A stretch of DNA of 64,000 bases from an uncultured Bacteroidia bacterium. Lineage in GTDB: Bacteria; Bacteroidota; Bacteroidia; Bacteroidales; UBA932. The stretch lies in the NCBI GenBank assembly GCA_902792815.1, contig CADBAY010000015.1, forward strand, positions 1 to 64,000, in the 5' to 3' direction. Positions 1 through 64,000 of the stretch are shown in pieces; the first letter of the stretch is position 1; each line of letters begins with the position of its first letter. Under the pieces are notes generated by a model. The model was not told the DNA's origin. It searched no databases and saw nothing but the letters and a program-made list of their open reading frames with translations. The position numbers and the translations under genes are program-made.

Positions 1-80
1 TCCCATCCCGAACAGAGAAGTTAAGCTCACTAGCGCCGATGGTACTGCCCCACCAGGTGGGAGAGTAGGTAGCTGCCGCT
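1..80 (+). rRNA. 5S ribosomal RNA, 3' part
   Basis: The first bases match the interior and 3' half of a bacterial 5S rRNA: CCGAACAGAGAAGTTAAG (loop C and helix III region), then GCGCCGATGGTACTGC and GGGAGAGTAGGTAGCTGCC. About the first 30 nt lie outside the window. It is followed within 10 nt by an intrinsic terminator, so this is the end of a plus-strand rRNA operon whose 16S and 23S genes would lie upstream. The exact 3' end is estimated from where the conserved sequence stops. Confidence 0.93.
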
Positions 81-88
81 TTTCGAAA

Positions 89-122
89 GGCTCGAGTCAG
101 AAATGACCCGAGCCTTTTTTTT
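89..122 (+). terminator. rRNA operon terminator
   Basis: GGCTCGAGTCA pairs with TGACCCGAGCC (one internal mismatch) around a GAAA tetraloop and is followed by eight T residues. This is a classical intrinsic terminator closing the 5S rRNA transcript. Confidence 0.93.
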
Positions 123-124
123 AC

Positions 125-132
125 TATCTTTG
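125..132 (+). promoter_or_regulatory. -7 box for the EamA transporter gene
   Basis: TATCTTTG matches the Bacteroidetes -7 consensus TAnnTTTG and lies 17 nt before the ATG at 150, directly after the rRNA terminator. I see no convincing -33 TTTG. Confidence 0.5.
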
Positions 133-149
133 CAGGGTTTTATCAGAGC

Positions 150-1085
150 ATGCAGCATATTGGTGAAATAATTGCGTTGTTGGTGTCCTTCTCGTGGACG
201 ATTTCTTCGATTTATGCCGATCTGGCGGTTCGAAGGATAGGCTCCATGAGCACCAACGTCATCAGGCTCTTCATGTCTTTTATTCTCCTGGGCCTGATTC
301 TCTGGATAACAGTGGGCGCTCCATATCCCGTATATGCCGACGGCAAGACTCTCTTTTGGCTTGGTCTTTCGGCACTTGTAGGCTATATTTTCGGTGACTG
401 GTGCCTTTTTAACTGCTATTTGCGCATTGGCGCCCGTTTCGGCCAGCTGCTTATGACCCTGGCTCCGCCGATTGCAGCTATAACTGGATGGATCATGCTC
501 GGTGAGAAACTCTCCGGGATGTCGCTTATCGCAATGGCCGTTACCCTGGCCGGTCTTGCCATTTCGATACTTGGCCGGGGAGAAGATCATAAAGTCAAGT
601 TCACTCTGCCGCTTAAGGGCATCATCTTTGGCATCGGTGCAGGAATTGGGCAGGGCGTGGGTCTGGTTCTGAGTAAGATAGGTCTCTCCTGTTATGTTGA
701 TGCCGTTCCGGCAGACGCTCCCGCCATCGTTAATACCATGCTGCCTTTTGCATCCACTATGTTCAGGGCAGTGATAGGAGGTTTCGGCTTCCTGGCCATT
801 ATGGCACTGCAAAAAGATCTGCCCACCCTGGCAGCCTCACTCAAGGATGGCAAGGGAATGAAATATACTGCCATCATGACCGTTTTCGGCCCTGCGCTAG
901 GCGTTTCTATGTCGCTTATGGCCGTTAGATATACCAGCGCCGGAATAGCATCTACGCTTATGGCTCTCTCGCCGGTATTCATCATGGTGCCTTACGCCAT
1001 TATCTTCAAACAAAAAATAACGCCACGCGAGATACTCGGCGTGGCGGTAACCATGACTGGCGTGGCGTTATTCTTCTTGCTGTAA
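150..1085 (+). CDS. EamA/DMT-family transporter
   Basis: The 311-aa protein is almost entirely hydrophobic, with about ten membrane helices arranged as two homologous EamA halves (roughly residues 5-140 and 155-310), the standard length and architecture of drug/metabolite transporters in the inner membrane. The first half holds a glycine-rich FGDWCLFNCYLRIGARFG stretch and the second ends in the usual GVAVTMTGVALFFLL helix. The family exports or imports small metabolites such as amino acids or nucleotide-related compounds; the substrate cannot be read from sequence. The gene stands alone behind its own -7 box, convergent with the Hsp20 gene 4 nt downstream. Confidence 0.85.
   Translation: MQHIGEIIALLVSFSWTISSIYADLAVRRIGSMSTNVIRLFMSFILLGLILWITVGAPYPVYADGKTLFWLGLSALVGYIFGDWCLFNCYLRIGARFGQLLMTLAPPIAAITGWIMLGEKLSGMSLIAMAVTLAGLAISILGRGEDHKVKFTLPLKGIIFGIGAGIGQGVGLVLSKIGLSCYVDAVPADAPAIVNTMLPFASTMFRAVIGGFGFLAIMALQKDLPTLAASLKDGKGMKYTAIMTVFGPALGVSMSLMAVRYTSAGIASTLMALSPVFIMVPYAIIFKQKITPREILGVAVTMTGVALFFLL
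1016..1072. repeat. Inverted repeat inside the transporter 3' end
   Basis: AATAACGCCACGC (1016-1028) and its perfect complement GCGTGGCGTTATT (1060-1072) form a 13-bp stem just before the stop codon. An A-run precedes the left arm and a T-rich stretch follows the right arm. Only 4 nt separate the two convergent genes here, so this coding-sequence hairpin could act as a bidirectional terminator. Confidence 0.5.
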
Positions 1086-1089
1086 AGGA

Positions 1090-1521
1090 TTACTTTATGG
1101 CAATCTGCTTTACTGCATCGGTCTTCTGGATCTTTTCCTTCTTGGGGATCGTAACCATAAGCACGCCCTTCTCGACCTTTGCCTCTATCTTCTCGGCGTC
1201 AACATCGTCGGGGAGCAGGAGCGTCTGCTGGAACTTCTCGTACGAGAACTCGCGGCGCAGGAATCTGCCGTGCTTTTTGCCTTCCTTGGTCTCGGCCTTC
1301 TTCTCCATCTCGATGTGGAGATTGTTGTCGGCGTCAACATGGACGCGGAAGTCTTCCTTGTCTAAACCAGGAGCTGCAAGCTCTACCTCATATTCTTTCT
1401 CTGTTTCAATTACATTGATGGCCGGTGCTGTGTAAGTGGGCCTTTCCATCCAGCTGTTGTCGAAAAAGTCATTGAAAATGTCCGGCAGCCAGCTATCACT
1501 TGTTCTTCTCATTGGTAACAT
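1090..1521 (-). CDS. Small heat shock protein, Hsp20/alpha-crystallin family
   Basis: The 143-aa length and layout are those of bacterial small heat shock proteins, ATP-independent holdases that bind unfolding proteins in the cytoplasm. The N-terminus is variable (about 35 residues including NDFFDNSW). An alpha-crystallin domain follows with ELAAPGLDKEDF in its first strands and the conserved GVLMVTIPK near residue 120, then a short C-terminal tail ending VKQIAIK (I-x-I-like). The start is ATG at 1521; a second ATG three codons in is also possible. A TTTG tetramer sits 4 nt upstream of the ATG, but without the TA of a full -7 box. The 151-nt gap to the flavoprotein gene shows no structure I can name. 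Confidence 0.93.
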   Translation of the reverse strand: MLPMRRTSDSWLPDIFNDFFDNSWMERPTYTAPAINVIETEKEYEVELAAPGLDKEDFRVHVDADNNLHIEMEKKAETKEGKKHGRFLRREFSYEKFQQTLLLPDDVDAEKIEAKVEKGVLMVTIPKKEKIQKTDAVKQIAIK

Positions 1522-1672
1522 AACTCAAAAACTTTAATCGTTCCGGTTTGTGGCCGCTACCCGCGGACCTTATTCCCGGAGTCCCTCGCGGAACCGTAAT
1601 AGGTAGAGACAAACCCCGGACCAGTGACAAATCGTGTACTTTTTGGCACATTTCTGCGCCATCTTGTCGTAG

Positions 1673-2899
1673 CTAGGAAAGACTCTGAGCGATAGCGTGC
1701 GCCGCCACCCATGCGGTGCTCCAGGCGGCTTGAAGGTTGAATCCTCCCGTTACTGCGTCGATGTCAAGCACCTCCCCGGCAAAATAGAGCCCGGGTACTT
1801 TGCGGCTCTGCATCGATGAGGGATCAACCTCGCTCAGGGCCACTCCGCCGCAGGTGACGAATTCTTCTTTGAACGCAGCCCTGCCCGTAAGGGGGTAGCT
1901 GTCGGCGGTAAGGACGCTGATGAGCCTGGAGCGTCCTTTGCTGCCAAGTTCCGACCAGCGGCAGTCGTTGCGGATTCCCGCACGCCCGAGCAGATGGCGC
2001 CAGAGCCTGTCGCTAAGAAGCGGGTGATGGCAATTGGCAATCAACCGGGCTCCGCCTGACATGACCTCCAGCCAAGCCGAAACTTCGCCCTCGGAGCAGT
2101 TGAGCCAGTTTATAAGGAGAGTGGCTTTATATTGATTTTCAGCTAAATAGCGTGCTGCGTACGATGAGAGCCTCAGCGTTGCCGGCCCGCTCACTCCCCA
2201 ATCGGTAAGCAGCAGCGTGCCAGAGGAGTGGAAACGTGTGCCGGCAATGCTCAATGCTGCATCTTCCACAACCGTCCCCATCAGGGAGCGCAGGCCATCG
2301 TCGCCAACCTTGAAGGTGAAAAGCGAAGGGACAGGGGGAACGAGTTCTATGCCCGTATCGCGCAGTATGCCGGCAGTGCCGCCGCCAGTGGTGAGTACAA
2401 CTGCATCGGGTTTAAGCTCTCCGGGCATGATGAGCAGGTCCGCTCCGATACTGCTTACTTTATGCCGGCATCTTATCCGGACGCCTCCCAGGCGCATCTG
2501 CCGCTCGAGAGTGCGCACTATCTGCATGGCGTCCTGGCTGCGCGGGAACACGCATCGGTCGTCTTGTACTACGAGTTCAACTCCGTGATCCTCAAACCAT
2601 TTACAGCAGTCCCACTGGCTGAAGGAGCTCAATGCGCGCTTCATAAGCGCGGCGCCTCTGGGGTACACTTGCTCGAGCGTTTTTACGCTTACGCGCTTAA
2701 GGTCGGCGGGGGAGTCGGGGCATAAGGCGGCAAAGCTGTTGGTCAAATTGCATCTTCCTCCGCCGGTGACGGAGAGCTTCGCCATCAACCGGGGGCCGGC
2801 TTCCAGCACAGATACCGGCCAGCCGGGGTGGAGTTCCGACAAAATGGCGGCACAAAAGCATCCGGCGGCACCTCCGCCTATTATTACCACGTTTGCCAC
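1673..2899 (-). CDS. HI0933/YhiN-family FAD-dependent oxidoreductase
   Basis: This 408-aa soluble flavoprotein has the N-terminal dinucleotide-binding motif GGGAAGCFCA near residue 8, the family signature GGGRCNLTN near residue 46, and a C-terminal FAD-closing segment GLYFAGEVLDIDAVTGGFN. These define the HI0933-like (YhiN, BaiN-like) family. Members are widespread; one gut clostridial member has been linked to bile-acid reduction, but the substrate of this one is unknown. The start is GTG at 2899. That choice is supported by a near-consensus -7 box (TATATTTA) ending 4 nt upstream, the same spacing as at several other genes in this window. It is a single gene, divergent from the EF-hand membrane protein. 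Confidence 0.9.
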   Translation of the reverse strand: MANVVIIGGGAAGCFCAAILSELHPGWPVSVLEAGPRLMAKLSVTGGGRCNLTNSFAALCPDSPADLKRVSVKTLEQVYPRGAALMKRALSSFSQWDCCKWFEDHGVELVVQDDRCVFPRSQDAMQIVRTLERQMRLGGVRIRCRHKVSSIGADLLIMPGELKPDAVVLTTGGGTAGILRDTGIELVPPVPSLFTFKVGDDGLRSLMGTVVEDAALSIAGTRFHSSGTLLLTDWGVSGPATLRLSSYAARYLAENQYKATLLINWLNCSEGEVSAWLEVMSGGARLIANCHHPLLSDRLWRHLLGRAGIRNDCRWSELGSKGRSRLISVLTADSYPLTGRAAFKEEFVTCGGVALSEVDPSSMQSRKVPGLYFAGEVLDIDAVTGGFNLQAAWSTAWVAAHAIAQSLS

Positions 2900-2903
2900 G
2901 GAG

Positions 2904-2911
2904 TAAATATA
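2904..2911 (-). promoter_or_regulatory. Near-consensus -7 box, 4 nt before the flavoprotein GTG
   Basis: On the minus strand TATATTTA differs from TAnnTTTG only in the last base and is separated from the GTG start by CTCC. If functional, the transcript begins at or beside the start codon. Confidence 0.35.
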
Positions 2912-2923
2912 GGAAAAAATATG

Positions 2924-2931
2924 TATATTTG
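2924..2931 (+). promoter_or_regulatory. -7 box for the EF-hand membrane protein gene
   Basis: TATATTTG is an exact TAnnTTTG match located 26 nt before the ATG at 2958, a normal leader length. No -33 TTTG at the expected distance is evident. Confidence 0.5.
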
Positions 2932-2957
2932 CCTAGATACACCAAACCTTAATCAAT

Positions 2958-5183
2958 ATGGCCAAGAAAAAGAAGAACACCGGTTATGAGTGGAATTATT
3001 GCTCATTCGGCGGCGTAGTGCGTGTAAACGTACGCAACGGAGAAGATATCGCCCACCTGGGCGAACTCGACAAGAAGCTCTGGACAGTCCTGAGCTGTCC
3101 TACGCAGGGCCTCGAATTCCCGACCGAAACCCTTAAGCTGATAGATACCGACGGCGACGGCAAAATCAGGGTAGATGAAATAGTGGCGGCTGCTAACTGG
3201 CTCTGTTCCGTGCTCAAGGACAAGGAGTTGCTGATCAAGGCTCCGGATACCCTCAAGCTTTCCGACATCAATACCGATGTTCCTGAAGGCGCTAAACTGC
3301 ACAAGTCCGCATTGCAGATTCTCTCCAATCTTAAGCTCGAGAAGGACGAGATTTCGGTGGCCGACACTTCCGACAGCGTCGCTATTTTTGCCGAAACTGC
3401 ATTCAACGGCGACGGTGTCATCACCGAGGCATCAACCCAGGATGCCCATCTGAAAGACGTTATCAAAGCCATCGCCGCACATATCGGTTCTGCCGTGGAC
3501 CGTAGCGGTGTTGACGGGGTGACTGCCGAACAGATAGAGGCGTTCTACACTGCTTTGGCCGATTATGCTGCCTGGCAGGCGGCCGGCACTGCCGAGGTTT
3601 TCCCCTTCAAGGAGGATACCCAGGCTGCTATGGAAGCGGTAGATGCCCTTAAGACCAAGGTTTCCGACTTTTTCATGCGCTGCAAGCTTATTGCTTTTAC
3701 CGAGGCCGCAGCACCTGCAGTTGACGTATCTGCCGACAAGATCAGCGCCATTTCGGACCACGATCTTTCCGGTGAAGCCCAGGAGATTGCGTCCTACCCT
3801 CTGGCCCGTCCTGCCAAAGACGGCCTGCTGCGCTTCGATGGTATCAATCCTGCCTGGAAGGACAAGGTGATGGCCATGCGCAAGCTTGTGGGGCTAGAGG
3901 CCGAAGAAGGAATAGATGAGGCTGGCTGGAATGCCATATGCGCCAAATTCGCTCCTTATATTGCCTGGAAGGACGCCAAGAAGGGCGCCGAAGTAGAGGC
4001 GCTCGGGCTTGACGAGATTAAGAAACTCCTCGCTGCAGACGACAAGGCCGCCCTGCTGGAGCTGGTGGCGTCGGACAAGGCTCTTGAAGATGAGGCCAAT
4101 TCGATTGATGAGGTAAACAAGCTCACACACCTTGTGCGCGACTTCTACAAGTTGCTTAAGAACTATGTGATATTCAGCGATTTCTATTCTCCCGACCTGA
4201 AGCAGATGGCCGTGTTCGAAGCCGGAAAGCTCTATATCGACGAGCGCTGCTGCCGCCTCTGCGTGAGGGTTGAAGATATGGGCAAGCACGCCGATATGGC
4301 GGGCCTTAGCGGAATGTTCCTGCTTTATTGCGCCTGCACCTCCAAGACTACGGGTAAATCGATGAATATCGTTGCCGTTATGACCGACGGCAAAACCAGG
4401 AACCTGCGTCCCGGCACCAACGGTGTGTTCTACGACCGTGACGGTCTTGATTACGATGCGACAATCGTGCGCGTCGTGGAGAATCCCCTAAGCATCAAGC
4501 AAGCGTTCTGGGCCCCTTATGTCAAGTTCTGGAACTGGATTACCGGACTGATCAACAAGTCTGCCGCCGAGAAGGACGCCAAGGCAATGGAGGGCCTGCA
4601 AAACGGAGCTGCTGCGGTCCCTGCTGACGCTGCGGCCAAGAAGCAGCCTTTCGATATAGGCAAGTTCGCCGGCATTTTTGCTGCCGTAGGCATGGCAATC
4701 GGCCTTCTGGGCGCCGCCATAGCCGGAATTATCGCAGGTATTGCCAAGCTGCCCTGGTGGGGATTCATCCTCATCATCCTTGGCATCATGCTCCTGATTT
4801 CCGGTCCTTCCTGCTTTATTGCCTGGGGCAAACTGCGCCGCCGCAACCTTGGCCCCGTGCTTAATGCAAACGGCTGGGCTATCAACTCCAACGTGATCGT
4901 CAATATTCCTTTCGGACGCACTCTTACCAGTATCGCCAAATATCCTAAGATGAAACTGGAAGATCCCTACAAGCCCAAGGCTCCGCTGTGGTGGAGAATT
5001 CTTCGCTGGGTGCTCCTTGCCCTTGTAATCGCTTTCTGCGCCCTGTTCTTTACCGATAATCTTAAGTGTATCGGCCTGCCGTTCCACAAAGAGAAGGCTC
5101 CTGTCGAGCAGGTAGAAGAGGCGCCTGAGGCCGCGGAGCAAGATGCTGTAGTTGAGGATGTTGTGAGTGCGGAGGAAGAATAA
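2958..5183 (+). CDS. Large EF-hand-containing membrane protein, function unknown
   Basis: I do not recognise a named family for the whole 741-aa protein. It starts MAKKKK without a signal peptide. Near residue 63 it carries a textbook EF-hand calcium loop, DTDGDGKIRVDE, with acidic residues at loop positions 1, 3, 5 and 12. A second, degenerate loop (FNGDGVITE) lies near residue 150. Residues about 200-550 are soluble and rich in Ala, Asp and Lys. The C-terminal third has a Gly/Ala-rich hydrophobic pair of helices (around 570-640) and a further helix (WILRWVLLALVIAF-like, around 690), then an acidic Glu/Val/Ala tail. The likely picture is a mostly cytoplasmic protein anchored by its C-terminus. 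It is followed after 1 nt by a glycosyltransferase, so the two are co-transcribed. Confidence 0.6.
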   Translation: MAKKKKNTGYEWNYCSFGGVVRVNVRNGEDIAHLGELDKKLWTVLSCPTQGLEFPTETLKLIDTDGDGKIRVDEIVAAANWLCSVLKDKELLIKAPDTLKLSDINTDVPEGAKLHKSALQILSNLKLEKDEISVADTSDSVAIFAETAFNGDGVITEASTQDAHLKDVIKAIAAHIGSAVDRSGVDGVTAEQIEAFYTALADYAAWQAAGTAEVFPFKEDTQAAMEAVDALKTKVSDFFMRCKLIAFTEAAAPAVDVSADKISAISDHDLSGEAQEIASYPLARPAKDGLLRFDGINPAWKDKVMAMRKLVGLEAEEGIDEAGWNAICAKFAPYIAWKDAKKGAEVEALGLDEIKKLLAADDKAALLELVASDKALEDEANSIDEVNKLTHLVRDFYKLLKNYVIFSDFYSPDLKQMAVFEAGKLYIDERCCRLCVRVEDMGKHADMAGLSGMFLLYCACTSKTTGKSMNIVAVMTDGKTRNLRPGTNGVFYDRDGLDYDATIVRVVENPLSIKQAFWAPYVKFWNWITGLINKSAAEKDAKAMEGLQNGAAAVPADAAAKKQPFDIGKFAGIFAAVGMAIGLLGAAIAGIIAGIAKLPWWGFILIILGIMLLISGPSCFIAWGKLRRRNLGPVLNANGWAINSNVIVNIPFGRTLTSIAKYPKMKLEDPYKPKAPLWWRILRWVLLALVIAFCALFFTDNLKCIGLPFHKEKAPVEQVEEAPEAAEQDAVVEDVVSAEEE

Positions 5184-5184
5184 G

Positions 5185-6387
5185 ATGGATTTGACTGAAC
5201 GTTTATTTCAAAAAGAAGAGGCCAACGTTGGCCTCTTTTGCGACAGTTTCCCTCCTGTTATGGACGGGGTGGCGGTTTGCATGGAGAATTACGCCAAGTG
5301 GCTTCAAAAGATGGCCGGAGGCGTTAAAGTCGTTACGCCTAATGTTCCGGGAACTGATTATTCCAACCTGGGTTATGAGGTCATAAACTTCCTCAGCGTG
5401 CCGGTGCCGCAGCGTCCGCCGTATGTGACCGGAATTGCCGAGGCCGACCCGCGTTTTCTGGTAAACATCTCCAAGATACGCTTCAAGATCCTGCACGCTC
5501 ACTGTCCGTTCTCGACGGGCATAGCCGCGCGCCGTCTGGCAAGGCACCAGGGCATACCTCTGGTGGCCACGTTCCATTCAAAATACAGGGATGACTTTGC
5601 GCGCGTGCTGCCGAAGCCGGTGGTGGACAGCATCATCAAGTATATAATTGATTTTTACGAGCGTGCCGACCTTGTGTGGGTGCCTCAGGAATCGGTGATT
5701 GATGTTATCCGGGAATATGGCTACAAGGGTAAGGTGGAGGTGATGGACAACGGCTCCGACCTTGTGGCCGACTATCCGGAGAAGTTCTTCGTGGATGCAC
5801 GTAAAGCGCTGGGCATCAAGCCCGAGGAGTTCGTGATGCTGTTTGTGGGTCAGCACATCTGGGAAAAGAATCCCCGGCTTATCATAGAGTCCCTTGCGGG
5901 TATGGGCGACGTGCCTTTCCGCATGTTTTTTATCGGTACGGGCTACGCGGCCGAAGATATGAAGGCTCTGGTGACCGAGAAGGGCCTGGACGATAAAGTG
6001 ACTTTTGTGGGCAATATCACTGACAGGCAGCTGCTTACGCGCTATTATGCTGCGTCGGACCTTTTCCTGTTCCCTTCTTTGTACGACACCGCCGGCCTGG
6101 TGGTCCGCGAGGCGGCATCCCTCCATACTCCATCCGTGATGGCGGAGGGCTCCACGGCTGCAACCGCCTTGACCGACGGGGTGAACGGCTTCCTGGTTAA
6201 AAACAATCCTGCCGATATGGAGGCCCTGCTGCGCCGGCTCATAGCCGATCCTGAAAGAGTGCGCAGAGTGGGTATCCAGGCCTCAAAAACCATAGTCCGC
6301 TCTTGGGAGGACTGTGTGGGTGAGGCCCTCGACCGCTACAATACCTTATTGAAAACCAGGAATCTGCCGACTATCGAGCGGCTCTGA
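5185..6387 (+). CDS. GT4-family glycosyltransferase
   Basis: This 400-aa GT-B glycosyltransferase probably transfers a sugar from a nucleotide donor to a lipid or glycan acceptor at the cytoplasmic membrane. The N-terminal Rossmann domain begins GLFCDSFPPVMDGVA, typical of GT4 enzymes acting on lipids (PimB- and diglucosyl-diacylglycerol-like). The C-terminal donor domain shows FVGQHIWEKNP near residue 220 and the E-x7-E-type element YDTAGLVVREA, where the first acid is Asp. I chose ATG 5185 over the in-frame GTG at 5167 because the latter lies inside the preceding gene, and the AGGAAG purine stretch immediately before 5185 fits a ribosome site. It ends exactly where the convergent nuclease gene ends, with no spacer. 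Confidence 0.85.
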   Translation: MDLTERLFQKEEANVGLFCDSFPPVMDGVAVCMENYAKWLQKMAGGVKVVTPNVPGTDYSNLGYEVINFLSVPVPQRPPYVTGIAEADPRFLVNISKIRFKILHAHCPFSTGIAARRLARHQGIPLVATFHSKYRDDFARVLPKPVVDSIIKYIIDFYERADLVWVPQESVIDVIREYGYKGKVEVMDNGSDLVADYPEKFFVDARKALGIKPEEFVMLFVGQHIWEKNPRLIIESLAGMGDVPFRMFFIGTGYAAEDMKALVTEKGLDDKVTFVGNITDRQLLTRYYAASDLFLFPSLYDTAGLVVREAASLHTPSVMAEGSTAATALTDGVNGFLVKNNPADMEALLRRLIADPERVRRVGIQASKTIVRSWEDCVGEALDRYNTLLKTRNLPTIERL

Positions 6388-7164
6388 TTACTTTCCGAAC
6401 AGCTCGTTGAGCAAGCGTGCCAGCCGGTATCCGGCGTCGCGCAGCTGCAAAGACACAATCTCACGCGACTTTTCTACGGTATCAGGATCCAAATCCTTTG
6501 TAAGGAACGGATTGATATCGTAGATGGCCGCGCAGCGGTCGCCGCAGCATTTGGCCCAGTCAATCAGGGAACCTTTGGCAATTTTGTTCCGGCGGCAGGC
6601 GCCGCAGTTGTCCAGCTGCGCTGCAAGATCGTCGGGGTCGGCATCGGGCCAGAGCCTGTTGGGCATGGCGTCATAGAGGTTGTGGAACGATTTGATATCC
6701 TCTCCGTTGAGCCTGCAGGGCCAGAAAGCCCGGGGGCCGGGGAAGTATGCGTGCACCGGGCAGTGCATGTCTCCCACAAAATGAATAAGCATGCGCACGT
6801 TCATTACCACGGCCGAATCAGTCAGGTCCTTGTAATGCTCCAGATTGTAGCAAGCGATTTCAAGGGCTTGGATACAGTCGCCTTTTGAGAGGCGGGGATT
6901 GGGGTCGTAGCGGTGCAGGCTGTCCACATTGTACACGTGCCAGGCGGTGGTGTAGGCAATCTCGGGGTCTCTGCGGTGATGGTCCATCCACACTGCGTCT
7001 TTTTTGAGATCGTAGTCAAAATACTTGGCTATGTTAGCTTTAGTCTTTTGGGTTAAATGACGCTCGGCGACGGCTATGACTGTCTTGTGTCCGAGGACTC
7101 CCCAGGCGGCCGAATAAAAGCATGCGCAAGCGGCCAGAACGATGATTGCAAATAGTTTTTTCAT
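6388..7164 (-). CDS. S1/P1-family zinc nuclease, secreted
   Basis: A 258-aa precursor of a periplasmic or secreted zinc-dependent nuclease acting on single-stranded nucleic acid or 3'-nucleotides. A signal peptide of about 20 residues ends at A-A, so the mature N-terminus would be the family's invariant Trp (WGVLGH), whose amino group and carbonyl help bind zinc. Other ligands of the tri-zinc site are visible in order: the His of VLGH, the Asp of WMDHH, the His of WHVYNVD, HFVGDMHCPVH, and HNLYD as the final H-x3-D. All expected ligands are present, so activity is likely. It is transcribed alone from a -7 box only 4 nt before its ATG. Confidence 0.9.
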   Translation of the reverse strand: MKKLFAIIVLAACACFYSAAWGVLGHKTVIAVAERHLTQKTKANIAKYFDYDLKKDAVWMDHHRRDPEIAYTTAWHVYNVDSLHRYDPNPRLSKGDCIQALEIACYNLEHYKDLTDSAVVMNVRMLIHFVGDMHCPVHAYFPGPRAFWPCRLNGEDIKSFHNLYDAMPNRLWPDADPDDLAAQLDNCGACRRNKIAKGSLIDWAKCCGDRCAAIYDINPFLTKDLDPDTVEKSREIVSLQLRDAGYRLARLLNELFGK

Positions 7165-7168
7165 AGTC

Positions 7169-7176
7169 CAAATATA
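7169..7176 (-). promoter_or_regulatory. -7 box 4 nt before the nuclease ATG
   Basis: TATATTTG on the minus strand is an exact -7 consensus, followed by GACT and then the ATG. The predicted start of transcription coincides with the start codon. Confidence 0.5.
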
Positions 7177-7208
7177 CTAAAATCACTTGAATAATAAAAT
7201 ATTCTTCG

Positions 7209-7216
7209 TATATTTG
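7209..7216 (+). promoter_or_regulatory. -7 box for rpsO
   Basis: TATATTTG matches the -7 consensus and lies 73 nt before the rpsO ATG, leaving a leader where autoregulation by S15, known in other bacteria, could act. I cannot show an S15 binding fold from sequence. Confidence 0.5.
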
Positions 7217-7289
7217 CAGGCTTTTTGACAGCGATGTTTCAATAAAGCACTGCCCCAATTTTTATAAACAATTAAAAATTTTTTGCACA

Positions 7290-7565
7290 ATGGCTGAATA
7301 TTTAGAGCCTTCAAAAAAGCAAGAGATTTTCGCGAAGTACGGGAAGTCTAATACTGACACCGGCTCTCCTGAGAGTCAAGTTGCTCTATTTTCCTACCGT
7401 ATCGCTCATCTTACCGAGCACGTGAAGAAGAACAAGAAGGACGTGGTAACACGCCGCTCCCTTCTCCGTCTCGTCGGTAAGCGCCGTCAGGTTCTGGATT
7501 ATCTCCAGAAAGTTGACATCGAGAGGTACAGGGATATCGTCAAGAAGCTTGGTCTTCGTCGATAA
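7290..7565 (+). CDS. rpsO: 30S ribosomal protein S15
   Basis: The 91-aa protein is full-length S15, a primary 16S rRNA-binding protein of the 30S platform. The conserved [15 protein letters not shown] segment and the C-terminal basic [10 protein letters not shown] region are intact. It is followed by a strong terminator and then by pnp, the same neighbour order as in many bacteria. It has its own -7 box and a leader of about 70 nt. Confidence 0.98.
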
Positions 7566-7582
7566 ATCAATAGGAAAAGCTT

Positions 7583-7616
7583 GGGTGGCTCCCAAAGGGG
7601 GAGCCATCCTTTTTTT
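7583..7616 (+). terminator. rpsO terminator
   Basis: GGGTGGCTCCC (7583-7593) pairs with GGGAGCCATCC (7599-7609), an 11-bp stem with one G-T wobble, followed by seven T residues. It separates rpsO from pnp; I see no clear -7 box between it and pnp, so partial read-through is likely. Confidence 0.9.
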
Positions 7617-7678
7617 AAGCATATCAGCAGCGGAACTCCGCTGAATCCGCATAGAAGAAAGACGTAAAGGAAACAGTA

Positions 7679-10087
7679 ATGAACATTATCAACAAAAAAA
7701 TCGAGCTCGCGGACGGCCGCGTGATCGAAATCGAAACCGGCAAGCTTGCCAAGCAGGCCGACGGTTCCGCAGTCGTAAAAATGGGCGGCACCATGTTGCT
7801 CGCCACCGTTTGCGCTGCAAAAGAAGTTAAAGAGGGCACCGATTTCATGCCCCTCACAGTGGATTACAGAGAGAAGTATTATTCCGCAGGACGCTTTCCC
7901 GGCGGCTTCCTCAAGAGGGAAAGCAAACCTTCGGACTACGAGATTCTGGTCGCACGCCTTATCGACAGGCCCCTGCGCCCTCTGTGGCCCGAGGATTTCC
8001 ACCTGGAAGTATTCGTATATGTGAGCCTTATCTCTGCCGATAAGGACACCCAGCCCGACGCTCTTGCCGGCCTGGCCGCATCGGCGGCCCTTGCCACCAG
8101 CAACCTGCCTTTCGGCGGTCCCGTATCCGAGGTCCGCGTGGCACGTATCAACGGTGAGTTCGTCATCAACCCCGGTTTCTCCCAGATGGCAGGATGCGAC
8201 CTTGACCTTATGGTCGCCGCCACCGAAGAGAACATCATGATGGTTGAGGGCGAGATGAACGAGGTGAGCGAGCACGATATGCTCGAGGCCATCAAGTTCG
8301 CCCACGAGGAGATCAAGAAGCACTGCCGCGTCCAGAAGGAACTCATGGCAGAACTTGGCACCGTGGAGCCTAAGAGGGAGTACCCTCACGACGAGCAGGA
8401 CGAGGATCTGCGCAAGGCAGTCCGCGACTTCTGCTATCCTAAGTGCTATGCTCTTGCCAAGAGCGCAAAGCCCAAGCACGAGAGGGAAGACGGCTTCGAA
8501 GCCATCAAGGAAGAATTCATCGCCACCATTCCCGAGCCTCACACCGAGGAGGAGAAAGAGGCTTATGCACTCAAGACCGCTATGGCTGCCCGTTACTATC
8601 ACGACGTGGAGAAGGAAGCTATGCGCAATATGATCCTGGACGAGGGTGTCCGTCTTGACGGCCGCGTCTGCAATCAGGTGCGTCCCATCTGGTGCGAGGT
8701 CGACTATCTGCCTTGCGCACACGGAAGCGCCATCTTTACCCGCGGCGAGACACAGTCCCTTGCCACCGTTACCCTCGGCACCAAGCTGGATATGAAGGAG
8801 ATGGATGAGGTGCTCATCCAGGGTGACCAGCAGTTTGTGCTGCATTACAATTTCCCTCCTTTCGCCACCGGCGAGGCCAAGCCTATGCGTGCTCCCGGCC
8901 GCAGGGAAATCGGTCACGGCAACCTGGCCATGAGGGCCCTCAAGCCCGTCATCCCCATGGCTCCCGAGAATCCTTACGCCGTGCGCGTAGTATCTGATAT
9001 CATGGAATCCAACGGCTCATCTTCGATGGCTTCCGTCTGCGGCGGCTGCCTCGCCCTTATGGATGCCGGCGTTAAGATCAAGAAGCCCGTGGCAGGTGTT
9101 GCAATGGGCCTTATCACCGACGCCGAGCGCCCCAACGACCGTTACGCTATCCTTACCGACATTCTCGGTGACGAGGATCACCTTGGCGACATGGACTTCA
9201 AGGTCACCGGTACTGCCGACGGTATCACCGCCACCCAGATGGACATCAAGGTCGACGGCCTGAGCTACGAAGTGCTTGAGAAAGCTCTGGAGCAGGCCCG
9301 TCAGGGACGTCTCCACATCATGGGCGAGATGCTCAAGACCATTGCCGAGCCCCGCGAAGATTACAAGCCTTTCGTCCCCCGTATCGAGCAGATCCGCATT
9401 GCTTCCGAGTTCATCGGTGCAGTTATCGGCAAGGGCGGCGAGACCATTCAGAAGATTCAGAAAGAGACCGGCACTACCATCGCCATCGAGGAAGTCCCCA
9501 TCCCCGGCACCAACCTTACCGAAGGTGTTGTGGATGTGGCCGCTACCGACAAAGACGCTATGGAGAAGGCTCTCAACTGGATCAAGAGCATCTGCGCCGT
9601 GCCCGAGGCCGGTCAGGTGTATCACGGCAAGGTGGTCAGCATCCTTGACTTCGGTGCATTCATCGAGATTCTGCCCGGCAAGGAAGGCCTTCTGCACGTG
9701 AGCGAGATTGCATGGACCAAGACCGAGAAGGTAGAGGATGTGCTTGCAGTTGGCGACGAGGTTGACGTGAAGCTCCTCGAGTACGATGCCAAGAGCGGCA
9801 AGATGCGCCTTTCGATGCGCGCCCTCACCGAGAAACCCGAAGGCTATGTGGAGCCTAAGGGCAATGGTGGCCGCGGCAACGGTGGCGAGCGTGGTCCCCG
9901 CCGCGAGGGCGGAGAGCACAGGGAACACCGCGAAGGTGACCGTCCCCGCCGTGAAGGCGGCGAGCGCCGCGAGCGCCGTGACGATCGTCCCCGCCGTGAC
10001 GACCGCCCGCACAGGAACGGCCCCCGCAACAACGCCCCCGCTCCCTCAGCCGATGACTTCAAGGAGCCCGTTGACGAACTCTATTAA
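7679..10087 (+). CDS. pnp: Polyribonucleotide nucleotidyltransferase (PNPase)
   Basis: An 802-aa 3'-5' phosphorolytic exoribonuclease. Two RNase PH domains (about 1-220 and 310-540) flank a helical linker. A KH domain follows near 560-620 with its GxxG loop seen as [11 protein letters not shown], then an S1 domain near 630-705 ([23 protein letters not shown]). Beyond S1 is a tail of roughly 80 residues made of Arg, Gly, Glu and Asp ([17 protein letters not shown] and similar) ending [11 protein letters not shown]. Trimeric PNPase degrades mRNA and can add tails. The tail looks disordered and RNA-binding; tails of this kind occur in Bacteroidetes PNPases but are absent from E. coli PNPase (711 aa). 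Confidence 0.97.
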
Positions 10088-10106
10088 TTGACAGTCAATC
10101 ACTTAC

Positions 10107-10144
10107 AAAACTTGACCTGGTACATTTGTACCAGGTTAAGTTTT
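10107..10144. terminator. Bidirectional terminator between pnp and the PHP gene
   Basis: AAAACTT-GACCTGGTACA pairs with TGTACCAGGTTAAGTTTT over 18 positions with one mismatch and a 2-nt loop. The A-run on one side and T-run on the other let it work in both directions, which suits the convergent pnp and phosphoesterase genes. Confidence 0.85.
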
Positions 10145-10168
10145 ATAATGTGCTGATAATCAGGGGGC

Positions 10169-11302
10169 CTACCAGAGGTTGGTATGTAAGTGCTGGCGGC
10201 CGGTGTAGCAGTTGAGGAACTCGATCTTCTGACCTTTCTTGACCGTCATGATGATGGCGCTGCGAGGGTAGAGGATTACGGGATTCATGTGCGTACCGTA
10301 CATGGTCTCGAAACGGATGTCTGAAATGTTGGTGACTTCTATCCTACCTTTGGCAGCATCGATTACCCTGACCTGGAGTGAATGATGAACCAGCTGCTCG
10401 AGCCAGGTGGCATCGCCTGCGAGGGTCTGGTCCCAGAATGCTACCATGCGTCCGGCAAACATAGCCTCCCGTATCGATTCCATGGTATATTCTTTGGCAA
10501 ACACCAATGTCATGGGGCGGATTACGTGGCCGTAGTTATAATCGATAGGACTGTGCTGGTCGGTATTGGCGGTCATGGGGATGTGGTACTCGTCAAACCA
10601 GTCGAGCACCTTTGGATACCATTCCTGATGGTTGCAAATCTCTACGGCGTGTATCTGGCCCTTTGCGAGCATATCCTTGTGGATGTCATACATATCGCAT
10701 TTGCGGTCGGGCCAGCCGGGATGGTTCCACTGTATAAAGCAGTCCTGCTCAAGCGCAGCTGCGATATCGTCCTGCAAGGTCTCATCGTTGTTGATCTTCC
10801 GCCCGAGCTCGTCTGTAAGATACTCGCCGTCCTTGTCGGTCAGATAGCGGTCTTCGCTGAACACATTGGCATCTTTGACGAAGAGGAAATTCATATGGCC
10901 GAAGGGCTTGGCGCGGGTTATTTCTACACCCGGAATGACAATCATACCGAATTTGGCCCCCTCGGCTTTGGCCTTGACTATAGGAACGTTACGGTCGGGC
11001 ATGTCGATACCGGTCTTGTGTACACCTACGTGCTCGGTCATAGCCATCACATCCAGTCCGTCGTACCAGTCTTCCTGGACCCGCCCTTCCGGCGAGACAT
11101 GGGCGTCGGCATAAACGGTATGGGTGTGGAAGTCACATTTGAAGGTCTTGTAACCGTCAATGTCGGGGATGGAAATCACTTTGCGGACGCCGCTCATCAT
11201 GCGGTAGCAGGCTACGCGGTCGTCGGAATTCTCGGGCTGGGTCTGGGCGTAAAGGGCGCCCCAGCTCAGCAGAGCCATCATCAGAAATAATGATTTTTTC
11301 AT
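10169..11302 (-). CDS. Secreted PHP-domain metal-dependent phosphoesterase
   Basis: A 377-aa exported protein with a signal peptide (cleavage likely after LYAQ). The PHP (polymerase and histidinol phosphatase) fold begins with CDFHTHTVYADAHV, giving the His-x-His metal motif at residues 59-61. It continues with MAMTEHVG, GVEITRAKPFGHMNFL and later NHPGWPD and TANTDQHS, each carrying further metal ligands. Proteins of this type in Bacteroidota are often annotated as Sb-PDE family phosphodiesterases; the natural substrate is unknown. A short beta-rich C-terminal region (about 300-377) follows the catalytic domain. It is a single gene with a -7 box 21 nt upstream, divergent from a lipoprotein gene. 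Confidence 0.82.
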   Translation of the reverse strand: MKKSLFLMMALLSWGALYAQTQPENSDDRVACYRMMSGVRKVISIPDIDGYKTFKCDFHTHTVYADAHVSPEGRVQEDWYDGLDVMAMTEHVGVHKTGIDMPDRNVPIVKAKAEGAKFGMIVIPGVEITRAKPFGHMNFLFVKDANVFSEDRYLTDKDGEYLTDELGRKINNDETLQDDIAAALEQDCFIQWNHPGWPDRKCDMYDIHKDMLAKGQIHAVEICNHQEWYPKVLDWFDEYHIPMTANTDQHSPIDYNYGHVIRPMTLVFAKEYTMESIREAMFAGRMVAFWDQTLAGDATWLEQLVHHSLQVRVIDAAKGRIEVTNISDIRFETMYGTHMNPVILYPRSAIIMTVKKGQKIEFLNCYTGRQHLHTNLW

Positions 11303-11323
11303 TTTGGTGGAGTTTGGTTCTTA

Positions 11324-11331
11324 CAAAGTTA
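11324..11331 (-). promoter_or_regulatory. -7 box for the PHP phosphoesterase gene
   Basis: TAACTTTG on the minus strand, 21 nt before the ATG at 11302. It is back-to-back with the -7 box of the divergent lipoprotein gene only 12 nt away, so the two promoters must overlap or compete. Confidence 0.5.
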
Positions 11332-11343
11332 GTACAATTTTGA

Positions 11344-11351
11344 TAACTTTG
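11344..11351 (+). promoter_or_regulatory. -7 box 4 nt before the lipoprotein ATG
   Basis: TAACTTTG is an exact -7 consensus, followed by TGTT and the ATG at 11356. Transcription would start at or next to the start codon. Confidence 0.5.
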
Positions 11352-11355
11352 TGTT

Positions 11356-12144
11356 ATGAAAATCAAATTCACAGTCGCCGCGGCGCTTATACTTTGCGCC
11401 TGCACTCCGCTCAAAACCGACCTTGAAAAGTATGCCCTTAATTGTAAAGCCAAAGAGATAGTACTGCAGTCCGATACCCTTGAACTGCCATACCGTGTGG
11501 TATTCAACTCCCTCGGCCAGGCCGACTCGGTAATTACCTACAATTTTGACAAGTCGTTCCGCTACCTTGAGACCTACACGTACAACGGCAAGCATCAGGT
11601 GATTCAGATAAGCGGCCTGAATGCCGATAACGAGGATGAAGCCCGCTATGAATACGATTACAAGGGCCGCTTCATCAGCGAGTGCCGTATGTACGGAATG
11701 AACAATCAGGAAGTTAGCAAGTGGGTGCACGAAAACGACGGCCGGCACATAGTGAAGACCGATTACTATGCCGAAGGGGAGTTGTCATTCGTTTCCAACA
11801 AAGAATACTCCGGAAAGACATACGTCGAGAAGAGCTATTCGGCCGAAGGCGACTATCTCGGGAGCGCCGACGTGGCTTTCCTGACGGAAGATAAATTCAC
11901 CCGCATCAAGAGCGCCGACATCGACGTGGAGATTGAATACAACTCCAAGGCACTTCCGGTGCGCAGCCGCGGCACGACCCTTACTTCTACGGGGGAGATG
12001 ATGTGGGTACCCGATCTGGAACAATTCCCTGAACGCTACTATAGCTATGAATACGACGAGCGCGGGAATTGGATTTCCCGCGCTGAAAAGGTTCATCCCG
12101 ACAGCAGCGCTATTGCCACTCTCAGGCGTATTATAAAATACTGA
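11356..12144 (+). CDS. Lipoprotein with YD/RHS-like beta repeats
   Basis: A 262-aa lipoprotein: the signal peptide ends in the lipobox LCAC, so the mature protein is anchored through Cys. The body contains short strands with the YD-repeat feel of RHS or wapA-like proteins: TYTYNGKHQVIQI, YEYDYKGRFISE, KEYSGKTYVEKSYSAEGDYLG, YYSYEYDERGNWIS. This suggests a small beta-sheet sheath or carbohydrate-binding-like surface. It is too short to be a toxin-delivery RHS protein and no effector domain is present. Function is unknown. It converges on the metallophosphoesterase gene 3 nt downstream. Confidence 0.65.
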   Translation: MKIKFTVAAALILCACTPLKTDLEKYALNCKAKEIVLQSDTLELPYRVVFNSLGQADSVITYNFDKSFRYLETYTYNGKHQVIQISGLNADNEDEARYEYDYKGRFISECRMYGMNNQEVSKWVHENDGRHIVKTDYYAEGELSFVSNKEYSGKTYVEKSYSAEGDYLGSADVAFLTEDKFTRIKSADIDVEIEYNSKALPVRSRGTTLTSTGEMMWVPDLEQFPERYYSYEYDERGNWISRAEKVHPDSSAIATLRRIIKY

Positions 12145-12147
12145 CGA

Positions 12148-14280
12148 TCAGAAGTGGAACTCCTTTTCCAGGTTCTTCTCGGCGGTTAGCGTGGAGCACT
12201 TGTAAGTGTGCGATACCTTCCCGCCGGGGATGGTCTGCGTAGCTACTACTTCCCAGTCGCTCTCGGTGGCAGGATTGCCCGACGCGGGCTTGTAGTACCA
12301 GTAGTGGCTGGCAGTCCAGGAACGGTAGCTGTCGGAAGTCTTGCCCTTCTTGTTGTAATAGTGGGCAGACATGGCGGCATTGGAGCACGTTCCGTTGGCA
12401 AGGCGCTTGAATTCTCCTATCTTGGCTCCTGTGCTCTTCTTGTACAGGGCAACTGACCAGTTGGAGTCGTCGTCGTTGAAAACCTGCGCCACGAAGCAGT
12501 TCTTGAGCGCAGAATTGCCTTTGACCACGAAGGAATAGGTGCCGACTTTCTGCGAAGCGGTGTACCAGTTGATAGGATAACCGCTCGAGTAGTATATCTC
12601 GTTGCCGTCGAATACGCGCAACTGGAAGTCTTTATCCTTGTTGGTGCCCTTGAAGAACCAGTCTTTGATATGGGCGCCCTCAATGTCATAAACCGTGTAT
12701 CCCGAAGGCTCTCCGCTCACCGTGGAACTGCATGACTTTGTCCACCAGGCGCCGCAGGCAGAGCCGTGGATATGCTCGTAGAGGGGGAGTCCTCCCTTGC
12801 CTTTGTGGGTGTTGGTGTAGATGTAGTTCTGTGTGTAGTGGGTATGGCCTATCATCAGGTGGGCCTCCTTGAACTCGTCCATCAGCTTAAGCACGTCGGG
12901 ATAATGGTTCGCGCTGGAGTTCTTGAACGGTATGTGGCAGCAGATGAAGATCATCTTATCAGCCTTGTTGTCGACCAGTGCAATATCCTGCTTGAGCCAG
13001 TCGATCTGGGCCTGGGTGAATCCGCCGCTGTAGCTCCAGGTCTTGCCGTTGCTCTTGCTGGAACTCTTCTGCTCGGTGACCATTATGTCGTCCATCGACA
13101 CCACGTGAACATCGCCTCTGTCGAACGAATAATTGACAGGACCGTAGTACTTGCCGAAGGTGGACGTGGCGTTGTAGTCGTCCATCAGGTTGTCGGAAGT
13201 GTCGGGTTGCAGTGAGTCGTGGTCGTGGTTACCTATGGTCTGGAAGAATATGATATAGCTCGTGCCGTTGTGGACCGCCGACATGGATGCTCTCATGGTG
13301 GGCCACATATCGGTGCTGTCGAATACTATATCGCCGAGGGTCATAGCATACACGCTTGACTTGCCGGCCGTTGTCTTCTTGATGTCGGGGATGGTCTCGG
13401 AGTTGTAGCGGCTGGCATTGCTCGATGTGGCGCACTGCGGGTCACCGATGCCTATGAAGGTCCAGTTGGTCTCTTTGCCGCCGGAGAGCTTCTCGAGAGT
13501 GAAATCGGTGTGCAGCAACTCTCCGTTGGGCTTTACCGCCTTGTAAAAGACAGGAAGGCTGGGCGAAGTGGGCGCCTCCACTTTGTAGTCGGCGGGAGTC
13601 GTGTAATAAATGAAACGCGTGAGCGCGTTCGATTTGAATTGATACACGCCGTTCTCGTCGGTCTTGGTGCAATTGTATCCGTCGGTAATAATTACGCCGG
13701 GAATACCTTTGCCGCTGCCTTTGTCTTCAATCAAGCCTGCAAGGTCGTTACCTTCCTGGATAACGGTACCGTTGATTTTAACTTGAGTATCCTCGGGCTC
13801 ATCTGGTTCTTCGGGTTTGGGTTTGTCGGGCTCCGTGGAGTCCTGGAAAGTGCTGACTTTGGAAAGTTTATATCCGTCTCCGCCGGCTGGGCCGCTGTAA
13901 TCGAAAGTTAACTCGTCAGCCTTGGAGGCGGTAAGGGTAAAGGTGCCAGGAAATGATTCGAACAAATACTTCTCCGCCGATTTCTTGGCGCTGTATGTTT
14001 GCTTGTCGGCCTGGCTGAAGCGGCTTTCGTCGGCATATACCTTGCCCTGATAGTAAGTTACGCTTGTTGACCCCGGGGCAAGGCTCTTGACTATGTATCC
14101 ACCCGTGCCGTCGAATACGTAAATGTTGGATAGCTTGAGGTCGGACCAGTTGCCGCCGTCTTTCTTGGCCGAAAAAACCCATGTGCCGTTGATTGTTACA
14201 GGCTCGTAAACTTCTTCCTTCTGGCAGCCTGTCAGAGAGGCGAGAAGCAGGACGGCAAGGATTAATTTGCTGTTTTTCAT
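12148..14280 (-). CDS. Calcineurin-like metallophosphoesterase lipoprotein, long paralog
   Basis: A 710-aa lipoprotein (lipobox LTGC) of the metallophosphoesterase superfamily. Domains in order: a beta-rich, lipocalin-like N-terminal region (residues 25-150), a Pro/Glu/Asp linker, a beta-sandwich typical of the MetallophosN region (about 175-265, GKGIPGVIITDGYNCTKTD), the catalytic core, and a MetallophosC beta domain. Core metal motifs read GDPQC, LGDIVFDS, GNHDHD, CCHIP and GHTHY; the D-x-H motif is D-P-Q, as in CPPED1-like enzymes. It is translationally coupled to the upstream paralog (TAATG overlap). The N-terminal 150-residue extension is the main difference between the two. Confidence 0.85.
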   Translation of the reverse strand: MKNSKLILAVLLLASLTGCQKEEVYEPVTINGTWVFSAKKDGGNWSDLKLSNIYVFDGTGGYIVKSLAPGSTSVTYYQGKVYADESRFSQADKQTYSAKKSAEKYLFESFPGTFTLTASKADELTFDYSGPAGGDGYKLSKVSTFQDSTEPDKPKPEEPDEPEDTQVKINGTVIQEGNDLAGLIEDKGSGKGIPGVIITDGYNCTKTDENGVYQFKSNALTRFIYYTTPADYKVEAPTSPSLPVFYKAVKPNGELLHTDFTLEKLSGGKETNWTFIGIGDPQCATSSNASRYNSETIPDIKKTTAGKSSVYAMTLGDIVFDSTDMWPTMRASMSAVHNGTSYIIFFQTIGNHDHDSLQPDTSDNLMDDYNATSTFGKYYGPVNYSFDRGDVHVVSMDDIMVTEQKSSSKSNGKTWSYSGGFTQAQIDWLKQDIALVDNKADKMIFICCHIPFKNSSANHYPDVLKLMDEFKEAHLMIGHTHYTQNYIYTNTHKGKGGLPLYEHIHGSACGAWWTKSCSSTVSGEPSGYTVYDIEGAHIKDWFFKGTNKDKDFQLRVFDGNEIYYSSGYPINWYTASQKVGTYSFVVKGNSALKNCFVAQVFNDDDSNWSVALYKKSTGAKIGEFKRLANGTCSNAAMSAHYYNKKGKTSDSYRSWTASHYWYYKPASGNPATESDWEVVATQTIPGGKVSHTYKCSTLTAEKNLEKEFHF

Positions 14281-16037
14281 TAGAATTGGCTATAGTCTGT
14301 GGTGAATGAAGTGCATCCGTATGTATTGATTTTTCCGCTGGTGGGGATGGTCTGTGTGGCGCGGACTTCCCAGTTCTTCTCAGACGAAGGTTTGGCGGAA
14401 GCAGGAACAAAGTACCAGTAGTGGCTGGCGGTTTTGTTAGTCCAGGAATCGGAGTTCTTGCTTAATTCATTGAAAAAGTAAGCCGCCAGACAAATATTGC
14501 AGCAGCTGCCGTTGGCGAGGCGCTTGAAGTCCCCGATTTTCTCTCCGTTCTGCCACATTTCCAGCTTCCAGTTACGGTCGTCGTCGTTGAAGACCTCGGC
14601 CACGAATGCATTCTTGAGATTGGCGTTGCCTGTGGCTGTAATATTACTTGATCCGCCCTTGTTGGAAGCGCGGAACCACGCATATTCATAGCCTTTGCTG
14701 CCGTTGTAAAGTTGGTCGCCGTCATAAACCCTGAGTTGATAGTCGGTGGCCGTTTTTGTGCCCTGGGCGATCCAGTTAACAACGGTGTTGCCTTCAATTT
14801 CATAAATATTGAAACCGTTGGGCGCTCCGGTAACATTGGAGTCACAGCTCCACCAGCCACCGCACGCAGCGCCGTGTACATGCTCGTAAATAGGCTGACC
14901 GCCCTTGCAGATATATCCGGTATGGATGTAATTTTGCTGATAGTGGGTGTGGCCTATCATTATGTGGGCTTCCTTGAACTGCTTAAGTAAGGTAAGAACC
15001 TCGGCATAATAGGAGCCCTTGTTGAAGGACGAGCCACCAGAGTTGGCGCCCGCGCGCATAGGGATATGCATACAAAGGAATACAGCCTTATCCGCCTTGT
15101 CTTTGACCAGGTCCAAATCGGCTTGAAGCCATAGATACTGTGCTTTGGAGAACCCTCCATTATAATCCCAGGTGTAGCGGTTGGGAGAAGAGTTGTTGGA
15201 AACTTTGGTTACGGCAATGTCGTCCATGGATATGATGTGCACCTTGCCGCGGTTGAAAGAATAATCGGTGGGACCGAAGTACTCGACATACTTTCCGGTA
15301 GCGGCATAGTCACCGCTTTGCTCGAGTGAATTATGGTCGTGGTTGCCTATACACTGGAAGATGGGGAACCAGCTGCCGTCTTGCAGTTTGAGGTTGGACA
15401 TTGTTTCTTTCATGCCGGCCCAAAGGTCGGTGCTGTCGAAAGTAATGTCACCAAGGGTCATTCCGTAAGCGTTGGGGTAGCGGCCTTCGGCGTGCCCCCC
15501 GTTGAGGCAGGCAATCATTGCCGGTACCGTTTCTGTCTTGTATCGGTTAATCTGGGCAGTGGTCTGGCACTGGGGATCACCGATCATAATCATGGTGAAT
15601 TTATCCTCCACAGCCTGTGGTTCCAGAGTGAAGTCGTTACGGTTTACCTTATTATGGTCGAAGGACGAGGTAGAATAGAACAGGGGCAGATGTGTGCCTG
15701 CATCAAGGGGAATTTTAAATTCCGAAGGCACACTCATGTAAATGTTCCTAGTATAGCGGCTAGCCTTGAGCTGGTAAACTCCGTTGGCGTCCGTGACAGT
15801 ATAGGTATAGCCGTCGGTTACCGGAATATCGGGAATGCCCGCACCGGTTATTGCATCCTTAATAAGACCGCAAGCATTTATGCCCTCGGCTATGGTAGTT
15901 CCGTTGATGACATCTACAGGCAGGTCTTCTTCGGGGGTATGGCCTGAAGGATCGTCGGGATTGTCCGGTTTGCAACTGATGCAGAATGCCAGTAAAGCAC
16001 CCAGTAAAACAATGGAGAATGATTTGATGCTTTTCAT
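14280..16037 (-). CDS. Calcineurin-like metallophosphoesterase lipoprotein, short paralog
   Basis: A 585-aa lipoprotein (signal peptide ending CISC) with the same MetallophosN, Metallophos and MetallophosC arrangement as the following gene but without its N-terminal lipocalin-like extension. Motifs: GDPQC, LGDITFDS, GNHDHN, LCMHIPM and GHTHYQQNY; all metal ligands look intact. The C-terminal domains of the pair are clearly homologous (GDFKRLANGSC here, GEFKRLANGTC there), so they arose by duplication. It lies downstream of susD behind a terminator and its own probable promoter. The pair most likely cleaves phosphate esters or diesters outside the cytoplasm, linked to what the SusC/SusD transporter imports. 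Confidence 0.85.
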   Translation of the reverse strand: MKSIKSFSIVLLGALLAFCISCKPDNPDDPSGHTPEEDLPVDVINGTTIAEGINACGLIKDAITGAGIPDIPVTDGYTYTVTDANGVYQLKASRYTRNIYMSVPSEFKIPLDAGTHLPLFYSTSSFDHNKVNRNDFTLEPQAVEDKFTMIMIGDPQCQTTAQINRYKTETVPAMIACLNGGHAEGRYPNAYGMTLGDITFDSTDLWAGMKETMSNLKLQDGSWFPIFQCIGNHDHNSLEQSGDYAATGKYVEYFGPTDYSFNRGKVHIISMDDIAVTKVSNNSSPNRYTWDYNGGFSKAQYLWLQADLDLVKDKADKAVFLCMHIPMRAGANSGGSSFNKGSYYAEVLTLLKQFKEAHIMIGHTHYQQNYIHTGYICKGGQPIYEHVHGAACGGWWSCDSNVTGAPNGFNIYEIEGNTVVNWIAQGTKTATDYQLRVYDGDQLYNGSKGYEYAWFRASNKGGSSNITATGNANLKNAFVAEVFNDDDRNWKLEMWQNGEKIGDFKRLANGSCCNICLAAYFFNELSKNSDSWTNKTASHYWYFVPASAKPSSEKNWEVRATQTIPTSGKINTYGCTSFTTDYSQF

Positions 16038-16067
16038 TGTATCTATTATATTAAGTAGTCTATCTTA

Positions 16068-16098
16068 CAAAGATAGACTTTTTTTCATAAAGATGAAA
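16068..16098 (-). promoter_or_regulatory. Promoter of the metallophosphoesterase pair
   Basis: On the minus strand TATCTTTG (16068-16075) is an exact -7 box and TTTC (16095-16098) lies 19 nt upstream as a near -33 element. Transcription would start about 25 nt before the ATG at 16037. The -7 box is embedded in a 10-bp hairpin (16057-16079). Confidence 0.5.
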
Positions 16099-16103
16099 GC
16101 GTA

Positions 16104-16136
16104 CAAAAAGAAAGCCGGCAACATGTGCCGGCTTTC
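16104..16136 (-). terminator. Terminator between susD and the phosphoesterases
   Basis: On the minus strand GAAAGCCGGCA pairs with TGCCGGCTTTC around a 5-nt loop and is followed by a T-rich run, 20 nt after the susD stop. It should end or reduce transcription before the phosphoesterase genes. Confidence 0.8.
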
Positions 16137-16157
16137 CAAAGATACAAAAACGGATGT

Positions 16158-17978
16158 CTACCAGCCGTAGTTCTCGCCCAGGTTAGGATTAAGAACCTTA
16201 GCGGAGGTGGGGATAGGACGGCAGTACATCCTGTCTTCCCACTTGAGCTTGTAGTTGTACACCAGGAAGTAACCGTTGCCAGCCTTTTCGAGGCTCCAGC
16301 AGCTGTTGTTGGTACCTGAAATAGGATAAGCGTTTTCGGTAGCTTTCTTGACGGTCTCGTTGAAGGTGTATTTGACGCCGCTGAAAGTGAAGCCGTTCTT
16401 AACTTCATTTTCGGTCAGCCATAGACCGGTCCAACCGTTTCCGTGACCGCCACGGCGGGGAATAATGTCACAGATTCCCCAGCGGTACAGGTCTTGCTGA
16501 CGGCTTTCAGCCTCGAAGCAAAGCTCGGTAACCCTTTCACGACGGATTTCCAGAGCAACGGCCTCGTTACCGTCGGTGATGTGCTGGTTCTGAAGATCTT
16601 TGGTGTAGTACTCCTTGAGCCAAGGATCGGGAGCGCTGGGATAGGAGGCCTTTACGCCGGCCCTCTGGCGGATGGCGCCCACTGTCTGGTTCCAAATACC
16701 TTCATTGAACTGCCCGAGTTCGTTCATGGCCTCAGCATAGATGAGGAGAACTTCAGGATAACGCATGATAGGAATGCTGTTCTCGTCAACCGAGTTTTGC
16801 CAGTGGCTCTGGTCGGGAATACACCACTTGATAATCATATAACCAGTCCAGCAGAAAGTACAGTTGATGGATTGATCGACCTCATCGCCCTGAAGGTTCT
16901 TTACTTTATGTCCGGGGCCGAGGATAGTCTTGGCAAGACGGGGATCCCTGCCCGTAAACTCTTCGTTGATAGTCTTCTCGTCGGTAGCGATAGGCGTACC
17001 GTCAGCATTAAGGAAGTGGTGCAAGAGCTCCTTGGTTCCTGAATACTGCTGACCAAGAGTAGAGGAGTTGAAGTAGCGGGTGTATGCATGACGTCCGTTA
17101 CTCTCCAGCAGGTAAACCTGTCCCCAGAGCACTTCGTCTGTAATGAGTTCGTTGCTCAGGAATAGGTTGGACCAGTCACCGGTGTAAAGTTTGAAGGCGC
17201 CGGAATCCATAACATACTTGGCGAACTGGGCGGCAAGCTCGAGAATCTGGTCCGGGGTCTCGTAATTGTTCTTCCAGGGCTGGTTGGTAGCCGGGTTAAC
17301 GGAATGGTTCTTCCTGAAGGTTCCTTCGTAGAGAAGAATCCTGGCCGCCATAGCATTGGCGACATATTTGTTAACTTGATTCCTGGTGTTTGCTGCCCCA
17401 AAATCACGGTTATCTATGTTTTCGCAGGCAAATTTAAGATCTTCCACAATGTTATGGAAAACAAATTCGCGGTCGTCACGTTTACCATAGAGGATAGTGG
17501 TGTCAGTGGGCTGGAGATAGATGTCCACCCACGGGACGTCGGAGAACAACTTAACCCTGGACATATAGTTATATGCCCTCCAGAAACGGGCAAGTCCCAT
17601 GTAGTGGTTGTAGGTATTGTCGTCAACCTTGCCTTTGGCATTCTTGGGCATGAGCTGTATCATAAAGTTGATACGGCGTAACCAGCCCCAGCTCCAGGAG
17701 CCTTGTTTGGCATCATCCCAGGAAACATCGGCGCGGAAGAAATCCGTGGATGTTTTGGTTGCAATCAAGTCGTTGTAAGCATCATTGCCGTTTGTCTCGG
17801 AATAGTCGGGCAACCAGGCATTGAGGAAACCGTCCGTATACATACGTAACTGGCTCTCGTTGCTGAAATAGGTCTCGGCATCGAACTCGTTCCAAGGACT
17901 TCTTGTGAAGAACTTCTCACAGGAGGTCAGAGCGAACAAAGCGGCAGCGCAAAATATAAGACTAAATATTTTTTTCAT
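16158..17978 (-). CDS. SusD/RagB-family nutrient-binding lipoprotein
   Basis: A 606-aa outer-membrane lipoprotein (lipobox LTSC) acting as the hinged lid on the SusC-type channel. Typical SusD signatures are present: an N-terminal SPWNEFDAETYFSNESQL, a TPR-like helical scaffold (RFWRAYNYM, NAMAARILLYEGTF) and a C-terminal RYPEVLLIYAEAMNELGQ followed by ALEIRRERVTELCFE. The order susC then susD with 11 nt between them is canonical. Ligand specificity is not readable; the neighbouring phosphoesterases and the absence of glycoside hydrolases argue against a simple polysaccharide utilisation locus. Confidence 0.96.
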   Translation of the reverse strand: MKKIFSLIFCAAALFALTSCEKFFTRSPWNEFDAETYFSNESQLRMYTDGFLNAWLPDYSETNGNDAYNDLIATKTSTDFFRADVSWDDAKQGSWSWGWLRRINFMIQLMPKNAKGKVDDNTYNHYMGLARFWRAYNYMSRVKLFSDVPWVDIYLQPTDTTILYGKRDDREFVFHNIVEDLKFACENIDNRDFGAANTRNQVNKYVANAMAARILLYEGTFRKNHSVNPATNQPWKNNYETPDQILELAAQFAKYVMDSGAFKLYTGDWSNLFLSNELITDEVLWGQVYLLESNGRHAYTRYFNSSTLGQQYSGTKELLHHFLNADGTPIATDEKTINEEFTGRDPRLAKTILGPGHKVKNLQGDEVDQSINCTFCWTGYMIIKWCIPDQSHWQNSVDENSIPIMRYPEVLLIYAEAMNELGQFNEGIWNQTVGAIRQRAGVKASYPSAPDPWLKEYYTKDLQNQHITDGNEAVALEIRRERVTELCFEAESRQQDLYRWGICDIIPRRGGHGNGWTGLWLTENEVKNGFTFSGVKYTFNETVKKATENAYPISGTNNSCWSLEKAGNGYFLVYNYKLKWEDRMYCRPIPTSAKVLNPNLGENYGW

Positions 17979-17989
17979 TTCTTTCTCTT

Positions 17990-20900
17990 TTAGAATGTGA
18001 TGTTGACGCCGAAAGTATAGGACTTGAGCATAGGATAGCCATAGCCCTGTCCGATACCGCTAAGACCGAAATTGCTGTAGCTGTCGAAGTCGGTATCACC
18101 AAGGCCCAGACCTCCTTCGGGGTCAAATGCCTCGGTTACCTTGAACATAGGCGACCAGGTGAGGATGTTCTCAAGAGTGACATAGAACTTGACATTCTCT
18201 ATGTTGGCCTTCTTGACGATATCCTTGGGCAGAGTATAATCAATGGTCAGGTTCTTGAGACGCAGGTATGCGGCGTTCTGCATATAGTAGTCATTCTCAA
18301 CGGTGAGAGGACCGACGTTACGGTTGGCGCAGTAGCCGACGCGGCGGGTCCAATAAGGATGCTTATCGGCATTGGTAACTTCCCAGTAAGGGTTGACGCT
18401 TCCGTCTTCGTTGGTATAGTTGATCTTGACATAATTGTCGCCGATCTGGGTTTTCATCACACCCATGTAGGGACGGTTGTAACCGCCATAGAACAAACCG
18501 GTTTCGCAGGAAGGATACCAGTCGCGATGACCGACACCCTGGAAGAACATGCTCAGGCCGATGCCGCTCCACTTGAAGTCGAAATTCACACCGTACTGAT
18601 AGCGGGGAGCCACATTGCCGATGACCTCAAGGTCGCCGGTGTCGAATGTGGTCTCGTTGGTCTTGGGATCCCAGAAGAAACTCTGCTTGCCGTAGTTGAT
18701 AGTGCCGTTACCATCTACATCGATAAACTTAAGGTCACCGGCGTACTCACGGAAGTTGGAACCGTTCTTGTGATAGGTATCTGTGGCCCAGTTGTTAGCC
18801 TCGGTGTAGTTGAGGAAGTAGCCGTCGGTACGGAAGCCCCATATTTCACCGATTTCCTTGCCTTTGTACATAGTAAGGATGTTGCCTGTCTCGGCGAGGA
18901 ACTTCGAAACGAATGTGCGGCTGTCCCACACACTGCCCTTGATGCTGTACTGGAAGTCTTTACCTCCGAGCTTGAATGAATCTCTCCAGGAGAGGGTGGC
19001 TTCCCAACCGTTGGTGGTCAGCTCGCCATAGTTGCCCTTAGGAGCACTTGCACCATAGATGTCGGGGAGTGAAGGTCCAGCGGTAAGAAGGTCTGAGTTG
19101 TAACGGCGGTAGATGTCTCCGGAGAATGAGAGCCTGTTACGTAGCATATCAAGGTCAAGACCTATATCGTAAGTGGTGACCGTTTCCCAGGTAAGGCTGT
19201 CAGGAATAGGAGAGGGCACGTTTGTGTAGTTGACCTTGACACCGTTGATAGGAATGCTGGTCTTGTCGATTTCAAGAGTTTCCAAATAGGAATAAGGAGC
19301 GATGTCACCGTTGCCGAGCGAACCGAAGTTTGCACGGAGCTTGAGATTGTCAAGCCAGCTGCGGCTCCATTTCATCCAAGGCTCTTCGGAGATACGCCAT
19401 CCCAGAGAAGCGGAAGGGAAGAAGCCCCAGAGCTGGTTGGAAGGGAACTTGGAGCATGCATCGGCGCGGGCCGAAACTTCAAAGATGTAGCGCTTCAGGA
19501 GTGTATAGTTAATACGGCCGAAGAAGCCCATGGTACCGTAACTCCTGTCGTACTGCTGGATGTTGTAGTCGATACCGTCGAACATCTGGTACGATTTGTA
19601 CATATCGGCGGCAAGCATACCTTTGCGCTGCAGATAGAAACGCTCCCAGTCATAGTTCTCGATATTCCAACCGGCAACCACGTCAAGGTCGTGATTCTCT
19701 CCAAGCTTGGGAGTGAATGTGAAATATGCGTTGGCGGTGATATAGTCGGTGTCGTAGGTCCAGCGGGACTTATATGAAGAGGCCTGGGTAACATAATCGG
19801 TAAAAGCTCCGGGAGCCAGAGAGAAGGACATAGGGGCGCGGTAGCGCTCTTTAACCTCCCTGACTGCTTTATATGAGAAGTCGCCGCGGAATTTGAGCAC
19901 GTCTTTAATGAAGTCGATGTTGATACCGGTGGTGGTTACAAGCTGCATTTTTGTGTCGTACTGTCCTGTGTTGCCCTCTGAGAAGGATGTGAAACCGGAT
20001 TTGTTAGCGGCAAGAGTCCAGGTGCCATCCTCGTTGTAAGGCACGAGCACAGGAGCTGCGTGGCACTGAATCTGGTAACCAAGGATGGAACTGGTAGTAA
20101 ACATAGGCTGGCGCTGGATACTGCGGAACATTGATGTGTTGTTGTCCACAGAGAGCCAGTCGTTGACCTGGAGTTTTGCTTTTGCGCGGACATTGAAACG
20201 GTTGTATGTATCTTCGCCGATTTTGTAAACACCTTCCTGGGTGTAGTAACGTCCGGTCAATGAGTAAGTAATCTTTTTGGTGGCGCCCCTCAAGCTGATA
20301 TCCTGAATGGTTGAGGAGTATCCTTTCTTGTAGAACTCGGAGAACCAGTCGGTATTGCCATAATAAGCATAGGCGCCGTTATACATATCGTACACATTGT
20401 AGTTGCCGGCGATACGTCTTTCACGCAGACGCTCCAGATAGTCGGCGCCGATGGTGAATGTGTTGATAGTGGAGGCGAGCTTTCCGGTGGAAGTAGGAGT
20501 GCGGGTATCGCCTGCGTATAGTTCGTAGAATGCCTCGGTATACTCAAGACCGTCGGTCACAATGTGGTCTTCCCATTTGGTGATACGGTCGTTGTAAGAG
20601 TATGTTCCATTGTAGGTAAGGGTGAATTTTTCGCTCTCTTTGGCGTTTTTGGTTGTAACCATAATAACACCGAAAGCACCCTTGGCACCATAAATGGCGG
20701 CGGATGATGCGTCCTTAAGGACGGCTACTGTTTCAACGTCGGCGGAGTTGACGGAAGTGAGGTCTCCTTCTACACCGTCGATCAGAACAAGTGCGGAACC
20801 GCCGGTACCGATGGAACGGGTGGCTCCGGATGCACTGGAGTTGAAGTTGGTACGGGTGTAGTTTGTTGTGCCGTTACCGCGGATGTAGACGCTACCGGTG

Positions 20901-21388
20901 TGGGAGGCTTTACCGTCAACCTGGATAATGTTCAAACCTGCCACCTGGCCCTGAAGGTTACGGGCGATGTTGGCGTTCGGACGGTCTTCGATAGCCTCTC
21001 CGGAAAGGTTCTCCACCGAACCTACCAGCTGTGCTTTTTTCAATGTACCATAACCCACGACCACAGTAGCATCAAGCATGGTGGTGTCATCGGCAAGACT
21101 GAAATCAATCTTGCCCCTGCCGCCGACTGTTTCTTCCTGGGTTTTGTAACCGAACAATTGGCAGACCAGCACGTCATCGTTCTTGGCTTTAATTGAATAG
21201 GAACCGTCCGCGTTGGTCATAACGCCGGTGGTAGTGCCTTTTACCATAACGGCAGCGCCCACGACGGGCTCGCCCTGTGAGTCGCGCACCACACCGGTAA
21301 TCGTAGAAGTCTGTGCGTAAGCGCTCAATCCTGCAAACAAGGCGATGAGAGCCAGCGCAAATCTTCTTGGAATCGTGATTTTCATCAT
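17990..21388 (-). CDS. SusC/RagA-family TonB-dependent outer-membrane transporter
   Basis: An 1132-aa TonB-linked beta-barrel. After a signal peptide (ending SAYAQ) comes a carboxypeptidase-regulatory-like domain (TITGVVRDSQGEPVVGAAVMVKGTTTGVMTNADG is the region, residues about 28-60). Then come a TonB-box-like segment (DATVVVGYGTLKKAQLVGSV), a plug domain with AIYGAKGAFGVIMVTTK, and a barrel of about 900 residues ending in an aromatic-rich strand (YTFGVNITF). The start is one of two adjacent ATGs. I see no -7 match close upstream, and no ECF sigma/anti-sigma pair or hybrid two-component regulator in the window, so regulation is unclear. Confidence 0.97.
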   Translation of the reverse strand: MMKITIPRRFALALIALFAGLSAYAQTSTITGVVRDSQGEPVVGAAVMVKGTTTGVMTNADGSYSIKAKNDDVLVCQLFGYKTQEETVGGRGKIDFSLADDTTMLDATVVVGYGTLKKAQLVGSVENLSGEAIEDRPNANIARNLQGQVAGLNIIQVDGKASHTGSVYIRGNGTTNYTRTNFNSSASGATRSIGTGGSALVLIDGVEGDLTSVNSADVETVAVLKDASSAAIYGAKGAFGVIMVTTKNAKESEKFTLTYNGTYSYNDRITKWEDHIVTDGLEYTEAFYELYAGDTRTPTSTGKLASTINTFTIGADYLERLRERRIAGNYNVYDMYNGAYAYYGNTDWFSEFYKKGYSSTIQDISLRGATKKITYSLTGRYYTQEGVYKIGEDTYNRFNVRAKAKLQVNDWLSVDNNTSMFRSIQRQPMFTTSSILGYQIQCHAAPVLVPYNEDGTWTLAANKSGFTSFSEGNTGQYDTKMQLVTTTGINIDFIKDVLKFRGDFSYKAVREVKERYRAPMSFSLAPGAFTDYVTQASSYKSRWTYDTDYITANAYFTFTPKLGENHDLDVVAGWNIENYDWERFYLQRKGMLAADMYKSYQMFDGIDYNIQQYDRSYGTMGFFGRINYTLLKRYIFEVSARADACSKFPSNQLWGFFPSASLGWRISEEPWMKWSRSWLDNLKLRANFGSLGNGDIAPYSYLETLEIDKTSIPINGVKVNYTNVPSPIPDSLTWETVTTYDIGLDLDMLRNRLSFSGDIYRRYNSDLLTAGPSLPDIYGASAPKGNYGELTTNGWEATLSWRDSFKLGGKDFQYSIKGSVWDSRTFVSKFLAETGNILTMYKGKEIGEIWGFRTDGYFLNYTEANNWATDTYHKNGSNFREYAGDLKFIDVDGNGTINYGKQSFFWDPKTNETTFDTGDLEVIGNVAPRYQYGVNFDFKWSGIGLSMFFQGVGHRDWYPSCETGLFYGGYNRPYMGVMKTQIGDNYVKINYTNEDGSVNPYWEVTNADKHPYWTRRVGYCANRNVGPLTVENDYYMQNAAYLRLKNLTIDYTLPKDIVKKANIENVKFYVTLENILTWSPMFKVTEAFDPEGGLGLGDTDFDSYSNFGLSGIGQGYGYPMLKSYTFGVNITF

Positions 21389-21598
21389 AAATGGTCCTTA
21401 GTTATTAAATTATAATTTTGCAAGCCAGGACGACAGTGTGCTGAAAATCAGAAGGTTTTCAAAGGAGTGATAAAATTTGGTTAAATGTCGTTATTAAATT
21501 ATTTTAAAATGTTATGGTGTGTTTCGTATTTTCAAGGCGAATATATATCAAAAAAATGAAATGGTGAACAAAATCGCCGAAAAAATAATGTAGATTTT

Positions 21599-21629
21599 TT
21601 TGTCATAATGTAAAATATGTATATTTTTG
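21599..21629 (+). promoter_or_regulatory. Promoter of the tandem repeat-lipoprotein operon
   Basis: TTTG at 21599-21602 and TATTTTTG at 21622-21629 match the Bacteroidetes -33 and -7 elements with a 19-nt spacer, the best two-part promoter in the window. Transcription would start near 21634, giving a leader of about 110 nt. Confidence 0.65.
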
Positions 21630-21672
21630 TACTCGCAAGTCAGACGAATGGCCGGGAGGCCGGCTGAATAGG

Positions 21673-21741
21673 ATTGTTTGTCAAAGGCGCCCCGATGAGA
21701 GGCGTTATCTTATCGTTGTTTTATTCAATAACACAAACAAT
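21673..21741 (+). promoter_or_regulatory. Long-range stem in the mRNA leader
   Basis: ATTGTTTGT (21673-21681) is perfectly complementary to ACAAACAAT (21733-21741), whose 3' end is 5 nt before the start codon at 21747. Pairing would enclose a smaller CGCC/GGCG hairpin and sequester the ribosome-landing region. Confidence 0.35.
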
Positions 21742-21746
21742 TCAGT

Positions 21747-24119
21747 ATGAAATCATTCAAAATCCTGATCGCAGCTGCAGCTGTCACTGCCGTGCTTTTC
21801 TCCGGATGTCAAAAGGAGGTATTCACTGGCATTGACAAGAGCAAGGCTGGCGTAACGGACTTCACCTATGATGAGATTATGTCGTCTCCTTCGACAGTCT
21901 CACTCGTCTGGAACCCCTCAGCTGCAAAGACTGCCGGAGCCACTTCTTTCTCCGTCCAGCTTGCCAAGAAAGAGGACTTTTCAGATGTTGATATGTATGA
22001 GCCGTCCATTGGCCAGACAGTTATGGCCGATGCCACCCCTAATGACGGCGTGGTGTTCTCCGGACTTAAGGAGTACGATCTTTACTATGCCCGCATAAGG
22101 GCTAATTACCCCCGTTCCGTTTTCTCCGACTGGACGGTCCTAAAAGACGGAGACGAACTTGTGTGCGTCAGTGTGGGCCATGGTATTGTATCTATGTCTT
22201 TCGCCGCTCCCAAGCAAATCAAACTTGATGCTCCCGCTTATAGCAAGATTGTCGCATCCTGGTCCGTAGTGGGCAAGGCCAGCGGCTATGCTCCCGAGTG
22301 GAAGAAGAGCTCGGATGCCAGCTGGATCAAGCTCCCCGAGACAACCGGGGCCCAGGTTGAGATTGCAGAGCTTACCGAGAAAACATCCTATGATGTTCGT
22401 GTACGTGCATTCCGCGACAACGACGGTTCCAAGGAGTACACCGATTATGTGAGCGGATCAGTTACAACTCCCGCCAAGCCTGCGTTCACGCCTCAGATTG
22501 AGGATAAAGACCAGCTCCTTACTTTCTTCAACACCATCGCCGCTACAGCCGGTTCTGCCGACAGTTACACTCTTGAAAAGGATATCGACCTTGAAGGCGC
22601 CGAACTCCCTGCCGTGGAGGCGTTTGCCGGCAAGTTTGACGGCAAGAAGCACTCTATCAAGAACGCTACGGTTTCCGACAATCTGTTCGGTAGCGTGAGC
22701 GGTAGCATCAAAGATGTTACTTTCTCAGGCTTCAAGCTGGGCAACAGCCTTATCGCAACTGCCACCGAGAGCGCATCGCTCTCCGGTATCGCATTTGACA
22801 AGGATTGTTCCGTAACGTTCCCCGAGCCTGCCGATGCAACCAACTTCGGGACTCTCGTCGCTACAAACGCCGGCTCCGTCGAGGGATGCTCCAACGCCGC
22901 TGTCATTGCCGTTGATTATGCAGCCCTCCCCAAGGCTTCCTGCAACTGGGGCGGCCTGGTTGGATACACCACAGGCGTTGTAAAGGATTGTTCCAACACC
23001 GGAAAGATGTCACTCAAAGTGGCCGCTCCCGCATCCGGTACTTTCCACACCTTCGGCGGCGTAGTTGGTATGTATGAGGGCGCCGCCGGCCAGTCTATGG
23101 TCGTTGGCTGCTCCAACAAAGGCGATGTCAGCGTCGAATACAAGACTGCAGTTTACTTCTACGTCGGCGGCGTTGTCGGCGGATCTCCGTCCGCCAATAA
23201 GACCCCCGGCAATTACGGTGTCATTGAAAATTGTACCAACGAGGGCAGCGTGTCCATGCATTATATTGATGGTGGTTCCGGTGCTTATCCTAATATCGGC
23301 GGTGTTGTCGGTTATACCGAAGGCCAGCTCAAGGGATGTATCAATAAAGGCAACATTTCAACGGCTTGTGATTCAGAAAAGAACACTTGGACATGTACGC
23401 GTATTGCCGGTGTCGGCGGTACCGTAACCCAGGGAGCTTCCGATTGCCACAACTTCGGTACTTTGAGTGTAAGCGGACTCCTTGCAGGTGGTACTGCAGG
23501 AAATCGTGGCGCAGGCAATATCGAAACCAGCTGCTTCGGCGGCGTTATAGCTGCAGCAGGTCCATTCGATCCCAGCAATAGCGTTGTGTTCGAGAATTGC
23601 ACAAATGAAGTTAACCTCGAACTCAATATCGGCACAACCACCGAAACCCCCAACCACCATGTCGGCGGCGTTTTCGGATTCGTGACCGGCAAAATTGACA
23701 ATTGCCAGAACAAGGGCAATGTCAATGTGACTTGCCCTACGGCTATCAATCGTCTTGGCGGAATTGCAGGCGGCAGCAAGTGCGATGTCAGCAACTGTAC
23801 AAACACTGGTAACCTCAAGGTTGTCCATGCTGCAGTCACCAAGAGCGACTGGCGTGCATTCGTCGGTGGAATAACGGCAGATGTCAACAAGGCCGACTCT
23901 CCCGTGACATACACTAAGTGCGTCAATAGCGGAGCCCTTGACTTTACTTCCACTTCCGCAGTGGCTACATCCAAGACAAGTGCCGTCGGCGGTATCGTAG
24001 GATGCGGCAAGAGCGGTGTTGAGATAACCTTTACCGATTGTTCCAACACCGGAGCCTTGAGCTACAGTTCCGCCGGAGCTTGTGTTACCGGTGATCTCAG
24101 GGGCGGTGATTACAATTAA
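21747..24119 (+). CDS. Surface lipoprotein with fibronectin-III domain and GLUG-like repeats (first paralog)
   Basis: A 790-aa lipoprotein (lipobox FSGC). Residues about 30-150 form a beta-sandwich also found in the next gene. Residues about 150-245 look like fibronectin type III (SYDVRVRAFRDNDGSKEYTDY). A linker with LEKDIDLEGAELPAVEAF and FDGKKHSI opens a repetitive region: about eleven copies of a unit ending C-x-N-x-G-x-V/I/L (GCSNKGDVS, NCTNEGSVS, GCINKGNIS), alternating with GGVVG. This is the pattern of GLUG-type beta-solenoids on cell surfaces. It probably presents an elongated binding or adhesive face. It is first in a two-gene operon. Confidence 0.75.
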   Translation: MKSFKILIAAAAVTAVLFSGCQKEVFTGIDKSKAGVTDFTYDEIMSSPSTVSLVWNPSAAKTAGATSFSVQLAKKEDFSDVDMYEPSIGQTVMADATPNDGVVFSGLKEYDLYYARIRANYPRSVFSDWTVLKDGDELVCVSVGHGIVSMSFAAPKQIKLDAPAYSKIVASWSVVGKASGYAPEWKKSSDASWIKLPETTGAQVEIAELTEKTSYDVRVRAFRDNDGSKEYTDYVSGSVTTPAKPAFTPQIEDKDQLLTFFNTIAATAGSADSYTLEKDIDLEGAELPAVEAFAGKFDGKKHSIKNATVSDNLFGSVSGSIKDVTFSGFKLGNSLIATATESASLSGIAFDKDCSVTFPEPADATNFGTLVATNAGSVEGCSNAAVIAVDYAALPKASCNWGGLVGYTTGVVKDCSNTGKMSLKVAAPASGTFHTFGGVVGMYEGAAGQSMVVGCSNKGDVSVEYKTAVYFYVGGVVGGSPSANKTPGNYGVIENCTNEGSVSMHYIDGGSGAYPNIGGVVGYTEGQLKGCINKGNISTACDSEKNTWTCTRIAGVGGTVTQGASDCHNFGTLSVSGLLAGGTAGNRGAGNIETSCFGGVIAAAGPFDPSNSVVFENCTNEVNLELNIGTTTETPNHHVGGVFGFVTGKIDNCQNKGNVNVTCPTAINRLGGIAGGSKCDVSNCTNTGNLKVVHAAVTKSDWRAFVGGITADVNKADSPVTYTKCVNSGALDFTSTSAVATSKTSAVGGIVGCGKSGVEITFTDCSNTGALSYSSAGACVTGDLRGGDYN

Positions 24120-24129
24120 TGAATAGGAT

Positions 24130-26403
24130 ATGAAAAGTTTTAAGATATTCGCTATAGCGGCCGGCCTCCTGGCCCTCGCCGCCTGCACCAAGGAGCAGGA
24201 AATAACCAGCATGGCTAAGCTTGATGCTTCCAAGCCCGCTGTCGCTTCCCTTTCCTACGATGACGCCACTTCCGGAGCAAATGCGGCAGGCTTTACCTGG
24301 TCGGCCGACGCTGCTCTCAAGGCTGGCGCCACTTCCTTTACTCTTGAGTTGGCGACAGATATCTCTGTAGAGTCCGTCGAGAACGCCAGCAAGTTCAAGG
24401 TTGTTAACGCCCCTGAAGTCGCTTATATTATGACCGGCCTCACCAAAGGTGCGTTCTACTATGCCCGTATCCGTGCCAACTATCCCGGATTCCTGTTCTC
24501 CAACTGGACATATCTCGGATCCAAGGATTCTCCTCTGGCCGTTTGTGTCGGCACAGGCCCCGTCGATGCTAAATTCGGCGCTCCTGCTAACCTGAAGACC
24601 AGCAATATCGCCGAAACCGGCTTCAAGGCTTCCTGGGATCCCGTTCCGTTTGCCACAAGCTATACCTTCGAGTACAAGGCCGCTTCGTCCGGCGAATGGC
24701 AGGTTGTTGGAGACCTTACCGCCACTTCTTACGATGTTGAGGGCCTGGTGGGCCTTACAACCTACGACATCCGCGTCAAGGCAGTCAAGAACGAGGAAGC
24801 CTCCGAGTATACTACCGGAAGCGTCACCACTCTTGAGCCCAGCAAGTTCAAACCCAACATGACCAAGCCCAGCGAGCTGATCGAATTTCTCACTTCCGAG
24901 GCAAGCCTTGCCAGTTCCGCCAACGAGTACACCCTCGAGGCCGATATCGACCTAGCAGGCGCCGACGTTCCTTCCGTAGAGAATTTCAAGGGAATTCTCG
25001 ACGGCAAGGGCCATTCCATCAAGGGCCTCAAGAGCGGCAAGCCTCTCTTCGCTACTCTGACTGGTACTGTGAAGAATCTGGTTATTGACGCCGGTTGTGA
25101 ATTCACTCCCGAGGTTGCGTTCTTCGGCATCATCGCAGGTGACAACAAGGGTACTATCTCCGGCGTTACCAACAAGGCCGCTGTGGCTTATACAGCCGAT
25201 GCCGTTGCCGAGCCTATGCTCGTCGCGGCCATCGCAGGTCAGTCCAGCGGTGAAATCGCCGACTGTACTAACGAGGGCGCCATCAGCGTTACTGTCAACG
25301 GTCCTACAGTAGCTGTGGGTCTGGCAGGTATCGTGGGCTATCAGGCTGCAGGCATGAGCGGCTGTATCAACAAGGGTGCAATATCCTTCAACGGCAAGAA
25401 CATTTCTTCAAAAGTTACAGTTATTGACGCTGAAGGTGCACTGCCTACAATAGGTGGTGTAGCCGGCTACGGCGCACCCGGATTCTCGATGTCCAACTGC
25501 GAGAACCACGGAAAGGTTACCTATGCTCTTATGGCAGCAGATGTTGATCTTACCGCTAACCTTAACCGTAACCAGATGGGCGGTATAGTTGGTTCACCTT
25601 GCGGCTCTGTTACCGGATGCAAGAACTTCGCCGAAGTCAACATTTCTATAAAGAACAGTACTCCCGGAACCAATCTCCCTAAAGAGGTTATCGCTTGTGT
25701 TGGCGGTATCGGAGGAGGTGACTATCTGTTCACTAACACCTCTGCCGGCCCGTTCTCCAATACCAGCTACATCAACTGCGTCAATGAAGGTAATATTATA
25801 GTGGATTCCGATGCTTCGGCCTCCAACTCCGCTATCGGCGGTATTGTGGGATGGCCCGGACAGGAGAAGCCTGCAACCGGCACTTCCTGCAATGGTTGTG
25901 TCAATAAGGGCAATGTTACCGGAAAGGGCGCTATGAAGTGCCGTCTTGGCGGTATCGAAGGTGGTACCGGTATTATAGAGAATTGTGAGAACCAGGGTGT
26001 TATCACCCTCGAGTCCGGCGCCGCCGGCTCCGCTCTCGGCTCAATTTGCGGATTCCACTCTCAAGGCCATGCCATTGTTGGCTGTATTGCCGGCGGTGAG
26101 GTTGTTACCAAGATAGCCAATACCGGTGGTACCGGTGGTCTGGTGGGTAACCTCGGTAATGTCGCTCACGATACGGGTACAGGCTGTAAAGTTACTTGTA
26201 AGATAACTGCCGACAAGTACGATGCAGGTACTATGGGTGCCGTTGTCGGTTACTTCAACGGTACTTCTCAGGTTGTCGTGCTCGGTAGTCCTTCCGATCC
26301 TATCAAGTTGGCAGGATGTACTATTAACGGCAATCCCGTAACTCCCGAAACAGTGTGCGGTTCCATGAACCCGGATAACCACACAATCAACTACTCACTC
26401 TAG
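24130..26403 (+). CDS. Surface lipoprotein with fibronectin-III domain and GLUG-like repeats (second paralog)
   Basis: A 757-aa lipoprotein (lipobox LAAC), 10 nt after its paralog and sharing its whole layout. Both start MKSFKI and have the same sandwich domain (YYARIRANYPGFLFSNW here, YYARIRANYPRSVFSDW there). Both then have an FN3 domain (YDIRVKAVKNEEASEYTTGS), the DIDLAGADVPSVENFKG linker, and about nine C-x-N-x-G units (DCTNEGAIS, GCINKGAIS, NCENHGKVT). The pair arose by duplication and diverged. A terminator follows, so the operon has two genes. Divergent orientation from susC and the shared locus suggest an accessory surface role, but that is inference. Confidence 0.75.
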   Translation: MKSFKIFAIAAGLLALAACTKEQEITSMAKLDASKPAVASLSYDDATSGANAAGFTWSADAALKAGATSFTLELATDISVESVENASKFKVVNAPEVAYIMTGLTKGAFYYARIRANYPGFLFSNWTYLGSKDSPLAVCVGTGPVDAKFGAPANLKTSNIAETGFKASWDPVPFATSYTFEYKAASSGEWQVVGDLTATSYDVEGLVGLTTYDIRVKAVKNEEASEYTTGSVTTLEPSKFKPNMTKPSELIEFLTSEASLASSANEYTLEADIDLAGADVPSVENFKGILDGKGHSIKGLKSGKPLFATLTGTVKNLVIDAGCEFTPEVAFFGIIAGDNKGTISGVTNKAAVAYTADAVAEPMLVAAIAGQSSGEIADCTNEGAISVTVNGPTVAVGLAGIVGYQAAGMSGCINKGAISFNGKNISSKVTVIDAEGALPTIGGVAGYGAPGFSMSNCENHGKVTYALMAADVDLTANLNRNQMGGIVGSPCGSVTGCKNFAEVNISIKNSTPGTNLPKEVIACVGGIGGGDYLFTNTSAGPFSNTSYINCVNEGNIIVDSDASASNSAIGGIVGWPGQEKPATGTSCNGCVNKGNVTGKGAMKCRLGGIEGGTGIIENCENQGVITLESGAAGSALGSICGFHSQGHAIVGCIAGGEVVTKIANTGGTGGLVGNLGNVAHDTGTGCKVTCKITADKYDAGTMGAVVGYFNGTSQVVVLGSPSDPIKLAGCTINGNPVTPETVCGSMNPDNHTINYSL

Positions 26404-26424
26404 TCTTGAGTGGTCATAATTTCA

Positions 26425-26460
26425 GCGGGCGGCATCCAAAGGCCGCCCGCTTGTTTTTTT
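26425..26460 (+). terminator. Terminator after the repeat-lipoprotein operon
   Basis: GCGGGCGGC (26425-26433) pairs perfectly with GCCGCCCGC (26442-26450) and is followed by TTGTTTTTTT. It ends the plus-strand operon immediately before the convergent truB stop codon. Confidence 0.92.
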
Positions 26461-27271
26461 ATCCCAGCAATTCCAGGGCTGAATCAAGCGAGAGCATATC
26501 AGCCTCGCAGTAGCCTCCGTTGCGGGTGCGCCGGAGCGACCCAAGGAACGCTCCGCTGCCAAGGGCTTCGCCAAGGTCGCGGGCGAGGGCGCGGATATAG
26601 GTGCCCTTGGAGCAAGAAATCTTAATGAGGGCATGTCGTAAATCGTATCCTTTAACATCAGCCACTTTAATGCGTCCGCGGCCCTCTGTGGGCTCTACTG
26701 GTTCCGGGGCGTCGAAACTGTTGCTGTACGAGAGCAACTGGAGGTCGTAAATGTTAATCAGGGAAGATTGCAGAATATCCCCAGGGTCGAAAGACTCTCC
26801 CCGGGCAGAGGCCTCACGGAGCAGACGCCGGGCGGTTTCGTAGGCTCTAACTCCGTCTACCGATTTTGCGCTGAAAAGGGGAGCGATTTGCTCCTGCTCA
26901 CCCACGAAAGAGGGGAGTACCGAGAGCAGGCGCTCTTTAGAGACATCCTCCAGGGGACAGGTCCGGTCGATATCCTTTTCGAGGTCATAAGAAGGGGTGG
27001 TTGCTCCGAAGCACACCCCGGCCAGGTATTCCTTGGGGGATGCCTGAAGCTGCTCCGCCTTTCGCGTAGCGGGGCCGATGCACACCAGAAGGATGCCGGT
27101 GGCAAGGGGGTCCAGGGTGCCGGCATGGCCGACCTTGAGGTTCTTCTTGCCGAAGTGCCGGCAGGCCGCCCACTTGATTTTACGGATTACGTCGGCGGAA
27201 GTCCAGCGGTACGGTTTGTCTACCGGCAGCACTATTCCGTCCGGATAATCGGATATATCTTTGGAGAACAT
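26459..27271 (-). CDS. truB: tRNA pseudouridine(55) synthase
   Basis: A 270-aa TruB enzyme that isomerises U55 in the T-loop of tRNAs. The motif GHAGTLDPLATGILL carries the catalytic Asp, followed by KEYLAGVCFG, and the C-terminal half has CSKGTYIRALARDLGEALG. I placed the start at the ATG at 27271 (MFSKDISDYPDG). The open frame extends 19 codons further upstream, but that extension would be encoded by one arm of an intergenic hairpin and is not TruB-like. It is the last gene of the minus-strand group GT2-rpiB-truB. Confidence 0.95.
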   Translation of the reverse strand: MFSKDISDYPDGIVLPVDKPYRWTSADVIRKIKWAACRHFGKKNLKVGHAGTLDPLATGILLVCIGPATRKAEQLQASPKEYLAGVCFGATTPSYDLEKDIDRTCPLEDVSKERLLSVLPSFVGEQEQIAPLFSAKSVDGVRAYETARRLLREASARGESFDPGDILQSSLINIYDLQLLSYSNSFDAPEPVEPTEGRGRIKVADVKGYDLRHALIKISCSKGTYIRALARDLGEALGSGAFLGSLRRTRNGGYCEADMLSLDSALELLG

Positions 27272-27286
27272 TGTGTGTCTGATGTT

Positions 27287-27357
27287 GTGGCGGCAGTATC
27301 TGCTCCGGGAGCCATAAAACTTGGGCAAAAGGCCCCCGGAGCAGATACTGCCGCCAC
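27287..27357. repeat. 23-bp perfect hairpin with conserved loop (copy 1)
   Basis: Positions 27287-27309 and 27335-27357 are perfect reverse complements (23 bp). The 25-nt loop contains CCATAAAAC, then TTGGGC, then AAAAGG. There is no T-run on either side. It fills the spacer between the rpiB stop (7 nt away) and the truB start. The hairpin at 62785-62861 has the same loop core but entirely different arms. Confidence 0.85.
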
Positions 27358-27364
27358 GGAATAC

Positions 27365-27796
27365 TTATCTTACAGGAATCTTTTCGATGCGACGGGCGTG
27401 ACGGCCGCCTTCGAACTCGGTGGCCAGCCACTCGCGGACCATGGAGACGACCATGCGGTAAGATGCGAAGCGGGCCGGCATCACGAGCACGTTGGCGTTG
27501 TTGTGACCCTTGACCAACTTGGCGATAGCCGTGTTCCAGGCGAGGCCGGCGCGTATGCCCTGATGCTTGTTGAGGGTGATGGCCATGCCGTTTCCCGTGC
27601 CGCAGATGGCAATGCCCTTGTCGACCTTGCCGCTCTCGACTGCAAGAGCCAGGGGGTGGGCGAAGTCGGCGTAGTCGCAAGAATCGGTGCTGTCGGTGCC
27701 GAAGTTGACCACCTGATGCCCCTTGCCTTCAAGATACTTGACCAGGCGCTCTTTGTATTCAACGCCCGCGTGGTCGTTGCATATACCTATAATCAT
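27365..27796 (-). CDS. rpiB: Ribose-5-phosphate isomerase B
   Basis: A 143-aa RpiB that interconverts ribose 5-phosphate and ribulose 5-phosphate in the pentose phosphate pathway. Family hallmarks are NDHAG near the N-terminus (usually SDHAG), the catalytic Cys in ICGTGNGMAI, NKHQGIRAGLAW, HNNANVLVMPARF and the C-terminal GGRHARRI. It overlaps the upstream glycosyltransferase gene by 4 nt (ATGA), so the two are translationally coupled. Confidence 0.95.
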   Translation of the reverse strand: MIIGICNDHAGVEYKERLVKYLEGKGHQVVNFGTDSTDSCDYADFAHPLALAVESGKVDKGIAICGTGNGMAITLNKHQGIRAGLAWNTAIAKLVKGHNNANVLVMPARFASYRMVVSMVREWLATEFEGGRHARRIEKIPVR

Positions 27797-28743
27797 ATTT
27801 CTTCTTTTATATTGTAGTGGTTACGTTCGGGCGCCGAGCGGGCTATCATCTCGCCGAGCAGGCCGGCAAGGAAAAGCATCACGCCGAGTACAACTGCAAG
27901 CAGGGCGAGATAGAACAGCGGCTGGTCGGTGACCGCCCTGAACTTGAGCCCCTGGGCCTGATGAATAAGCTTGGCGGCAATGATCCACACGGTCATCACA
28001 AAGCCCACCAGGAACATCAACAGGCCGCTGTAGCCGAAGAAGTGCATGGGCTTCTTGCCGAAAGTGCTCAGGAACCAAAGGCTCTGCAGGTCCAGAAAAC
28101 CGTTGACGAAACGCTCCAGACCGAATTTGCTCTTGCCGTATTTGCGCTTCTCGTGGTGGACGGCTTTCTCGCCGATTCGCTTGAAACCGGCGTTCTTGGC
28201 AAGGTAGGGGATATAGCGGTGCATCTCGCCGTAAACCTCAATGCTCTTTACCACCTCGCTGCGGTAGGCCTTGAGCCCGCAGTTCATGTCGTGAAGCTTG
28301 ATGCCCGTTATGCATCGGGCGGTGGCATTGTACAGCTTGGAGGGAAGGTTCTTGGTGAGGGCGTTGTCTTTGCGGTGCTTTTTCCATCCGCTTACCAGGT
28401 CGTAGCCTTCTTCCAGTATCATACGGCGCATCTGAGGTATCTCCTCCGGGGCATCCTGAAGGTCGGCGTCCATGGTGACCACAATGTCTCCCTCGGCCCT
28501 GTCGAAACCGCAGTACAGCGCTGCCGATTTGCCGTAATTGCGACGGAAACGTATGCCGTGAACGCAAGGGTCCGACTCCCGGAGCGATTTGATGACGTCC
28601 CAGGAAGCGTCCGTGCTGCCGTCGTCTATGAGCAGGATTTCATAGCTCAGGCCTTCCTCATGCATTACCGCGGCAATGCGGGAGCAAAGCTCGGGAAGGG
28701 ATTCGCTCTCGTTGAGCAGCGGAACGACTACAGATATATCCAT
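27793..28743 (-). CDS. GT2-family glycosyltransferase, DPM1/GtrB-like
   Basis: A 316-aa membrane glycosyltransferase of the polyprenyl-phosphate type. The N-terminal GT-A domain begins ISVVVPLLNESESL, has LIDDGSTD and the metal-binding VTMDADLQDAPEEIPQM, and later GLKAYRSEVVKSI. Two C-terminal transmembrane segments (about residues 230-255 and 270-300) match GtrB-like enzymes that load a sugar onto undecaprenyl phosphate for later transfer outside the membrane. The sugar is not readable. It is preceded after 1 nt by the DUF4199 gene and overlaps rpiB by 4 nt. Confidence 0.9.
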   Translation of the reverse strand: MDISVVVPLLNESESLPELCSRIAAVMHEEGLSYEILLIDDGSTDASWDVIKSLRESDPCVHGIRFRRNYGKSAALYCGFDRAEGDIVVTMDADLQDAPEEIPQMRRMILEEGYDLVSGWKKHRKDNALTKNLPSKLYNATARCITGIKLHDMNCGLKAYRSEVVKSIEVYGEMHRYIPYLAKNAGFKRIGEKAVHHEKRKYGKSKFGLERFVNGFLDLQSLWFLSTFGKKPMHFFGYSGLLMFLVGFVMTVWIIAAKLIHQAQGLKFRAVTDQPLFYLALLAVVLGVMLFLAGLLGEMIARSAPERNHYNIKEEI

Positions 28744-28744
28744 A

Positions 28745-29290
28745 CTATTGCTCGTCTATGAAGGGGTTGCGGGGAGGAATGTTGCGGCTGAAGATAGCGG
28801 CGAGGACCGTACCGAACAGCCAGCACCAGAACAGGTTGACGAAGAACATCACGTTGGGAAGCTTGGCCATCATGCCGTCCATGCTATCTAACTGGGCCTC
28901 GGTGAGTGCCTCCGAGTAGGCTTCCTTGACGGTGTCAAGCGACGAGGTGAGCATGTCCGGCTGTATGAAACTGATCCAGGCAAGGAAAAAAGCCGAATAT
29001 AGAATGGCCGACAGCAGGGCGGTGCAAGTGCCGAAACGGAATGTGTCCGAGTTTGAAACTCCCTCGTGCGAGGCAGCGAACTTTTGGATGAATATCTTCA
29101 TGAGCCTGATGCAGAGCACTAACTTGAAAACCCAAAGCAGCAGGCTGGAAACATTGACAAGTACCGAAGCAAAAGTGCCGCCCTGGATTTTTGTGAGCAG
29201 CATGGAACAAACCATGTATGCGATGGAGACTCCGCCCAGCACCAGGCCGCTGCGGGCCGCATCGCTCCAAACTATCTTTCTTTCTACCAT
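28745..29290 (-). CDS. DUF4199-family membrane protein
   Basis: A 181-aa inner-membrane protein with four hydrophobic helices and the layout of the Bacteroidetes DUF4199 family: two helices (SGLVLGGVSIAYMVCSMLL, VNVSSLLLWVFKLVLCI), a third (ALLSAILYSAFFLAWISF), a soluble acidic stretch with DTVKEAYSEALTEAQ, and a final helix NVMFFVNLFWCWLFGTVLAAIF. Function is unknown; in this phylum it often precedes a DPM1-like glycosyltransferase, as it does here. I chose ATG 29290 over an in-frame upstream start because the exact -7 box TATATTTG ends only 4 nt before it. Confidence 0.8.
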   Translation of the reverse strand: MVERKIVWSDAARSGLVLGGVSIAYMVCSMLLTKIQGGTFASVLVNVSSLLLWVFKLVLCIRLMKIFIQKFAASHEGVSNSDTFRFGTCTALLSAILYSAFFLAWISFIQPDMLTSSLDTVKEAYSEALTEAQLDSMDGMMAKLPNVMFFVNLFWCWLFGTVLAAIFSRNIPPRNPFIDEQ

Positions 29291-29294
29291 AGCA

Positions 29295-29302
29295 CAAATA
29301 TA
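29295..29302 (-). promoter_or_regulatory. -7 box 4 nt before the DUF4199 ATG
   Basis: TATATTTG on the minus strand, then TGCT, then the ATG. It lies 12 nt from the -7 box of the divergent thrS gene, so the two promoters overlap. Confidence 0.5.
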
Positions 29303-29314
29303 GATATAATTTTG

Positions 29315-29322
29315 TAACTTTG
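29315..29322 (+). promoter_or_regulatory. -7 box for thrS
   Basis: TAACTTTG matches TAnnTTTG and lies 24 nt before the thrS ATG at 29347. It likely drives the thrS-infC-rpmI-rplT group. Confidence 0.5.
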
Positions 29323-29346
29323 CAGATTGCAAACCAAAACTATTTT

Positions 29347-31134
29347 ATGTTGACGATAGCATTTACCGATGGAACCATCCGTCCCTGGGAGGACGATGAA
29401 GCAAAACACATTTTCTGGCATTCTTCAGCCCATCTTATGGCAGAGGCCCTCGAGGCCTTGTATCCCGGCGTCAAGTTCGGCGTGGGACCTGCCGTGGAGA
29501 CCGGCTTTTATTACGACGTAGATCTTGGCGACAGGCAGATCAGCGACGCCGACCTTGCAAAGGTCGAGGCCAAAATGATAGAGCTGGCCCGCACCAAAGA
29601 GACATTCGAGCGCAGCGAGGTATCCAAAGCCGACGCCCTTAAGTATTTCACCGAGAAGGGTGATCCTTACAAGGTGGAGCTTATCAACGACCTGGAAGAT
29701 GGTACCATCACCTTCTATAAAAACGGCTGTTTCACCGACCTGTGCCGTGGCCCGCACGTCAAGCACGTTGACGACATCAAGGCTGTAAAGCTTACCGCCA
29801 TAGCCGGCGCCTACTGGAAAGGGGATCAGAACCGTCAGCAGCTTACCCGTATCTACGGCGTCACCTTCCCCAAGAAGAGCATGCTCGACGAGTATCTTCA
29901 GATGCTCGAAGAGGCCAAGAAAAGGGATCACCGCAAGCTGGGCAAGGAGATGGAACTCTTCACCTTCTCCGGCAGGGTGGGACTCGGCCTTCCCCTGTGG
30001 CTGCCCCGCGGCGCCGTCATGCGCAACACCCTCGAGAACTTCCTGCGCCGCAAGCAGGCCGAGCTGGGCTATCTGCCCGTCGTGACCCCTCATATCGGCA
30101 GCAAGGAACTCTATGTGACCTCCGGCCATTACGCCAAGTACGGTAAGGATTCTTTCCAGCCTATACATACCCCGCAGGAAGGCGAAGAGTATATGCTCAA
30201 GCCTATGAACTGCCCTCACCACTGCGAGATATTCCGCAGCAGCCCCCGCTCATACAGGGACCTTCCCCTGCGTTTCGCCGAGTTCGGTACAGTGTACCGT
30301 TACGAGCAGAGCGGTGAGCTTCACGGACTTACCCGTGTCCGCGGCTTTACCCAGGACGACGCCCACCTGTTCTGCCGTCCCGACCAGCTGCAGGAAGAAT
30401 TCGAAAAGGTTATCGACCTTATTCTCTATGTGTTCAAGACGCTCAAGATGACGGACTATATGGCCCAGATTTCACTGCGCGACCCTAAGAACACCGAGAA
30501 ATACATAGGCTCCGACGAGAACTGGAACAAGGCCGAGCAGGCTATTATCGACGCGGCCGCCAAGAAGGGCCTCAAGACCGTGGTCGAACTCGGAGAGGCC
30601 GCATTCTACGGCCCCAAGCTTGACTTTATGGTCAAAGACGCCATCGGCCGCAAGTGGCAGCTCGGCACCATCCAGGTGGACTACAACCTGCCCGAGCGTT
30701 TCGATCTTGATTTTACCGACGCCGACGGAAGCAAGCAGCGTCCTGTCATGATCCACCGCGCACCCTTCGGAAGCCTCGAGCGCTTTACCGCCGTGGTGCT
30801 CGAACATACCGCCGGCCACCTGCCCGTCTGGCTCTCGCCGGATCAGGTGAAAGTGCTGCCAATCAGCGAAAAATATGCAGATTATGCAGAAAAAGTTTGC
30901 AGTTTGCTGAAAAATTCCGATATTCGCGCTTCCATAGACTCACGCAACGAGACTTTGGGTAAGAGAATTCGCGAGATTTCCCTTCTCAGAGTGCCTCTGA
31001 TAGCGATTGTGGGTGAAAAAGAAGCCTCGGAAGGCACCGTCTCCGTTCGCAGGGAAGGTGTCGACCAGGGCTCCATGACTATGGAACAGTTTGTACAATA
31101 CATTAATTCAGCAGTAGCTGAGGAATTAGCTTAA
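29347..31134 (+). CDS. thrS: Threonyl-tRNA synthetase with an internally deleted TGS domain
   Basis: A 595-aa class II synthetase charging tRNA-Thr. The editing domain is intact (HSSAH near residue 24 and CRGPHV), as are the class II catalytic motifs ([26 protein letters not shown] and [11 protein letters not shown]), zinc ligand KPMNCPHH and the anticodon-binding C-terminal domain. What is missing is most of the N-terminal TGS domain: [14 protein letters not shown], its first strands, joins directly to [10 protein letters not shown], which in relatives follows about 60 residues later. The start is ATG 29347; only 57 nt separate it from the divergent gene, so no lost upstream exon is hidden. 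It overlaps infC by 1 nt (TAATG). Confidence 0.95.
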
Positions 31135-31724
31135 TGGCAGGACCCTACAGACCAAAGCCGACCTACAAGCCAGGAGGTCGCCGCCCGGATCCCCGTCAAC
31201 AGAAAAAAGACGAGGACGGACTCAATATTAACGGACAGATTACTGCTCCGCAAGTCAGACTCGTGGGAGACAACATCCCCGAGCCCGGCATCTGGCCCCT
31301 TGCCAAAGCTCTTCAGCTAGCCGACCAGCTTGAGCTGGACCTGGTGGAAATCAGCGCCAAGGCCGACCCGCCAGTGTGCAAGATACTTGATTATCAGAAG
31401 TATCTCTACCAGCAACGCAAGAAGGCAAAGGAGATGAAATCCAATGCCGCCAAGGTAGTCATCAAGGAGATACGTTTTGGCCCCAACACCGACGAGCACG
31501 ACTTTCAGTTCAAGCTCAAGCACGCGGCCGAATTCCTCCAGGAGGGCTCCAAGGTCAAGGCTTCCATTTTCTTCCGCGGGCGTTCCATCATGTTCGCCGA
31601 GCAGGGAGAGAAGCAGCTCCTCCGTTTTGCGGTAGAGCTGGAGCCTTTTGGCCGGGCTGAAAATATGCCAACCCTTGAGGGTAAGCGCATGACTATGATG
31701 CTTGCCCCCATAAAGAAAAAATAA
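31134..31724 (+). CDS. infC: Translation initiation factor IF-3
   Basis: A 196-aa IF-3, which binds the 30S subunit, prevents premature 50S joining and checks the initiator codon. The N-terminal domain contains INGQITAPQVRLVGDN and GIWPLAKAL, a basic linker QQRKKAKEMKSN follows, and the C-terminal domain has KEIRFGPNTDEHDFQFKLKHA. The basic N-terminal extension (PYRPKPTYKPGGRRPDPRQQ) is longer than in E. coli. Its ATG overlaps the thrS stop (TAATG). The infC-rpmI-rplT order is conserved across bacteria. Confidence 0.97.
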   Translation: MAGPYRPKPTYKPGGRRPDPRQQKKDEDGLNINGQITAPQVRLVGDNIPEPGIWPLAKALQLADQLELDLVEISAKADPPVCKILDYQKYLYQQRKKAKEMKSNAAKVVIKEIRFGPNTDEHDFQFKLKHAAEFLQEGSKVKASIFFRGRSIMFAEQGEKQLLRFAVELEPFGRAENMPTLEGKRMTMMLAPIKKK

Positions 31725-31751
31725 CTTTTTAACATTTAATCATTTACAACA

Positions 31752-31946
31752 ATGGCAAAGCTTAAGACCATATCCGGTGCCAAAAAGCGCTTCACGCTTA
31801 CCGGATCGGGAAAAATCAAGAGGAAGCATGCTTACCACAGCCACATCCTCACCAAGAAAACCAAGAAGCGCAAAAGAAATCTTGACCACTTCGCCCTTCT
31901 CGAGAAGGCCGACCTGGTAAGGGTAAAAGAAATGTTGGTTCTCTAA
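31752..31946 (+). CDS. rpmI: 50S ribosomal protein L35
   Basis: A 64-aa basic protein of normal L35 length: [21 protein letters not shown] at the N-terminus and [15 protein letters not shown] in the middle. It lies 27 nt after infC and 12 nt before rplT in the standard operon. Confidence 0.96.
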
Positions 31947-31958
31947 AAGTATTGAATT

Positions 31959-32303
31959 ATGCCTAGATCAGTTAACTCCGTTGCCTCAAGGGCACGCCGC
32001 AAGAAGATTCTTAAGAGAACCCGCGGTAATTTCCTGTCCCGCAGAAACGTTTGGACAGTTGCAAAGAACACTTACGAAAAAGGTCTCACCTACGCTTACC
32101 GTGACCGCAAGACCAAGAAGCGCAATTTCCGCGCCCTCTGGATCCAGCGTATCAACGCGGCAGCCCGTCAGTACGGCATTTCCTACTCCCAGTTCATGGG
32201 CAAACTGAATGCACAGAACATCGGACTCAACCGCAAGGTTCTTGCCGACCTGGCTATGAACAATCCCCAGGCGTTCGAGGCTATCATCAATTCTGTAAAA
32301 TAG
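31959..32303 (+). CDS. rplT: 50S ribosomal protein L20
   Basis: A 114-aa L20, a 23S rRNA-binding assembly protein. The conserved start [19 protein letters not shown], the central [15 protein letters not shown] and a C-terminal helical region are complete. In other bacteria L20 represses this operon by binding its leader; no such structure is obvious here. Confidence 0.97.
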
Positions 32304-32310
32304 TTAGAAA

Positions 32311-33468
32311 GTGAGCCGGAGGAGGAGATTCCGCACCAAAAGCAAGTTCTTGAACTGGATACTTGACTGGGTGGACGCGATACTGTTCGCAGTGGTCGTG
32401 GTGACCCTTATCAATGTTTTCTGGTTCCAGTCCTTCAAGATCCCTTCCTCATCTATGGAGAGCAGCCTCTATACCGGAGACCATCTCTTTGTTAGCAAGC
32501 TGACATACGGAGCCAGGCTCCCTATGACCCCCCTGACCATACCGTTCACGCACAATACCATAGGCCGCGGCGAGTCGTACTCGACTTCAGTCCAGTGGAA
32601 ATACAAACGTCTGCCGGGTATCAGGAAGGTCCGCAGGGGAGACTATGTAGTGTTCGGTTTTCCTAACGGAGATACCGTCCTGAGCAAAGCTCCGGTGGAG
32701 GATTACTACACTATGGTCCGTTACATGGGCCGGGAGAACGCGATCAACGCATTCGGCCCCGTGATTGTCCGCCCTATGGACAAAAAAGACCATTATGTCA
32801 AGCGTTGCGTCGCTCTGCCGGGCGATACCCTCGAAGTCCGCGACGGACTGGTGTGGGTGAACGGCGAGCAGCAGACAGTATGGCCCGGAGTTCAGTTGAG
32901 CTATCAGGTGGTTACTACCGGAAGGGAGCTTAATCCCAAGATAGTTGACGAGATGGGACTGAACGTCAAGGAGTTGCAGTTTTTCCCCGCTCTGCCAGGA
33001 TATCCCGAGATACCGCTTACGGCCAGCATGCTGGAAAAGGTCAAAGGGATGAAGAACGTGGTGAGTGTGGAATGCGCTCTGCAGACCGATTCCCTGAGCT
33101 GGAGGGAGGTTTTCCCCTTCAGCGCCGAATACAACTGGACGAGAGACTATTACGGTCCGCTTTGGATTCCCCGCAAGGGGGCCACGGTCGAGCTCACAGA
33201 GTCGAATCTTCCTCTTTATGAGAGGATCATCCGCGACTACGAGCACTCCGACGTGCAGGCAGCTCTCAATGCAGGCTCTTACACTTTCAAGCAGGATTAT
33301 TATTTTATGATGGGAGACAACAGGCACAATTCGCTCGATTCGAGATATTGGGGCTTTGTTCCTGAAGATCACGTAGTCGGACGTCCGGCTGTGATATGGC
33401 TCTCCACCGATGCGGGACGGAAATTCCCTAAAAATATTAGATGGGGCCGATTCTTCAAATTTCTGTAG
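32311..33468 (+). CDS. lepB: Signal peptidase I
   Basis: A 385-aa type I signal peptidase that removes signal peptides on the outer face of the inner membrane. After a basic N-terminus and one transmembrane helix (AILFAVVVVTLINVFWF), the catalytic Ser sits in IPSSSMESSL. The catalytic Lys is in YVKRCVALPGDTLEV, and box E is MMGDNRHNSLDSRYWGFV. The large insertion between the Ser and Lys boxes and another of about 120 residues before box E are common in Bacteroidetes enzymes. The start is GTG, 7 nt after the rplT stop, so it belongs to the thrS-infC transcription unit. Confidence 0.94.
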   Translation: MSRRRRFRTKSKFLNWILDWVDAILFAVVVVTLINVFWFQSFKIPSSSMESSLYTGDHLFVSKLTYGARLPMTPLTIPFTHNTIGRGESYSTSVQWKYKRLPGIRKVRRGDYVVFGFPNGDTVLSKAPVEDYYTMVRYMGRENAINAFGPVIVRPMDKKDHYVKRCVALPGDTLEVRDGLVWVNGEQQTVWPGVQLSYQVVTTGRELNPKIVDEMGLNVKELQFFPALPGYPEIPLTASMLEKVKGMKNVVSVECALQTDSLSWREVFPFSAEYNWTRDYYGPLWIPRKGATVELTESNLPLYERIIRDYEHSDVQAALNAGSYTFKQDYYFMMGDNRHNSLDSRYWGFVPEDHVVGRPAVIWLSTDAGRKFPKNIRWGRFFKFL

Positions 33469-33499
33469 TTTCCGGCTTGGAAATAAGAGAAAATTGAAC

Positions 33500-33507
33500 G
33501 ATATTTG
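33500..33507 (+). promoter_or_regulatory. Probable -7 box for rpmB-rpmG-DUF4295
   Basis: GATATTTG differs from TAnnTTTG at the first base and is followed by GCACCCCC, 38 nt before the rpmB ATG. The 77-nt gap after lepB makes a separate promoter likely. Confidence 0.35.
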
Positions 33508-33545
33508 CACCCCCTTACCAAGAAAACAATAAAAATCAGATAGTT

Positions 33546-33788
33546 ATGGCAAAAGTTTGTCAAGTTACCGGACGGAAAAGAATGAAAGGCAACAATGTTG
33601 CCCATTCCAGGCTCCGCACCAAGCGCGACTTCTCCCTTAACCTCAAGAACAAGAGGTTCTGGAGCGAGGAGGAGCAGAGATACATCACCCTCAAGGTGTC
33701 TTGCAAGGGTATGAGGATTATTGAGAAGAACGGTTTGGAAGCTACCATCCGCGACGCTCAGAAGAAAGGATTGATTAACCTTGTTTAA
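33546..33788 (+). CDS. rpmB: 50S ribosomal protein L28
   Basis: An 80-aa L28: [21 protein letters not shown] at the N-terminus and RRF-like [20 protein letters not shown] in the middle are the family's conserved segments. It heads a three-gene ribosomal group with rpmG (11 nt on) and the DUF4295 gene. Confidence 0.97.
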
Positions 33789-33799
33789 TTTTTAGAGTT

Positions 33800-33988
33800 A
33801 TGGCAAAGAAAGCAAAAGGAAACAGGGTGCAGGTCATCCTCGAGTGTACCGAGCAGAAGGCTAGCGGCGTAGCGGGCATCTCCCGTTACATCACTACCAA
33901 GAACAAGAAGAACACTCCCGAGCGCCTGGAGCGCAAGAAGTACAATCCCTACCTTAAGAGGGTTACTGTTCATCGTGAAATCAAATAA
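33800..33988 (+). CDS. rpmG: 50S ribosomal protein L33
   Basis: A 62-aa L33 with [13 protein letters not shown] and the conserved [21 protein letters not shown]. The two CxxC pairs of the zinc-binding form are absent, so this is the zinc-free type. Confidence 0.96.
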
Positions 33989-34005
33989 TTAGAGGAGAAT
34001 AAGTT

Positions 34006-34164
34006 ATGGCAAAGAAAGCCGTTGCAACATTCGCAGCAAAGGCCGGTGCAAAGAGCATGGTCAAGTGCATCCGTATGGAGAAATCTCCCAAGACCGGCGC
34101 TTATGTTTTCACTGAGCAGCTGGTAGAGGCCGAGAAGGCCAAGGATTTCTTCAACAAGAAGTAA
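34006..34164 (+). CDS. DUF4295 small basic protein, likely ribosomal
   Basis: A 52-aa basic protein starting MAKKAVATFAAKAGAKSMVK and ending EKAKDFFNKK. It matches the Bacteroidetes-restricted DUF4295 family, which typically follows L28 and L33 as here (17 nt after rpmG). From memory, a ribosome structure from Flavobacterium johnsoniae assigned this family as a phylum-specific large-subunit protein (bL38); I cannot check that here. The position in a ribosomal operon supports it. An AGAGGAG-rich stretch lies about 10 nt before the ATG. Confidence 0.85.
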   Translation: MAKKAVATFAAKAGAKSMVKCIRMEKSPKTGAYVFTEQLVEAEKAKDFFNKK

Positions 34165-34201
34165 TCTAACTCCCCCAAACCGGTAATTCCGGAAGACTTT
34201 T

Positions 34202-34248
34202 TACCCTCCGGAGCCCAGAATTCTTAGGAAAAAGGGCTTCGGAGGGTA
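34202..34248. repeat. 15-bp hairpin, possible third copy of the conserved-loop family
   Basis: TACCCTCCGGAGCCC (34202-34216) pairs with GGGCTTCGGAGGGTA (34234-34248) with one G-T wobble. The loop reads AGAATTCTTAGGAAAAA. Aligned with the hairpins at 27287 and 62785, the positions CCA.AA..C.T.GG.AAA.GG agree. It sits between the DUF4295 gene and ftsY, and its right arm is followed by a T-rich stretch only about 18 nt later, so it may also work as a terminator. Confidence 0.6.
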
Positions 34249-34262
34249 TCGGTTTACCGTAA

Positions 34263-34294
34263 TTTCTTTTTTACATAGTTTATTTGTAAATTTG
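34263..34294 (+). promoter_or_regulatory. Promoter of ftsY
   Basis: TTTC (34263-34266) and TAAATTTG (34287-34294) with a 20-nt spacer resemble the -33/-7 pair. The -7 box ends 6 nt before the ATG, implying a very short or absent leader. Confidence 0.45.
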
Positions 34295-34300
34295 TAAGCT

Positions 34301-35179
34301 ATGGCATTTAGTTTCTTTCAGAAGATAGGCAGGGCCATCGCCGGCAAGTCGAGAGTTGACGACGACACCCTGGACGCAATAGAGGAGGCTCTTATCGAGT
34401 CCGATATGGGCGTTGACACTACGCTCAAGGTTATCGACAATCTTGAGGAGCGTGCATCGCGTGACAAATATATGAGCCAGGACGAACTCCGCGGTATGCT
34501 CCGCGAAGAAATCGCAGCACTCATCCCTCCTTCGGGTCCCATCGTTCCTGACTCCTCACCCTATATCATCTTGGTAGTGGGCGTCAACGGAGTAGGGAAG
34601 ACCACCACCATAGGCAAGCTGGCCTATTACTGGAAGTCTCAGGGCAAAAAGGTGCTTCTGGGAGCCGCAGATACTTTCCGTGCCGCCGCCGTGGACCAGC
34701 TGGACATATGGGCGGAGCGCGCCGGCGTTGACATAATCAAGCAGCAGATGGGTTCGGACCCTGCTGCCGTAGCTTACGATACGGCCAAGGCGGCAGTCGC
34801 CCGCGGGGCGGATGTGGTGCTCATCGACACTGCCGGCCGCCTGCACAACCGCGTGGACCTTATGAACGAACTTACCAAAATACGCAACTCTGTTCGCAAG
34901 GTGGTTCCCGACGGGCCTCAGCAGGTGCTGCTTGTACTGGATGCCAGTACCGGCCAGAACGCATTCGCCCAGGCAAAAGAATTTGCGCGAGCCACCGACA
35001 TTACCGGCATAGTGGTTACCAAGCTTGACGGTACGGCAAAGGGCGGCGTGGTGGTCGGCGTGAGCGACCGATTCGGAATCCCCGTGCGCTTTATCGGTAC
35101 AGGAGAAAATATACAGGACATCAAGCCGTTTGACAAAGACTCTTTTGTGGCGGCTCTATTTAAACCGGAAGATATATGA
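34301..35179 (+). CDS. ftsY: Signal recognition particle receptor FtsY
   Basis: A 292-aa SRP-receptor GTPase that docks ribosome-nascent chain complexes at the membrane. The N domain (about 1-85) is followed by the G domain with [15 protein letters not shown] (P-loop), [33 protein letters not shown] and [14 protein letters not shown]. The acidic A domain of E. coli FtsY is absent, as in many non-proteobacterial forms. It overlaps pheT by 4 nt (ATGA). Confidence 0.96.
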
Positions 35180-37629
35180 AACTTAGTTACAGTTGGTTGA
35201 AGGACTATTTGAAGTGTGAGCTCAGTCCCGCTCAAGTTGCCGACGCCATGACGGACATCGGTATTGAGGTTGACTCGGTTGAGGAGAGCGAAGAGATTCC
35301 CGGAGGACTTGCCGGGGTGGTTGTGGCCAAAGTGCTCGAGTGCGAGCCCCATCCCGATAGCGATCACCTGCACATCACCAAGGTTGATGCCGGCAGCGGT
35401 GAGCCTCTCACTGTGGTTTGCGGCGCTCCCAATGTGGCGGCAGGGCAGAAAGTCCTGTTCGCCCAGATCGGGACGGTGCTCCCCGGCGATTTCAAAATCA
35501 AGAAGTCCAAGATCCGCGGCGTTGAGTCGATGGGAATGATTTGTGCCGAAGATGAACTCGGCATCGGCAGTTCCCACGATGGTATTATGGTCCTTCCCGA
35601 CTCGGCGGTGGTGGGCACTCCCGCCAAGGAGTATCTGAACCTCAAAAGCGAGGCCGTAATTGAGTATGAGATTACGGCAAACCGTGTGGATGCGGCCTCC
35701 CATTGGGGCGTGGCCCGTGACCTGTATGCCTGGTGCTTGTTCCATGGCGTACCTTGCGAGCTCAACTGGCCCATGGCGGACGAAAACGCGCCTCTTCCTG
35801 TCTCTGCCGGAGGGAATCCCGTTCCCGTCGAGGTCGCCGACCCTTCGGGCGCTCCCCGCTATTGCGGCGCGACCATACGCGGACTCAAAGTCGGCCCTTC
35901 GCCCGAGTGGCTTCAGAAGAAACTCATGGCCATAGGCAGCCATCCTATCAACAACATTGTGGATATATCCAATTTCGTTCTTTTTGAACTCGGTCAGCCT
36001 TTGCATACCTTCGATGCCGGAAAGATCCGCGGCGGTAAGGTCATCGTGAGGCGCGCCTCCGACGGTGAGATTATCCGTACCCTTGACGGGGTGGAGCGCA
36101 AGCTTAAGAGCAGCGATATGGTAATTGCCGACACCGTGGGGCCTATGTGCATCGCAGGAGTATTCGGCGGCGAGGACAGCGGCGTGAGCGACTCTACAGT
36201 GGACGTGTTCCTTGAGAGCGCATATTTCGATCCGGCATCCATTCGTAAGACCTCCAAGAGGGAAGGCCTGCAGACCGACGCATCGTTCCGCTTCGAGCGT
36301 GGCTGTGACCCCAACATGCCTCCTTACGCGCTTAAGAGGGCCCTTCAGCTCATCGTCGAGTGCGCCGGAGGTGAGGTGGAAGGTGATCTTATTGACATTT
36401 ATCCCCAGCCCATCGAGCGTCAGCGCATCGAGCTTGATTATGCTTACATCCGCTCTTTTGTGGGCAAGGATATCGAAGACTCCGCCATCGAGTGCATTCT
36501 GTCCGGTTTGTGCTACGAATTCGTAGAGCGCCACGAGGGCGGTTCAACCGTGCTGGCGCCTTCGTATATGATTGATGTATGCCGCGAGTGCGACGTGGTA
36601 GAGGAGATACTCCGCATCTACGGGTACAACAATATCGATCTGCCGCACCATATGAAAATGTCGGTAGCGCCCTCGCCGGTGCCGGATCCCGAGGCTGTGC
36701 GTAACAGCATTTCCAACTTCCTGGCGGCCAACGGGTTCACCGAGACCATGAACAACTCGCTCACCAAGAAGGATTACTACACTCCTCTGAGCACTTTCCC
36801 TGCATCAGCCTGCGTCGAGATTGTCAATCCTCTGAGCCAGGACCTGAACGTAATGCGCCAGACGCTTATTTTGGGCGGTCTTGAGGTGGTCGCTTACAAT
36901 GTGAACCGTCAGGTCTATTCGATCAAGACCTTCGAATACGGCAATGTGTACCGTGTGCTCGAGGGTGGCGACCGCACCAAGCTTGAGGGATACGAGGAGC
37001 ATGGATGTTTCTGCCTGATGCTTTCCGGCACTCCCGAAAAGTCTTGGAAGTCAGCGCCTGCCAAGAGCGATTATTTCCAGCTCAAGGGCTATGTGGAGCT
37101 GCTCCTGAAGCGCTACGGCGCCGACCTTTATCAGCTGTGGGCAGAGGCTGCCCCTTCCGATATTTTCTCGGACGGTGTGTCTTATTCCCTTCCCGGCAAG
37201 GGACAGAAGCTTGTGTCAATGGGTATCGTTTCTCCGGCCCTGTGCCGCCGTTTCGGCATCAAGCAGCAGGTCGTAGCCGCGGAAATCAGCTGGCCTGTAC
37301 TGTTCGAGATCGTCAAGCATGATAAGGTTGGCTTCAAGGAACTGCCCCGTTTCCCCGAGGTCCGCAGGGACCTTGCCCTTCTGCTCGACGAGAGCGTCAG
37401 CTTCGCCGACCTCAGGGCCGCGGCCTTCAAGCAGGCCAAGAAGCTGCTCAAGCAGGTGGGCCTGTTCGATGTGTACCGCGGAGACAAAATCCCCGAGGGC
37501 AAAAAGCAGTACGCCCTTAGCTTCGTCATCCGCGACGAGGAGAAGACCCTCACTGACCAGGATACCGAACGCATCATGCAAAAGCTTCTGGATGTGTTCT
37601 GCAAAGAATTCGGCGCCGCTCTTCGATAA
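35176..37629 (+). CDS. pheT: Phenylalanyl-tRNA synthetase beta subunit
   Basis: The 817-aa beta subunit of the heterotetrameric enzyme charging tRNA-Phe. An N-terminal tRNA-binding OB domain (VVVAKVLECEPHPDSDHLHITKVD) precedes the B3/B4 editing module (residues about 200-400), B5 domain, a catalytic-like core and a C-terminal anticodon-binding ferredoxin-fold domain (FKELPRFPEVRRDLALLLDE). Length is normal. The alpha subunit gene pheS is not adjacent. It is coupled to ftsY upstream and to the DUF4296 lipoprotein downstream (TAATG). Confidence 0.97.
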   Translation: MKLSYSWLKDYLKCELSPAQVADAMTDIGIEVDSVEESEEIPGGLAGVVVAKVLECEPHPDSDHLHITKVDAGSGEPLTVVCGAPNVAAGQKVLFAQIGTVLPGDFKIKKSKIRGVESMGMICAEDELGIGSSHDGIMVLPDSAVVGTPAKEYLNLKSEAVIEYEITANRVDAASHWGVARDLYAWCLFHGVPCELNWPMADENAPLPVSAGGNPVPVEVADPSGAPRYCGATIRGLKVGPSPEWLQKKLMAIGSHPINNIVDISNFVLFELGQPLHTFDAGKIRGGKVIVRRASDGEIIRTLDGVERKLKSSDMVIADTVGPMCIAGVFGGEDSGVSDSTVDVFLESAYFDPASIRKTSKREGLQTDASFRFERGCDPNMPPYALKRALQLIVECAGGEVEGDLIDIYPQPIERQRIELDYAYIRSFVGKDIEDSAIECILSGLCYEFVERHEGGSTVLAPSYMIDVCRECDVVEEILRIYGYNNIDLPHHMKMSVAPSPVPDPEAVRNSISNFLAANGFTETMNNSLTKKDYYTPLSTFPASACVEIVNPLSQDLNVMRQTLILGGLEVVAYNVNRQVYSIKTFEYGNVYRVLEGGDRTKLEGYEEHGCFCLMLSGTPEKSWKSAPAKSDYFQLKGYVELLLKRYGADLYQLWAEAAPSDIFSDGVSYSLPGKGQKLVSMGIVSPALCRRFGIKQQVVAAEISWPVLFEIVKHDKVGFKELPRFPEVRRDLALLLDESVSFADLRAAAFKQAKKLLKQVGLFDVYRGDKIPEGKKQYALSFVIRDEEKTLTDQDTERIMQKLLDVFCKEFGAALR

Positions 37630-38246
37630 TGCGCACGCTCCGTCATATCCTTCTCGGCCTTGCCGCGGTGCTGCTGCTGTTTTCGTGCAGCGGCAAGGCG
37701 CGTATTATCCCGAGGGGAGCGATGACGAGCATCTACGCCGAGATGTTTCTTGCCGACCAGTGGCTGGAAGACCATCCCGCAGAACGCAGCCGTGTGGACA
37801 CGATGCTTTTTTATGATCCTATCTTCAAACGCTACGGCTACACTTTCGAAGACTTCGATTTAAGCGTCCGCCATTATCTGAAAGACCCGGAAAAGTTCTC
37901 CAAGATATTCAGGGATGCCGGGACCAAGCTGAAAAGCAGGAGGGAAGTGTATCATAAGCAATTGGAGAAGCTGGAGTTCATAAGGGATTTCAATGCATCC
38001 ATAAAGGGATACAGGGTAAAGGATTTCAAAGAGGATACGCTTCTCTGGCGCACTCCGTACAAAGATTCGATGCGTATTGCCGCCTTCCGCCGCGATTCGC
38101 TTTTCCGCGACTCTTTGTACCGTGATTCTCTGATTCGCGACTCCCTGCGTCTCGACTCCTTGCGGCTCGATTCCCTTAAGAATCTCCGCAAGTTGAAGAT
38201 CAAGCACTCTGGCGTCAGGCAACTAAGAAATGTAATTAATCAATAA
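37629..38246 (+). CDS. DUF4296-family lipoprotein with pentad repeats
   Basis: A 205-aa lipoprotein (lipobox LFSC). Residues about 30-115 match the Bacteroidetes DUF4296 layout: AMTSIYAEMFLADQWLED, then DPIFKRYGYTFEDFDLSVRHYLKDPEKF. After a helical stretch comes a run of six five-residue units of the form R/L-D-S-L-x between residues about 157 and 190, then a basic tail. Function unknown. It overlaps pheT by 1 nt, and DUF4296 genes often sit near housekeeping genes in this phylum. Confidence 0.78.
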   Translation: MRTLRHILLGLAAVLLLFSCSGKARIIPRGAMTSIYAEMFLADQWLEDHPAERSRVDTMLFYDPIFKRYGYTFEDFDLSVRHYLKDPEKFSKIFRDAGTKLKSRREVYHKQLEKLEFIRDFNASIKGYRVKDFKEDTLLWRTPYKDSMRIAAFRRDSLFRDSLYRDSLIRDSLRLDSLRLDSLKNLRKLKIKHSGVRQLRNVINQ

Positions 38247-38256
38247 ATAAGTGTAT

Positions 38257-39147
38257 ATGAATTATCTAGAAAAATACGGGTACACTCCCGACGAAGAAAA
38301 AATCGCTGCCGGCATCAAAGCTATCGCCGACAATCTTGATCAGCTCAGCTCGCCTGAAGTGCTCAAGCAGTGCTTTTCCATTATGGATCTCACCACTCTC
38401 AGCACGAGTGATACTGTAGAGTCTGTATCCAAGCTGGTTGACAAGGTGAACAAGCTCGCAGAGGCATATCCCGATTATCCCGCTCCCGCATCTATCTGCG
38501 TATATCCTAATTTCGCCCAGACCGTCCGCAGCCGCAAGAACAACCCTGCCGTTCACGTTACGACGGTGTCAAGCTGTTTCCCCACCGCGCAGAGTTTCCT
38601 GGAGGTGAAGGTGCTGGAGTGTGAAATGGCTGTCAAGGGTGGAGCTGACGAGATTGATATAGTGCTCGCACTTAACTCTTTCCTCGCCGGCGACTACGAC
38701 AGGGCATATGAGGAGATCGTCACCATGAAAAACGCGATCGACAAGGCCGCTGCAGCTGAAAAGCGCGAGGTAGTGCTCAAGGTCATCCTCGAGACCGGAC
38801 TGCTAGTGACCCCCGCCAATATCGCCCAGGCTTCGTTCCTGGCCATGGAGGCAGGCGCCGACTTTATCAAGACTTCTACCGGAAAGGTAAGCGTGAACGC
38901 CACTCCTGTAGCAGCCTATGTGATGTGCGAGGCGATCCGCCGCTACTATGAAGTCTCGGGCCGTAAGGTGGGATTCAAGGCCGCAGGCGGTATCTCCACT
39001 GCATCCGACGCTATCTGCTATTACTACATAGTTTCGAATATCCTCGGCCGCGACTGGCTGTGCAGGGAGCGCTTCCGCTTCGGTGTGAGCCGCCTCGGAA
39101 ACAGCCTCATGAGCGCCATTGAGCAGAAGACCGTAAACTTCTTCTAG
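38257..39147 (+). CDS. deoC: Deoxyribose-phosphate aldolase
   Basis: A 296-aa class I aldolase that splits 2-deoxyribose 5-phosphate into glyceraldehyde 3-phosphate and acetaldehyde during deoxynucleoside breakdown. The Schiff-base lysine lies in DFIKTSTGK; the second active-site region is seen in ADEIDIVLALNSFLAGDY and KVGFKAAGGIS. It has an N-terminal extension relative to short DeoCs, as in Bacteroides. I chose ATG 38257 (MNYLEKYGY) over an in-frame GTG at 38251. It ends the ftsY-pheT-DUF4296 transcription unit and converges on the next gene. Confidence 0.95.
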   Translation: MNYLEKYGYTPDEEKIAAGIKAIADNLDQLSSPEVLKQCFSIMDLTTLSTSDTVESVSKLVDKVNKLAEAYPDYPAPASICVYPNFAQTVRSRKNNPAVHVTTVSSCFPTAQSFLEVKVLECEMAVKGGADEIDIVLALNSFLAGDYDRAYEEIVTMKNAIDKAAAAEKREVVLKVILETGLLVTPANIAQASFLAMEAGADFIKTSTGKVSVNATPVAAYVMCEAIRRYYEVSGRKVGFKAAGGISTASDAICYYYIVSNILGRDWLCRERFRFGVSRLGNSLMSAIEQKTVNFF

Positions 39148-39153
39148 CAGGCT

Positions 39154-40116
39154 CTACGATTTGCGGTGGAAGGGGAGATGCCGCCAGAGCTTGTCGGGAT
39201 GGATTTCATCGAATTTGATGAGTATTCCGGCCTCTATAACATCGCCGAATTCGTCGTTGACCGCCGCTCCGAATGATTTCATGGAGGGCGAGAGGTTCAT
39301 GTAAGTGTTCACCAGAGGCGGAATATTGACGCCGAGGTTTCTGATCTCACGTTTCAGAATCTTATAATCGTCTTTGAAGCTCTCTTCGGTGAAAATATTT
39401 TTCCATTCTTTGGAAAAATGCACAGGGATGGGGTGCTTGGGAACAACCAGGCGCCCCGTCATGTTGTTTATATCTGTCCAGCGGCTCCCGAAATGCTTGC
39501 GAAGGAAGAACATCAGCATTTGCAGCGCCTTTTCGGGGAATGACGGATAGATGGTCATCTTGCCGAAGAAGTATTCCATCCGGCCTTTGTACAGAGTGAT
39601 CAGCCCGCCGAGGCCGTCCATGAGGTTGTCAAGGGCGTAGATACTCTTGGAACCCATCTCTGTGCTCTGGTACTCGGGGCGGATGAAGGAACGGCTCAGC
39701 TCTATGGTCTTGAGGAAACCGTCGCTGAGGAATCTGTGGGTAAAGCGGAAAAGGTGCGAGGAAGGCATCAGAGGCTGGCCGAAGCGGTCGTAAAGCACTT
39801 CGTCGCACGGGACGAAGCGGTAACCTCCGATAATGACTTCCGCGTCAGGATCCCAGAGGACCAGCTGCTTGTAACCGTATGCGGCCTCGAGGTCGAAATG
39901 GTCAAGGTCGGCTTCTTTGCCAGTGCCTCCGCCTCCGGCGCGGAAAGCAATCTCGCGCAGGCGTCCGATTTCTTTCAGGACGTTTGGTGCGCACTGGTTG
40001 TCCACAATGTACAACTGGTTGCCCGAATGATTGGTGTCGCGCATGAAGTGCTCGGGAGTGAGTTCGGCTTTGAGCAGCTCGGCGCTGACCGGGGCGATGA
40101 TGTCTGCTTGCTTCAT
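39154..40116 (-). CDS. GNAT-like N-acyltransferase, probable glycine-lipid synthesis (GlsB-like)
   Basis: A 320-aa enzyme related to hemolysin/OlsB-type GNAT acyltransferases. Recognisable pieces are IGRLREIAFRAGGGGTGKEADLDHFD, QLVLWDPDAEVIIGGYRF and ELSRSFIRPEY, typical of the N-acyltransferase that attaches a 3-hydroxy fatty acid to an amino acid. In Bacteroides thetaiotaomicron the paired genes glsB and glsA make glycine lipids, and this gene is followed-preceded by a GlsA-like partner in the same arrangement. I chose ATG 40116, which overlaps the partner's stop (ATGA), rather than the longer frame starting at 40158. Confidence 0.72.
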   Translation of the reverse strand: MKQADIIAPVSAELLKAELTPEHFMRDTNHSGNQLYIVDNQCAPNVLKEIGRLREIAFRAGGGGTGKEADLDHFDLEAAYGYKQLVLWDPDAEVIIGGYRFVPCDEVLYDRFGQPLMPSSHLFRFTHRFLSDGFLKTIELSRSFIRPEYQSTEMGSKSIYALDNLMDGLGGLITLYKGRMEYFFGKMTIYPSFPEKALQMLMFFLRKHFGSRWTDINNMTGRLVVPKHPIPVHFSKEWKNIFTEESFKDDYKILKREIRNLGVNIPPLVNTYMNLSPSMKSFGAAVNDEFGDVIEAGILIKFDEIHPDKLWRHLPFHRKS

Positions 40117-40925
40117 TTCTGTAATTTGTAAACTTGTTCGCGAACCCAGGCTGCCCATTCGTGGTCTTTCTTCTCCGGGGTGAATGTCTGCCAGGGAATG
40201 GGCTTGCCTATGACCATCGTGTATGATTTGTGCTGGCTCTTATAAAGCTCGTCGGGGAGCGTGAGCATTGCTATGTTGAGCTTGAGTTTCAGGAGGTTGC
40301 GCAATTTGTCGAGGAAGTAGAAACGGTTTGAATTACGCCCGCTGAACCAAATGGGCACAATGTCGCGCTCCGACATGCGGCTTTTTGAGATGAAGGTCTT
40401 TTTCCAGGGTAGGTCCTGGACTATTCCGTCTATCTTCCTGGAGCAGAGGCCGGCTGGGAAGATGATTACCTGGCGGTCGGAATTGAAAGCGTCGTTAATC
40501 TGCCCGATCAGGTCTGCGCTCTGCCCTCCGAATTTGTTGACCGGTATGGTGTATTCGGCAATCTGCTTTATGGACATCAGCAGGTCATTGGATGGAACGA
40601 CAATATTGCCGTTGTATTTGCGGCCTATGGTAGCAATAACGCTCACTCCGTCTATGCCTCCCAGCGGATGGTTGGCGACGAAGGTATAGCGTCCGCTCTC
40701 CGGAAGATTCTCCTTCCCTTCGATGTTCAGATGGACATCGTAATATTCGATTGCTTTCTCGAGGAACTCTATTCCAAGATAACCTTGCCCGAGTATGCCG
40801 TTCAGATGGTCTTGGTGAATGAAGCGTTTAAGCCACGACATTATAGGGCGGGGGACTTTCCCTTTCCCGAATTTCCCTTCGACAACTGCGTCCAGATCGA
40901 AGGTAACAGTTTCGTTAACAGCCAT
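40113..40925 (-). CDS. PlsC-like O-acyltransferase, probable glycine-lipid synthesis (GlsA-like)
   Basis: A 270-aa acyltransferase of the lysophospholipid family. The catalytic motif appears as NHPLGGIDG, the H-x5-D variant seen in GlsA-like enzymes rather than the standard H-x4-D, and the later IFPAGLCSRK corresponds to the glycerol-phosphate-binding block FPEG(T/S). It probably adds the second acyl chain to an N-acyl amino acid made by the partner encoded next, giving membrane glycine (or serine-glycine) lipids. The two genes overlap by 4 nt. No clear -7 box is seen upstream. Confidence 0.72.
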   Translation of the reverse strand: MAVNETVTFDLDAVVEGKFGKGKVPRPIMSWLKRFIHQDHLNGILGQGYLGIEFLEKAIEYYDVHLNIEGKENLPESGRYTFVANHPLGGIDGVSVIATIGRKYNGNIVVPSNDLLMSIKQIAEYTIPVNKFGGQSADLIGQINDAFNSDRQVIIFPAGLCSRKIDGIVQDLPWKKTFISKSRMSERDIVPIWFSGRNSNRFYFLDKLRNLLKLKLNIAMLTLPDELYKSQHKSYTMVIGKPIPWQTFTPEKKDHEWAAWVREQVYKLQK

Positions 40926-41008
40926 TTGTGAATATTGGTCAGGTTTTGCCTTGCCAATTTACAAATAAAAAGCGAAAAATGAAACTCCAAAGTTTTTCCA
41001 TTGTTTGT

Positions 41009-41016
41009 TATATTTG
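41009..41016 (+). promoter_or_regulatory. -7 box 4 nt before the HAD hydrolase ATG
   Basis: TATATTTG, then CATT, then the ATG at 41021: the same arrangement as at 7164, 11356 and 29290. Confidence 0.5.
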
Positions 41017-41020
41017 CATT

Positions 41021-41671
41021 ATGAGGGCGAAACTCATTATACTCGACTTTGACGGGACGCTTGGTGATACCCGAGAAATCATTCTCCGCACCAATAAAGA
41101 ACTGTTGGCCCTTAAAGGCTATCCTATTCCTTCTGACAGAGTTATTCTGGATACCGTAGGTCTGCCACTTGAGCAGTGCTTTCTGGCCATGTTCCCCGAT
41201 TTTCCCCGGGAGAAACTGCCGGAATGGGTGGCGGCTTACCGGCAAATCTTTGAAGACTTGAGGAGTACAGTCGGTCCGTCGTTGTTCCCGGGTGTAATGG
41301 AGACCTTGGAGCAACTGTACCGCAAAGGCTACAGGCTCAGTGTCGCATCCTCGCGCGGCAGGGCATCGCTGCGCTCTCTTTTGAGCGATCTCGGACTTGC
41401 GGAGTATATTTGCTATGCACTAGGTAAAGAAGATGTCTTCCCGGCAAAGCCCGATCCGGAGCCGGTACTCAAAACACTTCGCGACCTCGGCTACAGCGCC
41501 GGCGAGACATTGGTTGTAGGCGACATGCCGGTAGATATCCTGATGGGTGTGAGGGCCGGCGCACGCACCTGCGGGGTGTCTTATGGCAACTCCTCACGCG
41601 AGGCTCTCCTGGAGGCCGGAGCCGACTTTGTAATAGACGAATTCAGCGAGCTGGCTGGGCATTTGGAATAG
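41021..41671 (+). CDS. HAD-superfamily phosphatase, phosphoglycolate phosphatase-like
   Basis: A 216-aa HAD hydrolase with all four motifs: DFDGTLGDT (motif I, nucleophile Asp), SVASSRGRAS (II), the Lys of KPDPEPVL (III) and VVGDMPVDILMG (IV). The helical cap inserted after motif I makes it a subfamily IA enzyme, like phosphoglycolate phosphatase or pyrophosphatase PpaX; the substrate is unassigned. I chose ATG 41021, since the upstream in-frame codons read through an exact -7 box. Confidence 0.88.
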   Translation: MRAKLIILDFDGTLGDTREIILRTNKELLALKGYPIPSDRVILDTVGLPLEQCFLAMFPDFPREKLPEWVAAYRQIFEDLRSTVGPSLFPGVMETLEQLYRKGYRLSVASSRGRASLRSLLSDLGLAEYICYALGKEDVFPAKPDPEPVLKTLRDLGYSAGETLVVGDMPVDILMGVRAGARTCGVSYGNSSREALLEAGADFVIDEFSELAGHLE

Positions 41672-41681
41672 TCCTGCGCAT

Positions 41682-41713
41682 AAAAAAAAGAGCTGCCTTT
41701 AAAAGACAGCTCT
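41682..41713 (-). terminator. Terminator of tRNA-Leu
   Basis: On the minus strand AGAGCTGTCTTTT folds onto AAAGGCAGCTCT and is followed by eight T residues. It begins at the last base of the encoded CCA end of the tRNA. Confidence 0.9.
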
Positions 41714-41798
41714 GGTGCGCGAGATGAGACTCGAACTCACACAGGTTTTACCCCACTAGCTCCTGAAACTAGCGCGTCTACCATTTCGCCACCCGCGC
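41713..41798 (-). tRNA. tRNA-Leu(CAG)
   Basis: An 86-nt class II tRNA with encoded CCA. The acceptor stem GCGCGGG pairs with CTCGCGC (one wobble). The D-arm begins TGGCGAAATGGTAGAC, the anticodon stem CTAGT/GCTAG holds loop TTCAGGA with anticodon CAG, a variable arm follows, and the T-arm contains GTTCGAGTC. It reads CUG codons. It has its own -7 box and terminator. Its first 21 nt coincide with the last codons of the upstream DUF3575 gene. Confidence 0.96.
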
Positions 41799-42317
41799 TT
41801 CGGATTGGACTGCAAATATACTTTCGCCGCTTCCGCTGATTCTTCCGCAATGCAGACATTCGTAGGCGATATACTTGTCGTAGCCGCCCCACAATCCGAG
41901 TCCTATGTCGAGGTTTAGGTGAGTGTTCAGCATAAATGTGTAACCGGCAGAAAGGGCCCCGCCGTAACGGTCGCCTTCGGCCGCGTGCGGCGAAGTGAAG
42001 CCTCCGTAGTTGTATTCCTGCCACTTAAGTTTGCCGGTCAGCCACCAGCCGGAGTAGATGTGCCACGGCCAGAAACGGGCGCCGGCCTCCACGCTTCGCT
42101 GCCTGTCGGCTATTTCCGCTTCTCCTTTCTTCCAGTAGAAAGGATTGTATTTTACTCCGGCCATCAGTGTCCATTGCCGGGCAATACCGCAGGACGCCTC
42201 GATATTCAACGTCCCAAAATCTGCATAGTCAAGAACATTGGTTGTTAACGCATAGTTCTGTGCTCCTGACATTACCCACAAGAAGAGTCCTGCGGCAGCC
42301 GACAAAAAGTTTCTCAT
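41778..42317 (-). CDS. DUF3575-family outer-membrane or secreted protein, ending inside tRNA-Leu
   Basis: A 179-aa exported protein: signal peptide (MRNFLSAAAGLFLWVMSGAQ), then alternating beta-strands (TNVLDYADFGTLNIEASCGI, WTLMAGVKYNPFYW, GYTFMLNTHLNLDIGLGLWGGY) that fit the small outer-membrane barrel typical of DUF3575. It ends with CLHCGRISGSGES and then residues encoded by the promoter and first 21 nt of tRNA-Leu, including the stop codon. So the normal C-terminal strand may have been replaced. I chose ATG 42317; an in-frame ATG at 42338 would overlap the upstream gene by 17 nt. It follows the metallopeptidase-like lipoprotein gene. Confidence 0.75.
   Translation of the reverse strand: MRNFLSAAAGLFLWVMSGAQNYALTTNVLDYADFGTLNIEASCGIARQWTLMAGVKYNPFYWKKGEAEIADRQRSVEAGARFWPWHIYSGWWLTGKLKWQEYNYGGFTSPHAAEGDRYGGALSAGYTFMLNTHLNLDIGLGLWGGYDKYIAYECLHCGRISGSGESIFAVQSEARVAKW
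41813..41820 (-). promoter_or_regulatory. -7 box for tRNA-Leu, inside the DUF3575 gene
   Basis: TATATTTG on the minus strand lies 14 nt before the tRNA 5' end and within the DUF3575 coding sequence. Confidence 0.5.
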
Positions 42318-42321
42318 AGCC

Positions 42322-43914
42322 CTATTGTTGATTCCCATATCTGGTAAACGCTTCATTGATAACCCCTTTGAATGAAGGGTAATAACTGAGGAGCTTGTCC
42401 TGCAAGGTTTCGATATCGCATACGTCGTCGGTGAACAGCGGTCCGAGTTTATCAAGTCCGAGCCCTCTTTCGTCAAGGAAAAGTAACAGTTGCGGGGCGA
42501 ACCAGTAACCGGTGCCGAAGACGGAGGATGCGTCGGGGTAGCGCTTCTTGTAAAGCACGTTCTGACAGTAGTAAGCAAAGTCTTCGGCTATCTCGCAGTA
42601 AGAATAACCTTCAGATCCTCTTTCTCCGTAGATACTCTTTAACGTAGTGTTTATAAGCGACTTCACTACGTATTCGGAGTAATGTGACCACCATTCCTTG
42701 CCTACCTGACCGAAGTGACCTGCGTGGGCGAAGGCATGCAGCGCAAGAGCGTAGAATTCGGCGTAGGTATAGGCCTCATTGTTGAAAATAACAATATCCG
42801 GATGCAGCATCTTGACGAGAGGCGTGTAATTCCCCAGAAGACTTGACAGGGGCTCGTAGGTGTCCAGCAGCACTCCATGATGCACCATGAGCGGCAATTC
42901 TCCGCTTACCAGCCCGACGTTCCATATACGCAGGTCTTTGGGAGGTGCGGGAAGGGCTTTGCCGTATTCTTTGACCATTGTCCAGTAATCGTATCCGGCG
43001 TTGTTGACGGCGCAGCGGCAGAAGAGCTTCCTGTCTGAATTGCTGTCGACCACGATGCTGTAGCCGGTGGGGCTTTGCGAGCCCAGGGTAGATACCGAAG
43101 CGGGAATCAGTATCAGGTTGATACCCTGGCAGAAGCCTTTTGTGTTTTGGAATACGAGCCGGTAATTTACTTTAGAAGAGAAAGATCTCTCCATTGAGTA
43201 GTAGCCTTCTTCGTCGGTATAGCAAGTGCTGATCTTAACGAAAGAATTGCAGCACACTTTGACTCCCTTTACGCCGATAGGTTCTTCGTCGCAGTCGGGG
43301 TCCAGAATGGCTATCCTCCCTTTGGGCTGCCCTGTCTCCTTGGCATCGGAGTCTTTTGTGGACGGTATCAGCAGGCCCTCGTTGCCAGTCAGGCGATAGG
43401 CCTCCTGCTCCACTGCATCCCAGTCAATCCCGTCTGCCTTGGTGGAAGGATTGTGGTCTGCTATGAAACAGTCGTCAAGGCGCTCGTAGCGAATGTCTTT
43501 AGGGAATTGGAAATCGACCGGTACGACGGCGTACTGCCAGGTAATATCTTCCTCAGGCAGCGAGGGGTCGTGATACCAGTCACCATGCCTTACGATCCGG
43601 TAGTCGAGGGGGTAGTCCATCAGTTCCAGCCCCTTGTCGATAAGAGTCTGCATCTGTGCATCGTCCTTGGGCAGGAAGCGGACGTAGAAGTCGGTGGGGT
43701 CGAGGGTAGTGCGCCCTCCGTGGGGAGAGACCGCTTGAAGGGCCTTGGTCATGTACTCTATCGAGTATGGGTCGGGAAGGCGCTCGCCGAGCACAATCAT
43801 GTCGTGGGCAATTTCCGCCTCTTCCGGATTGTTCCCTTCCCAGACAAACCGTCCTTCTTTGGTGCAGCCAAAGGAGGCGAGGACGATAGAGAGGAAAGCG
43901 ATAAATCTTTTCAT
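42322..43914 (-). CDS. Metallopeptidase-like lipoprotein with a lost catalytic Glu
   Basis: A 530-aa lipoprotein (lipobox ASFGC). The middle part (about 240-310) resembles a carboxypeptidase-regulatory beta-sandwich (GVKVCCNSFVKISTCYTDEEGYYS). The C-terminal part has the layout of a Bacteroidetes zinc-metallopeptidase-like family: FYALALHAFAHAGHFGQVGKEWWSHY followed about 35 residues later by YCEIAEDFAYYCQ. From memory, relatives have H-E-L-A-H-x-x-H; here the sequence is H-A-F-A-H, so the general-base Glu is Ala. It may be a pseudoenzyme that still binds metal or peptide. I chose ATG 43914 (MKRFIAF), which starts the signal peptide. Confidence 0.6.
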   Translation of the reverse strand: MKRFIAFLSIVLASFGCTKEGRFVWEGNNPEEAEIAHDMIVLGERLPDPYSIEYMTKALQAVSPHGGRTTLDPTDFYVRFLPKDDAQMQTLIDKGLELMDYPLDYRIVRHGDWYHDPSLPEEDITWQYAVVPVDFQFPKDIRYERLDDCFIADHNPSTKADGIDWDAVEQEAYRLTGNEGLLIPSTKDSDAKETGQPKGRIAILDPDCDEEPIGVKGVKVCCNSFVKISTCYTDEEGYYSMERSFSSKVNYRLVFQNTKGFCQGINLILIPASVSTLGSQSPTGYSIVVDSNSDRKLFCRCAVNNAGYDYWTMVKEYGKALPAPPKDLRIWNVGLVSGELPLMVHHGVLLDTYEPLSSLLGNYTPLVKMLHPDIVIFNNEAYTYAEFYALALHAFAHAGHFGQVGKEWWSHYSEYVVKSLINTTLKSIYGERGSEGYSYCEIAEDFAYYCQNVLYKKRYPDASSVFGTGYWFAPQLLLFLDERGLGLDKLGPLFTDDVCDIETLQDKLLSYYPSFKGVINEAFTRYGNQQ

Positions 43915-43986
43915 AGTCATCAGTTTTCTTTTGGTGCAAAGTTGGAAGGAATTAAGCGTTTTAAGAAATTTTCCCACGCTTAATTG

Positions 43987-44022
43987 AAAAAACGGCCTTC
44001 CACGCAGGTGGAGGACCGTTTT
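43987..44022 (-). terminator. Terminator of the C4-dicarboxylate carrier gene
   Basis: A 15-bp stem with one mismatch and a 4-nt loop. On the minus strand AAAACGGTCCTCCAC pairs with GTGGAAGGCCGTTTT and six T residues end the hairpin. It lies about 45 nt after the carrier's stop codon. Confidence 0.88.
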
Positions 44023-44064
44023 CGTAAACCGCATTTTCCGGTTTAGAGGTGACTTTTTTACATC

Positions 44065-45441
44065 TTACTGAGCAAAGCTTGCAAAATACCCGGCAAAAAA
44101 CACATTGGTGATAAGATATCCCAGTACCGTGGATACTGCCACGCTTATCAAGCCCGGCATCATGAAGCTATGGTTCAGCAGGTATTTTCCGATTACAGTG
44201 GTACCCGAACGGTCGAAGTTGACGGTGGCGATATCGGAGGGGTAGTTGGGGATGAAGAAGTAGCCGTACACGCTGGGCAGCACTCCCAGGAGCACGGGGC
44301 CTGCTATACCGAGTTCGTAAGCGAGTGGCAGCATGGCCACGACCACGGCACCTTGCGAATTGATGAGCACCGACACCAGGAAGAACACGAAGGCTATGCT
44401 CCAAGGATAATTGGTCACAAGGCCGGAGAGCATCTGCTTCATCTCGTCCATGTAGTTGCCGAAGTAAGTATCAGCCAGCCAGGCTATACCGTAGATGGCC
44501 ACGACCGCGACCATTCCCGACTGCCATACGGCGCCGCCCACTGCTTTCTTGGGCGAAGCCTTACAGAACATAATGTTGCAGGCGGCCGCCATAAGCATGA
44601 TAATCTGTATGCAGATATTCATCTTGGGCAGGTTGATGGCCTTTGCAACAGTCTGTCCGTCAGCGGTATGGAACATTTGCAGGAATGCAAACCCTACAAT
44701 TATGAGCAAAGACCCCAGGAAGATGAATACCGATGCTTTGGCCTGGGGGGAAATGGTTTTGTCAAGGGTGGTGGCAGTGTTGCCGTACATATAGGCGTAC
44801 TGCTCGGGATCGGACTTGCGCCTGAGGAAATCGGGATCCTTGTCAAGATCTTTACCCCTCTTGTAGGACGCGAGGGCGGCGCACATCAGGCCGAGGACGC
44901 ATGCCGGAATGGTGACCATAAGCACCTGCGGTATGGCCACCATATATCCGTTGGCATTTGATATGGTTACGAATGCCACTACAGCGGCAGCGATGGGCGA
45001 GCAGGTGATACCGACCTGCGATGCCACCGATGCCACTCCGCACGGGCGTTCAGGGCGTATGTTCTTTTTGAGCGCGATGTCGCAGATAATGGGCATGATG
45101 GTATATACTACGTGCCCGGTACCTACCAGCACCGTAAGGAAGAAGGTCACCAGGGGGCCCAGGAAGGTGATATGCTCGGGGTGCTTACGCAGGAGCTTTT
45201 CGGCAATCTGTATCATCCAGTCCATACCGCCTGACGCCTGGAGGGTACCGGCGCAGGTTACGGCGGCGATAATAATGTAGATGACATCGGTAGGAGGCGT
45301 GCCGGGGGTAAGGCCGAAGCCGAACACCAGAATGGCCAGACCTATGCCGGATATGGCGCCGAGCGCCAGGCTGCCGTAGCGGGAGCCTACGTAGAGAGCC
45401 GCAAGAACGATGAGCAGCTCAACTATCATTACAAAGGACAT
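44065..45441 (-). CDS. Anaerobic C4-dicarboxylate transporter, DcuA/DcuB family
   Basis: A 458-aa inner-membrane carrier with about twelve hydrophobic segments. It carries conserved Dcu stretches: VELLIVLAALYVGSRYGSLALG at the start, PPTDVIYIIIAAVTCAGTLQASGG, FLTVLVGTGHVVYTIMPII, SVASQVGITCSPIAAAVV and FIPNYPSDIATVNFDRSGTT. In anaerobes these proteins exchange fumarate, malate or aspartate for succinate, supporting fumarate respiration or succinate export. The sequence does not separate DcuA from DcuB. It follows the PPC-domain gene with a 5-nt gap and is probably co-transcribed with it. Confidence 0.92.
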   Translation of the reverse strand: MSFVMIVELLIVLAALYVGSRYGSLALGAISGIGLAILVFGFGLTPGTPPTDVIYIIIAAVTCAGTLQASGGMDWMIQIAEKLLRKHPEHITFLGPLVTFFLTVLVGTGHVVYTIMPIICDIALKKNIRPERPCGVASVASQVGITCSPIAAAVVAFVTISNANGYMVAIPQVLMVTIPACVLGLMCAALASYKRGKDLDKDPDFLRRKSDPEQYAYMYGNTATTLDKTISPQAKASVFIFLGSLLIIVGFAFLQMFHTADGQTVAKAINLPKMNICIQIIMLMAAACNIMFCKASPKKAVGGAVWQSGMVAVVAIYGIAWLADTYFGNYMDEMKQMLSGLVTNYPWSIAFVFFLVSVLINSQGAVVVAMLPLAYELGIAGPVLLGVLPSVYGYFFIPNYPSDIATVNFDRSGTTVIGKYLLNHSFMMPGLISVAVSTVLGYLITNVFFAGYFASFAQ

Positions 45442-45446
45442 ATAGA

Positions 45447-45884
45447 TTAAAGTTTATAAAGGTTCAAACCGGTTTGCGGGTCAAAATAGCGATCCAGCGT
45501 GGCTTCCCAAAAATCCTGTACCACGAGTTCACAGGCACCGTTGATGCGCGCGCGCAGGAGATGTCCTCCGACGCAGCTGTAGTCGCGCCTGCTTGCGGTG
45601 ATGTGGATATGGAGGTAGGGAGTGTGGGGATCGTCGGGTTTCCGGGAGATGTTGCCGGTCAGGTTGGTAATCTCCATCTGCTCGCTGAATGTCTTGTCGA
45701 CGTATTGTTTGGTGGCCGGGTCAAGGAAACGGAAAGTGGCTTCACAGATGGCCCCAAGGCCGTTTACGACACCAGCGTAGATTTCTTTTTCCTTGCAGAA
45801 TTCGCTAAGGGCTTCACATATTTCGACGTGATTGTCGAGACTTAAAACGTAAGTGAAGTCAGCTACTTCTTTATACTTGTACAT
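45447..45884 (-). CDS. PPC/DUF296-domain protein
   Basis: A 145-aa single-domain protein of the plants-and-prokaryotes-conserved (PPC, DUF296) family. The diagnostic block is HIHITASRRDYSCVGGHLLRARI, with its HxHx... and GGHL elements that in related structures form trimers and can bind metal. FCKEKEIYAGVVNGLGAICEATFRF precedes it. Such proteins have been called DNA-binding by analogy with plant AT-hook proteins, but no AT-hook is present here. The role is unknown; the 5-nt gap to the dicarboxylate carrier suggests linked function. Confidence 0.82.
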   Translation of the reverse strand: MYKYKEVADFTYVLSLDNHVEICEALSEFCKEKEIYAGVVNGLGAICEATFRFLDPATKQYVDKTFSEQMEITNLTGNISRKPDDPHTPYLHIHITASRRDYSCVGGHLLRARINGACELVVQDFWEATLDRYFDPQTGLNLYKL

Positions 45885-46230
45885 GGTCTTATGTGGTTTA
45901 CTCCGTAAATATACAAAAAATAGAAAGAAATAGAGGAAAGGTCCGGGGCTGTTTTTATGCAGGGCAGATTCGGAGCGTCAGCGACCGGGGTGTCTGAGGG
46001 GTGTCCCCTCAGTCCCCTGGGTGCGCAGGGGGATAATTCGGGCTGTTTTTATGCAGGGCATAAAAACAGCCCCGGGACCGGCATCAACGATTGCTGCTAA
46101 ACCCTAGAAACAACGCAGCGCTCGTATCTTCCGGTCCCGGACTATTCAGAAGTCAGCCGCTAAAGCTGCAGCCGGGGGGAAAGTAAGTCGGCAACGGGAC
46201 CGGACCTTGTCCAAAGCCCGTGCCCCGTCA
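45885..46230. other. Repeat-rich intergenic region downstream of gltX
   Basis: 346 nt with no credible ORF on either strand. It holds a TATATTTA -7-like element for the PPC gene (21 nt before its ATG), the three-part repeat described separately, a CTGAGGGG/CCCCTCAG hairpin, and the octamer GGGACCGG at 46074 and 46196, with its complement CCGGTCCC at 46131, spaced about 60 nt. No intrinsic terminator with a T-run follows gltX. Confidence 0.7.
45940..46079. repeat. A-A-A' repeat that can form alternative hairpins
   Basis: GGGCTGTTTTTATGCAGGGCA occurs exactly twice apart from its flanks (21 nt at 45946-45966 and 46040-46060). A complementary arm GCATAAAAACAGCCCC follows at 46058. The second copy makes a 14-bp hairpin with that arm (loop CAGGG). 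The first copy, with flanking GGTCCGG, could pair with the same arm instead, over about 20 bp with one bulge. Confidence 0.75.
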
Positions 46231-47754
46231 TTAACATATAACTAACCGCTCTTCGGCCCTGCGGAAGCGCAAAAGAGCTTCCTCCCGGCCTATGAAACGC
46301 ATTATATCAGCTATTCCGAGTCCGTTGGACGAACCCGTGAGTGCAAGGCGTATGCAGTTCATCACCTTGCCCATCGGCCACTCCTTGGCACGGATATACT
46401 CTTCCATCGCCTGGGCCGAATCAGTTTCCGTAAGCGCCTGCCGCGCCATATCTACATTCTCTTTCTTCCAGAACTTTGAGGCATCTTTCTCGACATATTC
46501 TTCCGGTGCCTTGAACAAGTACCAGGCAATGTCCCAGAAGTCGGAAACGAATGTGGCCCTCTCTTTGATCAGGCCGACTATTTCCTGTACTTTCTCTGCG
46601 GGAGCGTTTACTCCGTTAGAAGAGAGAATGGGCATGAACAGCGAGCAGAGTTCCTCGTCGGAACGCATGCGCAGGTATTCTTTATTAAACCACTTGGCTT
46701 TCTCGGGATTGAATTTCGCTCCCGATTTGCCAACTTTCTCGAGTGAGAAGGCCTCGATGAGTTCCTCCATCGAGAATATCTCCTGCTCGGTTCCGGGGTT
46801 CCATCCCAGCATGGCGAGCAGATTTACAAAAGCGTCGGCGAAATACCCGTCTTCGCGGTAGCCGCGTGACACTTCACCTTCGGGGGAAGTCCATTTGAGC
46901 GGGAACACGGGGAAACCCATCTTGTCGCCGTCACGCTTGCTCAGCTTGCCGTTGCCGACCGGCTTGAGAAGCAGCGGCAGGTGGGCGAACTCGGGCCTCT
47001 CCCAGCCGAATGCTCTGTAAAGCAGGAAGTGCAGGGGGAGAGAGGGGAGCCATTCCTCGCCGCGGATTACGTGGCTGATTTCCATCAGGTGGTCGTCGAC
47101 GATATTTGCCAGGTGATAGGTGGGCAGTTCGTCAGCCCTCTTCCACAGCACTTTGTCGTCGAGGGTGGAAGTGTTGACTTCGATGTGCCCGCGGATAAGG
47201 TCTTCCATCACTACCACCTCGTCGGACGGCATGCGGAAGCGTATCGTCCAGTCGTTGCGCTCGCCCAGCAGGCGCTCTACCTCGTCGCTTCCCATGGTAA
47301 GGGAGTTCCTGAGGGAGCCTCTGGTGGCGGCGTTGTATATGAAGGTCTGACCGGCGGCTTCGGCTTGCGAGCGCGCTGCTTCAAGTTCGGCGGCGGTGTC
47401 GAAGGCATAGTAAGCAAAACCGTCTCTGACCAGCTGTTCGGCGTATTTGCGGTAGATGCCGCGCCGCTGCGACTGCCTGTAGGGAGCGTGAGGATTACGC
47501 TCGTCGGCCTTCTCGGCCAGACGTCCGTCGGGACCGAGGCCCTCGTCGGGCATTATACCGCACCAGCGAAGCGACTCGATGATATACTCTTCCGCTCCGG
47601 GAACGAAACGGTGAGAGTCGGTGTCCTCGATACGGAGGATGAAGTCGCCGCCCCTCTTCTTGGCGAAGAGGTAGTTGTAGAGCGCGGTGCGTACTCCGCC
47701 CATGTGGAGCGGCCCGGTAGGGGATGGGGCGAATCTTACTCTGGTCTTTTTCAT
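46231..47754 (-). CDS. gltX: Glutamyl-tRNA synthetase
   Basis: A 507-aa class I synthetase charging tRNA-Glu. The HIGH-type motif reads PTGPLHMGGVRTAL (HMGG rather than the usual HIGG), RIEDTDSHRFVPGAEEYI follows, and the KMSKS-type loop is KLSKRDGDK. A C-terminal anticodon-binding helical domain completes it. It overlaps the ftsZ stop by 4 nt, making it the last gene of the division cluster, so its translation is coupled to ftsZ. Confidence 0.96.
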   Translation of the reverse strand: MKKTRVRFAPSPTGPLHMGGVRTALYNYLFAKKRGGDFILRIEDTDSHRFVPGAEEYIIESLRWCGIMPDEGLGPDGRLAEKADERNPHAPYRQSQRRGIYRKYAEQLVRDGFAYYAFDTAAELEAARSQAEAAGQTFIYNAATRGSLRNSLTMGSDEVERLLGERNDWTIRFRMPSDEVVVMEDLIRGHIEVNTSTLDDKVLWKRADELPTYHLANIVDDHLMEISHVIRGEEWLPSLPLHFLLYRAFGWERPEFAHLPLLLKPVGNGKLSKRDGDKMGFPVFPLKWTSPEGEVSRGYREDGYFADAFVNLLAMLGWNPGTEQEIFSMEELIEAFSLEKVGKSGAKFNPEKAKWFNKEYLRMRSDEELCSLFMPILSSNGVNAPAEKVQEIVGLIKERATFVSDFWDIAWYLFKAPEEYVEKDASKFWKKENVDMARQALTETDSAQAMEEYIRAKEWPMGKVMNCIRLALTGSSNGLGIADIMRFIGREEALLRFRRAEERLVIC

Positions 47755-48998
47755 ATTCTACGTATTGCGGGTATGTTTTCGAGGTCGGAAATCTGCTCTC
47801 CGGCAGTTACCAGCAGTGCAGGCTTCTGCTCGGGATCGAAGCGGAAAGCGCGGAGGTTCTCCGATGAGCTGTAACCTATGCGGGAGCCCACGTTGTCTTC
47901 GATAAGGCTTATGCCCTTGGTGCTGGCGGCCTCGCTCTTGTCGTATTTAAAGTTGCGTGTAATCATTATGTAATTACCCATGTCGCGGCGCGAGCCAACA
48001 ATGTCGATGAACTTCAGGCCCGTAACGATGGAGGTAATGTGGATGTGGTCGCCCACTGCGGGATCTTCGTCCCAGATGAGCCCCCTCTTGAAGTTGTTGG
48101 CCCCTCCGGTGTATTCGTCGATGCGGCGGTTGATCTCGGACATATCGTCCATGGTGAGGCCCTGCTCATTCTTTCCGCCGGTGATGTTGACCAGCACGTT
48201 TTTGGCGGTTGTAAGGTCGAAGTCGTTCAGCAGGGGCGATTCGAAGGCCTGGCGCACAGCCTGTTCGATGCGGTCGGGGCCGCTGCCCTCGCCGTATCCC
48301 ATAAGGGCCATGCCGCTGTCTTTCATCATCGCCATCACGTCTTCGAAGTCAACGTTGATGTAGCCGGGCTTCTGGATAATCTCGATGATGCCCTTGACGG
48401 CGGTGGTGAGAACCTCATCGGCTTTGGGGAAGGCGTTGTGGGTGAGCTGGTCGCCAAAGTGTTCGTAGAGCTTCTCGTTGTTTATGATCAGCAGTGAGTC
48501 AACGTTCTTCTCCAGCTCCTGGATACCGTCTATGGCCCTGGACATAGCCCTGTCGCCCTCATTCTTGAAGGGAAGAGTGACTACGGCTACGGTAAGGATG
48601 CCTTTCTCCTTGGCCATCTTGGCAATGATAGGAGTGGCTCCGGTGCCGGTGCCGCCGCCCATTCCGGCGGTGATGAAAAGCATCTTGGTGCCGGTATCGA
48701 TAATTTTCTTTTCTATCTCGGCCTGGCTGTCTATGGCCGCGTTGCGTCCCTTGATGGGGTTGGTGCCGGCGCCAAGGCCCGCTCCCATCTGTATCTTGAC
48801 GGGTACGGGACTGCATTCAAGCGCCTGGGAGTCGGTGTTGCACACTACGAAGCTGCAGCCTTCGATGCCTGTGCGGTACATGTAGGACACTGCGTTGCAG
48901 CCGCCGCCGCCCACGCCTATAACCTTGATAATCTGGTCGGAGCGTTTCCAGTCCTTGGGAGTGGTAGCCTCCAGGTCTATATTGAAATCTTCGAACAT
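47751..48998 (-). CDS. ftsZ: Cell division protein FtsZ
   Basis: A 415-aa tubulin-like GTPase that forms the Z-ring. The GTP-binding signature is GGGTGTGATP, preceded by GVGGGGCNAV, and the T7 synergy-loop region contains NVDFEDVMAMMKDSG. The C-terminus is a fairly short linker followed by a basic peptide NIPAIRRI, which corresponds to the FtsA-binding tail. It lies 3 nt after ftsA and overlaps gltX by 4 nt. Confidence 0.98.
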   Translation of the reverse strand: MFEDFNIDLEATTPKDWKRSDQIIKVIGVGGGGCNAVSYMYRTGIEGCSFVVCNTDSQALECSPVPVKIQMGAGLGAGTNPIKGRNAAIDSQAEIEKKIIDTGTKMLFITAGMGGGTGTGATPIIAKMAKEKGILTVAVVTLPFKNEGDRAMSRAIDGIQELEKNVDSLLIINNEKLYEHFGDQLTHNAFPKADEVLTTAVKGIIEIIQKPGYINVDFEDVMAMMKDSGMALMGYGEGSGPDRIEQAVRQAFESPLLNDFDLTTAKNVLVNITGGKNEQGLTMDDMSEINRRIDEYTGGANNFKRGLIWDEDPAVGDHIHITSIVTGLKFIDIVGSRRDMGNYIMITRNFKYDKSEAASTKGISLIEDNVGSRIGYSSSENLRAFRFDPEQKPALLVTAGEQISDLENIPAIRRI

Positions 48999-49001
48999 AT
49001 C

Positions 49002-50510
49002 TTATTTCTCCTCGTTGTTGTTACCCATATCGTCATACAGTCCGGCCAAGGTGCCTTCGAAGCCTTTCTCTATCACCGAACCTACTTTCTGTCCCATAGT
49101 GGTCCAGAAAATCTTGAATCCCGAAGGCTTGTCGCTCTTGGGCGGTTTAGGCGGCTTGGGCGCGCGTTTCTTGCCGTTCGAGGGAGTTTTTACAATCTTG
49201 GATCCGACCTCCACGTCGAACTGGTCTTTGCTGAACAAGTTGCCTTGCCCGTTGGCATCGGGGGCGACCTCTTGCTCTTTGACGGGTTCCTGAACGGTTT
49301 CCGGGGCAGGTGTCTGAGCAGTCTCGGCAATGCAGTTGAGGAAAGGATCGGAGGCCGATTCGAGGACCATTCCCACCGAAGCCGATGCTTCGGCCTCGCC
49401 TATGCCGGGGCATCCGTCGGACGAAAATTTGCGTGCCAGAGGGAAACCCACACGCACGTTGTAACCCGATTCTTCTTTGATGAGGTTGGTGAGATTGGCC
49501 AGGTTGGCGCCACCTCCCGTGAGCACTATTCCGCAGCGCAGCCTGTCGGCGAAACCGCTTTCCTGAATCAGGTACAGGATGGCGTTCACAATCTCGCGGC
49601 AGCGGCTGGTTATGATTTCAGACAGATACTTGACGCCCAGGTGCTCATAGGTGCCGTTCTCTTCGTCGTTGATCTGCAGGACTTTGTCTCCCATGGTCTG
49701 GAGTTTGTCGGGAAGACAGGCTCCGAACGCCAGCTTGATGTTCTCAGCCAAAGTGTCGTCGAAGGCGCACTCAAGGCGTATGTCGGTGGTGATGCTTTTA
49801 CCTCCGAAGGGGATGGAGCCGAAGTAGCGGAGTATGCCACCCTGATAAATGGACAGTGAAGTAACCCCTCCACCCATTTCCACCAGGGCCACGCCGTTGG
49901 TCTTTTCGTCTTCTTTGAGTACCGCTTCACCTACGGCTATAGGTGCGAAGATGGCCTGGGCAAGGGCCACGCCCGCATCGTTGAGCATGATGTCGATATT
50001 CCAGGCGGCTTTCTTCCTGCCTACGAATATCTTGAAATTTCCCGACAGCGATGCGCTGGTAGCTCCCACCACATCTTCTTCGCTTCCGATGAAATCGTCG
50101 GTGGCAAATGACTGGGGCACAGCGCCGTAGATCACTTCGCTGCTGCTGTCCGAGAGGGGATAATTGTCCAGGGCGATGCTCTTGAGCGATGCTATTTCGT
50201 CCTCTCCTATGAGCATCGACGGGTCGCTGCGGTCGATTTTGGCACTTGCGGTCTCCTGGTGCACATTGTAGCGGGGAAGTCCTACCACTACCTGTGTGAT
50301 TTTGATCTGCAGTTCGTCTTCGGCCTCCGCTATGGCGGCGCGAAGCGGCCCTGCGGCCTTCTTGGGATTGAAGACGCAGTTGTAGCGGATACCGGCGGAC
50401 GGCCTCTCTTTGTAGTAGATGATCTGGACGTTCTCGCCTGTGATCTTTGCCACGCAGAGTGCGAGTTTCGAAGTGCCCAGATCTACTGTCGCTATATATC
50501 TTTCCTGCAT
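49002..50510 (-). CDS. ftsA: Cell division protein FtsA
   Basis: A 502-aa actin-like protein tethering FtsZ to the membrane. The N-terminal ATPase motif is IATVDLGTSKLALCV, with VALVEMGGGVTSLSIYQGG (phosphate 2) and CGIVLTGGGANLANL (adenosine) later. The region after the core (about 390-450) is a Pro/Glu/Lys-rich linker, then a C-terminal amphipathic stretch KIFWTTMGQKVGSVIEKGFE for membrane attachment. It is longer than E. coli FtsA (420 aa) because of that linker. It overlaps the end of ftsQ by 19 nt. Confidence 0.95.
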   Translation of the reverse strand: MQERYIATVDLGTSKLALCVAKITGENVQIIYYKERPSAGIRYNCVFNPKKAAGPLRAAIAEAEDELQIKITQVVVGLPRYNVHQETASAKIDRSDPSMLIGEDEIASLKSIALDNYPLSDSSSEVIYGAVPQSFATDDFIGSEEDVVGATSASLSGNFKIFVGRKKAAWNIDIMLNDAGVALAQAIFAPIAVGEAVLKEDEKTNGVALVEMGGGVTSLSIYQGGILRYFGSIPFGGKSITTDIRLECAFDDTLAENIKLAFGACLPDKLQTMGDKVLQINDEENGTYEHLGVKYLSEIITSRCREIVNAILYLIQESGFADRLRCGIVLTGGGANLANLTNLIKEESGYNVRVGFPLARKFSSDGCPGIGEAEASASVGMVLESASDPFLNCIAETAQTPAPETVQEPVKEQEVAPDANGQGNLFSKDQFDVEVGSKIVKTPSNGKKRAPKPPKPPKSDKPSGFKIFWTTMGQKVGSVIEKGFEGTLAGLYDDMGNNNEEK

Positions 50511-51247
50511 ATTATTTGTTTGTTATATTTCAAATTCACGCTCTTATAGTATCCTTCGTCCTTGGAAGGGCGGATGTGGGAGTAGTATTTGCCCATCTTG
50601 GCAAATTTGGCGGGTATATCGTCGGGGAAACCGAAGATGAAGCGCTCTTTGCCGTCAATGGTTTTAAGCTCCACGTCGCCGCCTGCTCCGACACTTATTT
50701 TTTCTATCCTCTCTTTCCACTGCCTGGAGGATGTTATATATGAACACAACTCCAGAAGACCTTTGCTCCAATCCGCATTCTGCCCGTCTTCGAGCGGCGG
50801 GATATCACCCTCTATGAGCGGCACGTCGGCGGTATAGCTGCTGTGCAGAGGGAAGACATATCCGGTCTTGTCGATGTAGAATCCCTGGCTGCCTCTTTGG
50901 AAGCGCAGTGCCGGGGCCCTTTGCACTATGCTGATGTGCAGGACTCCGTCGCGGGTAGTCCAGGCTTCGCTTTTCATCACTACGCTCTTCTCCTCGAGCA
51001 TACGCTCCATGCGCCCAAGGTCGAGGCTGTCCAGCCTCTGGCCGATATATACTCCGTATTTGCGGTCCAGGAATCCCCGTATGTCATCGGGGGTCACAAA
51101 CTCATAGGCGTCCTTGATCTGTACGTCAAGGGCGTTGCACAGCACCTTGGAACGCCCCGCCTTGCCGCATCCCACCAGAAGGGCGAAAGCGGCGAGCATG
51201 AGCGCCACGGCGGCGCATACCACTATGAGCTTGAGCGATATTTTCAT
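50492..51247 (-). CDS. ftsQ: Cell division protein FtsQ
   Basis: A 251-aa bitopic protein: a short cytoplasmic start, one transmembrane helix (LIVVCAAVALMLAAFALLVG), a POTRA-like domain (residues about 35-105, FVTPDDIRGFLDRKYGVYIGQRLDSL), and a beta domain. It scaffolds FtsL and the late divisome in the periplasm. Identification rests on fold features and on its position between murC and ftsA, since sequence conservation in FtsQ is low. Confidence 0.88.
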   Translation of the reverse strand: MKISLKLIVVCAAVALMLAAFALLVGCGKAGRSKVLCNALDVQIKDAYEFVTPDDIRGFLDRKYGVYIGQRLDSLDLGRMERMLEEKSVVMKSEAWTTRDGVLHISIVQRAPALRFQRGSQGFYIDKTGYVFPLHSSYTADVPLIEGDIPPLEDGQNADWSKGLLELCSYITSSRQWKERIEKISVGAGGDVELKTIDGKERFIFGFPDDIPAKFAKMGKYYSHIRPSKDEGYYKSVNLKYNKQIICRKDI

Positions 51248-52605
51248 CTTTCCTGAAGCATTTGGGTAATGGGTTCAACAAAACGGTCTATATTGCCTGC
51301 CCCGAAGGTTACCAATACGTCCAGCTTTTCTTTAGCCAGAGCGTCCATCAGTTCTTCTTTGCGGATAAGGACCTTTTCGGGGGCCGTAACGTCCTTGAAA
51401 ATGAGTTCGGAGCTCACTCCGGGGATGGGTTCCTCGCGGGCGGGGTAGATGTCCAGAAGTATGAGCTTGTCCAGGCCGCTGAGGGCCGCTGCGAACTCGG
51501 GAGCAAAGTCTCTCGTGCGGGTGAACAGGTGCGGCTGGAATATGCCGGTTATCTTGCGGCCGGGGAAGATCCCGCGAATCGAAGATATGGCGCTGGAGAG
51601 CTCCGCCGGGTGATGGGCGTAGTCGTCGATATATACCAGTCCGGGACGGTTTACCCTCTCGTCGAGCCGGCGCATGGCTCCCTTGAAGGAGCCGATGGCG
51701 TGCCTTACTTTCTGGCCGTCTGCACCGTGGCACAGGCACGCGGCAGCCGCTGCTATGCTGTTCTCGACATTCACCCAGCCCAGGGTTCCGCAGCGTATGT
51801 CTTTGAGCGTTCCGCCCGGATAGGCCAGGTCGAAGGTGTAGTGGCCGCTGTCGTCCAGGCGCAGGTTGGTGCTGTGGAAGTCTGCCCTCGGGTCGTCGAA
51901 GTGATATGTAAAGATACGGGCGCTGACCTGATTGCCCTTGATGGGCAGACCGTACTTGAGGATGATGGTCTCGTGTACCTGTGATGCGAATTCGCGGAAG
52001 GCTTCCTGCACGTGCTCCAGGTCGCCGTAAATGTCAAGGTGGTCGGCGTCCATGGCAGTGATGACTGCGATGTCGGGATGGAGCTGCAGGAAAGAACGGT
52101 CGAACTCGTCGGCCTCTGCCACGACGGTGGGGTTGTGGCTCATCAGAAGGTTGGTGCCGTAGTTCTTGGAAATGCCGCCCAGGAATGCGGAGCATCCGTC
52201 GCCCGATTCGGTAAGGATGTGGGCGATGAGCGTGGATGTGGTGGTCTTGCCGTGGGTGCCGGCTACTGCAAGGCAGGTTTGGTCGCGGGTTATTTCGCCC
52301 AGCGCACGGGCGCGCTTGACTACTTTGTATCCGTTGGAAAGTACGAACTGCATCTCCGAAAGCTCGGCAGGCACGGCGGGCGTGTAAACGACCAGCGTGG
52401 ACGCCTTGTCGGCAGGGATGCGCGAAGGATCGTCCTCGTAGTGGACTCCTATACCCTCGGCCTCAAGGCTCGCGGTGAGCGGAGAGGGAGTGCGGTCGTA
52501 GCCCGAAACCTCGTAGCCGCGGAATTTGTACCACCTTGCGATGGCACTCATTCCTATTCCGCCTATTCCGAGGAAATAGACATTCTTGAGTTTAGCTTCC
52601 GTCAT
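51244..52605 (-). CDS. murC: UDP-N-acetylmuramate-L-alanine ligase
   Basis: A 453-aa Mur ligase adding L-Ala to UDP-MurNAc, the first peptide-stem step. Motifs: GIGGIGMSAIARWYKFRGYEVSGYD (Rossmann domain), GTHGKTTTSTLIAHIL (ATP-binding loop), NYGTNLLM, and in the C-terminal domain DDYAHHPAEL and FQPHLFTRT. It overlaps murG upstream and ftsQ downstream by 4 nt each. Confidence 0.97.
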   Translation of the reverse strand: MTEAKLKNVYFLGIGGIGMSAIARWYKFRGYEVSGYDRTPSPLTASLEAEGIGVHYEDDPSRIPADKASTLVVYTPAVPAELSEMQFVLSNGYKVVKRARALGEITRDQTCLAVAGTHGKTTTSTLIAHILTESGDGCSAFLGGISKNYGTNLLMSHNPTVVAEADEFDRSFLQLHPDIAVITAMDADHLDIYGDLEHVQEAFREFASQVHETIILKYGLPIKGNQVSARIFTYHFDDPRADFHSTNLRLDDSGHYTFDLAYPGGTLKDIRCGTLGWVNVENSIAAAAACLCHGADGQKVRHAIGSFKGAMRRLDERVNRPGLVYIDDYAHHPAELSSAISSIRGIFPGRKITGIFQPHLFTRTRDFAPEFAAALSGLDKLILLDIYPAREEPIPGVSSELIFKDVTAPEKVLIRKEELMDALAKEKLDVLVTFGAGNIDRFVEPITQMLQER

Positions 52606-53732
52606 TTCGCGAGTATTCTATAAATTTCATCTACTATGGTCTTCGCAGCGTCGGGCAGTGCCATCGCAAGGGCGTTGCGTTCCAGGACGGCTATGCGTTC
52701 GGGGTCGCGGACAAGTGCCAGTGCTGTGTTCATAAGGTCTTTGGCCGCGTCGGCGTCCTTGACTATGAGGGCTGCGTCTTTGCGTACCAGTGCCATTGCG
52801 TTGTGCGTCTGGTGGTCTTCGGCCACGTTGGGCGAGGGCACGAACACGGCCGCTTTGGCTGTGGCGCAGATTTCCGATACCGACGATGCTCCGCTGCGGC
52901 TGATGATGACATCGGCCATGGCGTACGCAAGGTCCATACGGCTGATAAAGTCGCTGTATTGTATGCCGGGGAGATCGCGGCCTTGCATGAAGGCGTCGAT
53001 CCCCGATTTGTAGTATTTACCGCACTGCCAGAGCACCTCTACTCCTTCTCCTCCGGGGCATCCGGCCTCTATCCAGGCTTTCATCGCCCTGTTGAGGGTG
53101 CCGCTTCCAAGGCTTCCGCCCACTATGAGTATGTGCTTCTTTGAAGGATCGAAGCCGTACATCTTGAGTCCTTCCTCCCTTTCTGCCGCTCCATAGGGAT
53201 GCATCTCTGGCCTGATCGGATTGCCGCTCATGACAATCTTGTCGGCGGGGAAGAAGCGCTCCATCCCTTCATAGGCTACGCAAATGCTCTGTACCTTGTC
53301 TCCCAGCATCTTGTTGGTCAGGCCGGCAAATCCGTTCTGTTCCTGGATAAGGGCTGGAATCTTCATGCGGGTTGCGGCCATGAGCAGGGGAGCGCTGGCA
53401 TATCCGCCTACGCCCACTGCAATCTGGGGCTTGAACTCCTTGATAATCTTTCGTGCCTTTGCAATGCTTCCGACAAAGCGGAACGGCACCTGGACGTCGT
53501 TGATTATGTTCTTCAGATTCAGCTGGCGCTGCAGGCCAACTATCGGCAGACCTACTATACGGAAACCCTCGCGGGGGACTTTTTCCATCTCCATCTTGCC
53601 CTCGGCTCCCACGAAGAGAATCTCGGTTTCGGGATTCACTTCCTTAAGCTTCTTGGCAATGGAAACAGCAGGGAAAATGTGCCCGCCGGTGCCGCCGCCG
53701 CTGATTATTACCCTAAGTTTACTGTACTCCAT
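52602..53732 (-). CDS. murG: Lipid II synthase (UDP-GlcNAc transferase) MurG
   Basis: A 376-aa membrane-associated GT28 enzyme converting lipid I to lipid II. The N-terminal ISGGGTGGHIFPAVSIA loop and the C-terminal donor-binding region with ISRSGASSVSEICATAKAAVFVPSP are both intact. It overlaps ftsW by 14 nt and murC by 4 nt. Confidence 0.97.
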   Translation of the reverse strand: MEYSKLRVIISGGGTGGHIFPAVSIAKKLKEVNPETEILFVGAEGKMEMEKVPREGFRIVGLPIVGLQRQLNLKNIINDVQVPFRFVGSIAKARKIIKEFKPQIAVGVGGYASAPLLMAATRMKIPALIQEQNGFAGLTNKMLGDKVQSICVAYEGMERFFPADKIVMSGNPIRPEMHPYGAAEREEGLKMYGFDPSKKHILIVGGSLGSGTLNRAMKAWIEAGCPGGEGVEVLWQCGKYYKSGIDAFMQGRDLPGIQYSDFISRMDLAYAMADVIISRSGASSVSEICATAKAAVFVPSPNVAEDHQTHNAMALVRKDAALIVKDADAAKDLMNTALALVRDPERIAVLERNALAMALPDAAKTIVDEIYRILAK

Positions 53733-55092
53733 AATCGTTCATTTCGTCTAATATATCATCGGAGGGAGCCTCGCCGCTCTCGAACGAGTCGAGTTCGTCC
53801 AGTCCCGCCTGAACATTCTCCTTGAGCTCTATAAGGGGCTGAGCTTCACGCTGCTCCTTCTCTATACGCCTCTGCGCGATACGGCTGAAAGACAGTATGA
53901 GGCCGAACGCCAGGCTGAAGCACAGGAAGGCGCTGTTGCCATGACTGATAAGGGGCAGGGTCTGCCCGGTCATGGGCCCTATGTCTGCATTGACGAACAT
54001 ATGCAGGAAGGCCTGGCCGGAAATCAACAGGCAGAGCCCCGCCACGCTTATCTTGGCATAGATGTCTTTGCCGCAGTTACGGACTATGATGGAGCCCCTG
54101 GCAAGCAGGGACACATACAGGAATATCACTATCAGGGCGCCCCACAGACCGTATTCCTCGATGATGAAGGAATACATGTAGTCTTCGGAAATATCGGGCA
54201 CAACGTAACGCTGCGTGCTCTGTCCGGGGCCTTTGCCCAGTATGCCGCCTTCCTTGATGGCTATCTTGGCGCTGTAGGGCTGGCGGATCTTGTCGAGGGC
54301 CTTGTAATACTCGTCCGATCCGGGACGGGCGTCCAGTACCTTCTGCTCCCAGTCTTCATGCTCCGAAAGCCTGCTCACGGCGGTGCCTATTCGTCCCAGT
54401 GCTTTGTGCCCGCTGATTTCGTAAATGCCCCAGCAGCCGGCTATGAGCACCACTGCAAGTGCGGCCAGCAGCGCCATGTCCCTGAGGTTGCCGCCGCCGA
54501 GCAGGATCACGATAAACATGATTCCGCCGATGAAAAGAGCCGCAGAGTTGCTTCCCGGAAGTATCATGAGCAGTATGGCTACGAACGGGAAATAAATAAA
54601 CAGAATCTTCTTCCAGATCTCTTTCTTGGGCCACTTGAGCTCGCCTTTCTTGAGGGCGTCCATTGCCCAGGCAAGATAGAGCACCATCGCCACTTTCACC
54701 ACCTCGAACACGTGCACCTGGAAACCTGCGATCTGGAGGATGCGGCGGGCGCCGTTGAGCTCGATGGAACGGATGATGGGCGTGTCGATCTTAGTGAGCA
54801 GCAGTCCGAGCAGGACAAAAGAAACCAGTGCCCCCCACTGGGAAAGCCAGCGGAATATCTTGATGTTCTTTATGTTGTAGCAGACAATTATGAGCGCAAG
54901 TCCGGCGGCCACCACAAAGAGCTGGCTCTTTACGATGTCCAGACGGGTCTGGCTCCCCTCCAGAAGGCGTGAAGTGGAGGAGAATATGCACACGATGGAT
55001 ATCAGGATCAGCATCAGGACGATGATCCAGACCACCTTGTCTCCTTCGATACGGTCGAAGAAATTCCAGACTGTGCGCTTCTTGTCCGCCAT
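53719..55092 (-). CDS. ftsW: Division-specific peptidoglycan polymerase FtsW
   Basis: A 457-aa SEDS-family glycosyltransferase that polymerises lipid II at the septum with FtsI. It has about ten membrane helices, a periplasmic loop with EGGILGKGPGQSTQRYVVPD, and the conserved C-terminal HGNSAFLCFSLAFGLILS. A cytoplasmic acidic tail of about 60 residues (LDELDSFESGEAPSDDI) extends beyond the last helix. Position after murD is standard. Confidence 0.95.
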   Translation of the reverse strand: MADKKRTVWNFFDRIEGDKVVWIIVLMLILISIVCIFSSTSRLLEGSQTRLDIVKSQLFVVAAGLALIIVCYNIKNIKIFRWLSQWGALVSFVLLGLLLTKIDTPIIRSIELNGARRILQIAGFQVHVFEVVKVAMVLYLAWAMDALKKGELKWPKKEIWKKILFIYFPFVAILLMILPGSNSAALFIGGIMFIVILLGGGNLRDMALLAALAVVLIAGCWGIYEISGHKALGRIGTAVSRLSEHEDWEQKVLDARPGSDEYYKALDKIRQPYSAKIAIKEGGILGKGPGQSTQRYVVPDISEDYMYSFIIEEYGLWGALIVIFLYVSLLARGSIIVRNCGKDIYAKISVAGLCLLISGQAFLHMFVNADIGPMTGQTLPLISHGNSAFLCFSLAFGLILSFSRIAQRRIEKEQREAQPLIELKENVQAGLDELDSFESGEAPSDDILDEMNDYGVQ

Positions 55093-55093
55093 T

Positions 55094-56437
55094 TTATAAT
55101 CTTCTTACTGCGTTTTTGAATTGGGTTCCCCTGTCCTCGTAATTCTTAAACAGGTCAAAGCTGGCGCAGCAGGGGCTGAGCAGCACGACGTCACCTGCGC
55201 TTGCAAGCTGGCTTGCCGTCTGTACGGCCTTCTCGGCGCTGTTAGTATCTACGATGCGGTCCGCTCCCACGATTCCTTCAAAGGCCGCATGTATCTTGCT
55301 GTTGTCCACTCCCAGGCAAACGATGGCCTTGACCTTCTCGCGTACAAGGTCGTTGAGGACGCTGTAGTCGTTGCCTTTGTCGGTTCCGCCCACAATCCAC
55401 ACCACGGGACGGGTCTGGCACTCGAGTGCGTACCATGCCGAATCGACGTTGGTGGCCTTGGAGTCGTTGATGTACATAACGTCGCGTATGCTCAACACGG
55501 GCTCCAGACGGTGCTCGATGGGAGAGAAACTCTTCAGGGAGTTGCGGATCACCTCGTCCTCTATTCCGGATGCTTTGGCTGCGAGCGCGGCTGCCATGGA
55601 GTTGTAAATATTGTGGCGGCCGCCCAGGGCAAGTTCGCGCAGGTAGATTTCGCTCTCGCTCTGCTCGTACTTGACCACGATGCGGTTTCCGTCGAGCCAG
55701 GCGCCTTGCTCCAGGTTCTTCTTCTCCTGTGTGAAGGGGAGCATCTTGGCCTTGAGCACGATACGGCTCAGGTGCTCGATGGTGATGGCGTCGTCGGAGT
55801 CGAAAATGAAACAGTCTTCGGGGCGCAGGTTGCGGACAATCTTGAATTTGGCCCTTACGTAGTTCTCCATCTTGTGGTCGTAGCGGTCAAGATGGTCGGG
55901 GGTTATGTTGGTGATTACCGCAATGTCGGGCCTGAAGTCGTATGTGTCGTCAAGCTGGAAACTGCTGATTTCCAGCACGTAGTAATCGTGCTTCTCGGTG
56001 GCCACCTGCAGGGCGTAACTCTTGCCGATATTGCCGCCCAGGCCTACGTTCAGTCCCGCTTCCTTGAGTAGGTAGTGGATGAGGGAGGTCGTGGTGGTCT
56101 TGCCGTTGGATCCGGTGATGCATATTTTCTTCGCGTTGTCGTAGCGCGATGCGAACTCTATTTCGGACACTATGTGGGTGCCCATCGATGCGAGGGCCTT
56201 GACCATAGGTGCGGTGGAAGGTATGCCGGGGCTCTTGACCACCTCGTCGGCGTTCAATATCTTCTCGGGGGTATGTCCGCCCTGCTCATAGGGGATATCC
56301 CATTGCTGCAGGGTGCGGGCGTACTCTTCCTTGATTACTCCGTTGTCGGAGAGGAATACGTCGAATCCTTTAACTTTTGCGAGCACCGCGGCTCCAACGC
56401 CGCTCTCGGCCCCGCCCAATACAACTACTCTTGCCAT
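55094..56437 (-). CDS. murD: UDP-N-acetylmuramoylalanine-D-glutamate ligase
   Basis: A 447-aa Mur ligase adding D-Glu. Key motifs are VVLGGAESGVGAAVLA, ITGSNGKTTTTSLIHYLL, NITPDHLDRYDHKMENY and YINDSKATNVDSAWYAL. I chose ATG 56437 (MARVVVLGG). The open frame continues 75 codons upstream through mraY in a non-homologous way and is not part of the protein. It starts 2 nt after mraY ends. Confidence 0.97.
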   Translation of the reverse strand: MARVVVLGGAESGVGAAVLAKVKGFDVFLSDNGVIKEEYARTLQQWDIPYEQGGHTPEKILNADEVVKSPGIPSTAPMVKALASMGTHIVSEIEFASRYDNAKKICITGSNGKTTTTSLIHYLLKEAGLNVGLGGNIGKSYALQVATEKHDYYVLEISSFQLDDTYDFRPDIAVITNITPDHLDRYDHKMENYVRAKFKIVRNLRPEDCFIFDSDDAITIEHLSRIVLKAKMLPFTQEKKNLEQGAWLDGNRIVVKYEQSESEIYLRELALGGRHNIYNSMAAALAAKASGIEDEVIRNSLKSFSPIEHRLEPVLSIRDVMYINDSKATNVDSAWYALECQTRPVVWIVGGTDKGNDYSVLNDLVREKVKAIVCLGVDNSKIHAAFEGIVGADRIVDTNSAEKAVQTASQLASAGDVVLLSPCCASFDLFKNYEDRGTQFKNAVRRL

Positions 56438-56439
56438 AA

Positions 56440-57597
56440 TTATCTGATCTTCAGTACCGCCAGTGTAGAGACGGCCAATATGATTCCTATTATCCAGAAG
56501 CGCGTTACGATACGCGGCTCCGGAATGCCTTTTTTCTGGTAATGATGATGCAGGGGCGCCATCAGGAATACCCTGCGGCCCTCGCCGTATTTGCGCTTGG
56601 TGCGCTTGAAATGCGTCCTCTGGATGATGACGGACAGGCTTTCCATGAAGAATATGCCGCACAGCAGAGGGAGAATGAGTTCCTTGCGGATCAAAATTGC
56701 GCTTACGCCTATGATGCCTCCGATGGTGAGCGAGCCGGAGTCACCCATGAACACTTGCGCCGGATAGGTGTTGTACCAGAGGAAGCCAATAAGCGCCCCC
56801 ACGAACGCAGCCATGAATATGGCCACCTCGCCGGTCCCCGGTATATACATTATGTTGAGGTACTTGGCGTCGATTACGTCACCGCTCAGCCATGCCATCA
56901 CACCAATGGTCACGCCCACTATGGCCGAAGTTCCGGATGCCAGTCCGTCCATTCCGTCGGTGAGGTTGGTGCCGTTGGAGCAGGCCAGGGTGACCAGTAT
57001 GATCATAATCATATATATGCCCCAGGAGCAATAGACGCCCAACTGGCCCTTGAAAGGCGAGAGCCATGAATAATCGAATTCGTGTGCCTTGACGAAGGGG
57101 ATGGTGGTCGTGAGCTTGTCGGTGGGGATGTCGGGGCTGATGCACACGGTGAGAGCTACCACCAGGCCGAGTCCGAACTGGAGAATGAGTTTCGCATTCT
57201 CGCTCAGGCCCTCTTTGTTATGCTTGAATACCTTGATATAGTCGTCAGCAAAGCCTATTCCGCCGCACCAGAGGGTGGTTATTATGAGCAGGATGGTGTA
57301 GATGCTGTCCAGACGGCAGACCAGCAGGGCGGAGCCCAGGAGCGAGAGGATAATTATGATGCCTCCCATGGTGGGCGTACCTTTCTTCTGCATCTGGCCT
57401 TCCAGTCCCAGGTCGCGGATGGTCTCGCCGATCTGGTGCTTCTGGAGGGCGCTGATAATCTTGCCGCCGGCAAAGAATGCTATGAGCATACTAATAACCA
57501 CGGCCAGCATTGCCCTGAACGAAAGGTAATGCATCAGTCCCATTCCGGGAAAGTGAACTCCGAGGCTTTGAAGCCAGTCTACAAGGTGGTAGAGCAT
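56440..57597 (-). CDS. mraY: Phospho-N-acetylmuramoyl-pentapeptide transferase MraY
   Basis: A 385-aa ten-helix membrane enzyme that makes lipid I from UDP-MurNAc-pentapeptide and undecaprenyl phosphate. Active-site segments: KKGTPTMGGI, FADDYIKVFK (the Asp pair), NGTNLTDGMDGLASG, MGDSGSLTIGG and LHHHYQKKGIPEPRIV. It overlaps murE by 19 nt. murF, often located between murE and mraY in other phyla, is not in this cluster. Confidence 0.97.
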   Translation of the reverse strand: MLYHLVDWLQSLGVHFPGMGLMHYLSFRAMLAVVISMLIAFFAGGKIISALQKHQIGETIRDLGLEGQMQKKGTPTMGGIIIILSLLGSALLVCRLDSIYTILLIITTLWCGGIGFADDYIKVFKHNKEGLSENAKLILQFGLGLVVALTVCISPDIPTDKLTTTIPFVKAHEFDYSWLSPFKGQLGVYCSWGIYMIMIILVTLACSNGTNLTDGMDGLASGTSAIVGVTIGVMAWLSGDVIDAKYLNIMYIPGTGEVAIFMAAFVGALIGFLWYNTYPAQVFMGDSGSLTIGGIIGVSAILIRKELILPLLCGIFFMESLSVIIQRTHFKRTKRKYGEGRRVFLMAPLHHHYQKKGIPEPRIVTRFWIIGIILAVSTLAVLKIR

Positions 57598-59057
57598 TGT
57601 GCAAAAATCTCCTTAACTATTTCTTTCTCGTCAAAATGACGCTTTTCTGTTCCTATTATCTGGTAGGTTTCGTGTCCCTTGCCTGCAAGCAGGACGGTGC
57701 TGCCGTCTGGCGAGAGCATAAGAGCGGCCCTGATGGCTTCCTTGCGGTCGGCGATGAACACTGCCTTGGCAAGGCCGGCGGGGGTGAAACCTGCGCGTAT
57801 ATCTTTAAGTATGTCTTCGGTATTCTCGGTGCGTGAGTTGTCGGAAGTGACGAATATCTTGTCGGCCCATTTTTCGGCCACAGCAGCCATTTCCGGACGC
57901 TTGGTGCGGTCGCGGTCGCCTCCGCAGCCGAACAGGCATACGAGAGTCTTGGCGGGAGCGACGTCGCGGAGAGTCTTGAGCACGTTCTCCATAGCGTCGG
58001 GAGTATGCGCATAGTCAATCACGGCGCACAGGCCGCGGGGACCGTGTATGGTCTCAAGACGGCCGGGGGCGCTCTCGAGCTGCGAGAGGGCTACGAGTAC
58101 GTCTTCTTTTGGAGCTCCGAGGGCCATTGCCGCGGAATATATCGCAAGCAGGTTGTAGGCGTTGTGAAGGCCGATAAGCCTGGTCCATACTTCGGTTCCG
58201 TCGATGCGCAGGAGCATACCCTCGAAACTCTGCTCGAGGATGCGGCAGCTGTGGTCGGCTGCGCTGCGGCAGGAATAACGTACGCACTTTGCCCTGGTGT
58301 TCTGGAGCATTACCTCTCCGTGCTTGTCGTCAATATTGGTGATGGCGGTAGCTTCGGGGGAGAGATTGTCGAAGAAGAGCTTCTTGCAGCGCAGATACTC
58401 GGCAAAGGTGCCGTGGTAGTCAAGATGGTCGTGGGTAAGGTTGGAGAATATGCCTACCTTGAACTCCAGGCCGGTGACTCTTTCCTGCTCGACGCCTATT
58501 GAACTGACCTCCATAAAGCAGTATTCGCATCCTGCTTCCACCATGCGGGTCAGCAGGGAATTGATGGTTATGGGGTCGGAAGTGGTGTTTGCAGTTTCAA
58601 TCCTTTCGCTGCCGACGTAGTTTGCTATCGTGGAGAGCAGGCCGCATTCATATCCCAAGCTACGGAACAAGCGGTACAGCAGGGTCACAGTGGTGGTCTT
58701 GCCATTGGTGCCGGTAATTCCCACAAGCTTGATGGAACCGCTGGGGTGGGAATAGAAACTGTCTGCCGCCATGGCAACCGCCTTGCGGCTGTTGTCAGTA
58801 AGCAGGTAGGTTACTCCCTCAGGGCGCTCGGGAATGGCGGGGCAGTCCTGCGCGTCCTCGAACAATACTGCCGAGGCGCCGTTCTCGATGGCTTTGGCTA
58901 TGTAGGCCCTGCCGTCGGCTCCGCATCCGTTTACGGCCACGAAGAGGCTGCCGGGCGTAACCTTGCGCGAGTCGTTGGTTACGTCGGTGATGTCTTTAAG
59001 CAGCGTGCCCTTAACTTCCAGGATGCCGCAATTCTTTATAATGTCGCCCAGTTTCAT
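57579..59057 (-). CDS. murE: MurE, UDP-MurNAc-tripeptide synthetase
   Basis: A 492-aa Mur ligase adding the third residue of the stem peptide. Motifs: TNDSRKVTPGSLFVAV (uridine-binding), GITGTNGKTTTVTLLYRL, NLTHDHLDYHGTFAEYLRCKKLFF (with the carbamylated Lys) and IDYAHTPDAMENVL. The amino-acid specificity site reads DNSR (S-D-N-S-R-T-E) where meso-diaminopimelate enzymes usually have DNPR, so the substrate is probably meso-DAP but with an unusual residue. I chose ATG 59057, which overlaps the ftsI stop by 4 nt. Confidence 0.95.
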   Translation of the reverse strand: MKLGDIIKNCGILEVKGTLLKDITDVTNDSRKVTPGSLFVAVNGCGADGRAYIAKAIENGASAVLFEDAQDCPAIPERPEGVTYLLTDNSRKAVAMAADSFYSHPSGSIKLVGITGTNGKTTTVTLLYRLFRSLGYECGLLSTIANYVGSERIETANTTSDPITINSLLTRMVEAGCEYCFMEVSSIGVEQERVTGLEFKVGIFSNLTHDHLDYHGTFAEYLRCKKLFFDNLSPEATAITNIDDKHGEVMLQNTRAKCVRYSCRSAADHSCRILEQSFEGMLLRIDGTEVWTRLIGLHNAYNLLAIYSAAMALGAPKEDVLVALSQLESAPGRLETIHGPRGLCAVIDYAHTPDAMENVLKTLRDVAPAKTLVCLFGCGGDRDRTKRPEMAAVAEKWADKIFVTSDNSRTENTEDILKDIRAGFTPAGLAKAVFIADRKEAIRAALMLSPDGSTVLLAGKGHETYQIIGTEKRHFDEKEIVKEIFAQCSTTL

Positions 59058-60931
59058 TTGCTTTCGCTTAATGTAGGTTGGAAACAAGGATCAATGCAAT
59101 AAATACCGTTCACAAGGTTCTTAATGGCTCTGGCTGGTATGCCGCCGCCCTGGAACTGTTTGGATGTGGGTTTACTGAACACTGAGCAGATCACGCTGTA
59201 ACGGGGATCGTCGGCGGGGAAGAATCCCACGAATGTTCCCTGGTACTTGCGGCGTCCGAGTTCGTCACGGTAGGAGCCCCCGCTGTATGTTCCGAACGAG
59301 GTGCCAGTCTTGCCGGCAACCTGGCAGCGTGCGTCTTTAAGGCGTCTTGCCGTACCCTCTTCGGTAACGGCCTTCAGAGCCCTTGTGAGCGTGTCGGCTA
59401 CGGCCCTGCTGCAAATGGTAGACATTAGTGCCGGGCCCCTCTTGTTCTTTACTACGCCGTTCAGCTCGATGTCTTCCACCAGGTAGGGCTTCATCATCTT
59501 GCCTTTGTTGGCGATGGCGTTGTAGAAGCTCAGCACGTGCATGGGAGTCACCCTGATGCCGTATCCGTAGCCCATGACCGCAAGGTCGCTCGGGCTCCAG
59601 TAGCGGTTCTTGTCGTTTGGCGACGGAATGATGGGGGTGGCAAGACCGTCGAGGTCGAAGGCGAAAGCCTCGCCCAGCTTGTAGCTGTGTATGTTCTCAA
59701 CGAAGCGCATGGGCTTCTTCCCGTAGTTGGAAACAGCCAGCGTGCCGAAGACATAGTTGGATGATATCTTGAAGCCGTCGATGACGGAAATGGTATTGGT
59801 TTGGTGCACCCTCTCGTGGTCGAGCATATGGACGTCCTGAGGTACGCCCTTGGCGCCCTTTATGATGCCGTGATTGGTGGGGATAAGCTCCTCAAGGCTC
59901 TTTACATAGCCGTCGGAGAGTACCTGCATGAGGGTTACGGTCTTGAAAACGCTGCCCGGCTCTATGGCCCTTCCGATTGCAAGGTTGCTCACTTCCTCGA
60001 AGTCGGTTGCGGCTCCGTCGCGGTAGAGATTGACCATGGCGCGGATGGCTCCGGTGCTGGCCTCCATGAGCACCAGGCAGGCGCCTTCCAGGTCGTCTTC
60101 GGCGGCAATCTCGTTGTAGAGGGCGTTCCAGGCGATATCCTGGTAGTCGATGTTGAGGGTGGTGCGTATGTCGCGGCCGTCAACCGGCAGGGTCTTGGTG
60201 CTGTCGTTGTCAAGCACGCGTCCGAAGTCGGTGACCTTGGTGTATTCCTTGCCCTCCTGGCCGTGGAGCACATAGTCGAACTTGCCTTCCAGGCCCACGT
60301 GGGTGTTGCCCACGTCGGAGCGATTGTTCCTGACGAAGCCTATGGTGCGCCGTGCGAGCTTGCCGTAAGGATAAATGCGTACGTTCTGCTGCTCGGCGAT
60401 GAAGCCTCCCTTGAAGCGTCCTTCCTTGAAGAGAGGGAATGCCGCCACGCGGTTATATACGTTGCGGTCGACCGGCTTGCCGAATTTGAGGTATTTCTTG
60501 CCGTTCGCGCGGCCGTTGCGTATGAGTTTCAGATATTCATCTGCGCTCTTGTCGGGGAATACCTTTGCGAGCTCTACGCTCAGGGCTTCGGCTTTCTTCA
60601 TCCACTCGGCCTCCTTGGCTGCGCCGTCTTTATCTTTGGCGAATTCCTCGCGGCGCACGGTGCAGTCCATGGCTATCTGGTAGGTAGGGCAGGACATGGC
60701 CAGCAGTCGGCCCTGGCAGTCGATGATATTGCCGCGTACCGGCTCTATGAGACGGGGCCTGCTGCCCGGCGTGAGGGCGCTCTGGATCTTGGGGTCGGGG
60801 TTGAAGAATATCTGGATGCCTACGATCTTGACGAACAAGAGGACCGAAGCCATCAGCAGCAATACGTAGATCACATAGAGGATTACCCCTATGCGGTCGC
60901 GTTTTTTCTTATTGTCGGTGTTGGCTTCCAT
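59054..60931 (-). CDS. ftsI: Septal transpeptidase FtsI (PBP3-like), without PASTA domains
   Basis: A 625-aa class B penicillin-binding protein. It has a short cytoplasmic start, one membrane anchor (GVILYVIYVLLLMASVLLF), a pedestal domain beginning RPRLIEPVRGNIIDCQGRLLA, and the transpeptidase domain with SVFK (S-x-x-K), SSN (S-x-N) and GKTGTSFG (KTG). After KTG the chain ends within about 80 residues, so the C-terminal PASTA region I expect from Bacteroides homologues is absent. It is preceded after 6 nt by ftsL and overlaps murE by 4 nt. Confidence 0.94.
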   Translation of the reverse strand: MEANTDNKKKRDRIGVILYVIYVLLLMASVLLFVKIVGIQIFFNPDPKIQSALTPGSRPRLIEPVRGNIIDCQGRLLAMSCPTYQIAMDCTVRREEFAKDKDGAAKEAEWMKKAEALSVELAKVFPDKSADEYLKLIRNGRANGKKYLKFGKPVDRNVYNRVAAFPLFKEGRFKGGFIAEQQNVRIYPYGKLARRTIGFVRNNRSDVGNTHVGLEGKFDYVLHGQEGKEYTKVTDFGRVLDNDSTKTLPVDGRDIRTTLNIDYQDIAWNALYNEIAAEDDLEGACLVLMEASTGAIRAMVNLYRDGAATDFEEVSNLAIGRAIEPGSVFKTVTLMQVLSDGYVKSLEELIPTNHGIIKGAKGVPQDVHMLDHERVHQTNTISVIDGFKISSNYVFGTLAVSNYGKKPMRFVENIHSYKLGEAFAFDLDGLATPIIPSPNDKNRYWSPSDLAVMGYGYGIRVTPMHVLSFYNAIANKGKMMKPYLVEDIELNGVVKNKRGPALMSTICSRAVADTLTRALKAVTEEGTARRLKDARCQVAGKTGTSFGTYSGGSYRDELGRRKYQGTFVGFFPADDPRYSVICSVFSKPTSKQFQGGGIPARAIKNLVNGIYCIDPCFQPTLSESK

Positions 60932-60937
60932 CGTCTT

Positions 60938-61288
60938 TTATTTCGTTAAACGTGTTGCGGGTTCGGCGGGTTCGGTAACCTTAGAGCCCATTTGCTCCAG
61001 CATCTCTTGCACCGTGGAGCGGCGGCTGAGTTTTACTACGTCGAAGGTCTTCTGGGTGTGGACGATCTCCAGCTCCCTCAGGACGGCCTTGTTGCGCTCT
61101 ACCTTGGTCATGGTGCCTTCTATCATGAGCGAGATCCAGATGACCATGGCTATGAGGAAGAAGGTATAGACGATATGGATGAAGTAACGCCCTACGTTGA
61201 GGCGGAGCAGGAACTCGCCCTTCAGTATGGCGCGGAGGCTGTTGCGGAGCCCCTTGCCCAGATCTTGTATTTTCCAGGTCTTCTCCAT
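60938..61288 (-). CDS. ftsL: FtsL-like divisome protein
   Basis: A 116-aa bitopic protein: about 35 cytoplasmic residues (MEKTWKIQDLGKGLRNSL), a transmembrane helix (YFIHIVYTFFLIAMVIWISLMI) and a periplasmic coiled-coil-like stretch with VERNKAVLRELEIVHTQKTF. FtsL recruits FtsW and FtsI. Its sequence is poorly conserved, so the call relies on topology and its invariant place between rsmH and ftsI. Confidence 0.85.
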   Translation of the reverse strand: MEKTWKIQDLGKGLRNSLRAILKGEFLLRLNVGRYFIHIVYTFFLIAMVIWISLMIEGTMTKVERNKAVLRELEIVHTQKTFDVVKLSRRSTVQEMLEQMGSKVTEPAEPATRLTK

Positions 61289-61289
61289 A

Positions 61290-62192
61290 TCAAATCTTTT
61301 CAGCTATCCTTAGTTTTGCGCTGCGTGCGCGTGTATTTCCTTCAATTTCGTCTTCCTGGGGCACGATAGGCTTGCGCTCCACGCTCTTCAAGGGTGCCGA
61401 GGGCCTGCCGTAAATGTCTTTCTGTTCCACTCCGTCGGTGCGGCCGCTGCGGATGAAGTTCTTTACCATCCTGTCTTCAAGGGAGTGGTAGGTGATAACG
61501 CACAGGCGCCCGCCCTTCTTGAGGGCCTTGGCGGCTCCGGGGAGGAACTTCTCCAGGGAGCGCATCTCGTCGTTTACTTCGATTCTCAGGGCCTGGTACA
61601 CTTTGGCCAGGTATTTATGCTCCGCGAAAGAAGGCAGGGCTCCCGCAATGGCATTGCCGAGGTCGCCGGTGGAGAGGATCTGCGCCTTGGAGCGTGCGGA
61701 AACGATGAGCTGCGCAAGCTTGTGGGCGCCGTCCACCTCACCGTAGATTTTGAAGATCCTTTCCAATTCTTCTTGCGTATAAGAATTGACAATGTCGGCA
61801 GCGGTCTTATCGCCCTGCACATTCATTCGCATATCGAGGGGGCTGTCAAAGCGGAAAGAGAAACCTCTTTCGGCGGTATCGAACTGGTGGGAGCTGACGC
61901 CAAGGTCGGCCAGTACTCCGTCCAGCCCGTCGGGGGCCTCGATTAGAGCATAATTATGTATAAATCGGAAATTGTTGTGTATGAGTTTGAAACGCCCGTC
62001 CTCGGGAGCGTTGGCAAGGGCGTCCTCGTCGCGGTCGAATGCTATCAGGCGGCCTTTGGGTGAGAGCCGTCCGAGAATGGCGCGGGAGTGGCCGCCTCCT
62101 CCGAAGGTGGCGTCAGCATAGATGCCGTCCGGGTTGAGAACCAGGGCGTCCACGCTTTGATGAAGTAATACCGGATTGTGATATTCGCTCAT
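61290..62192 (-). CDS. rsmH: 16S rRNA m4C1402 methyltransferase RsmH (MraW)
   Basis: A 300-aa SAM-dependent enzyme methylating N4 of C1402 in the ribosomal P site. Signatures: YHNPVLLHQSVDAL, DATFGGGGHSRAIL (SAM-binding), AFDRDEDAL, DLGVSSHQFDTAERGFSF and RLCVITYHSLEDRMVK. I chose ATG 62192 (MSEYHNPV). The 31 extra codons in frame upstream overlap mraZ and do not resemble RsmH. Confidence 0.96.
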   Translation of the reverse strand: MSEYHNPVLLHQSVDALVLNPDGIYADATFGGGGHSRAILGRLSPKGRLIAFDRDEDALANAPEDGRFKLIHNNFRFIHNYALIEAPDGLDGVLADLGVSSHQFDTAERGFSFRFDSPLDMRMNVQGDKTAADIVNSYTQEELERIFKIYGEVDGAHKLAQLIVSARSKAQILSTGDLGNAIAGALPSFAEHKYLAKVYQALRIEVNDEMRSLEKFLPGAAKALKKGGRLCVITYHSLEDRMVKNFIRSGRTDGVEQKDIYGRPSAPLKSVERKPIVPQEDEIEGNTRARSAKLRIAEKI

Positions 62193-62203
62193 TGCCCCTG
62201 CTC

Positions 62204-62653
62204 CTATTTGCGGGAGAGGCTTCTGGCGATAGAAATGAAACTGTCGTTCGTGATGCGTGAGGATTCGAACTCCGCTTTTGCCCAAACTTCCAATTTAAAA
62301 CCAACGCCGAAGAATACCACTTCCTTGGTAATACCTATTGCGTCAAGAAGTTCACGACAGATGGAGATACGTCCCAGTTTGGGATCTGGCTCGACTATGT
62401 CAACGTCCCTCATGAATTCTCTCCAGAACGTGACGTGGTCGGGATTGAAGAAGTCCAGATCTTCTTTGATCTTTTCCGTCTGCCTGGTCCACTCTTCAAA
62501 AGTGTACATCTCCAGGCAGCGGTCATAGATGCTTTTTTTGATTACAAACCTCATATCGCCACCCGACGGCATATCCTTACGGATGGCGGCCGGGAGCACC
62601 AGGCGTCCCTTGTCGTCAATCCTGACAGGATATTTACCGTAAAAAGTGACCAT
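62204..62653 (-). CDS. mraZ: Transcriptional regulator MraZ
   Basis: A 149-aa protein with two tandem AbrB-like MraZ domains. The first has GKYPVRIDDKGRLVLPAAIR and the second KLGRISICRELLDAIGITKEVVFFGVG. MraZ heads the division cluster in most bacteria and represses it by binding repeats near its own promoter. I chose ATG 62653 (MVTFYG) over an upstream in-frame start, since a -7 box lies 21 nt upstream of it. It is followed by rsmH after 11 nt. Confidence 0.95.
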   Translation of the reverse strand: MVTFYGKYPVRIDDKGRLVLPAAIRKDMPSGGDMRFVIKKSIYDRCLEMYTFEEWTRQTEKIKEDLDFFNPDHVTFWREFMRDVDIVEPDPKLGRISICRELLDAIGITKEVVFFGVGFKLEVWAKAEFESSRITNDSFISIARSLSRK

Positions 62654-62674
62654 AATAATTCTTATACGCAGTTG

Positions 62675-62682
62675 CAAAGATA
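62675..62682 (-). promoter_or_regulatory. -7 box of the division cluster
   Basis: TATCTTTG on the minus strand, 21 nt before the mraZ ATG. It probably drives the whole mraZ-to-gltX cluster, since spacers between its genes are 11 nt or less. Confidence 0.55.
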
Positions 62683-62689
62683 ATAAAAA

Positions 62690-62727
62690 TTTTCCACTTT
62701 ATTACATTTTGTTACAATTTTTTCCAC
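62690..62727 (-). promoter_or_regulatory. Putative MraZ operator repeats
   Basis: GTGGAAAA occurs twice on the minus strand (62690-62697 and 62720-62727), just upstream of the -7 box. The nearer copy is preceded by AAA, giving AAAGTGG, which from memory resembles MraZ sites reported in mollicutes. E. coli MraZ uses TGGGN repeats, so the match is only suggestive. Confidence 0.35.
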
Positions 62728-62784
62728 ATAGTTATTAACAATGCCCCGGAATGCAAGTTTCATCAAGTGAAGGGCATAGTTCAG

Positions 62785-62861
62785 GCTGCAGAATAGCCAT
62801 CTCCCCCGGGGTCCATAAAACATTGGAAAAGGGCCCCGGGGGGAGATGGCTATTCTGCAGC
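62785..62861. repeat. 23-bp perfect hairpin with conserved loop (copy 2)
   Basis: Positions 62785-62807 and 62839-62861 are perfect reverse complements (23 bp). The 31-nt loop adds a GGGG/CCCC pair inside and contains CCATAAAACATTGG followed by AAAAGG, nearly the same core as the hairpin at 27287. It lies 53 nt past the rpoN stop, with no T-run on the minus strand. Confidence 0.85.
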
Positions 62862-62914
62862 TAGTCTTTTATATGTACTTGATTATTTGACCGGTGTTCG
62901 GAATATAACCGTGT

Positions 62915-64000
62915 CTAGATTTCCTTACGCCAGCGGGCGAGCGGTATGCCGAGCTGGCTGCGGTACTTGGCTATGGTGCGGCGGGCAACGTTGTAGCCGC
63001 GGCGTGACATTTCAACTACAAGCTGCTCGTCGGTAAGAGGCTTTTTCTTATCTTCAGAATCGACGCATTCTTGCAGGACTTTCTTCAGCTCTCGGGTCGA
63101 AACCTCCTCGCCCTCGCTGTTTTCCATTCCTTCGGAGAAGAAGTACTTGAGGGGGAATATGCCGAAGTGGGTCTCGATGAACTTGCTGTTGACGACGCGG
63201 CTTATGGTAGAGATGTCGAAGCCGGTCTTCTCGGCTATGTCTTTGAGTACCATCGGCTTAAGGTTGCTCTCGTCGCCGTCGATAAAATAATCGTGCTGGT
63301 ATTCGAGTATGGCCCGCATGGTCTTGCTGAGGGTATTCTGCCTCTGCTTGAGCGCCTCTACGAACCACTTGGCCGAGTCGAGTTTCTGCTTTACGAAAGC
63401 AGCGGCCTCTTTCTGGGACTTCTCCGAGGAACCCTTGGCGTCGATGAGCAAGTCAGCGTATTTCTTGTTGACCCTGATTTCGGGAACGTTGAACCGGGGC
63501 ATGGTGAAATCCAGCACTCCGTCGTGCTCGTCCAGTATGAAGTCTGGGACTATCTGCTGCGACTGGTCGTCGTACGAGTCGTCGATCTGCCCGCCGGGCG
63601 AGGGATTGAGCTTGACTATCTTTGCGAACGCCGCCTTGAGCTGGTCTTCGGTTATGCCCAGGCGCGTGCATATTTTCTGGAAATGCTTGTTGGAGAAGTC
63701 CTGGAAGCACTCGTCGATAATGCGGATTGCTGTCTGGACTTCTTCCGTGGGACGGAGCGAGCGCAGCTGCAGAAGCAGGCACTCCTGCAGGTTCCGGGCG
63801 CCTACGCCTACCGGCTCGAATTCCTGCACCACGCGGAGCATTTGCTCCACTTCTTCAGGGGTGGCCTCGATGTTGGCCCTGAAAGCCAGGTCGTCAACAA
63901 GCGTATCGATATCGCGGCGCAGATAGCCGTCGTCGTCGAGGCTGCCGATAATGAATGATCCTATTTCCTGCTGGCGGGGAGTAAGGTTGCGGAAACCAAG
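62915..64000 (-). CDS. rpoN: RNA polymerase sigma-54 factor, C-terminal part
   Basis: The gene runs off the right edge; about 361 C-terminal residues are visible. At 64000 the frame reads through NLTPRQQEIGSFIIGSLDDDGYLRRD (core-binding domain), GVGARNLQECLLLQL and KLNPSPGGQIDDSYDD. It then shows the helix-turn-helix region STISRVVNSKFIETHFGIFPLKYFFSEG and the diagnostic RpoN box ARRTIAKYRSQLGIP near the end. Sigma-54 directs transcription from -24/-12 promoters with an AAA+ activator; none is encoded in this window. Confidence 0.96.
   Translation of the reverse strand, partial: LGFRNLTPRQQEIGSFIIGSLDDDGYLRRDIDTLVDDLAFRANIEATPEEVEQMLRVVQEFEPVGVGARNLQECLLLQLRSLRPTEEVQTAIRIIDECFQDFSNKHFQKICTRLGITEDQLKAAFAKIVKLNPSPGGQIDDSYDDQSQQIVPDFILDEHDGVLDFTMPRFNVPEIRVNKKYADLLIDAKGSSEKSQKEAAAFVKQKLDSAKWFVEALKQRQNTLSKTMRAILEYQHDYFIDGDESNLKPMVLKDIAEKTGFDISTISRVVNSKFIETHFGIFPLKYFFSEGMENSEGEEVSTRELKKVLQECVDSEDKKKPLTDEQLVVEMSRRGYNVARRTIAKYRSQLGIPLARWRKEI

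Follow-up and report, generated by a model that had tools for sequence, protein, structure and literature searches.

The window analysed here, a 64,000-nucleotide stretch of DNA from an uncultured Bacteroidales bacterium, carries two long intergenic hairpins. Hairpin 1 (27287..27357, + strand) is located between the minus-strand genes rpiB (27365..27796; PF02502), its upstream neighbour, and truB (26459..27271; PF01509; start codon set by eye), its downstream neighbour. Hairpin 2 (62785..62861, + strand) is likewise flanked by minus-strand genes, with rpoN (sigma-54; 62915..64000) upstream and mraZ (62204..62653; PF02381, MraZ) downstream. The rpoN gene continues past the window end; a domain scan of 62915-63850 detected PF04552 and PF04963, and the rpoN of locus L215 has 467 codons. 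An inverted-repeat scan of the window returned 21 inverted repeats, of which these two were the strongest, at the coordinates given by the initial annotation. The 23 uninterrupted pairs per hairpin that it reported were also found, and the helix extends further in both: past a mismatch in hairpin 1 (27-nt arms, 96%) and past a one-base bulge, placed by eye, in hairpin 2 (30-nt arms, 93% ungapped). Each hairpin contains the common loop CCATAAAAC...AAAAGG described earlier, which in hairpin 1 lies in the CCATAAAAC sense on the + strand. Including its CC/GG borders, the conserved loop is CCATAAAACTTGGGCAAAAGG in hairpin 1 (27312..27332, + strand) and CCATAAAACATTGGAAAAGG in hairpin 2 (62813..62832, + strand). 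Both hairpins lie just past a minus-strand stop codon, 7 bases after that of rpiB and 53 bases after that of rpoN. No T-run follows either of them in the rpiB or rpoN direction, so they are not ordinary intrinsic terminators, as the initial annotation had argued.

The two hairpins are part of a dispersed family, and a search for further copies found many more. The loop pattern CCATAAAACN{3,8}AAAAGG had nine exact matches in genome G000, to which the window belongs, compared to none for the reversed control. These nine matches are eight sites, because the rows on contigs C9 and C32 represent one site at two contig ends, and all eight fold into long hairpins. A chance origin of the shared loop pattern in G000 is excluded. 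Allowing up to three mismatches to CCATAAAACNTGGGAAAAGG gave 14 rows in G000 and 0 in the control. A covariance model, R1, was built from 14 copies, 13 from G000 and one from G011. At E values up to 0.5 it matched 22 rows in G000, which reduce to 20 places (the C9 and C32 rows again represent one site, and both strands of the C29 site were matched); a separate hairpin scan found clear arms in 18 of the 20. Hairpins 1 and 2 scored 72.1 and 74.3 bits, respectively, both being among the 14 sequences used to build the covariance model that scored them. The window also holds a probable decayed third member (34193..34255, + strand; 33.4 bits, E 3.6e-5), with 15-nt arms TACCCTCCGGAGCCC/GGGCTTCGGAGGGTA (93%) and a diverged 17-nt loop.

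R1 matched 12 of 121 genus genomes at E values up to 0.01, with 42 rows in G128, 20 in G000, 16 in G071, 8 in G070, 4 in G119, 2 in G121 and 1 in each of six others; the rows of G014, G081, G097, G110, G121 and G127 are model matches counted without inspection. The exact loop pattern, searched in 61 genomes, was matched in eight besides G000, approximately the rate of the reversed control, and among the matches in those eight genomes only that in G011 (L017) forms a hairpin of this kind. The hairpins constitute a lineage-specific family of short (about 60-80 bp) palindromic DNA elements, present in dozens of copies in a genus of uncultured Bacteroidales. By rpiB, the nearest named records are MAGs of Bacteroidales or Bacteroidia, many from ruminant gut. 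Phage carriage was examined with the single exact pattern CCCATAAAACNTGGGAAAAGGG, which gave 0 matches in viral_contigs. The idea that the arms are copies of other genes was discarded, as 14 arms had no 13-base match outside their own sites in 26 loci and the window.

To describe the anatomy of the element, 78 copies from five genomes were used (G128, 42; G000, 18; G071, 8; G070, 8; G119, 2). The set excludes the third window element, four other hairpins and two contig-end palindromes (L194 and L195). The loop is 16 or 17 nt long in 58 copies and the arms measure 20-31 bp in 69; pairing is perfect in 30 copies and interrupted by a single mismatch in 28. The inner 11 pairs carry 0.26-1.11 bits of column information, with a consensus near CTCCGGGGCCC, and arm positions 15-29 from the loop carry 0.01-0.24 bits. 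No fixed motif was found in the flanks or at the hairpin foot of the 78 copies, and their outer ends share no sequence. The initial annotation considered the arms of the two window hairpins unrelated. This holds for the outer arms, which differ, but not for the arms as a whole, since the consensus is common to the inner ~11 pairs. The same gradient was observed between copies of the same genome (1058 pairs), where mean identity was 0.751 for loops, 0.668 for inner arms and 0.474 for outer arms compared to 0.514, 0.513 and 0.444 for shuffled letters. Outer arms of one genome are thus near random. Among the G128 copies, 24 of 861 pairs had outer arms of identity at least 0.7 compared to 1.3 expected, so inheritance accounts for the arms at least in part. 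The loops of orthologous copies were only moderately alike (mean identity 0.787, 16 pairs), indicating that the loop is not clearly constrained at a given site, and the likeness of loops between copies could also come from recent spread. The identity comparison leaves out the cut copy of L200, and its L171/L200 row uses another L200 hairpin. On contig C10 of G000, two family copies lie side by side with opposite loops. L207 was rejected as the ortholog of the second of these, since it holds a half remnant of that second hairpin together with another hairpin.

The initial annotation held that the loop is constant and that the arms differ yet stay complementary. Across the family, loop and pairing are indeed kept and the outer arms differ. 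In 81 model-aligned rows, 97.1% of 1828 cells were standard pairs; 741 cells had changes on both sides and 16 a one-sided change with a standard pair retained, and slid controls were 38-47% paired. The rows came from searches with a structure model, whose preference for pairing inflates the figure of 97.1%, and several sites entered the alignment on both strands. Stronger evidence for kept pairing came from double changes within sites. Seven ortholog pairs had alignable arms, and their 171 arm pairs (a tally without L196/L220 and without two gapped pairs of L034/window) comprised 144 unchanged pairs, 20 double changes and 7 single changes, where 3.2 double changes would be expected if the two sides changed independently. 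The arms of the closest ortholog pairs were identical (L206/L218) or had one difference (L211/L229), showing that arms are inherited at a site. A single change has made L218 one pair longer than L206. In the deep ortholog pairs of atpG, arms were hardly alignable, so that separate insertions at a hot spot are possible there. Collectively, the arms drift in step at a site, and the differences are mainly between sites. The initial annotation would have given up the family had no further copies existed or had relatives conserved the arms as sequence; many more copies exist, but close orthologs do share arm sequence.

We then considered whether the pairing is kept at the level of RNA or DNA. Hairpins functioning in RNA, as terminators or mRNA 3'-end stabilisers, would keep their pairing by RNA selection. 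REP-like hairpins protect mRNA ends, many family copies lie 0-30 bases past a stop codon, and the rpoN site of G070 holds an ordinary terminator-like hairpin instead of a family copy. Mismatches in the mRNA sense were 12 G-U compared to 24 A-C among 1071 pairs (40 copies with a clear gene direction), numbers that are small. In contrast, a tRNA control gave 26 G-U and 0 A-C among 262 pairs (11 tRNAs of the analysed sequences), although ARAGORN, with which the tRNAs were found, itself favours GU over AC. Terminator-like hairpins of the same loci (51 hairpins) had 9 GU and 8 AC, a control that did not discriminate. A count oriented by the loop gave 29 GU and 26 AC; as loop orientation is uninformative for transcription, the count by gene direction was used. 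The lack of a G-U excess over A-C, unlike in tRNA stems, suggests that pairing is probably kept at the DNA level, and there is moderate evidence that it is not kept through RNA.

The placement of the copies also speaks against selection on RNA. Of 72 placed copies, 19 lie within an ORF, and the ORFs on either side of the others are co-directional (17 and 12), convergent (15) or divergent (9). The ORF calling was crude, and some of the ORFs that hold a copy are certainly spurious, among them one that runs antisense to rpiB-truB of the window. Several copies are in frame within atpG, truA and dnaG, and presence is patchy across genomes. The U-run of an intrinsic terminator is missing from both window copies, and a few other copies have T-rich ends of the outer arm. 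In Rfam 15, neither window hairpin matched a family at gathering score, and nine loci tested gave sub-threshold matches only, mostly of miRNA type; an Rfam identity was thus rejected. Together, the G-U counts, the copies inside ORFs of conserved genes and those between divergent ORFs count against the RNA 3'-end stabiliser, an option of the initial annotation, as the reason for pairing, and we regard functional RNA hairpins as an improbable explanation of the family.

Among relatives there are sites with and without the hairpin, the pattern shown by mobile palindromes. At 31725..31726 the window has no hairpin, and one of the family is present there in relatives G128 (L160) and G071 (L203, where a contig starts). 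At rpiB-truB, one of 33 relatives compared (L034) has the hairpin, the others having a compact junction or other sequence, and a model search of this junction in 80 records matched only L034. G128 lacks a hairpin at this junction and the contig of G070 breaks at the same hairpin. The junction of G071 (L341) and of L032 holds a different palindrome, unrelated to the family, with 19-bp arms (TTTGCTGCTGTCTGCCGAC) and a long inner part, and those of named relatives hold several unrelated short repeats of the types ATTCTTCG...CAGAATGACA, CGTCATTCCCGCG... and CTACTCTGCGG... The rpiB-truB junction appears to be a hot spot for insertions. At rpoN-mraZ, the arm of hairpin 2 recurs in G071 where a contig begins, and a family hairpin is absent from G128. 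The truA gene is free of the hairpin in G128 and G134, and G128 also lacks it at the L223 and L222 sites. We infer mobility from these absences in relatives; precise loss could account for single sites.

Like Rickettsia palindromic elements (RPE), the family is found in frame within conserved genes. Four genomes (G000, G070, G071 and G128) have an in-frame copy in atpG. Two of them, G000 and G070, also have one in dnaG and one in truA, and G071 carries a different copy near dnaG. The protein families of genes with inserts were checked for the G000 proteins and for truA of G070. A stretch of ~65 bp in the right flank of L226 (query 1690-1755) has many further occurrences in G070, G071 and G128, and is perhaps a repeated protein motif of a gene family.

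Comparison of orthologous copies revealed that the loop can turn around within its site. Of 14 loci with a hairpin in at least two species, four had the loop in opposite orientations with respect to the flanking genes, as read by hand from hairpin and flank alignments, namely rpiB-truB (window/L034), truA (L210/L227), L198/L209 and L196/L220; L222/L392 is a probable fifth. In truA, the two loop orientations encode different peptides in the same protein. A hairpin outside the family (L218:2688-2730 and L206:2678-2721) is also inverted between G000 and G070 (95% over 44 bases, reverse), suggesting that inversion of palindromes may be general in these genomes.

Taken together, we think it reasonably probable that the family is a REP/RPE-like mobile palindrome in which template switching keeps the arms matched by copying one from the other. 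The palindromic mobile element and the template-switch products listed as separate options by the initial annotation both fit, as halves of one explanation. An enzyme would spread the element by recognising its loop and inner arms, which are what the copies have in common. Once inserted, the palindrome would fold into a hairpin in single-stranded DNA, where synthesis could copy one arm from the other. Template switching would erase each arm mutation or carry it to both arms, so that the arms would drift yet stay complementary. The same copying process, or exchange between the arms, may occasionally invert the loop. For RNA genes, it has been proposed that template switching can both generate and correct hairpins and can turn loops around (PMC8794818). 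Under this mechanism, pairing would not have to benefit the cell through RNA.

A different division of labour between element and host is also conceivable. The mobile core could be the loop with about 11-14 inner pairs, the outer arms being made on site by inverted template-switch copying that extends outward. The heritable part would then be only the ~16-nt loop and a short GC-rich inner stem, with long arms copied in inverted form from host DNA at each landing site. The low information at arm positions 15 to 29 from the loop and the near-random outer arms of copies in one genome, where loops are not random (0.751 compared to 0.514), are consistent with this, as is the extra pair of L218 relative to L206. 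The left arm of L225 includes the stop codon of the upstream gene, and the G070 ortholog of that gene ends at the same codon without a hairpin. We examined nine sites that lack the full hairpin for sequence matching an outer arm (18 tests, uncorrected), and three already held one: hairpin 1 against G128 (p 0.017), L225 against G070 (p 0.023) and L223 against G070 (0 of 1000 shuffles). No significant match was found at the other six (L228, L171, L160, hairpin 2, L216 and L217a). The L228 site in G070, read by eye as a case of a pre-existing arm, received no support from the test. The suggestion of the initial annotation that the element copies its target in inverted form is thus ambiguous, with three sites for it, uncorrected, and six without an arm match. 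A deletion remnant would look alike, so arms made on site stay hypothetical; the three matches may just as well be what is left of deleted hairpins, and a deletion between CCCGG repeats would fit L223/G070. Among the G128 copies, some have common outer arms (the 24 of 861 pairs above). We consider both site-made arms and a heritable part confined to loop and inner stem unlikely. Were the arms made on site, each copy would be a perfect locus-specific palindrome with a constant loop, even inside essential genes.

No mobilising gene was identified and no flanking motif was found. In REP/RAYT systems, hairpins are moved by a Y1 (IS200-like) transposase, and Y1_Tnp matches are present in 89 of 121 genus genomes (E values up to 0.001), including G000, G070, G071 and G128. 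However, no hairpin with the family loop was present within the stretches read at 41 Y1 loci, some of them overlapping; these include 2 of 3 matches in G000, 3 of 5 in G070 and 1 of 4 in G071. In G128, which has the most family copies, the single Y1 match is weak (E 6e-4) and lies outside the loci read. REP/RAYT elements have a conserved stem and a foot of the GTAG or CGTC type, whereas the family has no fixed motif at the hairpin foot and a near-random outer stem. RAYT genes are common, but the 41 loci read are not flanked by family hairpins, and movement of the family by a Y1 transposase of the genus appears very improbable. Many of the Y1/RAYT loci (L234-L274) have REP-like, mostly short-loop hairpins of their own with other stems, for example TGGGAGGGTTACCGTCAAA in L265 and L267, and the rest have no hairpin. 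The conserved terminal inverted repeats of MITEs are likewise missing, the outer ends having no common sequence.

Palindromes may also arise when an assembly or chimera artefact folds a contig back on itself. Two contig ends of G071, L194 (C42) and L195 (C205), have arms of 128 and 171 bp around a family loop and are most likely assembly fold-back artefacts. Several hairpins are located at contig ends. Strong hairpins seem to break contigs, as at C9/C32, C22 and C31 of G000 and C32 of G070. For the family as a whole, an artefact has almost no probability: most of the 78 copies are contig-internal with unrelated flanks, orthologs recur in separately assembled genomes, and reading frames are kept in conserved genes.

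The mobile palindrome with copied arms was compared with known systems. RPEs are outlined as elements of ~150 bp that each encode a conserved peptide and occur between genes and in frame (PMC10969869). The family similarly consists of short palindromes between genes and in frame inside genes, but in it the loop is constant and the outer arms vary per site, and with them much of the encoded peptide sequence. REPs, by the account in PMC3733652, measure 20-40 bp, have stems of 5-13 bp and a GTAG or CGTC end, and fall into families by stem and loop. As with REPs and BIMEs, there are many hairpin repeats per genome, mostly intergenic, with one tandem opposite-loop pair in the family; its stems, unlike those outlined for REPs, are 20-31 bp long in 69 of 78 copies, variable and without an end motif. 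Palindromes of Volvox organelles, described in summary as selfish and often nested, usually have a TAAA/TTTA loop and stems of 4-37 nt (PMC2670323). A constant loop with variable stems is common to both, but the Volvox palindromes are summarised as elements of organelle DNA with 3-5 nt loops. The repetitive hairpin-forming elements of sponge mitochondria are also outlined as dispersed hairpins, many of them intergenic, in which, oppositely, stems are conserved and loops vary (PMC2800124). Perfect inverted repeats of up to 284 bp lie inside functional coding genes of Nematomorpha mitochondria (PMC6649704); inverted repeats within coding genes are thus shared, and a dispersed family of constant loop is not mentioned in the abstract. 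Template-switch mutations in RNA genes, as summarised in PMC8794818, share the proposed mechanism, with multi-base compensatory changes and loop inversions, and concern functional RNA genes, as opposed to the dispersed and apparently mobile repeat described here. Among titles and the opening parts of abstracts, a scope that leaves out most subscription papers, no bacterial palindrome family that combines a constant loop with variable arms was found.

The family offers a natural record of palindrome evolution in bacterial chromosomes, spanning many sites and species, where the flanking genes allow paired changes, loop inversions, gains and losses to be dated. If arm-to-arm copying does occur, compensatory changes, usually read as proof of a functional RNA, could arise from DNA replication alone. 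The in-frame palindromes in atpG, dnaG and truA indicate that conserved proteins gain segments from apparently mobile DNA.

The window contains a further cluster of inverted repeats (45943-46140), composed of CCGGGGCTGTTTTTATGC pairs and including, at 46072-46140, a repeat with a 17-nt loop. The cluster had no Rfam match. It is located downstream of a minus-strand ORF (46231-47754), and its stretch CCCGGGACCGGCATC...GCTAAACCCTAGAAACA also adjoins a similar gene in G128 (L184).
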